This document shows, piece after piece, positions 1 through 39,409 of a stretch of 39,409 nucleotides of DNA. Made by a program: the position numbers and the translations under genes. The stretch spans positions 1 to 39,409 of the forward strand of contig CANQVB010000005.1 in NCBI GenBank assembly GCA_947627225.1, read 5' to 3'. Source of the DNA: an uncultured Bacilli bacterium (GTDB lineage: Bacteria; Bacillota_I; Bacilli_A; RF39; UBA660). Below the pieces are notes generated by a model. It worked only from the letters and a program-made list of their open reading frames with translations, had not been told where the DNA came from and searched no databases. The first letter of the stretch is position 1; each line of letters starts with the position of its first letter.

Positions 1-33
1 TAATGAGCTTTCATCATCATTTTTTCGTCTCAT
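1..33 (-). CDS. 5' end of a CDS running off the window edge (N-terminus MRRKNDDESSL...), product unknown
   Basis: Minus-strand ATG at 33..31 preceded by AGGAGG at a normal spacing (aggaggatttattttATG); open to the edge. Confidence 0.5.
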   Translation of the reverse strand, partial: MRRKNDDESSL

Positions 34-106
34 AAAATAAATCCTCCTCTGATTTTAGATTTTGGTTGGCAGACCATTATCATTATATCAAAGGAGGATT
101 TATTTT
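34..106. repeat. 15-bp perfect inverted repeat (aaaataaatcctcct / aggaggatttatttt), arms 34-48 and 92-106
   Basis: Direct reading; each arm carries a Shine-Dalgarno-like AGGAGG on opposite strands. Confidence 0.7.
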
Positions 107-135
107 TTTCTTAACGCTATCGCTTCTTCAGCTCT

Positions 136-160
136 CACCCGCATAGCGGGTGGTTTTATT
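136..160 (+). terminator. Terminator-like hairpin CACCCGC-ATA-GCGGGTG followed by T-rich tract
   Basis: 7-bp GC-rich stem then gttttatt. Confidence 0.5.
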
Positions 161-184
161 ATGTTCCTATCCCGGAACATAATA

Positions 185-208
185 AAAAAGTATCTTGCGA
201 TACTTTTT
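185..208 (-). terminator. Hairpin terminator aaaaagtatc-ttgc-gatacttttt after the DUF4190 gene
   Basis: 10-bp perfect stem with A/T tails, at the 3' end of the minus-strand gene. Confidence 0.65.
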
Positions 209-476
209 ATAGACCAGCTGCGACAGAACCTGCTCCTGCTACAACACAAAGTGCACAAGCAATAAAAATTCCACTTAATGATGTACCAATAATGGAAAGT
301 ACTAATCCAGCTGTTGCCATCCCTTTTTTGTTAGCACTTTTCATTCCTTTTACTGATAAGATAATTCCCACAATACCTCCAATGAGACCTATCCAAGTAA
401 AAATGAAAGTAAATACAATAGAGACGATTCCTAAAATTAAGCCAGCAATTGCGAATCCATCAGTGTTTTTATTCAT
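207..476 (-). CDS. DUF4190-like small membrane protein (89 aa), copy 1
   Basis: DGFAIAGLILGIVS...VKGMKSANKKGMATAGLVLSII; two hydrophobic segments typical of DUF4190. Confidence 0.7.
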   Translation of the reverse strand: MNKNTDGFAIAGLILGIVSIVFTFIFTWIGLIGGIVGIILSVKGMKSANKKGMATAGLVLSIIGTSLSGIFIACALCVVAGAGSVAAGL

Positions 477-543
477 ACTTACTCCTCCTTGTCAACATTA
501 TATGGAAAAATGGCGAATTTTGTCAATAAAAGTTTTTGTGTTT

Positions 544-1341
544 TTATGCTTTTTTGTTTTGAGGTTTCTTTTTTTTAACTATTAAGTAAATCAAACTGAC
601 TCCAAAAAGCAAAATACTGATAATTTGTGAAGTCGATAAACCGAATAAGAATCCTCGATAGGTATCCCCTCTTAAAAATTCAAGTACAAAGCGAATCGTT
701 GCATAAGAAAGAAGATAAATGGCAAGAAGTGTTTCTTTGCATTTTCCCTTCTTTTGTAACCGCAAAAGAATAAGAAACAAAATCAAATTGCATCCTGCTT
801 CTACTAACTGTACGGGAAAGCGATTGACTCCATTTGCAAGTTCTACAAGAGAATGTGTATAGGTAAACCCTATTTTACTTTCAATTCCATAACAACATCC
901 TGATAAGAAACAACCTATCCTTCCAAAAAAATGGAATAACGGTATAAATGGCGTAATGATATAACTATAAAGTCTTAAATCGAGTTTCTTTTTTTTAGCA
1001 TAAAGAAATCCTGCGAGCATTCCTCCTAAAAGGCCTCCATAAAAAACAGAACCTCCAAAGATAATTCCTAGTGCTTCAAATATCATAAAAATCGATTTTG
1101 CACGAGAAAGATGCGCAATGAATCGAATGAATAAATTGATATTTACAATACCATAAAGAAGATGTCCTCCAAGCAATACACCTACTGCACAGATTAAAAG
1201 AAAAACAATCATATCATAATCTTGTATTTGATAGGCTTTGGCTTTTTTGATACAGCAAAATCCCATCACCAAAATTCCAAGCAGTACACAAATGGCATAG
1301 CTTGTAATCATTTTTCCAAAAATTTCAATATATGGAAACAT
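544..1341 (-). CDS. Lgt-family (prolipoprotein diacylglyceryl transferase-like) membrane protein, variant motif
   Basis: FHFFGRIGCFLSGCCYG...HSLVELANGVNRFPVQLVEA...RFVLEFLRGD; multi-TM. Confidence 0.75.
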   Translation of the reverse strand: MFPYIEIFGKMITSYAICVLLGILVMGFCCIKKAKAYQIQDYDMIVFLLICAVGVLLGGHLLYGIVNINLFIRFIAHLSRAKSIFMIFEALGIIFGGSVFYGGLLGGMLAGFLYAKKKKLDLRLYSYIITPFIPLFHFFGRIGCFLSGCCYGIESKIGFTYTHSLVELANGVNRFPVQLVEAGCNLILFLILLRLQKKGKCKETLLAIYLLSYATIRFVLEFLRGDTYRGFLFGLSTSQIISILLFGVSLIYLIVKKKKPQNKKA

Positions 1342-1357
1342 GTTTCACCTCCAAAAG

Positions 1358-1381
1358 AAAAAGTATCCTATGATACTTTTT
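1358..1381 (-). terminator. Hairpin terminator aaaaagtatc-ctat-gatacttttt between DUF4190 copy 2 and the lgt-like gene
   Basis: 10-bp perfect stem, nearly identical to the one at 185-208. Confidence 0.65.
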
Positions 1382-1393
1382 AAAGGGCTCGTA

Positions 1394-1669
1394 TTAGAAC
1401 CAGTAACTTGCTCCTGCAGTGGTTGCTGCTGTTGCACAAACGCAAATTGCACAGATTGCACCTACTAAACTTAGTACAAGTGTAATAATAGAAAGAACAA
1501 GTCCTGCGATAGCCATTCCCTTTTTTGTACTTTTCATTCCTTTAACCGATAAGATTAAACCTACGATTCCAAGAATTAAGCCAAGTGGCCAAATAAAGAA
1601 TGAAAGTAATAAAGAGACAATCCCTAGCACCATTCCTGCAATGGCAAATCCGTCTAGCTTTTTGTCCAT
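1394..1669 (-). CDS. DUF4190-like small membrane protein (91 aa), copy 2
   Basis: DGFAIAGMVLGIVSLL...VKGMKSTKKGMAIAGLVLSII; paralog of 207-476. Confidence 0.7.
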   Translation of the reverse strand: MDKKLDGFAIAGMVLGIVSLLLSFFIWPLGLILGIVGLILSVKGMKSTKKGMAIAGLVLSIITLVLSLVGAICAICVCATAATTAGASYWF

Positions 1670-1739
1670 ATTTACTCCTCCTTGTTTTCATTATATGTGT
1701 TTCCTTTTTTAATTGTCAACTTAATTTTATGACATTTTG

Positions 1740-2396
1740 TTATTTTTTGTCGAAATCTTCTTTCCTTTGAAATACAAGAAGGGTCCGCTTACTCTTTTCT
1801 TTGGGGAGTAAAAATTCGATTTTTTTCGTGCATTGTATCTGTTTTTTCTTTTGATACGGCATACTTTTTTGCATCTCTTCTTCTACATTTGCTTTCATGG
1901 CTACAAACATACCACCTTTTTTCACAAGGGGCATACAGATAGGAAGTAGTTTTTCTAAGGAAGCAACTGCCCTTGATGTAACCACATCAAATGTTTCTTC
2001 ATGGTATTCTTCTCCTCTTTTGTGAATCGCTACAATTCCTGTTAGCTGTAATCGTGCAATAACTTCTTCCAAATAGCGCACTCGTTTTTGAAGAGAATCT
2101 AAGAGTACAATTTCTAGATTAGGAAAAACAATTTTTAAAACAATTCCAGGAAATCCTGCCCCTGTCCCAACATCACAAAGGGTTTTTACTTGGTTTAAAT
2201 CCAGTGCTTTTACAAGTGTTAAACTGTCATAGAAATGTTTTAAATAAACATCTTCTTCCTCGATAATTCTTGTTAGGTTCATCACTTCATTTTTTTCCTT
2301 TAAAATTTGATAAAATTGTCTTAATTTTTCTTTTTGGTCATCTTCTAAAACAATTCCAAGTTCTAAAAGTGCCTGTTCAAATTCAGTTTGATTCAT
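1740..2396 (-). CDS. rsmG: 16S rRNA (guanine(527)-N(7))-methyltransferase RsmG
   Basis: LCDVGTGAGFPGIVLKI; adjacent to mnmG; start taken at MNQTEFEQ. Confidence 0.95.
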   Translation of the reverse strand: MNQTEFEQALLELGIVLEDDQKEKLRQFYQILKEKNEVMNLTRIIEEEDVYLKHFYDSLTLVKALDLNQVKTLCDVGTGAGFPGIVLKIVFPNLEIVLLDSLQKRVRYLEEVIARLQLTGIVAIHKRGEEYHEETFDVVTSRAVASLEKLLPICMPLVKKGGMFVAMKANVEEEMQKSMPYQKKKQIQCTKKIEFLLPKEKSKRTLLVFQRKEDFDKK

Positions 2397-4245
2397 AGTT
2401 ACCTCTTTTAATATAAATAGATAAAATGGCAATATCACTTGGGTTTACGCCACTAATTCTACTCGCTTGTCCAAGAGATGTTGGTCTTACTTCTTGTAAT
2501 TTTTGTCTTGCTTCGGATGCTAAATTTGGAATTTTTTCATAGTCGATATCTTCGCTTATTTTCATAGATTCTAGATGGAGCATTTTTTTTGCTTCTTGTT
2601 CTGCTTTTCGAATATATCCTTCATACTTTATTTCAATTTCTACTTCATTTAAGACAGCTTCATCAAAAGGAAGCTTTACAAGTTTTAAAAGGTGTTCCAT
2701 CTTCATTTCAGGACGTTTTAACAATTCATAAAGGGAAAGCCCTGCTTGTAAAGGGGTGCTTCCAATTTCTTCCAAATAAGCATTGACTTCTTCTTTGGGG
2801 GTAATTCTTTCTTTCTTCAATATTTCAAATACATCGGCAATATCCTTCTTTTTTTGGCAAAATCTTTGATAGCGTTCTTCGTCCACTAAGCCTATTTGAT
2901 AGCCATAATCACGAAGTCTTAAATCTGCATTATCATCCCGTAGTAAAAGACGATACTCTGCACGTGACGTTAAAAGACGATATGGATCTTTAATTCCTTT
3001 GGTTACTAAATCATCAATTAAAACGCCAAGATAAGCTTCATTTCTTTTTAAAATCAAAGGTTCTTTTCCATCTAACTTTAAACTCGCATTGATTCCTGCG
3101 ATAAGACCTTGTCCTGCAGCTTCTTCATACCCACTTGTTCCATTGATTTGGCCTGCCGTAAATAAATTTTTTATCAATTTTGTTTCTAGAGATTGTTTTA
3201 ACTGCTTGGCATCAATGGCGTCATATTCAATCGCATAGGCATACTTTAAAATTTTGGCATCTTCTAGTCCTTTGATACTATGCACAATTTGTTCTTGCAC
3301 ATCTTCTGGCATGGAAGAAGATAGTCCTTGTACATAAATATCATCATAGAAAAGGCTTTCTGGTTCTAAAAACAATTGATGTCTTTCTTTGTCATGAAAA
3401 CGAACGACTTTATCTTCAATAGAAGGACAATATCTAGGTCCTACGCCTTTTACATATCCCCCATACATGCTGGATTTTTTTAGATTATCTAGAATAATTT
3501 GGTGCGTTTTCGCATTGGTATACGTTAAGTAACATGGAATTTGTAACGTCGTTGCAGTAGCTGTTTTTGAATCATACGAAAAAGTTAAATTGTCCTTACT
3601 TCCTTCTTCTAATTTCGTCTCTTCAAAATGAATACTTGCCCGTTCTATCCGAGGGGGAGTTCCTGTTTTTAACCTTAAAATTCGAAATCCAAGTGCCTTT
3701 AGTTTATCACTTAAAAAGCGACTTGCCTTTTCTCCATGAGGACCTTCTTGTTTTTTGTTACTTCCTACTAGAATGGATGCCTTTAAATACGTTCCTGTTG
3801 TTAGAATCACTGCTTTTGCAAGAATCTTTTCTCCATCTTCTAACATGACACCTTTTATGGTATCTTCTTCTACCAATAAATCTTCGACTAAACTTTCACG
3901 CAGAGTCAAATGATCTGTATGTTCCAATGTCTTTTTCATCTCTTTTGGATACGTGATTTTATCTGCTTGTGCGCGAAGGGCCCAAACCGCAGGGCCTTTT
4001 TTCGTGTTCAGTTTCTTCATTTGTAAAGAAGCTTTATCGGTATTTCGAGCCATCTCTCCACCCAAAGCATCAATTTCTCTTACAACAATTCCTTTGGCAG
4101 GACCCCCAATCGATGGATTACAAGGCATATCTGCAATATTATTTAAATTTCCTGTCACAAGAAGTGTCTTCTTCCCTAATCTTGCACAAGCAAGAGATGC
4201 TTCACACCCTGCATGACCTCCACCTACAACAATAACATCATACAT
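2383..4245 (-). CDS. mnmG: tRNA uridine-5-carboxymethylaminomethyl modification enzyme MnmG (GidA)
   Basis: MYDVIVVGGGHAGCEA...CNPSIGGPAKG...TSRAEYRLLLRDDNAD. Confidence 0.98.
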   Translation of the reverse strand: MYDVIVVGGGHAGCEASLACARLGKKTLLVTGNLNNIADMPCNPSIGGPAKGIVVREIDALGGEMARNTDKASLQMKKLNTKKGPAVWALRAQADKITYPKEMKKTLEHTDHLTLRESLVEDLLVEEDTIKGVMLEDGEKILAKAVILTTGTYLKASILVGSNKKQEGPHGEKASRFLSDKLKALGFRILRLKTGTPPRIERASIHFEETKLEEGSKDNLTFSYDSKTATATTLQIPCYLTYTNAKTHQIILDNLKKSSMYGGYVKGVGPRYCPSIEDKVVRFHDKERHQLFLEPESLFYDDIYVQGLSSSMPEDVQEQIVHSIKGLEDAKILKYAYAIEYDAIDAKQLKQSLETKLIKNLFTAGQINGTSGYEEAAGQGLIAGINASLKLDGKEPLILKRNEAYLGVLIDDLVTKGIKDPYRLLTSRAEYRLLLRDDNADLRLRDYGYQIGLVDEERYQRFCQKKKDIADVFEILKKERITPKEEVNAYLEEIGSTPLQAGLSLYELLKRPEMKMEHLLKLVKLPFDEAVLNEVEIEIKYEGYIRKAEQEAKKMLHLESMKISEDIDYEKIPNLASEARQKLQEVRPTSLGQASRISGVNPSDIAILSIYIKRGNYESN

Positions 4246-4252
4246 AATATCC

Positions 4253-5608
4253 CTACTTTCCTACACAGAAGTTTGCAAATAAAGTATCTAAAATTTCATC
4301 CTGATAATTTTCTCCTGTAATTTCTCCCAACGTTTCTAAAATTTCCTGTAAATCAAGGGAAATCATATCCAGTTCTACCCCTTCTTCTAACGCACATTTT
4401 GCTTCTTTCAATTTTTCTTGCGCTTGGGAAGCTAGCGCTAATTGCCTGGCGTTGAAAAGAATGGCAGCATCATTTTCTTGGATTTCATCCTGTTGAAACA
4501 TAGTTTTTACTTCTTGTTTTAATTCATCCAGTCCATCTTTTGTTTTGGTCGTTGTAACGACAACGTGAGAAAACGGAAGATCCGATTTTTTTATCTTGAT
4601 TCCTTGGTCTTTTTTATTTAACACAAGAATAGTCTTTTCATCTTCTAAAGAAGAAAACATTTTTTTATCTTCTTCTTGTAAGCTTTTAGAGCCATCGAGA
4701 AGAAAGAAAACAAGTTGTGCCTTTTTTAAAATTTGCTTGCTTTTTTCAACTCCCATTTTTTCAACAACATCCTCTGTTTCCCTAAGACCTGCGGTATCTA
4801 GAATATGAAGTGAAATTCCATCTAAATTAACATCCCCTTCGACGATATCTCTTGTGGTTCCTTCAATGGAAGTAACAATGGCTTTCTCTTCTTCTAGTAA
4901 ATGGTTTAACAAACTGCTTTTTCCCACATTCGGACGCCCTATAATTGCTGTTTCAATTCCATTTTTAAGTTGTTGTTTTCTTTTCGATTGCAAGATGATT
5001 TCTTCGAGTTTTGCTTGTAAATCTTCAAGAAGTTTTTCCAATTTTTCTTCTGTCATTTGTTCAATATCTTCATATTCTGGATAGTCAATGTTGACTTCAA
5101 TGGATGCAATCACTTGCTTAATTTGTTCCCGAAAATCTTTTACTAAATTGGTTGTACTTCCTTGTAATGCCGATAAAGCAAGGCGCTTGGCCGTATCATT
5201 TTTACTTTCGATCAACTCCATAACTGCTTCTGCTTGGGCCAAATCGATTCTTCCATTTAAAAAAGCACGTTTTGTAAATTCGCCTGGCTCTGCCATCCGA
5301 ATTCCAGTTCTTAAAAGCGCTTCTAAGACACTTTTCGTTGCTAAAATTCCACCATGACAATTGATTTCAACAACATCTTCCCTGGTAAATGTTTTAGGAG
5401 CTCTCATCACGCTGACTAAGATTTCATCTAAAACTTCCTCTTTCTCTTTAATCCAACCATAATGAATCGTATGACTTTCTACTTCTTCCAAATTCTTTCC
5501 TTCAAAAAGTGCATTTACTTTTGAAATTGCATCCCTTCCACTGACTCGAATGATGGAAATTGCCCCTACTCCTAATTTTGTTGCAATCGCACAAATTGTA
5601 TCTTCCAT
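4253..5608 (-). CDS. mnmE: tRNA modification GTPase MnmE (TrmE)
   Basis: MEDTICAIATKLGVGAISIIRVSG...GRPNVGKSSLLN...FCVGK C-terminus; start at internal Met of the 474-aa ORF. Confidence 0.97.
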   Translation of the reverse strand: MEDTICAIATKLGVGAISIIRVSGRDAISKVNALFEGKNLEEVESHTIHYGWIKEKEEVLDEILVSVMRAPKTFTREDVVEINCHGGILATKSVLEALLRTGIRMAEPGEFTKRAFLNGRIDLAQAEAVMELIESKNDTAKRLALSALQGSTTNLVKDFREQIKQVIASIEVNIDYPEYEDIEQMTEEKLEKLLEDLQAKLEEIILQSKRKQQLKNGIETAIIGRPNVGKSSLLNHLLEEEKAIVTSIEGTTRDIVEGDVNLDGISLHILDTAGLRETEDVVEKMGVEKSKQILKKAQLVFFLLDGSKSLQEEDKKMFSSLEDEKTILVLNKKDQGIKIKKSDLPFSHVVVTTTKTKDGLDELKQEVKTMFQQDEIQENDAAILFNARQLALASQAQEKLKEAKCALEEGVELDMISLDLQEILETLGEITGENYQDEILDTLFANFCVGK

Positions 5609-5688
5609 TTCATCACCTCCACTTCTTTTTCTCTTTCGGCTTCTATCAGTTTTCATAGTATACCATATTTTCTTCAAGGAAAAAAGAG

Positions 5689-6321
5689 CTATTCACTCTT
5701 TTCGTTTTCCTCTTTCTTTTCTCTTGGTTTAATTACAACGGCTCGATTTGGTTCTTCGCCCACACTTTCCGTATATACATACTTATTTTTTGATAAAATA
5801 TTATGTACAATTCTTCGTTCATAAGAATTCATGGAATCCATCTTCACTTCAACTTGACTTTCTTTCACTTCTCTTGCCAAACGTTTCGCAAGGTATTCCA
5901 AATTTTTTTCTTTTCGTTCCTTATAATCACTTACATCTAAAATAAATTTATAAGTCTCTCCTATTTCTTTTTTAACCATTTGATTCACGACGGTCAAAAG
6001 GGCATTCAAATTTCTGCCATTTTTTCCAATTAAAAGTGAATCATGGTTGGAATAAATCGTATAAACAGGCATTTCCTTTACCGTTCTTACCTCAATTTTC
6101 GCATCAAACCCCAAATCCTTTAGCAAATCATGCAAGAGTTCCTTTATATATGGTTTTATATCTCGTCGTTCAATGGCTTCGATTTCTACCTTTTTGCTAA
6201 ACAAATTTTTTTGTTCACCAATTTCTTTAATGATTAGATTTTCTTCTAATTCTTGCAAGGCAATGGTTGCTTGCCTTACCGCATCTTCCCTATTTTTTCC
6301 AATAAACTTATGCTTTTCCAT
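5689..6321 (-). CDS. jag: Jag/KhpB RNA-binding protein (Jag-N, KH, R3H)
   Basis: IGKNGRNLNALLTVVNQ KH motif and R3H-like SYERRIVHNIL; gene order next to yidC. Confidence 0.92.
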   Translation of the reverse strand: MEKHKFIGKNREDAVRQATIALQELEENLIIKEIGEQKNLFSKKVEIEAIERRDIKPYIKELLHDLLKDLGFDAKIEVRTVKEMPVYTIYSNHDSLLIGKNGRNLNALLTVVNQMVKKEIGETYKFILDVSDYKERKEKNLEYLAKRLAREVKESQVEVKMDSMNSYERRIVHNILSKNKYVYTESVGEEPNRAVVIKPREKKEENEKSE

Positions 6322-7237
6322 GAAACATCTTACTCCTTTTTACAATGATATTTTGACCAATGGTAAATAAATTACTGGTAACCCAATATATTCCTAATGC
6401 AGATGGCATAAACATTCCGGTTAAAAGAATCATTCCTGTCATCATGATTGGCATCATTTTCATGGAACCATTCATATCTGCCGTTGCATTCATTTTAAAA
6501 GAATAGAATGTCGTTCCTCCAATGAGAAGAACTAAGATAATATAAGCAATGATTGTACTTGTTCCAAACCCATACATAGGGGTTGTTCCTAATTGCAGTC
6601 CTAAAAAGTCGCTTTCAAAAATTGCTGGTACTCGATTAATCGCTTCGAAAAAGGCAATAAATAAAGGAAGTTGTAAAAAGGAAAAGAGACAGCCACTCAT
6701 TGGACTAATGTTATACTTCTTATAAATCAACATCATCTCTTGACTTTGCTTCATCATAGATTCTTGATCGGTTTTTCCTTCATATTTTTTCTTCAGTTTT
6801 TCCAGTTCTGGATTTGCCTTCTTTAAAAGTTCAGATTGCATGGCTGTTTTTTTCGTAACTGGATAGGCAATTAAACGAATGATCACACTTACTAAGATTA
6901 AAGCCCATGCGAAATTACCAATATTTTTTCCTAGAAAGAGAATCACAAAAGCAAGTGGCTTAATTAGAAAACTCGTCCATAATCCCTCATACTTTCCAGA
7001 GGTAACCGTAAAATCTTCACAGTCTGGCAATTTATCTACTTTCACGCCATTTTTTTCATACGTTTCTATTGTTTTTTTTGCGGTTGGTTTACATAATATA
7101 TTTTCCGTAAGTGCCTGCCCCGTTTCTGGATTTCTAACGGGCTGTTTTTCTTTATCTACTAATGTAGTTGCACATCCTGTTGTCAAGAATAACAATAAAA
7201 TCAGGAAAAGCAACTTTAATTTTCTATTTTTCTTCAT
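6308..7237 (-). CDS. yidC: Membrane protein insertase YidC/OxaA (SpoIIIJ-type, predicted lipoprotein)
   Basis: Lipobox LTTGCATT, ALILVSVIIRLIAYPVTKKTAMQS, GCLFSFLQLPLFIAFFEAI. Confidence 0.95.
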   Translation of the reverse strand: MKKNRKLKLLFLILLLFLTTGCATTLVDKEKQPVRNPETGQALTENILCKPTAKKTIETYEKNGVKVDKLPDCEDFTVTSGKYEGLWTSFLIKPLAFVILFLGKNIGNFAWALILVSVIIRLIAYPVTKKTAMQSELLKKANPELEKLKKKYEGKTDQESMMKQSQEMMLIYKKYNISPMSGCLFSFLQLPLFIAFFEAINRVPAIFESDFLGLQLGTTPMYGFGTSTIIAYIILVLLIGGTTFYSFKMNATADMNGSMKMMPIMMTGMILLTGMFMPSALGIYWVTSNLFTIGQNIIVKRSKMFHGKA

Positions 7238-7574
7238 CCAAATTCTCCTTTTCTATTTGTAGAAGTAATTCTATCAACTTTTCTTGCATTTTTTGAAAAG
7301 ACAATCCTATACATGCCTTTCTTACTATTATAATACAGTTATAAGAATTTGAATAGTTCTTTTTATAAAAGGATAAGATTTCTCTTGTGCGTCTTTTAAG
7401 AAAATTACGAAGCACTGCATTTCCTAATTTTTTAGGTACAGAAATTCCAAAGCAAGTTTGCTCTTTCTTTTTCTTTTCGTAAAAAGCGAGAAAATAAGAA
7501 TTTTTTATTTTGGGACAAGTTCCTATCATACGATCAAATTCTCTACTTTCTTTAATGACTTCACTTTTCTTCAT
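7224..7574 (-). CDS. rnpA: Ribonuclease P protein component
   Basis: FGISVPKKLGNAVLRNFLKRRTREIL; next to rpmH. Confidence 0.93.
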   Translation of the reverse strand: MKKSEVIKESREFDRMIGTCPKIKNSYFLAFYEKKKKEQTCFGISVPKKLGNAVLRNFLKRRTREILSFYKKNYSNSYNCIIIVRKACIGLSFQKMQEKLIELLLQIEKENLDEEK

Positions 7575-7596
7575 TTCACCACGTCCTTAAAAGTAA

Positions 7597-7617
7597 AAAA
7601 GCACTGAAAAACCAGTG
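7597..7617 (-). terminator. Hairpin cactg-gttttt-cagtg plus U-tract between rpmH and rnpA (terminator/attenuator)
   Basis: On the minus strand: cactggtttttcagtgcttttttac. Confidence 0.5.
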
Positions 7618-7632
7618 ACTCATACAGTTCAA

Positions 7633-7755
7633 TTATTTACTTAATACCTTACGTCCCTTTCTCCTGCGACGATTGATTACATTTGTCTTCATACGAGCAA
7701 AGAATCCGTGTTTTTTCGCTCTTTTTCTTTTATTTGGTTGAAACGTTCTTTTCAT
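7633..7755 (-). CDS. rpmH: 50S ribosomal protein L34 (40 aa, short form)
   Basis: Manual translation [40 protein letters not shown]; absent from the ORF track because it is under 60 aa. Confidence 0.95.
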
Positions 7756-7824
7756 CTATTACACCTCCAAACATAAATCTCCATTATTATAAAGGATATC
7801 TTTTCCTTTTGTCAATTCTTATTT

Positions 7825-8010
7825 TCACGTTTTCCACTTTTTAAACATCTTGTGTATATCTTTCTTCTTCTTGTGCATCTAAAATTTGTGGAAAATGTGG
7901 AAAAACTATTTTTTTCTTTATTTTTAAATAAGTTTATATGTGGATATTTCTGTGGATTTTTTGTGGATTAAATTTTTTTCATTTTTTTGTTTCTTTTTCC
8001 ACAAATTTAG
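7825..8010. other. oriC: oriC candidate, DnaA-box-like cluster upstream of dnaA
   Basis: Boxes at 7887-7895 and 7896-7904 (TGTGGAAAA), 7939-7947 (TGTGGATAT), 7951-7959 (TGTGGATTT), 7962-7970 (TGTGGATTA), 7995-8003 (TTTTCCACA), in an AT-rich intergene at the point of gene-strand divergence. Confidence 0.8.
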
Positions 8011-8053
8011 TCTATTATAATGGTGAATTCTAATTTTTAGGGGAGATGGTCGG

Positions 8054-9424
8054 ATGAATCTTGAAATTCTTTTTCAAAACGCTTTAAAAATTATTGAAAA
8101 CGAACTATCTTCTCTTTCTTTTCAAACTTGGTTTGAGGATTTAAAAATGGTTGCCATAGAAGAAGGAAAAGCAATTTTTGTAGTACCGATGGCTGTTCAT
8201 AAGAAACAACTGGAAAATAATTATTATGATATTATTAGGGAAGCATTCAATCAAGTTACTGGAACAAACTTTGAATTAGAATTTTTATTGGAAGACGAAC
8301 TTAAGAAAAAAAAGGAAGAACAAAAAGCAAAGGAAGAGATACAACAAGAACAAGGGGTTCCTTCTTTACTTGGGAAGAAATCAAATCTAAATCCTAATTA
8401 TACTTTTGATAATTTTGTAGTTGGAAATAGTAATAAATTTGCACAAGCTGCGGCGCTTTCTGTCGCAGAAAATCCTGGAAAAATGTATAATCCGCTTTTT
8501 ATATATGGAAATAGTGGGTTAGGGAAGACCCATTTAATGCATGCCATTGGAAATTATATTTTACAAAACAGTAATCGAAAAGTACTTTATGTAACAAGTG
8601 ATCAATTTATCAATGACTTTATTAGTATTAATAAAAAAGATGCTTCTGGAACGAACTTTAACTATATTGATTTTTTCAAGGACAAATACCGAAATATTGA
8701 TGTTTTAATTATTGATGATATTCAGTTTCTAGGAGGGGCAACACAAACACAACAAGAATTTTTTCATACGTTTAATACTTTGTATGATGACAGTAAACAA
8801 ATTATTATTTCATCAGATCGATCCCCAGATGATTTAAAACTCTTGGAAGAACGGCTACGTACACGATTTTGTTGGGGACTTACGGTAAATATTTTTCCAC
8901 CTGATTTTTCTTTACGAACACAGATTTTACGAAAAAAAATCTTAGCTGGTAATTTTGAGCAAGATATTCCTGAAGATGTGATAGAGTATATTGCTTCCAA
9001 TATGGGAAGTGATGTAAGACAATTGGAAGGCTCGATTACAAGATTAATTGCATATTCAACGATTATGGGCGGTGCGAATATTACTTTGAATTTAGCGATT
9101 GAAGCACTCAAAGATTTTATAAGCAAAGGACTTTCTGAAAAAAATGAAATCGCAAGAATACAAAAAGTTGTCGCAGAATTTTTTCAAATTAATGTGGAGG
9201 ACATTCGGTCCAAAAAGCGAAGTGCGAATATTGCTTTTCCAAGACAAGTTGCCATGTATCTTTGTAGAACCATGACTTCTGAATCTTTTCCTAAGATAGG
9301 AACTGAATTTGGAGGAAAAGACCATTCGACTGTCATGCATTCTGTTGAAAAAATTGCACGAGAGATGAAAGAAAACAGTGATTTAGCTAATATTATTGAA
9401 AAATTGCAAAAAGATTTAGAATAA
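8054..9424 (+). CDS. dnaA: Chromosomal replication initiator protein DnaA
   Basis: NPLFIYGNSGLGKTHLMHAIGN...FGGKDHSTVMHSVEKI. Confidence 0.99.
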   Translation: MNLEILFQNALKIIENELSSLSFQTWFEDLKMVAIEEGKAIFVVPMAVHKKQLENNYYDIIREAFNQVTGTNFELEFLLEDELKKKKEEQKAKEEIQQEQGVPSLLGKKSNLNPNYTFDNFVVGNSNKFAQAAALSVAENPGKMYNPLFIYGNSGLGKTHLMHAIGNYILQNSNRKVLYVTSDQFINDFISINKKDASGTNFNYIDFFKDKYRNIDVLIIDDIQFLGGATQTQQEFFHTFNTLYDDSKQIIISSDRSPDDLKLLEERLRTRFCWGLTVNIFPPDFSLRTQILRKKILAGNFEQDIPEDVIEYIASNMGSDVRQLEGSITRLIAYSTIMGGANITLNLAIEALKDFISKGLSEKNEIARIQKVVAEFFQINVEDIRSKKRSANIAFPRQVAMYLCRTMTSESFPKIGTEFGGKDHSTVMHSVEKIAREMKENSDLANIIEKLQKDLE

Positions 9425-9435
9425 AGAACTCCTAT

Positions 9436-9540
9436 TGTGGAAAACAAAAAAAATTACACAACATTTTCCACACTGCAAAAACGTGATATACTATTAAAAA
9501 CAAAGAAATTACCATTTATTCACAGTTTCCACTGTAATAA
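9436..9540. other. Second DnaA-box-like cluster (dnaA-dnaN intergene)
   Basis: TGTGGAAAA 9436-9444, TTTTCCACA 9464-9472, TTATTCACA 9516-9524 (exact match to TTATNCACA), followed by an AT-rich tract. Confidence 0.75.
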
Positions 9541-9583
9541 AAAGAATAAACTATAAATATAAAAAAGAAAGAAGAGTGAAATT

Positions 9584-10711
9584 ATGAAATTTACAATTCA
9601 AAAAGAATTATTACAAGAAGCATTAGGAAAGGTAGCAAGAGCAATTTCTACAAAGAATCTTATTCCTGTTTTGGCAGGCATTCGGTTTGAACTTACGAAA
9701 AAAAGACTTACTTTAACAGCAAGTGATAATGATATTACAATCCAAACTTATATTGCTTGTGATGATTCCAAAAAAATAGATATAGAAGAAGAAGGAAAAA
9801 TTATTATTCAGGGAAAATATGTTCTTGATATCGTAAGAAAATTACCGGATAAATACATTCATTTTGAAGTAGTGGATGAACTTAAGGTAAGAATCTATAC
9901 AGAAAATAGTGAATTTTATTTAAATGGAATTAACGAAAGTGAATATCCTTCTATAGAACTCTCATCGAGTAAAAAATCGATTTCCATTCCTGCTGAAGAT
10001 TTGAAAAAATTAGTGGTAGAAACCGCTTTTGCAACTTCTTTAGATGAAACCAAACCTGTTTTGACAGGAATTAACTTCAAAATTTCAGGAAATATTATGG
10101 AGTGCAGCGCGACAGATTCTTATCGTTTAGCAAGAAAAATTATTCTATTAAAAACACCTGTTGAAGAAAATTATAACCTTGTAATTCCAAGTAGAAATCT
10201 GATTGAATTTACAAAAATACTTTCTTCCGAAAGTGAAGTTGTAGAATTACATATCTTTAATAATAAAATTTTATTTAAAATCGAAAATCTTTGTTTTGAA
10301 TCTCGATTAATCAACGGTACTTACCCAAATACCAGTAACCTTTTACCTACGGAAACAGAAGTAAAATTACATTTAAATATTCAAGATTTCTTTGGTGTTA
10401 TTGATCGTGCCAGTATTCTAACGAGTGATAAAGATAAAAATATAGTAACACTTGAAACAGAAGGAGACATCCTTACGATTAAATCCTCTTCTTTAGAAAT
10501 CGGAAAAGTAGAAGAGAAAATGAAAATTACAAAAGACAAAAAACAAGATATTAAAATATCTTTTAGTGCAAAATACATGATGGATGCGCTCAAAGCATTT
10601 TCTTCAGAAACTGTAGATTTAAATTTTGTAGGAGAAATAAAACCAATTGTTTTAAAAACGGAGGAAGATGATAGTTTAACACAATTGGTCTTGCCAATTC
10701 GAACCTATTAA
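9584..10711 (+). CDS. dnaN: DNA polymerase III subunit beta (sliding clamp)
   Basis: MKFTIQKELLQEALGKVARAIS...LVLPIRTY. Confidence 0.98.
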   Translation: MKFTIQKELLQEALGKVARAISTKNLIPVLAGIRFELTKKRLTLTASDNDITIQTYIACDDSKKIDIEEEGKIIIQGKYVLDIVRKLPDKYIHFEVVDELKVRIYTENSEFYLNGINESEYPSIELSSSKKSISIPAEDLKKLVVETAFATSLDETKPVLTGINFKISGNIMECSATDSYRLARKIILLKTPVEENYNLVIPSRNLIEFTKILSSESEVVELHIFNNKILFKIENLCFESRLINGTYPNTSNLLPTETEVKLHLNIQDFFGVIDRASILTSDKDKNIVTLETEGDILTIKSSSLEIGKVEEKMKITKDKKQDIKISFSAKYMMDALKAFSSETVDLNFVGEIKPIVLKTEEDDSLTQLVLPIRTY

Positions 10712-10742
10712 AGAAGAAAAACGACATTTTTCTTCTTTTTTT
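10711..10742 (+). terminator. dnaN terminator, 11-bp perfect AT-rich stem aagaagaaaaa-cgaca-tttttcttctt plus T-run
   Basis: Direct reading immediately after the dnaN stop. Confidence 0.65.
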
Positions 10743-10838
10743 TAAGAAAAAGACAAAATTCGTAGTTTTTCGACAGTATAATATAGTAGACTGAAATTGA
10801 AAGACACGCGATAGTCTTTCAAAAAGGGGGAAAAAGAA

Positions 10839-11306
10839 ATGCAAACAGAAGTTTATGAAATTCATGAAGGGACTTATGCAGTATGTTCCAAAAGTCCATA
10901 TGATTCTATGATTTTAGAAGAGGATGGAAGTTACGAAGTGCACGATAATACTTCACATATTATTGATTATGGGTGTAATTTTTTTGGGAGTACATATCAA
11001 GGAAGAAGAGAAGGGGCAATCCACATTTTGAATAGTAGGTATAAAGTTCCTATCGTAATCGAAGATAGTAAAAATATGATTTTCTTTCCAACAGGAGATA
11101 AGAAAGATCAAAAGTGTTGTTGGATAGCACTGAACAAGATTAAAAGTTATATCCCACAAGGTAAAAAAACAAAAGTATACTTTCAAAATGGAGAATCCTA
11201 TATATTTGATATATCCTTTCATTCCTTTCAAAATCAAGTTTTAAGGGCAAGTAGGCTAGATTCAATTCTGTTAAATCGAAAAAATAAAAAAACAGCGGAA
11301 AAATAG
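10839..11306 (+). CDS. comK: ComK-family competence transcription factor homolog (155 aa)
   Basis: CNFFGSTYQGRREGA...KVPIVIEDSKNMIFFPT...CCWIALNKIK...VYFQNGESYIFDISFHSFQNQVLRASRLD aligns by eye with B. subtilis ComK (CRFFGSSYAGRKAG...HKPPIMVDPSNQIFLFPT...CGWISHVHVK...VTFSNGKTMELPISYNSFENQVYRTAWL). Confidence 0.88.
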   Translation: MQTEVYEIHEGTYAVCSKSPYDSMILEEDGSYEVHDNTSHIIDYGCNFFGSTYQGRREGAIHILNSRYKVPIVIEDSKNMIFFPTGDKKDQKCCWIALNKIKSYIPQGKKTKVYFQNGESYIFDISFHSFQNQVLRASRLDSILLNRKNKKTAEK

Positions 11307-11316
11307 CTGTTTTTTC
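11288..11316 (+). terminator. Terminator overlapping the comK stop (aaaaacagc...gctgttttttc)
   Basis: Stem plus U-tract. Confidence 0.65.
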
Positions 11317-11411
11317 TTCTTTATCGCCAATTTTATGATATAATATAGTTACGTGTATGGGAATACATAAAGAGGGTCAAGGTGATTCAATGAGGATAAA
11401 AAGCAACAAAA

Positions 11412-12518
11412 ATGAGAATTAAACGTTTATCTTTAACACAATTTCGAAATTATAAACGTCTTCAACTTGATTTTTCAGAATCACTCAATATCATCATTGG
11501 TGAAAATGCAGTAGGGAAAACTAATATTCTTGAAGCTATTGAAGTATTAGCTCTTACGAAAAGTCACAGGACAAACGATAAAAATTTAATTTTAGAAAAT
11601 AAATCTCTTGCGAGAATAAAAGGTGTTGTCGTGGTTGATAAAATCGTACGAAATTTAGAAATAGAACTTCAAGAGGATAGCAAAAAAATTAAAATAAACA
11701 GTACAGCGATTGCTAAATTAAGTGATTATATTGCTTCGTTAAACGTTATTGTATTTTCTCCAGATGATATTGAAATTATAAAAGGCTCTCCTAGTATTCG
11801 AAGAAATTTATTAAATGTAGAACTTTCTCAAATTTCAAAACAATATTTAGTTGTCTACAATCAATTTAATAAACTTCTAAAAACACGAAATGAATATCTG
11901 AAAATTTTATACACGAATCATTTGGCAGATCAAGATTATTTTCAAATTTTAACTGAGAAGATGATTGAAAAAGAAATTTTGATTTATACAATGAGAAAGC
12001 AGTATATTGATAAGATTAACGAATCTATCGCTCCAATCTTTCAAGATATTCATAGCGATTTTTCACTTCAAATTCATTATGAACCAAGCGTTGTTTTTTC
12101 TTCTTATGAAGAAGATGTAATGAAAGAAGAATTAAAAAAAGTGTATCAAAAGAACCAGCAAAAAGAACAGAGTTATGGAATGACTTTATATGGACCTCAT
12201 CGGGATGATTTTTCTATGTATTTGGATGAAAAAAATCTTAAAATTTATGGTTCACAAGGACAACAAAAAGCAGCCATTCTTGCGTATAAGCTTGCTTGTA
12301 TTCCTATTTTTTTAGAAAAAACAGGCACCAAACCCGTTCTTCTTTTGGATGATGTTTTTAGTGAACTTGATGTGAAAAAGCAAAATAAATTGTTAAAATA
12401 TATAGGAAAAGATATTCAAAGTATCTTAACAACCACTGATGTGAAGCAGATTCGAAAAAGTCTATTAGAACAAGCAACGATTTTTCAAGTTGCATCAGGT
12501 ACAGTAGAAAGGAAATGA
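11412..12518 (+). CDS. recF: DNA replication/repair protein RecF
   Basis: [17 protein letters not shown]...[14 protein letters not shown]...[17 protein letters not shown]...[11 protein letters not shown]. Confidence 0.97.
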
Positions 12519-12522
12519 TAAT

Positions 12523-14448
12523 ATGGACGAAAAAGTACAAGCAAATTATGATTCATCTTCCATTCAAGTATTGGAAGGATTAGAGGCAGTTCGTAAAAGA
12601 CCTGGAATGTATATTGGTACAACAAGTTCTCGAGGTCTTCATCATTTAGTATGGGAAATTGTCGATAATGCTATCGATGAAGCCCTTGCAGGATATTGCT
12701 CTCATATAGAAGTGACTATTGGGAAAGACAATACCATTACCGTAAAAGACGATGGACGTGGAATTCCTGTGGATATTCATCCAAAAACTGGATTGAGTAC
12801 AGTGGAAACAGTCTATACCGTTTTACATGCCGGTGGAAAATTTGGTGGGGGAGGATACAAAGTATCCGGTGGACTTCATGGTGTTGGAGCATCTGTTGTC
12901 AATGCTTTAAGTGTATGGCTTGAAGTAAAAGTATATAAGGATGGACATGTGTACTATCAAAAATACGTAAATGGAGGACATCCACAAGAACCACTTCGTA
13001 TGATTGAAGATTGTGATATAGATAGAACCGGAACGACAGTTACCTTTTTACCTGATCCTGAAATCTTTACGGAAACGACAGTATTCGATTACGAAATTTT
13101 AAAGAATCGTTTGCGGGAACTTGCTTTTTTAAATCGTGGTCTTCGTATTACTCTTTATGATGACAGGGAAGCAGATAAAAAAGATTCCTTCTATTATGAA
13201 GGCGGAATTACTGAGTATGTTGCTTTGTTAAACAAGAATAAAAACCCAATTCATAGTACCATTATTGATGTTTCAGGTGAAGAAAACGATATTATGGTCG
13301 AAGTAGCACTGCAATATAATGAAACGTATAACTCTGGTATTTATTCTTTTGTCAATAATATTACAACTCCTGAAGGTGGAACGCATGAAGATGGAGTAAA
13401 AATGGCACTTACGCGTATTTTAAATAAATATGCACAGAGTAGTGGAATGCTCAAAAACAATGATACTTCACTCATGGGAGAAGATGTGAAAGAAGGACTT
13501 ACGATGATTGTTTCCATCAAACATCCAAATCCCCAGTTTGAAGGACAAACCAAAACGAAACTAGGAAATAGTGAAGTAAGAGGAATTGCCAATCATATTT
13601 TTGCGGAAGCATTTGAACGATTCTTGATGGAGCATCCAGAAGAAGCAAGAGTAATCGTAGAAAAAGCCATGACAGCATCAAGAGCACGGGTTGCTGCAAA
13701 AAAAGCAAGAGAATTAACACGTCGTAAGGGAGATCTTGACATTACAAACTTCTATGGAAAACTTTCGGATTGCAAAAGTAAAGATGCTTCTGTGAGTGAA
13801 ATCTTTTTAGTGGAGGGGGACTCTGCAGGAGGATCTGCCATTAAAGGTAGAGATAGTGTAACACAAGCGATTCTTCCATTACGTGGTAAAATTTTAAATG
13901 TGGAAAAAGCTCGTCTTGATCGTGCACTTTCTAACGAAGAAATTCGTACAATCATTACAGCCTTTGGGACAGGAATTGGTGAAGAATTTGACCTTTCTAA
14001 ATTAAGATATAATAAAATTATCATCATGACCGATGCCGATGTTGATGGATCTCACATTCGTGTGTTGTTACTGACTTTATTTTATCGCTTCTTTAAACCT
14101 ATTGTAGAAGCGGGCCATGTATATGCTGCACAACCACCTCTTTTCGTCATCAAACATGGAAAGACAATCAAGTACGTTTTAAATGAACAAGAACGAGATG
14201 AATATTTAGCAAGTCTTGCTCCAAATACAAAATATGAGATTGCTCGTATGAAAGGTTTGGGAGAGATGGATGCTGAAGAATTAAATGAAACCACTATGGA
14301 TATCAATAAACGTGTCTTAAGACAAATTACCGTGGAAGATGCCATCGCAGCAGATGATGTTTTTTCAAAACTCATGGGAGAAGAAGTGGAACCACGACGT
14401 GAATTTATTGAAACCAATGCTACCTATGTAGAAAACTTGGATGTATAG
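12523..14448 (+). CDS. gyrB: DNA gyrase subunit B
   Basis: [16 protein letters not shown]...[10 protein letters not shown]...[21 protein letters not shown]...ENLDV. Confidence 0.99.
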
Positions 14449-14457
14449 GAGGACAAC

Positions 14458-16929
14458 ATGGATCGATTAGAAAAAAATAGTATTGTAAAAGAAGTAAAAG
14501 ATTCTTTTTTGGAATATTCAATGAGTGTCATCGTAGCACGTGCTTTACCAGATTTAAGGGATGGATTAAAACCAGTTCATCGTAGAATTTTATATTCTAT
14601 GTATGAATCAGGATATACGCCTGACAAGCCTCATAAAAAAAGTGCCAAAACAGTAGGGGAGGTCATGGGAAATTACCATCCACATGGAGACTCCAGTATT
14701 TATGAAGCAATGGTTCGTATGGCACAGGATTTTTCCTACCGCTATATGTTAATTGATGGGCATGGAAACTTTGGTAATATTGAAGGATATGGCGCTGCCG
14801 CAATGCGTTATACAGAAGCCCGTCTTTCTAAAATTTCCTTAGAACTGCTTAGAAATATTAACAAAAATACAGTGAATTTTATTCCAAATTTTGACGAGAC
14901 AACAAAAGAACCAGAAGTGTTGCCATCACGCTTTCCCAATATTTTGGTCAATGGAACGACAGGAATTGCAGTTGGTATGGCAACGAATATTCCACCACAT
15001 AACTTAGGTGAAGTCATTGATGGATGTGTGGCTTATATTGACAACCCTACGATTGATACAGAAGGATTGATGCAATATATTAAAGGGCCTGATTTTCCAA
15101 CAGGTGCGACAATTCTAGGAAACAGTGGTATTAAGAAAGCCTACGAAACGGGTAGGGGAACAATCACGATCAGAAGCAAGGCACAAATAGAGGAAAAAAA
15201 TGGAAAACAGTATATTGTAATTGATGAAGTTCCTTATGGTGTGAATACGCAAGAGTTAAAAAATAAAGTTGCTGAACTTGTTCATAATAAAGTAATTGAA
15301 GGAATTGCTGATTATCATTCTGATTTAAAAGATGGTATTAAAATTACAATTACCTTAAAGAAAGATGCCAATGCGCAAGTAGTACTCAATAAACTATATA
15401 AGCATACAGCTTTCCAAACTACGTATGGTATTATTTTCTTGATGCTTGATCAAGGTGTTCCAAGAACATTAGGATTAAAGGATATTATTTCCAAATATAT
15501 TGATTATCAAAAAGAAGTGATTATTCGTAGAACCAAATTTGATTTGGAAAATGCGGAAAAGCGAGTTCATATTTTAGAAGGTTTAAAAATAGCCTTAGAT
15601 CATATTGATGAAGTGATTAAGCTAATTCGAGGTTCTGAATCCGACGAAGAAGCTCGCACAGGCCTTATGAATCAATTTAAATTGACTGAAGTACAAGCAA
15701 ATGCAATTCTTGAAATGAGACTTCGTCGTTTGACAGGACTTGAACGAGATAAAATTGAAAATGAATTAAATGACTTGTTAAAATTAATCGCTGAACTTAA
15801 GGATATTTTAAGTAGTGATGAGAAAGTATTGAAGGTAATTAAGGATGAACTTCTTGAAATCAAAGCAAAATATGCCGATGAAAGAAGAACAAATATCGAT
15901 ATGACAGCGATTGAATATATTGAGGATGAGTCATTAATTCCAGTAGAAGATATCGTTGTTACATTAACAAACAAAGGATATATCAAACGTTTACGCATTG
16001 ATACATATCGTTCTCAAAATCGTGGTGGTGTTGGAATCAAAGGCATGGCGACAAATGAGGAAGACTTTGTCGAACAAATTATTTCTATGAAAACGCATGA
16101 TTATGTCTTATTCTTCTCTAACAAAGGAAAGGTATACCGTTTGAAAGGTTATGAGATTCCAGAATATGGTCGCCAATCAAAAGGTTTACCAATAGTTAAT
16201 TTATTATCCTTAGATAAAGAGGAGAACATTAGTTCTATGATTGAATTAAATGCAGAAGATGAACCTAGCAAGTACTTACTGTTTGCCACGAAAAAAGGTT
16301 TAGTAAAACGTACGGAAATAGGAGAGTTTAACAATATTAGAAAATCTGGAAAAATTGCAATTATTTTGAAAGAAGAAGATGAACTAATAGCTGTTAGAAA
16401 GACAACAGGAAATGATGAAGTGGTTTTAGGTGCTACAAATGGTAGAATGGTACGGTTCCAAGAAAACGAGATTCGATCAATGGGACGCGGAACATCTGGT
16501 GTTAAAGGAATAGAATTAGAAGGAAGTCAAGTCATCGGGGCTGAAGTAATCAATTCTGGTGAAGAAATTTTGATTGTTACAGAAAAAGGATATGGAAAGA
16601 AAACAGCAATTGATGAATACAGATTAACACATCGTGGAAGTAAAGGTGTTAAAGCATTAAATATTACAGAGAAAAATGGAAATATGGTTGCTTTAAAATA
16701 TGTAAATCCTATATATATTGATAAGTTAGATATTATGATAATTACAGATAGTGGAATTATTATGAGAATGCCTTTATCACAGATTTCAACATTAAAAAGA
16801 GCTACACAGGGTACTCGTTTGATTCACTTAAAAGAGGAACAGAAAGTATCTACAGTAGATATTGTTGAAAAAGAAATAGAAGAAGAAAGTCAAGAGGACA
16901 AAGAAACCAGTCAAACAGAGGAAGTATAA
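14458..16929 (+). CDS. gyrA: DNA gyrase subunit A
   Basis: [26 protein letters not shown]...[10 protein letters not shown]...[10 protein letters not shown]. Confidence 0.99.
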
Positions 16930-16997
16930 TAAAACTTTCTCTTTTTTATTAAAAAAATTTAAAACATTTTCTGAGTAATAAGTAAAAGAAGAAAAAA

Positions 16998-17011
16998 GTT
17001 CCACGTGGAAC
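16998..17011. promoter_or_regulatory. parS: parS-like ParB site 1 GTTCCACGTGGAAC
   Basis: 14-bp perfect palindrome matching the bacterial parS core (TGTTNCACGTGNAACA type). Confidence 0.85.
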
Positions 17012-17059
17012 ATTAAAGAAAACTCAAAATTATTTCCCAAAAAGTAAAAAAATAGCCAA

Positions 17060-17083
17060 AAATTATTTCCCGGGAAATAATTT
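17060..17083. promoter_or_regulatory. NBS: Noc-binding-site-like palindrome 1 AAATTATTTCCCGGGAAATAATTT
   Basis: 24-bp perfect palindrome containing ATTTCCCGGGAAAT, the published B. subtilis Noc site core. Confidence 0.85.
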
Positions 17084-17229
17084 GAAGTAATTTCGGTAAA
17101 ATAAACAAGAAAAATATAAAAAGCCAAACAAATTGTTTTCTGCGAAAAAATAAAGAAAATAATAAATAATATTAGGAATAAAAAGAATAATTAGAAAAAG
17201 ATAATAGAAAAATAAAGAACAAAGACAAA

Positions 17230-17243
17230 GTTCCACGTGGAAC
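17230..17243. promoter_or_regulatory. parS: parS-like ParB site 2 GTTCCACGTGGAAC
   Basis: Perfect palindrome. Confidence 0.85.
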
Positions 17244-17291
17244 GTTAAAGAAAATTCAAAATTATTTCCCAAAAAGTAAAAAAATAGCCAA

Positions 17292-17315
17292 AAATTATTT
17301 CCCGGGAAATAATTT
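17292..17315. promoter_or_regulatory. NBS: Noc-binding-site-like palindrome 2
   Basis: 24-bp perfect palindrome identical to site 1. Confidence 0.85.
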
Positions 17316-17461
17316 GAAGTAATTTCGGTAAAATAAACAAGAAAAATATAAAAAGCCAAACAAATTGTTTTCTGCGAAAAAATAAAGAAAATAATAAATA
17401 ATATTAGGAATAAAAAGAATAATTAGAAAAAGATAATAGAAAAATAAAGAACAAAGACAAA

Positions 17462-17475
17462 GTTCCACGTGGAAC
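17462..17475. promoter_or_regulatory. parS: parS-like ParB site 3 GTTCCACGTGGAAC
   Basis: Perfect palindrome. Confidence 0.85.
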
Positions 17476-17490
17476 ATTAAAGAAAATTCA

Positions 17491-17514
17491 AAATTATTTT
17501 CCGGGAAATAATTT
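17491..17514. promoter_or_regulatory. NBS: Imperfect Noc-site-like palindrome AAATTATTTTCCGGGAAATAATTT
   Basis: One mismatch from the perfect 24-bp palindrome. Confidence 0.7.
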
Positions 17515-17535
17515 TTTTCCAAAAAACACATCCCC

Positions 17536-17559
17536 AAATTATTTCCCGGGAAATAATTT
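17536..17559. promoter_or_regulatory. NBS: Noc-binding-site-like palindrome AAATTATTTCCCGGGAAATAATTT
   Basis: Perfect 24-bp palindrome. Confidence 0.85.
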
Positions 17560-17638
17560 TAATAAAATTTTAATACAATAAAGTGGATTATAATCAAAAA
17601 GTATTAATATAGAAGAACAAAAAAATCTATGGAAATAC

Positions 17639-17667
17639 TTTACAAAATTAAAAAAAGGAAATAGAAT
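17639..17667 (+). promoter_or_regulatory. Sigma-A-type promoter for SRP RNA: TTTACA-17 bp-TAGAAT
   Basis: -35 at 17639-17644, -10 at 17662-17667, RNA start expected near 17674. Confidence 0.65.
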
Positions 17668-17673
17668 TGAATA

Positions 17674-17752
17674 CGTGCAATAAGTATTTTTAGAACCAGG
17701 TCAGAATCGGAAGATAGCAGCCTTAATAAAATTACTTATGTGCACTTTTTTT
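17674..17752 (+). ncRNA. ffs: Signal recognition particle RNA (small 4.5S-like type) with U-run terminator
   Basis: Core ACCAGGTCAGAATCGGAAGATAGCAGCC (GGAA tetraloop, compare E. coli ACCAGGUCAGGUCCGGAAGGAAGCAGCC); closing stem gtgca-ataagta/tacttat-gtgcac; ttttttt tail. Confidence 0.9.
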
Positions 17753-17763
17753 AATAGGTGATT

Positions 17764-18210
17764 ATGTTGAAAGAAAAATATATGAATATTGCTGTAAAAG
17801 AAGCAAAAAAAGCACTTAAAAATGGTGAAGTTCCAATCGGAGCCATAATTGTTCATAATGACAAAATTATTGCAAAGGCCTATAATCGAAAAGAAAAAAG
17901 GAAAAACGTGTTAGAACATGCAGAAATCAGAGCAATTTTAAAAGCTTCCAAAAAATTAAAAAATTGGAGATTAAATGATTGTGAAATGTACGTGACTTTG
18001 TTTCCTTGTCCTATGTGTGCCAGTGCTATTCAACAGGCTCGCATTAGAAGTGTCAATTATGCTGTTGATACTTTAGATGAGCAATCGCTACAAATAACGA
18101 ATCAAATTTTACAACCCTCTAAAAACAATGTAGGGGTTCATGAAATTACTAAAATTGAAAATATGGAAGCTAAGAAATTATTACAAAATTTTTTTAAAAA
18201 AAAGCGCTAA
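17764..18210 (+). CDS. tadA: tRNA-specific adenosine deaminase TadA
   Basis: GEVPIGAIIVHNDKIIAKAYN...HAEIRAI...FPCPMCASAIQQARI; ATG after aggtg RBS. Confidence 0.93.
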   Translation: MLKEKYMNIAVKEAKKALKNGEVPIGAIIVHNDKIIAKAYNRKEKRKNVLEHAEIRAILKASKKLKNWRLNDCEMYVTLFPCPMCASAIQQARIRSVNYAVDTLDEQSLQITNQILQPSKNNVGVHEITKIENMEAKKLLQNFFKKKR

Positions 18211-18272
18211 AACAATGATTTTGCGTTTTTCACTTTCTTAATTATGCTATAATATTACTAGGAGTGATTGAA

Positions 18273-19922
18273 ATGTATCAAGCATTGTATAGAAAGTATA
18301 GACCTAAGCGTTTCGAAGAAGTTTTTGGACAAGATGCAATTGTAAAAACTCTTAAAAATGCACTACAAACTGGTCAAATTACACATGCCTATATGTTTTC
18401 TGGTCCAAGAGGAACAGGCAAAACTACAGTAGCTAAAATATTTGCTCGAGCTATAAATTGTACATCTATCGAAAAAGGAGAAGCCTGTGGACACTGTTCA
18501 AATTGTAACATTTCTTTTTCAAACAATTGCATTGATATTATTGAAATTGATGCTGCCTCTAATAATGGTGTAGATGAAATTCGTGAATTAAAAAACAAGG
18601 TAAACATAGTACCTTCTGAATTAAAATATAAAATATATATTATAGATGAAGTTCATATGCTATCTATTGGGGCCTTTAATGCTCTTTTAAAAACTTTGGA
18701 AGAACCACCAGAACACGTAATTTTTATATTAGCAACGACAGACCCACAGAAAGTTCCAGTGACAATCATATCACGTTGCCAATGCTTTCAATTTAAAAGA
18801 ATTACGGAAGAAAGCATGATTCAGCGTTTAAAACAAATTTCTAAATTAGAAAATTTTGAAATAGAGGAAGACGTTTACAGGGCAATTGCAAATGCTTCTG
18901 GTGGTGGATTAAGAGATGCGATTGGTTTATTAGATAAAATTACATCTTATAAGGATAATTTGGTTACGATTGAAGATTTCTATCAAATTCAAGGATCACT
19001 TGTGGAAGACGATTTAGAAAAACTAACTACTTCTATTTTTTCTAATCAACCGAAACTGTTTTTAAAACTTATAAATGATTTTGTGGAAAGTGGAAAAGAC
19101 CTCGTTCAAATTGCAAAGCAACTTTTGATTTTTTTGAAAAACAAACTGGTTCTCTATTATACAGAAAATAAAAAAATGCAATATGATGAGGATACTGTAA
19201 TCTTATTAATAAATAAACTAAACAAACGTTTGTTTGATATAAAAAAAGTAGATGATTCTAAAACTTACGTAGAAGTGTTTTTTCTAAGCTTTATGCACGA
19301 TTCTTTGAAACAGAAGAAACCTATGCTGGATGAAAAAAAAGAAGAACCAAAAAATATCACAGTAGAAATAAAAAATGACAATATTCCATCTTCTGTGCCT
19401 ACGGTGGATGATAAAGAAGAAATTTCATTGCAAATAAAGGAAATGAAAAACAGTGCACATCATGTCCTTTCGTCTGCTTCTAAGATAGAATTGAATCAAG
19501 TCAAAGAAAATTGGAAAAAGTTAGATGATTTTACTTTTGACAGTCATATAGGTTATGTTGTATGTTATTTAATGGATGGGACGTTGTGTGCCGCAGACAA
19601 AGAAACAATTATTCTTTCGTATGAGTATGATTCCATGATTGAAAAAATATTACCCAGTTTAGAAAAAATGGAAAAAGTTTTTTCACAAATTACAAATTTA
19701 AAGAAGAAAATTCTTTTGATTAGTAATGATACTTGGAAAAATTTAAAGCAGGAATTTATTCGCTGTAAGCAGGCAGGTATTCCATTCGAAAAAAAAGATT
19801 CTAAAAAAAGTGAGACAGAAATGATTTCAAAAGAATCACCAAAACAAGATTTAAAACAACAAGAAATAGAGGAAAATGATAATATACTCGCATTATTTGG
19901 TGATATTGTTGAAATAAAATAG
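18273..19922 (+). CDS. dnaX: DNA polymerase III subunits gamma and tau
   Basis: MYQALYRKYRPKRFEEVFGQ...YMFSGPRGTGKTT...DEVHMLSIGAFNALLKTLEEPP. Confidence 0.97.
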   Translation: MYQALYRKYRPKRFEEVFGQDAIVKTLKNALQTGQITHAYMFSGPRGTGKTTVAKIFARAINCTSIEKGEACGHCSNCNISFSNNCIDIIEIDAASNNGVDEIRELKNKVNIVPSELKYKIYIIDEVHMLSIGAFNALLKTLEEPPEHVIFILATTDPQKVPVTIISRCQCFQFKRITEESMIQRLKQISKLENFEIEEDVYRAIANASGGGLRDAIGLLDKITSYKDNLVTIEDFYQIQGSLVEDDLEKLTTSIFSNQPKLFLKLINDFVESGKDLVQIAKQLLIFLKNKLVLYYTENKKMQYDEDTVILLINKLNKRLFDIKKVDDSKTYVEVFFLSFMHDSLKQKKPMLDEKKEEPKNITVEIKNDNIPSSVPTVDDKEEISLQIKEMKNSAHHVLSSASKIELNQVKENWKKLDDFTFDSHIGYVVCYLMDGTLCAADKETIILSYEYDSMIEKILPSLEKMEKVFSQITNLKKKILLISNDTWKNLKQEFIRCKQAGIPFEKKDSKKSETEMISKESPKQDLKQQEIEENDNILALFGDIVEIK

Positions 19923-19931
19923 AAAGGATTG

Positions 19932-20234
19932 ATGTTTATGAATATGCAAGCTGTTATGAAGCAAGCACAAGCCATGCAAAAAGAAATGTTAAAAGTAAAA
20001 GATGAGATTGATCACACAGAATTTGTTGGAGAAAACGGTTTTGTGAAAGTAAAAATAAATGGAGCTAAAGAAATTTTAGAAGTAAAAATAGCAAGTGAAA
20101 AATTAGAAAAGGAAGATATAGAACTGTTGGAAGACATGCTTTTAATTGCCATGAATTCTGCTTTAAAACAAGTGGATGAAATCACAGAAAAAAAGATGGG
20201 AAAATTTTCAAGCTCCATGCCAGGTTTATTTTAA
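19932..20234 (+). CDS. YbaB/EbfC family nucleoid-associated protein
   Basis: MQAVMKQAQAMQKEMLKVKDEI; between dnaX and recR. Confidence 0.93.
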   Translation: MFMNMQAVMKQAQAMQKEMLKVKDEIDHTEFVGENGFVKVKINGAKEILEVKIASEKLEKEDIELLEDMLLIAMNSALKQVDEITEKKMGKFSSSMPGLF

Positions 20235-20830
20235 TGTATCCAGAGAGTTTAAAAAATTTAATAGAATCATTCAAGTTGTTTCCTGGAATTGGAGAAAAAA
20301 CAGCAGAAAGAATGGCTTTCTCATCCCTTGCCTTAGAAGAAGAGCAACTTGCTTTTTTTGCTGAAAGTTTAAAGCAAATCAAAATAAAACTTCATCCTTG
20401 CGAACAATGCAATACACTCACCGATGAAAAACTTTGTCTTGTATGTAGTAATCCTACTCGAGATAAAAATACACTTTGTGTGGTAGAAGATTCTAAAATT
20501 GTCTTTCTTTTTGAAAAACTTGGAACTTTCAAAGGAAAATATCATGTTTTGAAAGGATTGATTTCTCCTTTAGAGGGAATTAATCCAGAGGATATTGGAC
20601 TTGAACAATTACTGGACCGTATTAAAAAAGAAAACTTTAAGGAAATTATCCTTGCTTTCAAACCAAGTATAGAAGGAGAAACGACAACCCTTTATATTAA
20701 AAAAATTTTAGAGGAAACAGGCATAGAAATTACACGTCTTGCGAATGGTGTACCCATCGGGGCAGATATGGAATATATTGATGCACTAACATTGGAAAGA
20801 GCATTGTTTGATCGCAGAAAGGTAGAATAA
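20234..20830 (+). CDS. recR: Recombination protein RecR
   Basis: SLKNLIESFKLFPGIGEKTAERMAF, Cys4 zinc finger, TLYIKKIL...ITRLANGVPIGADMEYIDALTLERAL. Confidence 0.97.
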   Translation: MYPESLKNLIESFKLFPGIGEKTAERMAFSSLALEEEQLAFFAESLKQIKIKLHPCEQCNTLTDEKLCLVCSNPTRDKNTLCVVEDSKIVFLFEKLGTFKGKYHVLKGLISPLEGINPEDIGLEQLLDRIKKENFKEIILAFKPSIEGETTTLYIKKILEETGIEITRLANGVPIGADMEYIDALTLERALFDRRKVE

Positions 20831-20868
20831 CTTTTCATTTCACTCATACGATTTAATAGGTGATTTGT

Positions 20869-21054
20869 ATGAAATGGATTGGAATGGTTTTCAAAAAATT
20901 GGTATTAAGTGTTTTTATTTTATATGGTTATAATTTAATTGCATCCTCATTCAACCAAATCATTCCAATTAATATTATAACGGTAGGAGCTGTTGGCTTT
21001 TTAGGCTTTCCCGCTTTATTTGCATTTATTTTGATACGAGTATTTTTATTTTAG
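20869..21054 (+). CDS. bofA: BofA-family (pro-sigma-K processing inhibitor-like) small membrane protein
   Basis: IPINIITVGAVGFLGFPALFAFILIR resembles the BofA C-terminus; conserved position after recR. Confidence 0.7.
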   Translation: MKWIGMVFKKLVLSVFILYGYNLIASSFNQIIPINIITVGAVGFLGFPALFAFILIRVFLF

Positions 21055-21068
21055 AAAAGAGGTGAATC

Positions 21069-21923
21069 ATGATGAATCATTTAAGTGAAAAGCAGCCAGA
21101 ATTTTATCATGATATCATAGAACCTCTTCAAAAAAAGAAAAATATACAACATGCATATTTAATAGAAACTAATTTTGTTAAGGAAAAAGAACAATATGTC
21201 TTAGATTTTGTAGAAAAATTATTTCTTTTAAAATTAGACGAAAATAAAATAAGTAAAGAAAAGCTACATCTTTTGCTAGAAAATAATACTTTTCCTGATT
21301 TAAAAATGTTAATTCCATCTGGAAATGTCATTCGAAAAGAAGAATTACGCAATTTAAAGAATTCTCTACAGGAAAAAGCAGTTTATGAGGGATTTCAAAT
21401 TTATATTGTTTTTGAAGCAGAAAAGTTAAATGCGAGTTCAGCGAATACGATTTTAAAATTTTTAGAGGAACCAGAAGAAAATATTATTGCCATTTTAGTT
21501 ACAGATACTCGATACAAAATGTTAGATACCATCTTATCTCGTTGCCAAGTTTTATCTTTAAAAAAAGAAGTCGAAGAAGAAAAAGAGTACTTGCCTGAGA
21601 CACTTTTCTTTTTGGAACAAATTGCAAATCGGAAACACAAAAATTTATTATTAAATTACCAAGAACTTTATGAAAAGGTATGTAGTGATAAACAGCAAAC
21701 AGGTAAGATTATTCAAGAATTACTGTTTCTTTTTACAACCCAATTAGAAGATTGTTTTTTACAAAATGAAAAGTTGGAGTATAATCAAATAGAAGCATCT
21801 TTTACAGAAGAAGAACTTCTTCAAATGCTTTCAATTTTACAAAAAAAACAAGATGCGTTACAATATAATATAAATTTAAAACTCTGGTTGAATTCTCTTT
21901 TAATTGCACTTATGGAGGTATGA
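21069..21923 (+). CDS. holB: DNA polymerase III subunit delta' (HolB)
   Basis: IYIVFEAEKLNASSANTILKFLEEPEENIIAILVT...ILSRCQVL. Confidence 0.9.
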   Translation: MMNHLSEKQPEFYHDIIEPLQKKKNIQHAYLIETNFVKEKEQYVLDFVEKLFLLKLDENKISKEKLHLLLENNTFPDLKMLIPSGNVIRKEELRNLKNSLQEKAVYEGFQIYIVFEAEKLNASSANTILKFLEEPEENIIAILVTDTRYKMLDTILSRCQVLSLKKEVEEEKEYLPETLFFLEQIANRKHKNLLLNYQELYEKVCSDKQQTGKIIQELLFLFTTQLEDCFLQNEKLEYNQIEASFTEEELLQMLSILQKKQDALQYNINLKLWLNSLLIALMEV

Positions 21924-21927
21924 ATGG

Positions 21928-22707
21928 ATGAAAAAAGTCGTAGGAATTCAAGTCGAAAACAATCCCAAAATTAAATTTTTTCTCACAACAGAGTCACATT
22001 ATAAAGAAGGAACTGCAGTCATTGTAGAAACAGAAATAGGTCTTCAATTGGGATTGGTTTCACAAGATGTAAAAGAATATGATGAAAAAAATGTGAGCCA
22101 AACCATGAAGTCTATTGTTCGTACAGCTACAAAAAAAGATATTGAAAAATACAAAGAAAACCAAAAAGAAAGCAAGGAAGCGTATTGCGTAGCCAAAGAA
22201 ATAGCGGAAGAATTAAATTTGCCCATGCATTTTATTGATGCAACATACACATTTGATAAAAAACAACTATTCATATCCTATGTTGCGGATACAAGAATCG
22301 ACTTTCGGGAACTTGCAAAGCGCTTGGCTTCCAAATACCGTACGAGAATAGAACTTAGACAAATTGGTGTTCGTGATAAGGCAAAAAAAACAGGGGGGAT
22401 TGGTCCTTGTGGCCTTTCTTTATGTTGTAATCAGTTTTTAGAAGATTTTGTTTCTGTTTCCATCAATATGGCTAAGAATCAAGATTTAGCATTAAATCCA
22501 ACCAAAATTAATGGGCTCTGTGGTAGATTACTCTGTTGTTTAAATTATGAAGATGCTCTTTATGAAGAATTTCGCAAAAAACTCCCTACGATTGGCGCGA
22601 CTATGACCACCAAAGAAGGAAAAGGAAAAGTTGTTTCTGTCAATCTTCTTCAACAAAGTTATGATGTTGAACTTCCCAATAAAGTCATTGTTACAGAAAG
22701 AGTTTGA
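21928..22707 (+). CDS. ricT: PSP1-domain regulatory protein RicT (YaaT)
   Basis: RIELRQIGVRDKAKKTGGIGPCGLSLCCNQFL...CLNYEDALYEEF. Confidence 0.93.
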   Translation: MKKVVGIQVENNPKIKFFLTTESHYKEGTAVIVETEIGLQLGLVSQDVKEYDEKNVSQTMKSIVRTATKKDIEKYKENQKESKEAYCVAKEIAEELNLPMHFIDATYTFDKKQLFISYVADTRIDFRELAKRLASKYRTRIELRQIGVRDKAKKTGGIGPCGLSLCCNQFLEDFVSVSINMAKNQDLALNPTKINGLCGRLLCCLNYEDALYEEFRKKLPTIGATMTTKEGKGKVVSVNLLQQSYDVELPNKVIVTERV

Positions 22708-22711
22708 TACT

Positions 22712-23401
22712 ATGGAAGTTCTACATCAATTTAGGCATCAAAATAAAACCATACAGATTTATGAAAACAAAGAGTGGTTTATTACAACAACGGATAGTGT
22801 TCTTTTAAGTGATTTTATAGAGATTCATTTAAAAGATAAAAAAATATTAGACATAGGAAGTGGTGTTGGAACCATCCCACTTCTTTTGTCATTGCGGACG
22901 AAAGCTAAAATTTATGGAATTGAAATTCAAGAAGATGTTTACCAATTATCTTTAAAATCTGTAAAATTAAATCAATTAGAAGACCAAATTCATCTTTTTC
23001 GAGGCGATATTAGAAAGGATTCTTTTTTTGAACCGGAATGTTTTGATTTAGTTGTGTCAAATCCCCCATATTTTCCTTATCATACTGAGAAAGTAACGAA
23101 TGTAGAAAAACATAAAAAATATGCTCGTCATGAAGTCACGCTTACTTTTGAAGAACTCGTAAAACAAGTAAAAAAATTATTAAAAGAGCATGGAAGATTT
23201 GTATTCATTCATAGAACCGATAGATTGATCGACGTTTTGGAGATTTTAGAAAAATATGGATTTGAACCGAAGCGTTTACAGTTTATTTATGATAATCCGT
23301 GTAAAAAGTCAGAACTTTTCTTGCTAGAAGCAACAAAATATGGTAAAAGAGAATTGAAAATATTACCACCGCTTTTTATAAAAGAAAGAAAGGAAGAGTA
23401 A
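22712..23401 (+). CDS. tRNA1(Val) (adenine(37)-N6)-methyltransferase-like (YabB/TrmN6)
   Basis: LDIGSGVGTIPLLLS...DLVVSNPPYFPYH; position before rsmI. Confidence 0.85.
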   Translation: MEVLHQFRHQNKTIQIYENKEWFITTTDSVLLSDFIEIHLKDKKILDIGSGVGTIPLLLSLRTKAKIYGIEIQEDVYQLSLKSVKLNQLEDQIHLFRGDIRKDSFFEPECFDLVVSNPPYFPYHTEKVTNVEKHKKYARHEVTLTFEELVKQVKKLLKEHGRFVFIHRTDRLIDVLEILEKYGFEPKRLQFIYDNPCKKSELFLLEATKYGKRELKILPPLFIKERKEE

Positions 23402-23403
23402 AA

Positions 23404-24258
23404 ATGATTCGTAGTTATCAAGAAAAAGTTGCGACTTTTTATATTATTCCAACGCCAATTGGAAATTTGGAAGACATTACTTTAAGGGCGCTTGCCACAT
23501 TAAAAAAAGTGGATCTTTTATTTTGTGAAGATACAAGAAACACGGCGTTACTTCTTTCTAAATATGAAATAAAAAAACCACTTTTGAGTTGTCACGAATA
23601 TAACGAAGAAAAGATAAAGGAAAAAGTTTTCACTTATTTACAGGAAGGAAAAACGATTGGACTTGTCACAGATCAAGGAACGCCAATCATTAGTGATCCC
23701 GGATACAAACTTGCTTCCTACTTGATTCAAAATGGGTACCCTGTTGTTTCTTTACCAGGAGCAACTGCCTTTGTCCCAGCTCTAACATCGAGTGGACTTC
23801 CGCCACAACCGTTTTTATTCTATGGTTTTTTAAATGCGAAACCCGGAAAAATGAAAAAAGAGCTAGAGGTGTTAAAACAATATCCATTTACTATAATCTT
23901 TTATGAAGCACCACACAGAATCAAAGAAATGTTAGAAACGTTACAGGAAATTTTTGGAAATAGAAAGATTGCTCTTGGGAGGGAAATTTCTAAAATCTAT
24001 GAAACGTATTATTATGGAACTATCCAAGACGTTTTAAAAGAAATAGATACCGTCAAAGGAGAAATTGTAATTGTAGTTGAAGGATGTCAAAGTGCGAAGT
24101 TGTATGAAAATCTTTCACTTTTAGAACATGTAAATCTCTATCTTGCAGATGGACTTCGTGAAAACGAAGCCATTAAAAAAGTAGCGCAGGAAAGAAATCT
24201 TTCCAAATCTATTGTTTATAAAGAATACCAAGAACATAAGAAAGGAAGCGTATCATGA
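23404..24258 (+). CDS. rsmI: 16S rRNA (cytidine(1402)-2'-O)-methyltransferase RsmI
   Basis: FYIIPTPIGNLEDITLRAL...CEDTRNTALLLSKY...SDPGYKL. Confidence 0.95.
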   Translation: MIRSYQEKVATFYIIPTPIGNLEDITLRALATLKKVDLLFCEDTRNTALLLSKYEIKKPLLSCHEYNEEKIKEKVFTYLQEGKTIGLVTDQGTPIISDPGYKLASYLIQNGYPVVSLPGATAFVPALTSSGLPPQPFLFYGFLNAKPGKMKKELEVLKQYPFTIIFYEAPHRIKEMLETLQEIFGNRKIALGREISKIYETYYYGTIQDVLKEIDTVKGEIVIVVEGCQSAKLYENLSLLEHVNLYLADGLRENEAIKKVAQERNLSKSIVYKEYQEHKKGSVS

Positions 24259-24827
24259 AGTTAATTGTAGGACTTGGAAATCCTGGAAAAACGTATGAAA
24301 ATACAAGACATAATGTAGGGTTTTTCTTTTTAGATGCTTATGTAAAACAAAAAGGGTTTGAATCATCTTCTTGGAAAGAAAAAAACAGGGGGATGTATTT
24401 GGAAACGACAATTCAGAATGAAAAAGTAATTTTTTTAAAACCGCTTTCTTTTATGAATTTATCTGGGGAAGTTGTCGAAACCTATCAAAAATATTACGGA
24501 ATTCAAACGGAAGACATTTTAATTGTATGTGATGACTTGGATTTATCGCTGGGTACCATTAAACTGAAAGAAAAAGGAAGCTGTGGAGGTCACAATGGAC
24601 TTCGAAATATTGAACTGCATTTAAAAACACAAAATTATAAACGTATAAAAGTAGGTATTTCAAACAACAAGGAAATGGACACAGCAAACTATGTATTGTC
24701 GAAATTTTCCAAAGAAGAACAAGAAATAATGACAAAGTTACAACCCAAAATGATTGAGATATTAGATTTTTATTTTGAAAAACCATTTTCTATTTTAATG
24801 AGCCAGTACAGCGAAAAAAACAGGTGA
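24255..24827 (+). CDS. pth: Peptidyl-tRNA hydrolase
   Basis: MKLIVGLGNPGKTYENTRHNVGF...KPLSFMNLSG...GSCGGHNGLRNIE. Confidence 0.97.
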   Translation: MKLIVGLGNPGKTYENTRHNVGFFFLDAYVKQKGFESSSWKEKNRGMYLETTIQNEKVIFLKPLSFMNLSGEVVETYQKYYGIQTEDILIVCDDLDLSLGTIKLKEKGSCGGHNGLRNIELHLKTQNYKRIKVGISNNKEMDTANYVLSKFSKEEQEIMTKLQPKMIEILDFYFEKPFSILMSQYSEKNR

Positions 24828-24831
24828 TGAT

Positions 24832-27800
24832 ATGGAATTTTTGAAAGATTTATTTCCCATTTCGCTTCCAAAGTTAGAACATTTCGGTGGACTTACCAAA
24901 GAAGCCTATAGTATTTTTTTAGCTTCGCTTTGTGAAAAAGAAAAACGAAGCGTTTTGGTCGTGACAGCAAGTTTATATGAAGCGAATCTTTTGTATAGTC
25001 AAGTTTCTACGTATGCAGAAAATGTATGCTTGTTTCCGATGGATGACTTTTTAACGAGTGAAGCTGTTGCGATCAGTCCAGATTTAAAATTAACAAGATT
25101 AGAAACACTTTCAAAATTAATGCATTCATCTTGTCAAATTGTGATTACAAATCTGATGGGCTTTTTACGTTATTTGCCATCTCCTGAAATTTATCAAAAA
25201 TCGATTTTAACCCTCCAACAAGGGCAAGAAATTGCGCCACAAGAATTTATTAAAAAATTACATGAAATAGGATATCATCGTGAAATTTTAGTCACCAATA
25301 CAGGAGAAATGGCGGAAAGAGGATTTTTAGTAGATCTTTTTCCTGTTTTTGAAGAACATCCAGTTCGCTTTGAATTTTTTGGTGATACCATTGAATCGAT
25401 TCGTTATTTTGATGAAAAAACACAGAAATCTATTTCTTCCATAAAACAAGTTAAAATCTTTCCCTTCACAGAATTTTTGACAGAAGAGCCTTTAGAAGAG
25501 ATTCCTTCACAGAAACATTTAAAAGAATATGGGGACGTTTATTCTTTGTATCAATATTTACAAGACCCTATTTTAATCTATCATGAGAAGACAGCAATTG
25601 ACGTTTCTTATCAAAATATAGAAGAAGAAAGCTTTACGTACCAAACGACAAAGGATAAAGAATTTCAAGGAAAGTATATGCATTCTCTTTCTTCTTTCGC
25701 AGCGCTTCCATCCCTTTCTTACACCGAAGTTGCAAATAAAGGGGCTTCTTCTTTTTATAACTACGAGGTAAAAACACTTCCTCAGTTTCACGAAGACCAA
25801 GAAGCCATTCAAAAGTGGATTCAAGAAGCGCTTTCAAAAGGAAAAACAGTGGTGGTTGCCTTAAAAAAATACCAACTGGAGCATTTTGCTAAACAAATCT
25901 CACTGAAAACCTATCCAACAACGCTTTCCTCTTTAAAAGAAGGCTGTGTCAACTTAGTTAATCTTGAAATGCAGGCAGGATTTATGTACCAAAACTATAT
26001 CTTTTTAACAGCCTATGAGCTGTTCCGTTCGCAAACGCCTAAGAAAAAATATAAAAACAATTTCAAATATGCAACCAAAATTCAAGATTTAAATAAGCTG
26101 GTCCCAGGTGATTATGTCGTGCATGAGTTTTGTGGAATTGGTGTTTATCAAGGATTAAAAACGCTTGTGCAAAATGGGTTAGAAAAAGATTATGTGGAAG
26201 TAGAATATTTGGATCATGATAAACTGTATATTCCTGTTGAAAAGATTGAATTGTTAAGTAAATATACTGGAAAAGAAGGAATTAGACCGACGATTCATAA
26301 GCTTGGTGGGAATGCTTGGGCAAAGACAAAGGCAAGGATTCGCTCGAAAGTACAGGATATGGCCAAAGAACTTTTAGAGCTTTATGCGAGAAGAGAACGA
26401 CAAAAAGGGTTTGCTTTTTCAAAAGATACTGCACTTCAAATGCAATTTGAACAAGCTTTTCCTTATACGCTGACCCCAGATCAGAAAGAAGCTTTGGTAC
26501 AAATTAAATTGGATATGGAAAACCCACGTCCTATGGACCGGCTTCTTTGTGGAGATGTGGGGTATGGAAAAACAGAAGTTGCCTTTTGTGCTGCTTTTAA
26601 AGCAATTTCGGATAGTAAACAGGTGTTATTTTTGTGTCCTACCACCATTCTTTCCAACCAACATTACCAGAATGCATTGACTCGATTTGAAGGTTTTCCA
26701 GTATCGATTGCGCTTTTGAACCGGTTTACCCCAAGAAAAGAAGTGGTTCGAATTTTAGAAGGACTTAAGAATGGAACAATCGATCTTGTCTTTGGAACGC
26801 ATCGTTTGTTATCCGACGATGTAAAACCAAAAGATTTAGGGTTATTAGTCATCGATGAAGAACAACGTTTTGGTGTTCGCCATAAAGAAAAAATCAAGAC
26901 ATACAAAACCAATGTAGATGTTCTTACGTTAACTGCGACACCCATTCCAAGAACTCTTCAAATGTCTATTGTGGGAATTCGAAGTCTTTCCCTCATCGAA
27001 ACACCTCCCATGGATCGATATCCAATTCAAACTTATGTCTTGGAAGAAAATGATCAAGTCATTCGGGATGCAATCTATAAAGAAATCTCCCGGGGTGGAC
27101 AAGTATTTATTCTCTATAATCGTGTTGAAAGTATTGAACGAAAATTATATAGCTTACAGAATTTAGTCCCAGATGCCAAAATTACGTATGCACATGGACA
27201 AATGACAAAAGAAGAAATTGAAGAGAGAATGTTTGATTTTATCAACCATGCCTATGATGTTTTGCTTTGTACCACGATTATCGAGACAGGAATTGATATT
27301 CCAAATGTAAATACCTTGCTTATTTTCAATGCAGATCAATTTGGACTAAGCCAGCTCTATCAAATTAGAGGACGTGTGGGAAGAAGCAATAAAATTGCAT
27401 ATGCTTATTTGATGTATCAACCTATGAAAGTATTGACAGAAACGGCTGTGAAACGCTTGAATGTAATTAAAGAATTTACAGAACTTGGAAGTGGCTTTTC
27501 TATTGCAACACGGGACTTATCGATTCGAGGGGCAGGAGATATTTTGGGAAGTGAACAAGCAGGATTTATTGATACAGTTGGAATTGATTTATATTTGAAA
27601 ATGCTAAATGAAGAGGTGAAACGCCAAAAAGGAGAAGATGTGGAAGAGGAAATTCCAGAAAAATCCAATCATATGCCTTTACTTAGCGTTGCTACGCATA
27701 TTGGGGATGATTATGTCAAAGAGGATGAGTTAAAAATTGAAATCCATCAAAAGATTAGTGAAGTCCAGGATGAAACCTCATTCCAAGCTATATCGCAAGA

Positions 27801-28125
27801 ATTAGAGGACCGATTTGGAAAATTGCCTGAAGAAGTCATCATTTATATGTACGAAGCGTGGTTTGAGCATCTTGCTAAAAGATTGCCAGTAGAACATGTA
27901 AGACAGTTACGTAACACAATTGAATTACATTTTTCTCAAGAATTTGTAGAAACGATTGACACAGAACAACTTTTTGTAGATGCTTTTCACATTACTACCA
28001 TGTTTCGTTTTAAAAGCAGTAACAACGATTTAACGATTTTACTAGACACCATTCATTTGGAAAAACATCCGGTTATTTATTTGGTTCAAATCTTAGAAGC
28101 ACTTAGAAAGCAAACGAAAAAATGA
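24832..28125 (+). CDS. mfd: Transcription-repair coupling factor Mfd
   Basis: LVPGDYVVHEFCGIGVYQGL...LLCGDVGYGKTEVAFCAAFKA...ITYAHGQMTKEEIEERM. Confidence 0.98.
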   Translation: MEFLKDLFPISLPKLEHFGGLTKEAYSIFLASLCEKEKRSVLVVTASLYEANLLYSQVSTYAENVCLFPMDDFLTSEAVAISPDLKLTRLETLSKLMHSSCQIVITNLMGFLRYLPSPEIYQKSILTLQQGQEIAPQEFIKKLHEIGYHREILVTNTGEMAERGFLVDLFPVFEEHPVRFEFFGDTIESIRYFDEKTQKSISSIKQVKIFPFTEFLTEEPLEEIPSQKHLKEYGDVYSLYQYLQDPILIYHEKTAIDVSYQNIEEESFTYQTTKDKEFQGKYMHSLSSFAALPSLSYTEVANKGASSFYNYEVKTLPQFHEDQEAIQKWIQEALSKGKTVVVALKKYQLEHFAKQISLKTYPTTLSSLKEGCVNLVNLEMQAGFMYQNYIFLTAYELFRSQTPKKKYKNNFKYATKIQDLNKLVPGDYVVHEFCGIGVYQGLKTLVQNGLEKDYVEVEYLDHDKLYIPVEKIELLSKYTGKEGIRPTIHKLGGNAWAKTKARIRSKVQDMAKELLELYARRERQKGFAFSKDTALQMQFEQAFPYTLTPDQKEALVQIKLDMENPRPMDRLLCGDVGYGKTEVAFCAAFKAISDSKQVLFLCPTTILSNQHYQNALTRFEGFPVSIALLNRFTPRKEVVRILEGLKNGTIDLVFGTHRLLSDDVKPKDLGLLVIDEEQRFGVRHKEKIKTYKTNVDVLTLTATPIPRTLQMSIVGIRSLSLIETPPMDRYPIQTYVLEENDQVIRDAIYKEISRGGQVFILYNRVESIERKLYSLQNLVPDAKITYAHGQMTKEEIEERMFDFINHAYDVLLCTTIIETGIDIPNVNTLLIFNADQFGLSQLYQIRGRVGRSNKIAYAYLMYQPMKVLTETAVKRLNVIKEFTELGSGFSIATRDLSIRGAGDILGSEQAGFIDTVGIDLYLKMLNEEVKRQKGEDVEEEIPEKSNHMPLLSVATHIGDDYVKEDELKIEIHQKISEVQDETSFQAISQELEDRFGKLPEEVIIYMYEAWFEHLAKRLPVEHVRQLRNTIELHFSQEFVETIDTEQLFVDAFHITTMFRFKSSNNDLTILLDTIHLEKHPVIYLVQILEALRKQTKK

Positions 28126-28820
28126 CCCTTGAAAAAATAAAGAGGTCTTGTTATTCTAATATAGGTGATGCTATGAATAATAGTATAGAAGCCTATCAAC
28201 AGGCACATAGAGAAAATTATTATCATGCAATTCGAGAATTAATTCATAAGAACACGGAAGCGTTCATTTATGACGATTTGTTTTCTCTTTTCGAAAAACC
28301 TCCATTAGATTCTATGGATGTCATTAAAAATGAATTATTATCGCTTGCCAAAGCCAATCAACTTTTATTGAAGACAGAGGTTGTAACAGAACAAACAGAA
28401 CTTTTTTGGAAAACCATGAAAAAACAACTCCAAAAAATAGGGAAAGAGCGTGAAACATGCCTTTTAGATAAACTGAAACCATTTTGTAAAGAAGAAACAG
28501 ACACCATTCGTATTCTAAAAAAGGATTTAGTAGACCTAGATAAAAGGTTGAAAAAAAATTTAGAAACAGCTTTGAAAGAGACAGGAAAGCAAATCTTATT
28601 TGAAAACCTTCCCACTTTTTTTGAAAAGAAGGATGCAAAGCTACCTACCGCATCCATCCAAAAAGCAGTTCTTTTGTTTTGTGAAAAGAAATATCCTAAA
28701 TATATCTTAGAAAAGTTCGATGTGAAAATTTTAGTGAAGGATACAACTTTATTAAATGTTTTGAAAGAACAAACAGAACGCTATTTATTTACAAAAGAAA
28801 ATTCCCATCTTTTTGATTAG
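28122..28820 (+). CDS. Hypothetical protein, 232 aa (or about 215 aa from ATG at 28173)
   Basis: Complete ORF between mfd and spoVT, ATGA overlap with mfd; alternative RBS taggtgatgctATG; no family recognised. Confidence 0.8.
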   Translation: MTLEKIKRSCYSNIGDAMNNSIEAYQQAHRENYYHAIRELIHKNTEAFIYDDLFSLFEKPPLDSMDVIKNELLSLAKANQLLLKTEVVTEQTELFWKTMKKQLQKIGKERETCLLDKLKPFCKEETDTIRILKKDLVDLDKRLKKNLETALKETGKQILFENLPTFFEKKDAKLPTASIQKAVLLFCEKKYPKYILEKFDVKILVKDTTLLNVLKEQTERYLFTKENSHLFD

Positions 28821-28840
28821 CTCTATAGAGCTTTTTCTTT
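28819..28840 (+). terminator. Terminator AGCTCTATAGAGCT + U-tract
   Basis: Palindrome overlapping the stop codon, followed by tttttcttttt. Confidence 0.75.
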
Positions 28841-28908
28841 TTGCATAAAAAAGAAATGCTCTAGCAAAGATCGCGATTGTTTAAACAAAATTGATTTTCT
28901 TTAAAGAA

Positions 28909-28933
28909 CAGCACTTTTAGGGTGCTTTTTTTG
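28909..28933 (+). terminator. Second terminator-like hairpin agcac-ttttagg-gtgct + T7
   Basis: Direct reading. Confidence 0.55.
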
Positions 28934-29058
28934 CTTAAGTACTGGAAATAATTACCAAAGGATTTCTAGCGCTAAAAGTTTATAATATATATAGAGAAAA
29001 AATTGTATAAGCCAAAGAAAAATGGAAAACAATAATTGTAGATGGGAAGGGTGATTAA

Positions 29059-29589
29059 ATGAAAACAACGGGTGTTGTGCGAAAAATAGATGATTTAGGT
29101 AGGATTGTTATTCCAAAAGAAATTCGTCGAACTTTAAAAATCAGAGACGGTGAATCTTTAGAAATTTTTGTAGATAAAGAAATGATTACCTTAAAAAAAT
29201 ATTCTACAATGGAAGATTTTCAAGAAGTAACAAAGAAATTACTCGATGCAGTTTCTAATACAACTTCCAAAAATATTTATGTAACGGACAGAGATAAATT
29301 TATTGCAGGAAGTGGAGATTTAAGAAAAAAGTTTTTAAATCAACCAATTTCTTCTTATTTAGAAGAGGTTTTAAAAGATTGTGAAAACATCATTTCAAAG
29401 GAAATGAAAACAACAGAATTGATGGCGGGTGTTTCGGAACCGTATGCGTTTGCATTGAGCCCTATTTTAGCAGAGGGTGTTGCGATTGGACTTGTGCTCA
29501 TTTTCTCACAAACAAAACCAATTTCAGAAGATGATGCGATTATGGCAAATATTGTTTCACAGTTTCTTTCAAAATATGTTGAAGAATAA
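29059..29589 (+). CDS. spoVT: SpoVT/AbrB-type transcriptional regulator (N-terminal AbrB domain plus GAF-like C-terminal domain)
   Basis: MKTTGVVRKIDDLGRIVIPKEIRRTLKIRDGESLEIFVD, 176 aa, downstream of mfd as in B. subtilis. Confidence 0.9.
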   Translation: MKTTGVVRKIDDLGRIVIPKEIRRTLKIRDGESLEIFVDKEMITLKKYSTMEDFQEVTKKLLDAVSNTTSKNIYVTDRDKFIAGSGDLRKKFLNQPISSYLEEVLKDCENIISKEMKTTELMAGVSEPYAFALSPILAEGVAIGLVLIFSQTKPISEDDAIMANIVSQFLSKYVEE

Positions 29590-29614
29590 ATCTTTTTTGT
29601 GATATAATCTTCCT

Positions 29615-29834
29615 TAAGAGTGATGAGGAAGAGTCTTTTTGTATACACTTTTAAGAGAGCTTCTGGTTGGTGTAAAGAAGAAAGGATAGCAAAAAAGATA
29701 TGGCTTCTGAACTATCTTGTCGATAGGTAGGCAAGGTCGTATACTGGCGTTAACAGTACGAGTGTATAATAAGTTTATTATAAAATAAGGTGGTACCGCC
29801 CAAATGGGTCCTTATGTTATGATAAACTTTTTTT
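29615..29834 (+). promoter_or_regulatory. T-box leader of metG; probable AUG specifier at 29700-29702
   Basis: GAGAGCTTCTGGTTGGTG, T-box AAGGTGGTACCGC (29788-29799), terminator aagtttattataaaataagg/ccttatgttatgataaactt + T7; promoter TGATATAAT at 29600-29608. Confidence 0.92.
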
Positions 29835-29846
29835 GGGAGGAAAAGT

Positions 29847-31382
29847 ATGAAAAACAAGTATTACATTACAACTGCAATCGCATATACAAGTGGAAAACCA
29901 CACATTGGAAATACATATGAGATTGTGCTTGCAGATGCAATCGCAAGGTATCATCGACTGCTAGGAGAAGATGTTTATTTTCAAACAGGTACTGATGAAC
30001 ATGGTATAAAGATTCAAGAAAAAGCAGAAGCAAAAGGAATCAGTCCCCAAGCTTTTGTGGATGATGTAGCAACAGAGATTCAAAGAATTTGGGATTTAAT
30101 GAATACAAGCTATGATCGATTTGTAAGAACAACAAATCCAAAGCATGAAGAAGTTGTTCAAAAAATCTTTAAAAAACTCTATGATCAAGGGGACATCTAT
30201 AAGGGTGAGTACGAAGGAATGTATTGTACGCCATGTGAATCCTTTTTTACGGAAAGTCAGCTTGTCGATGGAAAATGTCCGGATTGTGGAAGGGAAGTAA
30301 AACAAGCCAAAGAAGAGGCCTATTTCTTTAGATTAAGCAAATATCAAAAACGTTTAGAAGAATATATAGAATCACATCCACACTTTATTGAACCGGAAGC
30401 TAGAAAAAATGAAATGATCAATAACTTTCTAAAACCAGGTCTTCAGGACTTGTGTGTTTCTAGAACTACGTTTACGTGGGGCGTTCCTGTTTCTTTTGAT
30501 ACGAAACATGTCGTGTATGTTTGGATTGATGCTTTAACCAATTATATTACTTTCTTAGGGTATGACCCAGATGGAAGCGGGGAGCAATTTAACAAGTATT
30601 GGCCTTGTGACCTGCATCTAATTGGAAAAGATATTTTACGTTTCCATACGCTTTATTGGCCTATTCTTTTAATGGCGCTTGATTTACCTTTACCAAAGCA
30701 AATTTTTGGTCATCCTTGGCTGTTGATGAGTAGTGATAAAATGAGTAAGTCGAAGGGAAATGTTCTTTATGCGGATGAATTAGTTGATTTGTTTGGCGTG
30801 GATGCCGTTCGGTATTATTTACTTCATGAAATTCCGTTTGCGAGTGATGGAAATATTACGATAGACTTAGTCATTGAAAGAACCAATGCAGACCTTGCGA
30901 ATGTTTTGGGAAATTTAGTACAAAGGACCATTTCTATGGCGAGCAAATACTTTGATAAAACCATTCATAAGCGGGAAGAATTTGAAGAAATAGACACACC
31001 ATTCCTTGAAAAAATAGGAAATTTAAACGAGAAAGTGAACAAAAAAATGGAATGTCTTGCAGTAAGTGATGCAATCACAGAAATTTTTGATGTTTTACGT
31101 GCTAGCAACAAATATATAGATGAAACAACACCATGGATCTTAGCAAAAGACGAAGAAAAGAGGGACCGACTTGAAAGTGTTTTATATCATTTATTAGAGT
31201 CAATTCGAGTTTGTGCTGTGTTCTTAGAACCATTTCTTCCAGAAACTTCCAAAGAAATTCTAAGGCAACTGAATACTGAGGATAAAAGTTTTGGCTACGG
31301 TGCGGTTTCTGTCTATCAATTAAATGAACCACAGGTTCTCTTTGCAAGAATTGACAAAGAAAAACTGTCAAAAGATATGTAA
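29847..31382 (+). CDS. metG: Methionyl-tRNA synthetase
   Basis: YITTAIAYTSGKPHIGNTYEIVLADAIARY...LLMSSDKMSKSKGNVL. Confidence 0.97.
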   Translation: MKNKYYITTAIAYTSGKPHIGNTYEIVLADAIARYHRLLGEDVYFQTGTDEHGIKIQEKAEAKGISPQAFVDDVATEIQRIWDLMNTSYDRFVRTTNPKHEEVVQKIFKKLYDQGDIYKGEYEGMYCTPCESFFTESQLVDGKCPDCGREVKQAKEEAYFFRLSKYQKRLEEYIESHPHFIEPEARKNEMINNFLKPGLQDLCVSRTTFTWGVPVSFDTKHVVYVWIDALTNYITFLGYDPDGSGEQFNKYWPCDLHLIGKDILRFHTLYWPILLMALDLPLPKQIFGHPWLLMSSDKMSKSKGNVLYADELVDLFGVDAVRYYLLHEIPFASDGNITIDLVIERTNADLANVLGNLVQRTISMASKYFDKTIHKREEFEEIDTPFLEKIGNLNEKVNKKMECLAVSDAITEIFDVLRASNKYIDETTPWILAKDEEKRDRLESVLYHLLESIRVCAVFLEPFLPETSKEILRQLNTEDKSFGYGAVSVYQLNEPQVLFARIDKEKLSKDM

Positions 31383-31400
31383 AATATTGAAAAAGAAGAG

Positions 31401-31427
31401 AAAAAGGAACGAAGTGGTTTCTTTTTT
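31401..31427 (+). terminator. metG terminator (aaaaaggaac-gaagtg-gtttcttttt)
   Basis: Stem with one G-U pair and U-tract. Confidence 0.6.
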
Positions 31428-31489
31428 ATGATATTCTAAAAAGGCAGTATTGTAGTTCAAAGTATTTGTAGTAATAGAAAGGAAAGCAA

Positions 31490-31660
31490 ATGCAAAAGAT
31501 AATCATGAGATTTCGAAAACGGTGCTTTGTCTTTATAGGAACGATACTGCTTCTTATATTTTCAATCTTAGAAGAGAAAAACATCTTAGATTTAGGATAT
31601 TTATGCTTGTTTTCAATTTATGCAATCCGTTTTCATATCTCAAAAAATTATCAGGACTAG
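31490..31660 (+). CDS. Small membrane protein, 56 aa (MQKIIMRFRKRCFVFIGTILLLIFSILEEKNILDLGYLCLFSIYAIRFHISKNYQD)
   Basis: ATG after aggaaag RBS, downstream of a TGATATTCT -10 candidate; below the ORF-track length cut-off. Confidence 0.5.
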   Translation: MQKIIMRFRKRCFVFIGTILLLIFSILEEKNILDLGYLCLFSIYAIRFHISKNYQD

Positions 31661-31661
31661 A

Positions 31662-31691
31662 AATATCGCACTCATTTGTGATATTTTTATT
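31662..31691 (+). terminator. Hairpin aaatatc...gatattt + T's between the small ORF and tatD
   Basis: Direct reading. Confidence 0.5.
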
Positions 31692-31705
31692 TTGGAGATG
31701 AGGAC

Positions 31706-32458
31706 ATGATTGATACACATTGTCATTTTGAAGTTGAAAATGAACAAGAATTTTTAAAAGAGTGCCAAGAAATTCAAGAAGCAGGTGTTTCGAAGATTCT
31801 AGTAAGTTGTTGTACAAAAGAGGAAATCAAGCGTAATGTTCCCTTATTAAAACAAGATGGTTTTCTTTTCCTTGCGTTAGGGTATCACCCAGAAGAAGCT
31901 GGCAAAGTAAGGGAAGAAGATTTAACTGATTTAGAAACAATGATTCAAGAAAATCATGCCCTTGCAATTGGAGAAATTGGACTGGATTATCACTATACGA
32001 AAGAAAAGAAGGAAGAACAAATCCAATTGTTTGAATCCCAGCTTGCCCTTGCAGAAAAATTAAATTTACCTGTTGTTGTACATTCGAGAGATGCCACAAA
32101 AGATACCATAGAATGTTTAAAAAAACATGCTGTAATAGGGGTTATTCATTGTTTTAGTGGAAGCTTAGAAACAGCAAAAGAATATATAAAAATGGGTTTT
32201 TGTCTTGGAATTGGTGGGGTTGTTACATTTCAAAATAGCAACTTAAAAGAAGTGGTCAAAGAACTTCCAATTTCTTCCATAGTATTAGAGACAGATAGTC
32301 CTTATCTTGCCCCTGTTCCTTTTCGGGGAAAGAGAAACAGTCCTAAGTATTTAAAAGAAATTGCAAAACAAATTGCTTTGTTGAAAGACCTTTCCTATGA
32401 AGAAGTGGAAAAGGAAACAACAAAGAACGCACGGAAGATATTTGACTTCCCTTGCTAG
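31706..32458 (+). CDS. tatD: TatD family metal-dependent hydrolase
   Basis: MIDTHCHFEVENE...IGEIGLDYHY...VHSRDATKDTIE...LETDSPYLAPVPFRGKRNSP. Confidence 0.96.
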   Translation: MIDTHCHFEVENEQEFLKECQEIQEAGVSKILVSCCTKEEIKRNVPLLKQDGFLFLALGYHPEEAGKVREEDLTDLETMIQENHALAIGEIGLDYHYTKEKKEEQIQLFESQLALAEKLNLPVVVHSRDATKDTIECLKKHAVIGVIHCFSGSLETAKEYIKMGFCLGIGGVVTFQNSNLKEVVKELPISSIVLETDSPYLAPVPFRGKRNSPKYLKEIAKQIALLKDLSYEEVEKETTKNARKIFDFPC

Positions 32459-32495
32459 ATAGTGGTATGATAGTGCTAGTAGTATAGAGGTGCTT

Positions 32496-33092
32496 ATGAA
32501 ACAAAAGCTAAGAAGATATAAACATTATTTTAGTGCCATTGCTTGTCTTTTCCTGTTTGCTGTTATCATTTTATGTGGACAAGGAAAAGAATCCATTAAC
32601 ACATCCAATGTAAACACAGTAAAGTCAATTGCGGCCGTGCATATTGTAGAAAAATATAATGCATTGAAGGAGTCAGCTGGTACAAAAGAAGTGCCTCTTT
32701 ATGACACATTTGAAGAAGCCATTACAAATGCGAAGGAAGGACCTGTTGCATTTGTTGGAAAATTAACTGCATATGGGCCAGACTGCGTCGGTTGTGGAGG
32801 AGGTAGTGCATGTCCTCCAAGACAAGATTTTCGAAATGGTAATATTTATTTCGAAGATCAAACCTATGGAACCGTTAGAGTATTAGCTGCAGATAAACGA
32901 ATTCCATGTGGTAGTATCATTCGTGTTTCCAACATCCGCATTTATAAAGAATCCATTCTTGCAATTGTGATGGATCGTGGCGGAGCTATTCAAAATAATC
33001 ATTTGGATTTGTTATTCACAACAGAAAGCAATCTAGAGGGATTTTCTACACAAAATGATATAAAATTTGAAATTTTAAGATATGGATGGTAG
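32496..33092 (+). CDS. Secreted/anchored 3D-domain protein (YabE-C-terminal-like, no G5/DUF348 region seen)
   Basis: N-terminal TM; LTAYGPDCVGCGGGSACPPR...VRVLAADKRIPCGSIIRVSN...ILAIVMDRGGAI (3D-type Asp motif); after tatD, as yabE is. Confidence 0.8.
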   Translation: MKQKLRRYKHYFSAIACLFLFAVIILCGQGKESINTSNVNTVKSIAAVHIVEKYNALKESAGTKEVPLYDTFEEAITNAKEGPVAFVGKLTAYGPDCVGCGGGSACPPRQDFRNGNIYFEDQTYGTVRVLAADKRIPCGSIIRVSNIRIYKESILAIVMDRGGAIQNNHLDLLFTTESNLEGFSTQNDIKFEILRYGW

Positions 33093-33109
33093 AAAGGGAG
33101 CGTTAGGAT

Positions 33110-33712
33110 ATGGAAAAAGGGAAAATTATTCTTTCAATTTTAGGTATTGCATTTTTGGTTGCCATTGTTTTTGGTAGTACATATGCGATTTTTACCTTTT
33201 CAAAAGCTGGAACGAAAGAAAATAAAATCACAACAGGAACTGTGAGTATGACTTATACAGAAGGCACTGCTGGAATTACATTAACTGATATGGTACCAAT
33301 GGACGATGACACAGGGAAAGCCCGTAGAGGAGCAAACACAAATTTTGAATTTACAGTTTCTGCCACAATCACAGGAACAACCACGATTAATTATGACATT
33401 TATGCAGAAAAAACGACAGGATCTACGCTCGATGAAAAATTTGTAAAAGTATATTTAACGGATGGAGCATATGAATATGGAACAGAAAAAGCAATGTCTG
33501 GCTATACTTCTACGATTCCTGTTTATAGTGAACTTTCTACAATGCCTGGAAATACATCACAAAGGAAGCTTTATTCAGGAACTCTTACAAATAGCAACAC
33601 TTCTCAGCATTTTCGCCTTCGTCTTTGGTTGCTTTCCACTTATACAGATAACACTACTGCTAAGACATTTGGTATCAAAGTAGGTGTTAAAGCTACACAA
33701 AAAGCAAGTTAA
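33110..33712 (+). CDS. SipW-dependent-type (TasA/camelysin-like) secreted protein, paralog 1
   Basis: ILGIAFLVAIVFGSTYAIFTFSKAG...ITTGTVSMTYTE...FEFTVSATITGTTTINYDI...RLRLWLLSTY. Confidence 0.75.
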   Translation: MEKGKIILSILGIAFLVAIVFGSTYAIFTFSKAGTKENKITTGTVSMTYTEGTAGITLTDMVPMDDDTGKARRGANTNFEFTVSATITGTTTINYDIYAEKTTGSTLDEKFVKVYLTDGAYEYGTEKAMSGYTSTIPVYSELSTMPGNTSQRKLYSGTLTNSNTSQHFRLRLWLLSTYTDNTTAKTFGIKVGVKATQKAS

Positions 33713-33786
33713 AACTAGCTAGAGAGATTAGAAAAATACCAAAGAGAAACTAGGTATTGAATACAGTATAAAAGGAGAGTGAAGTC

Positions 33787-34407
33787 ATGAATTTAAAGCA
33801 AACATCTTCATCACAAACGACATTTATATCTATATTAGGAATAGCCGTTTTATTAGTGGCAGTCATTGGCACATCTTTTGCAGTCTTTACTTATACAGGT
33901 ACAGGTACAAAAACCAATACGATTACAACAGGAACGATTACGATGAGTTATATAGAACCAACCAATGGAATTTCTATTACCGACATGATGCCTACTACTG
34001 ATGATACAGGGAAAAAACTTGCTTCTGGTACGAATGTATTTGATTTTACAGTCTCTGCGACAATTACAGGAACAGTTACAGTGAATTATGCTGTAGGAGC
34101 AAAGAAGACAACGGATTCTACTTTAGATAATAATTCTGTAAAATTATATTTAGAAGAATTAGCAACTTCTGGCGGAGCTTTTCAATCAGTTGTCAAAGGG
34201 CCTGTTGTATATTCTGAATCTACTACAGAAGATGCAACAACAGGTGCTCCATCAGGAATAATGACCTTAGCAACGGGTTCTTTTACTAGTTCTAGTAGTA
34301 AATATTATCGCTTAAGAATGTGGGTCGCAGATACTTATCAACCAACGAGTACATCACAAAAGTTTTCGGTAAAAGTGAATGTTTACGGAAAGGCTGCATC
34401 TAAGTAA
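33787..34407 (+). CDS. SipW-dependent-type (TasA/camelysin-like) secreted protein, paralog 2
   Basis: ILGIAVLLVAVIGTSFAVFTYTG...ITTGTITMSYIEP...FDFTVSATITGTVTVNYAV...YRLRMWVADTY...VKVNVYGKAASK. Confidence 0.75.
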   Translation: MNLKQTSSSQTTFISILGIAVLLVAVIGTSFAVFTYTGTGTKTNTITTGTITMSYIEPTNGISITDMMPTTDDTGKKLASGTNVFDFTVSATITGTVTVNYAVGAKKTTDSTLDNNSVKLYLEELATSGGAFQSVVKGPVVYSESTTEDATTGAPSGIMTLATGSFTSSSSKYYRLRMWVADTYQPTSTSQKFSVKVNVYGKAASK

Positions 34408-34506
34408 TTTGCAGCTTTCATTATTTTTACAAAAAATTTTTTGCATAAAACTTAACGTGAAGGAAAAAATATAGGTGTATAGTGGGCATTTTGTATAAAA
34501 AAAGGT

Positions 34507-34535
34507 TTGACTTCTCGAAATCTTACTGCTATATT
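34507..34535 (+). promoter_or_regulatory. Promoter of paralog 3: TTGACT-17 bp-TATATT with TGC extended -10
   Basis: -35 34507-34512, -10 34530-34535; TG at 34527-34528. Confidence 0.75.
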
Positions 34536-34557
34536 TATACTAGAAGGAGGATAAAAC

Positions 34558-35172
34558 ATGAATAACAATAATTCATCAAAACAAATTTTATTATCAGTAT
34601 TAGGAGTAGCAATCTTAGTTGTTGCAGTAGTAGGAGTATCATTCGCAGCTTTTAGTTATTCTCAAGAAGGAAAAGCAGTAAATGAAATTACTACCGGTTC
34701 AATTACTATGACTTATAGTAATCCGCAAAATGGTATTAACATTAGTAATGCTATGCCAATGACAGACGAACAAGGGAAGGCTTTGAAAGATACAAATCAA
34801 TATTTTGATTTTTCTGTAAGCACCAATATCGTAGGTACTGCAACGATTAATTATGCCATTACTGCTACTAAGGAGCAGGAGTCTACTTTGGCGGATAATG
34901 CAGTTAAAGTATACTTGACTTCTGGTGCTATTACAACAGAAGAAGCAACTGAAGAAAAAGAACCTACATTGATATCAGCTTTATCTACAACTAGTGGCAG
35001 TGAATTAAGTGGAGCTCCTGAAGGTCAGTATATTCTAAAGTCTGGAACTGTATCTGCTGGTGAAAACACGACTCAATATCGTTTGAGAATGTGGGTTGCT
35101 GATAATTATGTGGTTACTGGTACAGCAAAAACTTTCAAGTTAAGAGTCAATGTTTATGGAAAAGCTGCTTAG
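34558..35172 (+). CDS. SipW-dependent-type (TasA/camelysin-like) secreted protein, paralog 3
   Basis: VLGVAILVVAVVGVSFAAFSYSQEG...ITTGSITMTYSNP...FDFSVSTNIVGTATINYAI...YRLRMWVADNY...LRVNVYGKAA; strong RBS aaggagg. Confidence 0.75.
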   Translation: MNNNNSSKQILLSVLGVAILVVAVVGVSFAAFSYSQEGKAVNEITTGSITMTYSNPQNGINISNAMPMTDEQGKALKDTNQYFDFSVSTNIVGTATINYAITATKEQESTLADNAVKVYLTSGAITTEEATEEKEPTLISALSTTSGSELSGAPEGQYILKSGTVSAGENTTQYRLRMWVADNYVVTGTAKTFKLRVNVYGKAA

Positions 35173-35192
35173 TTAGCTGAATCTAAACAATC

Positions 35193-35220
35193 GAAAAGCA
35201 CTATGGTGCTTTTCTTTTTT
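35193..35220 (+). terminator. Strong terminator gaaaagcac-tatg-gtgcttttc + T6 after paralog 3
   Basis: 9-bp perfect stem. Confidence 0.9.
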
Positions 35221-35254
35221 GTTGATGTACACGTTTTAATGTAAGAAAAAGAAC

Positions 35255-35283
35255 TTTTCATTCTTTTATTCATGTGTTATAAT
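35255..35283 (+). promoter_or_regulatory. Promoter of paralog 4: TTTTCA-17 bp-TATAAT with TGT extended -10
   Basis: -35 35255-35260, -10 35278-35283. Confidence 0.7.
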
Positions 35284-35307
35284 CTAGATAATAGTAGGAG
35301 GATTTAT

Positions 35308-35919
35308 ATGGAATATCAAGAGGAAAAAAAAGATGGAAAAAATTCACTATTGATTAGTGTTTTAGCGCTTCTAATTTTGTTAGTAGCTATTTTTGGTATT
35401 TCCTTCGCAACCATCACATTTACAGACAAAGGGAGTGAGTCTAATACACTCCATACTGGAGAACTTAGAATGTCTTATACGGAAAGCACCAATGGTATTA
35501 CCATAGAAGATGCGATGCCTATGTCAGATGATGTTGGTATGAAGTTAAATAGAGAGAATGAATATTTTGATTTTACAGTCGGAACAAAAATAAGCGGACA
35601 TGCAACCATTGCGTATGAGATTTCAGCAGAAAAAGATGTCAACTCTACATTAAATGAAAAAGATGTCAAATTATATTTAGAGAAAAAAGTAGGAACAAAT
35701 TATGAGACTGCTATGTCACCCACTGAATTTACACCTTTGAAGAAAGCAACACAATGGGGAACCCCTAAAGGTGATATGCTTTTAACAACAGGGGTTACCA
35801 GTAAAACAAATGAAGATTCCTATCGTTTAAGAATGTGGGTTCGTCAAGATGCAACCATATCAGAGGAAAAGAAAACCTTTATCGTTCGCGTGAATGTAAA
35901 AGGAGGAGTTGTTTCATAG
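35308..35919 (+). CDS. SipW-dependent-type (TasA/camelysin-like) secreted protein, paralog 4
   Basis: VLALLILLVAIFGISFATITFTDKGSESNTLHTGELRMSYTES...FDFTVGTKISGHATIAYEI...YRLRMWVRQDA...VRVNVKGG; ATG after taggagg. Confidence 0.75.
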   Translation: MEYQEEKKDGKNSLLISVLALLILLVAIFGISFATITFTDKGSESNTLHTGELRMSYTESTNGITIEDAMPMSDDVGMKLNRENEYFDFTVGTKISGHATIAYEISAEKDVNSTLNEKDVKLYLEKKVGTNYETAMSPTEFTPLKKATQWGTPKGDMLLTTGVTSKTNEDSYRLRMWVRQDATISEEKKTFIVRVNVKGGVVS

Positions 35920-35939
35920 TGCTTTTGTGCACTTTTTCT
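35918..35939 (+). terminator. Short terminator agtgc-ttttgt-gcact + T5 after paralog 4
   Basis: Direct reading; overlaps the stop codon. Confidence 0.6.
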
Positions 35940-36013
35940 GTTTTCTAACTCTTTTCTTTCTTTTGAAATTGTGATATTATAGCTATAGTATTAAGAATAA
36001 GATGGGTGATAAG

Positions 36014-36694
36014 ATGTCAGCGACACAAGAGAAACAAAAACCACAATCAATTTTTTCTTATATAAAAAGTGCATTACATTTTATAACAACTGTAATCATG
36101 TATACGGTTCTTTTAATGTTAATCTTTGTTGCTATCTTGTTTGTTCTTTACTTTTTGGATCAAAAGAAAAACATAGATAGCGGTAAAAATGTACCCCCTC
36201 TTTTTAATGCTTATGTCATTGTCAGCCCTAGTATGGTACCAACCATTAAAGTAGAAGATGCTGTCGTTGTTAAAAGAGTAGAAGAAAAAAATTTAAAAAA
36301 GGGAGATATTATTACATTTAATTCAACGGATTATCGCTATTCTGGGATTACAGTTACCCATAGAATTGTGGGGGTTGAAAAAACAAGTGATGGACAAACA
36401 CTTTACACGACAAAAGGAGACAATAATAACACGCCAGATAGTAGTAGAATAACATATGATAGTATTTATGGAAAAGTAATTATGAGAATTCCTAAGATTG
36501 GATATTTGCAGTACTTTTTAACACAATCTTATGGGTGGATTATTGCTGTTGTAATTCCTTGTTTAGGTATTATTATCTATGATATTATCAAATTAGTACG
36601 AACGATTAAAAGAAGCGTTGTTCCAAGAAGAAAAAAACCTTCTAAAAATGTAATACAAACGCCAAGAAAAGATAAGAGAGTGAGGTTCCGATAG
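36014..36694 (+). CDS. sipW: SipW-like (S26B/ER-type) signal peptidase I
   Basis: YVIVSPSMVPTIKVEDAVVVKRV...KKGDIITFNS...VTHRIVGVE...YTTKGDNNNTPDSSRI...YGKVIMRIPKIGYL; His in the position of the catalytic Lys. Confidence 0.9.
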   Translation: MSATQEKQKPQSIFSYIKSALHFITTVIMYTVLLMLIFVAILFVLYFLDQKKNIDSGKNVPPLFNAYVIVSPSMVPTIKVEDAVVVKRVEEKNLKKGDIITFNSTDYRYSGITVTHRIVGVEKTSDGQTLYTTKGDNNNTPDSSRITYDSIYGKVIMRIPKIGYLQYFLTQSYGWIIAVVIPCLGIIIYDIIKLVRTIKRSVVPRRKKPSKNVIQTPRKDKRVRFR

Positions 36695-36695
36695 T

Positions 36696-37226
36696 ATGAA
36701 AAAAAAATTACTACTGCTTTTAGGAGGCATTGTATTATTTGTATTTATTTTAGTAACTTCGTTTGCATGGAGTAAAATCTTTTATGATGGAGGGTCATCT
36801 TCCACTGGGGTTCCTACTTTATACTTAAAGTTAACAAATCAAAAAAATCAAGTGGATACAACACAGGATTATCCTTCAGAAACCCCCAATGATGAGATGG
36901 AACCGTATCGCTTTTCCATTAGTAACCAAAGCAAACAAGACGGAAAATATCAACTGCTTTTAGAAGAAGAGCCTGTTTCGAATCAAGTGGGTTACCGCCA
37001 AGAAGATTTATTAACAAGAAAGCAATTAAATTATCAGCTTACATTGAATCATGTTGTGATAAAAGAAGGACGGCTTTCCTCATTGAAAAACAATGTTTTA
37101 GATGAACGCATTTTGCAAGGAAATCAGGAAAATAATTATATTTTGCGAATTTGGGTGCATGATGAAGTGAAAGCAGGAGAATGGGAAAATAAGTATTATC
37201 ACTATAAAGTAACATTAAAGGCATAA
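36696..37226 (+). CDS. Secreted/anchored protein, divergent relative of the TasA-like paralogs
   Basis: N-terminal TM with TSFAWSKIFYDGG; C-terminus NNYILRIWVHDEVKAGEWENKYYHYKVTLKA parallels YYRLRMWVADTY...KFSVKVNVYGKA. Confidence 0.65.
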   Translation: MKKKLLLLLGGIVLFVFILVTSFAWSKIFYDGGSSSTGVPTLYLKLTNQKNQVDTTQDYPSETPNDEMEPYRFSISNQSKQDGKYQLLLEEEPVSNQVGYRQEDLLTRKQLNYQLTLNHVVIKEGRLSSLKNNVLDERILQGNQENNYILRIWVHDEVKAGEWENKYYHYKVTLKA

Positions 37227-37239
37227 GGAGCGTGAAAAA

Positions 37240-37935
37240 ATGAAAAAATTTTTAGTGGAATATATCAATTTAATTGGAAAGACTGTTTTAGGCCTTGTCT
37301 TTGGACTATCGTTCTTTCTTCTCTTTCTAAATTTTTATCATTATAAGGAAATACGTACCGTATATACACCAAGTCAAGAGAATGGAACGGATTATGAAAA
37401 ATTATTAAGGCAAGTAGATGTCATTAAGCAAAATGCGGCTGCTTATAGCCAAAATACATATCAAGGAAATGAGGATGTTTTTGATATGTTAGGGATGCAG
37501 TCTAAATTAAACGCTTGTGCACAGGCTTATGAAAATGAGACTTTAAAAAACTTATTAAGCAAAGAAAGTTATGTGGCTGAAGATGTTTATGAGTTAGTAA
37601 ACTATTATCAAAATTCAATTTTAAATGATTGTATCGTTTTACAATTTTATTCGTTTGGAGATAGTACAAGTACAACTTATAAAAGCGAGCGATTAAGAAG
37701 TATTTCTCCTTTCTTAAAAGTAGAGATGGATAACTTATTAAACAGCAGTACGGGCTACGTCAAAAACAATCTAAAAAATAATGATATTTATTACTTCAGT
37801 AACGAAGATTCTAAAAACACTGTGTTTGAACTTACAAAAGATAGTTATCAAGAGATGATGGGGCAGTATAAAAGTACTTTGAATTTTTTAGAGACATTTT
37901 CTAACTGGTATAAAAATGTAGCACAGGGAGGATAA
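37240..37935 (+). CDS. Unknown protein with one N-terminal TM and an extracytoplasmic domain (231 aa)
   Basis: ORF with RBS (aaggagcg); predicted N-in TM then soluble domain. Confidence 0.75.
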   Translation: MKKFLVEYINLIGKTVLGLVFGLSFFLLFLNFYHYKEIRTVYTPSQENGTDYEKLLRQVDVIKQNAAAYSQNTYQGNEDVFDMLGMQSKLNACAQAYENETLKNLLSKESYVAEDVYELVNYYQNSILNDCIVLQFYSFGDSTSTTYKSERLRSISPFLKVEMDNLLNSSTGYVKNNLKNNDIYYFSNEDSKNTVFELTKDSYQEMMGQYKSTLNFLETFSNWYKNVAQGG

Positions 37936-37937
37936 AT

Positions 37938-38390
37938 ATGAAAAAGATTCTTAATAAATTATTTTATGTTCTACAGCTTTTATTTTTAATTATAGCCTTT
38001 GCAGGAACATTATATGTGATTTTACAAATGGGCAATCGTCTTGAGAAAAGCATTGTAGATAATATTCAAGTTTTTATTCCGTTTGTAGTTATTTTCATTT
38101 TGCATGTTATTAATCTTATAGCAAATCAGAAAAATATTAAAGATAATCTATTTTATAATATTACTGCTTGTTTAGCTTTTTTAACCATTATTGTAGTAGC
38201 TGCAAGAGCAGTTTTTGATCATAATTTGGTGCTTGCCAATATAACAGATTACAAAATTGACTTTACTTACTTTGCTAATTTTATTCCATTTTTAAATCTG
38301 ATGCTTTATGGTTTGGCTATTTCCAATGTTTTATTAATGTTTCATGTCAAAGAAAAGAAAAAAATTAAAGAACAAATAGAGGAGCTTTAA
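37938..38390 (+). CDS. Unknown integral membrane protein, about 4 TM (150 aa)
   Basis: Starts 2 bp after the upstream stop codon; four hydrophobic segments. Confidence 0.75.
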   Translation: MKKILNKLFYVLQLLFLIIAFAGTLYVILQMGNRLEKSIVDNIQVFIPFVVIFILHVINLIANQKNIKDNLFYNITACLAFLTIIVVAARAVFDHNLVLANITDYKIDFTYFANFIPFLNLMLYGLAISNVLLMFHVKEKKKIKEQIEEL

Positions 38391-38446
38391 GAGCTCTTTT
38401 GTTTTGCTCATTTTAAATCTGTGATATAGTAAAGATGGTGGTAAGT

Positions 38447-39244
38447 ATGAATGATTTTCGATATAAAAAGAAGTTTGGACAAAACTTTTTGAAGAATGGG
38501 GAGATTCTTACAAGAATTGCAAACGTGATTTCTTATAAAAAGGATGCACTTGTAGTAGAAGTAGGACCTGGGGCAGGAGCACTTACTATGGAATTACAAG
38601 CTCTTGTTAAACAGGTACTCTGCTATGAAATTGATGTTTCTTTAGAAGATATTTTGGCAAAAAATTTACAGGGAAAAGAGAATGTTAAATTGATTTTTGA
38701 TGATTTTTTAAAGAGAAATCTTTTAGAAGATATTTCTAGTTTTAACTATCAACATCTCTATTTTGTAAGCAATGTTCCTTATTATATTACGACCCCGATT
38801 CTTTTTAAATTAGTAGAGTCTAATCTTCCGTTTGAAGAAATTGTAATGCTGGTTCAAAAAGAAGTCGGAGATAGACTCAGTGCAAGTGTTGGGAAGAAGG
38901 AATATGGGGCACTGACAGTCCTTTTAAATTATTATTTTCAAATCAAAAAATGTTTTGTAGTGGGAAGGCAGAACTTTATTCCTTCACCAAAAGTAGATAG
39001 TGTTGTCATCTCTTTAAAAAGAAAAGAAAACATATTGCCTTTAAAGTCAGAAACCGTATTTCATAAGTTGGTACAGGATAGTTTTCGCTTTAAAAGAAAA
39101 ACCTTACGAAACAATTTGAAGGGATATCCATTAGACAAAATAGAGCCGATTTTAAATTCACACCACTATTCTCTTACAACACGTGCCGAACAGATTCCTG
39201 TTGAAGTATTTGTAGAAATTGCGAATTGTTTGGAAGTAAGATAA
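38447..39244 (+). CDS. rsmA: 16S rRNA dimethyladenosine transferase RsmA (KsgA)
   Basis: KKFGQNFLKNGEILTRIA...VVEVGPGAGALTMEL...VSNVPYYITTPILFKL...NFIPSPKVDSVVI. Confidence 0.97.
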   Translation: MNDFRYKKKFGQNFLKNGEILTRIANVISYKKDALVVEVGPGAGALTMELQALVKQVLCYEIDVSLEDILAKNLQGKENVKLIFDDFLKRNLLEDISSFNYQHLYFVSNVPYYITTPILFKLVESNLPFEEIVMLVQKEVGDRLSASVGKKEYGALTVLLNYYFQIKKCFVVGRQNFIPSPKVDSVVISLKRKENILPLKSETVFHKLVQDSFRFKRKTLRNNLKGYPLDKIEPILNSHHYSLTTRAEQIPVEVFVEIANCLEVR

Positions 39245-39409
39245 AAAAGCAGTTAAAAATTTTTTAAAATTTACGAATTTTAAAAATGTAGTGGTAAAGA
39301 GGATAGAATATTTACGAAAAGGAGGGAATTTACCTTCTTTTTTCATAGAATTCTCGAATGAATTTTGCATTTTCCTACTTTGCATTTCTATCTTCCTTTG
39401 TGCTAAAAC

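Follow-up and report, generated by a model that had tools for sequence, protein, structure and literature searches.

Gene content of the tatD–rsmA locus

The window, i.e., the whole 39,409-nt stretch of DNA analyzed here from an uncultured Bacilli bacterium, carries between tatD and rsmA a block of forward-strand genes composed of four subunit genes, P1–P4, followed by sipW, tapL, mem7 and mem8. The first gene, P1 (33110..33712), encodes a TasA-like subunit with a transmembrane segment at residues 6–24 and an STYA|IF cleavage site, and belongs to an old, mostly first-position subfamily. It is followed by P2 (33787..34407), assigned as a TasA-like subunit by paralogy, profile search and tree, by P3 (34558..35172), a TasA-like subunit whose class is expanding in other genomes, and by P4 (35308..35919), a TasA-like subunit orthologous to the last-position genes that precede sipW elsewhere.

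The four products are paralogs of ~200 aa with 38–44% identity to P1, and a chance likeness is excluded because each of them scores >300 bits against a profile built from P1–P4. Their alignment has 42 invariant columns, within which lie all the motifs listed by the first-pass annotation for four adjacent paralogs: G-[ST]-[TS]-[YF]-A-x-[FI]-[TS]-F/Y, tTG-[ST]-[ILV]-x-M-[TS]-Y, M-P-x-x-[DT]-[DE]-x-G, F-[DE]-F-[TS]-V, STL-x(5)-VK-[LV]-YL and the C-terminal Y-RLR-[LM]-W-[LV]. In the tree, all four fall in old subfamilies, namely the first-position one of P1 (clade marked 99*), the last-position one of P4 and the expanding one of P2/P3, and a recent tandem duplication within the window was rejected on these grounds. 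Recent array copies do occur in other genomes (L057, L061, L080), and the closest relative of P2 is a copy with 69% identity on another contig (C53) of the same genome.

The open reading frame of P4 opens at 35272; its translation probably starts at 35308, as judged from an AGGAGG Shine–Dalgarno motif at 35296–35301, upstream of this position, and from a −10 box that coincides in part with the region around the upstream ATG. The promoter-like site before P4 (TTTTCA-17-TATAAT, 35255..35283) and another just before P3 (TTGACT-17-TATATT with a TG, 34507..34535), both on the forward strand, are consensus matches only, and such matches are no more numerous than in shuffled sequences. Scanning of the same strand also revealed terminator-like hairpins 3′ of P3 (35193..35214), 3′ of P4 (35918..35933) and at the end of the cassette (38374..38404).

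The signal peptidase and the genes downstream of it

Directly after the paralogs lies sipW (36002..36694), which encodes a Sec11/SipW-type signal peptidase with transmembrane segments at residues 31–49 and 180–198. The product reaches 102.6 bits against TIGR02228 (cut-off 51.85), i.e., it is of the S26B type, and its best PDB matches are Sec11C/A, whose Ser, His and Asp boxes align with its own. The catalytic residues S77, H120 and D140 (boxes SPSM, THR and KGDxNN) are invariant in 14 sipW orthologs, which bears out the earlier reading of an ER-type enzyme with His as the catalytic base. Against the Bacillus SipW equivalog model NF046067 the product scores 86.7 bits, below the threshold of 190, and it is therefore SipW-like and not the Bacillus equivalog. 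It does not group with housekeeping Lys-dyad peptidases, scoring 31.6 bits against TIGR02227 (cut-off 47). The housekeeping Lys-type enzyme is encoded by a separate gene of the same genome (C24:15750-16205, 162 bits to TIGR02227); sipW is thus an additional signal peptidase, and a housekeeping role for it was rejected.

The first-pass annotation had two membrane proteins of no known family following the peptidase. This description holds for mem7 and mem8, for which family searches matched no known family; the first gene after sipW had escaped recognition as a fifth paralog. This gene, tapL (36696..37226, forward strand), encodes a divergent TasA-like protein with an N-terminal transmembrane segment, homologous to the P family by hhalign (98%). 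The Ala of its cleavage site is present in the window (SFA|W), but just 5 of the 20 orthologs keep it; TapL may thus perhaps often serve as an uncleaved anchor. The forward-strand genes that follow encode a single-pass protein with an ectodomain of ~200 aa and two invariant cysteines, C93 and C131 (mem7, 37240..37935), and a four-transmembrane protein (mem8, 37938..38390).

Conservation of the locus across genomes

Gene-order comparison revealed that the tatD–rsmA gap holds the whole block in ~25 related MAGs, in the conserved order metG–tatD–[2–7 P]–sipW–tapL–mem7–mem8–rsmA. The insertion of the block in this neighbourhood, as originally proposed, is thus correct, and the position is kept across genomes. 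The carriers are small-genome, apparently uncultured bacteria of the animal gut, and the open-access papers searched yielded no earlier description of such a locus or of such fibres in these small-genome gut Bacilli.

From sipW to mem8 the genes overlap or abut with spacing near zero (the sipW–tapL junction is −4 nt in 17 of 26 loci), and a P4-type gene directly precedes sipW in most loci. Many subunit genes of the related MAGs end in a terminator hairpin of their own: hairpins were detected in 36 of 59 gaps between P genes and in 16 of 25 gaps between a P gene and P4, with ~0 in shuffles, and in just 3 of 27 gaps between P4 and sipW. In the further genomes of the family that have a mem7 match, sipW and mem8 share the cassette with it; in one of these, at a contig end, mem8 alone is visible beside mem7. 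Other genera carry a reduced form, tatD–P(×1–3)–sipW–rsmA, and in many genera of the family sipW is found at other loci; its recognized neighbours are frequently TasA-like.

Relationship of the subunits to TasA and camelysin

Direct scans placed the paralogs below the thresholds of the established models. The best PF12389 score was 14.9 bits (P1; cut-off 22.5), the NF046066 cut-off was likewise not reached, and TIGR04088, the SipW-cognate signal model proposed as a check in the first-pass annotation, matched none of the four, the best score in the genome being 9.2 bits (E 3). The proposed kinship to TasA/camelysin did emerge from profile–profile comparison, in which the P family matched set A10 at 99.4% (E 6e-22), negative controls giving 0.2–0.3%; this set includes two proteins (L148/L149) that themselves score 39 and 37.5 bits against PF12389, above its cut-off. 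Similarly, tapL matched a set with PF12389-passing proteins at 99.3%, and the P family matched a set of camelysin-type proteins, drawn mainly from other families within the class, at 92% (E 5e-7). The P family thus appears to belong with TasA/camelysin, and we regard the kinship as remote because the direct scans stay below cut-off and TIGR04088 is not matched. The interpretation given in the first-pass annotation is supported, as neither of the two results that it had named as fatal, a lack of similarity to TasA/camelysin and a peptidase of the housekeeping group, was obtained.

AlphaFold modeling of P3 yielded a confident β-sandwich (pLDDT 86), with pLDDT <50 in the monomer at residues 34–36 and 41–46, which lie in the mature N-terminus. 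Foldseek matches to the PDB were weak (best E 2e-3, TM ~0.2–0.3); the best of them include many donor-strand pilins and the archaeal TasA-like pilus 7ueg, and TasA itself is absent from the top 50. When profiles of P, tapL, mem7 and the lectins were searched directly against PDB sequences, no meaningful match emerged. Across 90 sequences, the S-x-A|[A]F start is strongly conserved (A30 in 88, F32 in 74) and Pro67 is invariant (90/90); A30, F32 and P67 match the TasA "proline box" A28/F29/P62, which PMC10151520 places at the protomer interface.

Proposed export and assembly system

The observed sequences, cleavage-site and peptidase residues, homology, gene-order conservation and predicted fold lead us to consider it probable that the locus encodes a sortase-independent export and assembly system of the SipW/TasA (camelysin) kind, in which SipW frees the subunits, donor-strand polymerization proceeds on TapL, and Mem7 and Mem8 are accessory. 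Surface fibres or an adhesive matrix, as first suggested, would be a plausible product. We infer the following route. P1–P4 would be carried out by Sec and cut at S-x-A|A-F by the dedicated Sec11-like SipW; the freed, flexible N-terminus AFxYSxxGxxxNTITTG would then act as a donor strand, completing the β-sandwich of the next subunit and thereby building a fibre. TapL, whose TasA-like domain is borne by a membrane segment at the N-terminus and whose gene is tightly coupled to sipW, could be the base or nucleator, in the role of TapA, and Mem7 and Mem8 could be accessory membrane parts of the SipW/TapL export–assembly site. P2/P3-type proteins would be the bulk subunits, with a lineage-dependent copy number, and P1 and P4 specialized minor ones.

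Export by the same route could also occur without polymerization. SipW would then free TasA-like proteins, soluble or associated with the surface, each working by itself as an adhesin, a decoy or an antigen, and the paralogs would be functional variants. The variable copy number (2–7), the individual terminator hairpins of many subunit genes and the presence in the same genome of seven larger proteins that combine a TasA-like N-domain of the SipW type with a hypervariable DUF6273-like (C-type-lectin) C-terminus would suit such variants; however, the paralogs form old, position-conserved subfamilies without rapid diversification, two features that donor-strand exchange should entail, a free N-terminus and the proline-box residues, are both conserved, and the dedicated tapL–mem7–mem8 cassette suggests assembly, and we consider this explanation unlikely.

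It is quite improbable that sipW encodes a second signal peptidase of general function, its neighbours being just some of many clients and the tatD–rsmA locus no dedicated machine: tapL, mem7 and mem8 stay beside sipW wherever mem7 is found, the cassette genes overlap or abut, and the recognized neighbours of sipW are often TasA-like, even though the seven lectin fusions and, at other places in the genome, C27, C18 and a fragment on C6 carry the same signal type, and sipW sits at other loci in many genera. That the paralogs are camelysin-type secreted metallopeptidases, as the name of PF12389 (Peptidase_M73) and its sub-threshold match to P1 might suggest, is hardly credible and was rejected, since HExxH is absent from every paralog, the residues without variation, apart from those of the signal and strand, are Pro, Gly, Leu and Trp and do not outline a metal site, and the camelysin-related TasA is structural (PMC9674648).

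Under the preferred fibre model, TasA/SipW fibre biology would no longer be confined to Bacillus and Clostridium and would include small-genome Bacilli of the animal gut. The first-position, bulk and last-position subunits would offer a natural experiment on subunit specialization, and two conserved, previously unannotated membrane proteins accompanying SipW, mem7 and mem8, are now named.

Comparison with known systems

The locus may be viewed as an elaborated relative of the Bacillus biofilm-fibre system. As judged from PMC10151520 and PMC9674648, it shares with Bacillus subtilis tapA–sipW–tasA a dedicated Sec11-like signal peptidase, subunits of the TasA superfamily (here with a predicted β-sandwich) with an AxF mature start and a conserved proline, and a gene for a membrane-associated, here putative, accessory protein that adjoins and overlaps sipW. 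In contrast to that operon, it has four (2–7) subunit genes instead of one, placed upstream of sipW, its accessory tapL is a TasA-like paralog likened to TapA by gene coupling, and it includes two further conserved membrane proteins at a site between tatD and rsmA. The sipW–calY1–bc_1280–calY2 locus of Bacillus cereus (CalY/TasA/CapP) likewise combines SipW with two camelysins and an accessory assembly protein, and its products form sortase-independent heteropolymer fibres, as described in PMC10151520 and PMC13082335; there, sipW comes first, the subunits are two, and the passages on this system describe no equivalents of mem7 and mem8.

The Clostridium perfringens sipW–bsaABCRSD operon encodes a SipW-dependent secreted protein of ~23 kDa whose polymers are very stable and form without sortase, along with more secreted proteins (PMC7395162). 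The likeness drawn here is one of gene content, and that operon, unlike the present locus, encodes a two-component regulator and differs in gene order. Donor-strand filaments of TasA-like or related β-sandwich subunits are also known as the bundling pili of Pyrobaculum calidifontis (7ueg) and the Sulfolobus 0406 filament (7pnb); these systems are archaeal, the fold matches are weak and no sequence match was found. Sortase-assembled pili differ in that P1–P4 and tapL contain no LPXTG-type C-terminal signal and no sortase gene is adjacent.

Lectin fusions elsewhere in the genome

An extension of the model, which we put forward only tentatively and hold to be possible at best, is that the locus makes a heteropolymeric TasA-type fibre and that SipW–TapL–Mem7–Mem8 also exports the genome-wide TasA-like/C-type-lectin fusions for surface display, their hypervariable binding repertoire being held as paralogs and not produced by a diversity-generating retroelement. 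Retroelement-driven diversity was rejected, as no reverse transcriptase was detected at E≤1 in the 92%-complete genome. If the lectin fusions do take the same route, these commensals would have a large binding repertoire linked to fibre export. Some contig ends of the assembly fall within lectin-fusion genes. Other surface systems exist in this bacterium, since the genome encodes six sortases, all on contigs other than that of the locus.

Gene order and transcription signals

The SipW/TasA-like locus between tatD and rsmA is real and conserved; it belongs with the known SipW/TasA systems as a more elaborate relative and does not represent a novel type of machine. Related loci share the order SpoVT–metG–tatD–(3D protein)–[P array]–sipW–tapL–mem7–mem8–rsmA, where P denotes TasA-like subunit genes and sipW a signal peptidase gene. 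Between tatD and sipW, 2–7 P genes are found in the 24 loci with both on one contig, the final one being of the P4 type in most related loci. Other genera have simplified forms (tatD–P–sipW–rsmA, tatD–PPP–sipW–rsmA). Elsewhere the position of sipW is different, and its neighbours there are often TasA-like; further genera of the family (loci L128–L147) also carry it at places besides tatD–rsmA. The source is a metagenome-assembled genome (MAG) of 1.11 Mb, 92% complete, whose contig C5 (39,409 bases) is the entire window; its named relatives are uncultured Bacilli/Tenericutes MAGs, part of them in Candidatus Onthousia, with several isolates bearing rabbit ('Lapin') names. GTDB order RF39 is a tentative placement.

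The genes from sipW to mem8 overlap or have gaps near zero, and P genes lie ~100 nt apart. Terminator-like hairpins were detected in 36/59 P>P and 16/25 P>P4 gaps, with almost none in shuffles (partly single-base shuffling), and in only 3/27 P4>sipW gaps. Given this hairpin pattern and spacing, transcription of the subunit genes appears to be separate or attenuated, and the sipW–mem8 cassette appears to be co-transcribed. The 3D-domain protein gene (32490–33092), 3' of tatD, is missing from some relatives; its position parallels that of yabE after yabD in B. subtilis. The rnmV gene, expected 5' of rsmA, is absent at the window locus, so the P–sipW locus seems to take its place.

Subunit paralogs and their kinship to TasA

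The four paralogs P1–P4 (33110–35919, + strand) are ORFs of 200–215 aa with 38–44% identity to P1, and the motifs named in the first-pass annotation are covered by the 42 invariant columns of their alignment. Each has a single N-terminal TM segment; motif scans of the four proteins found neither LPXTG nor HExxH. The annotated P4 start at 35272 is probably wrong: a −10 box falls just within the ORF as annotated, and the ATG at 35308 is preceded by a strong Shine-Dalgarno (window 35272–35310), which makes 35308 the probable start.

Direct family scans of the P proteins stayed below threshold, and the proteins fail the cut-off of the SipW-cognate signal model TIGR04088. Profile–profile comparison matched P to a set containing two PF12389-passing proteins (99.4%, E 6e-22). 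A second match, confined to the N-terminal half, was to camelysin-type proteins, most of them belonging to other families (92%); control comparisons with mem7 and mem8 gave 0.2–0.3%. The AlphaFold model (90 rows) comprises a TM helix and a β-sandwich, with pLDDT >90 in most blocks and <50 in segments 34–36 and 41–46. Foldseek returned no PDB match at E≤1e-3; the first 50 weak matches include CfaB, FimG, PapA, CS17, CS20, type I pilus, a TasA-like archaeal pilus (7ueg) and a Sulfolobus filament (7pnb), intermixed with unrelated β-sandwiches, which is suggestive of kinship to TasA but falls short of proof. Upstream of the mature start, the P family conserves S-x-A (S28 in 85/90, A30 in 88/90), followed by A/F at 31/32 and by Pro67 in 90/90. 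The TasA donor strand spans residues 28–38 (PMC9674648), and A28/F29/P62 form its best-conserved interface (PMC10151520), with which A/F at 31/32 and Pro67 of the P family can be compared.

In a 90-row tree (quick method, support as SH-aLRT only), P1 clusters with genes from other genomes that mainly occupy the first position (99), P4 belongs to a 20-row set made up mainly of last-position genes (96), P3 falls within a large class of array genes (96), and the partner of P2 is a copy on contig C53 of the same genome (99). By this phylogeny, the window's P1–P4 represent old subfamilies; recent array copies are seen in genomes besides this one (L057, L061, L080).

The sipW–tapL–mem7–mem8 cassette

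The sipW product (36002–36694, +) scores twice the TIGR02228 cut-off, and its closest PDB matches are SEC11C/A. Ser77, His120 and Asp140 are invariant in 14 orthologs, bearing out the earlier proposal of a SipW-type peptidase with His as the base. Because the housekeeping Lys-type SPase is a separate gene elsewhere in the genome, sipW encodes an additional enzyme. Many TIGR02228 matches in family genomes lie within 380–400-aa open frames (e.g. L025, L028, L040, L047), apparently a longer second type of S26B peptidase.

The first-pass annotation placed two unknown membrane proteins after sipW. Two such orphans, mem7 and mem8, are indeed present, but the gene directly 3' of sipW is a fifth TasA-like paralog, tapL (36696–37226, +), a name reflecting position without implying homology to TapA. 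Family profile scans gave tapL no name, and its profile aligns full-length with that of P (98.2%, E 6e-14). Since the cleavage-site Ala is kept in just 5/20 orthologs, tapL may stay membrane-anchored in most genera; the window's copy keeps SFA|W.

Two invariant cysteines of mem7 (37240–37935, +), C93 and C131, could form a disulfide. This protein is recognisable in 17/145 sampled family genomes, nearly all from separate genera, and adjoins sipW and mem8 (37938–38390, +), or mem8 alone at a contig end, in the 15 of these genomes that were checked besides the window and its congener. Across the class, 13/395 genomes gave matches, 11 from the window's family and two weak; on rescoring, one weak ORF reached 21 bits and the other none.

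The analysis shows homology, the catalytic residues, a consensus at the cleavage site, conserved gene order and the predicted fold; beyond these, we propose that SipW would cut P1–P4 and that the subunits would polymerise through donor-strand exchange, with TapL as putative base, P2/P3 as likely bulk subunits and mem7/mem8 as candidate partners at the assembly site. B. cereus and C. perfringens already provide examples of multi-subunit SipW operons (PMC10151520, PMC13082335, PMC7395162). Relative to the open-access literature searched, the novel elements are the locus's fixed position, a TasA-like paralog as anchor, two orphan membrane proteins, subunits specialised by position and a connection to variable lectin fusions.

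Putative lectin fusions and further TasA-like genes

The same genome carries TasA-like genes outside the window as well: C53 has a P2-like gene, C6 ends in a truncated P-like one, and C27 and C18 encode proteins of 195 and 336 aa. On C6 (L099:3252–4418), two type IV-pilin-like genes with the GFT[ML][VI]EL prepilin motif stand just before the truncated gene. In addition, seven putative lectin fusions, ~520–540 aa at full length, join a SipW/TasA-like N-domain to a conserved, DUF6273-like C-domain of ~330 aa: C53 (L095:40–1653), C49 (L096:31–1641), C46 (L097:3–1481), C2 (L098:3–1016), C28 (L102:7794–8987), C14 (L103:6309–7526) and C33 (L187:1444–3006). Contig breaks fall inside the C46, C2, C28 and C14 genes, and the C33 N-domain differs from the other six. 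Judged by their signal, they may be processed by SipW. In the Lapin-015 bin28 genome (L074, L077, L078, L084), the C-domain is joined in many copies to a P-type N-domain, indicating that the N-domain is swapped between families.

Among six copies in the window's genome, columns 541–580 are the most variable (aa identity 0.32–0.35; 373 non-synonymous vs 67 synonymous codon differences), and the neighbouring block, columns 481–500, has identity 0.94. One member of sequence set A8 matches DUF6273 at E 0.009, and a C21 protein above the DUF6273 cut-off matches the lectin-fusion profile with its C-terminus (30.6 bits). Published models give DUF6273 a C-type-lectin fold and place retroelement variable regions C-terminally (PMC10743442, PMC11792537); no reverse transcriptase was found in the 92%-complete genome. 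Six sortase genes (C20, C10, C36, C2, C43, C52) in this 1.1-Mb genome make it probable that surface proteins dependent on sortases exist alongside the SipW system.
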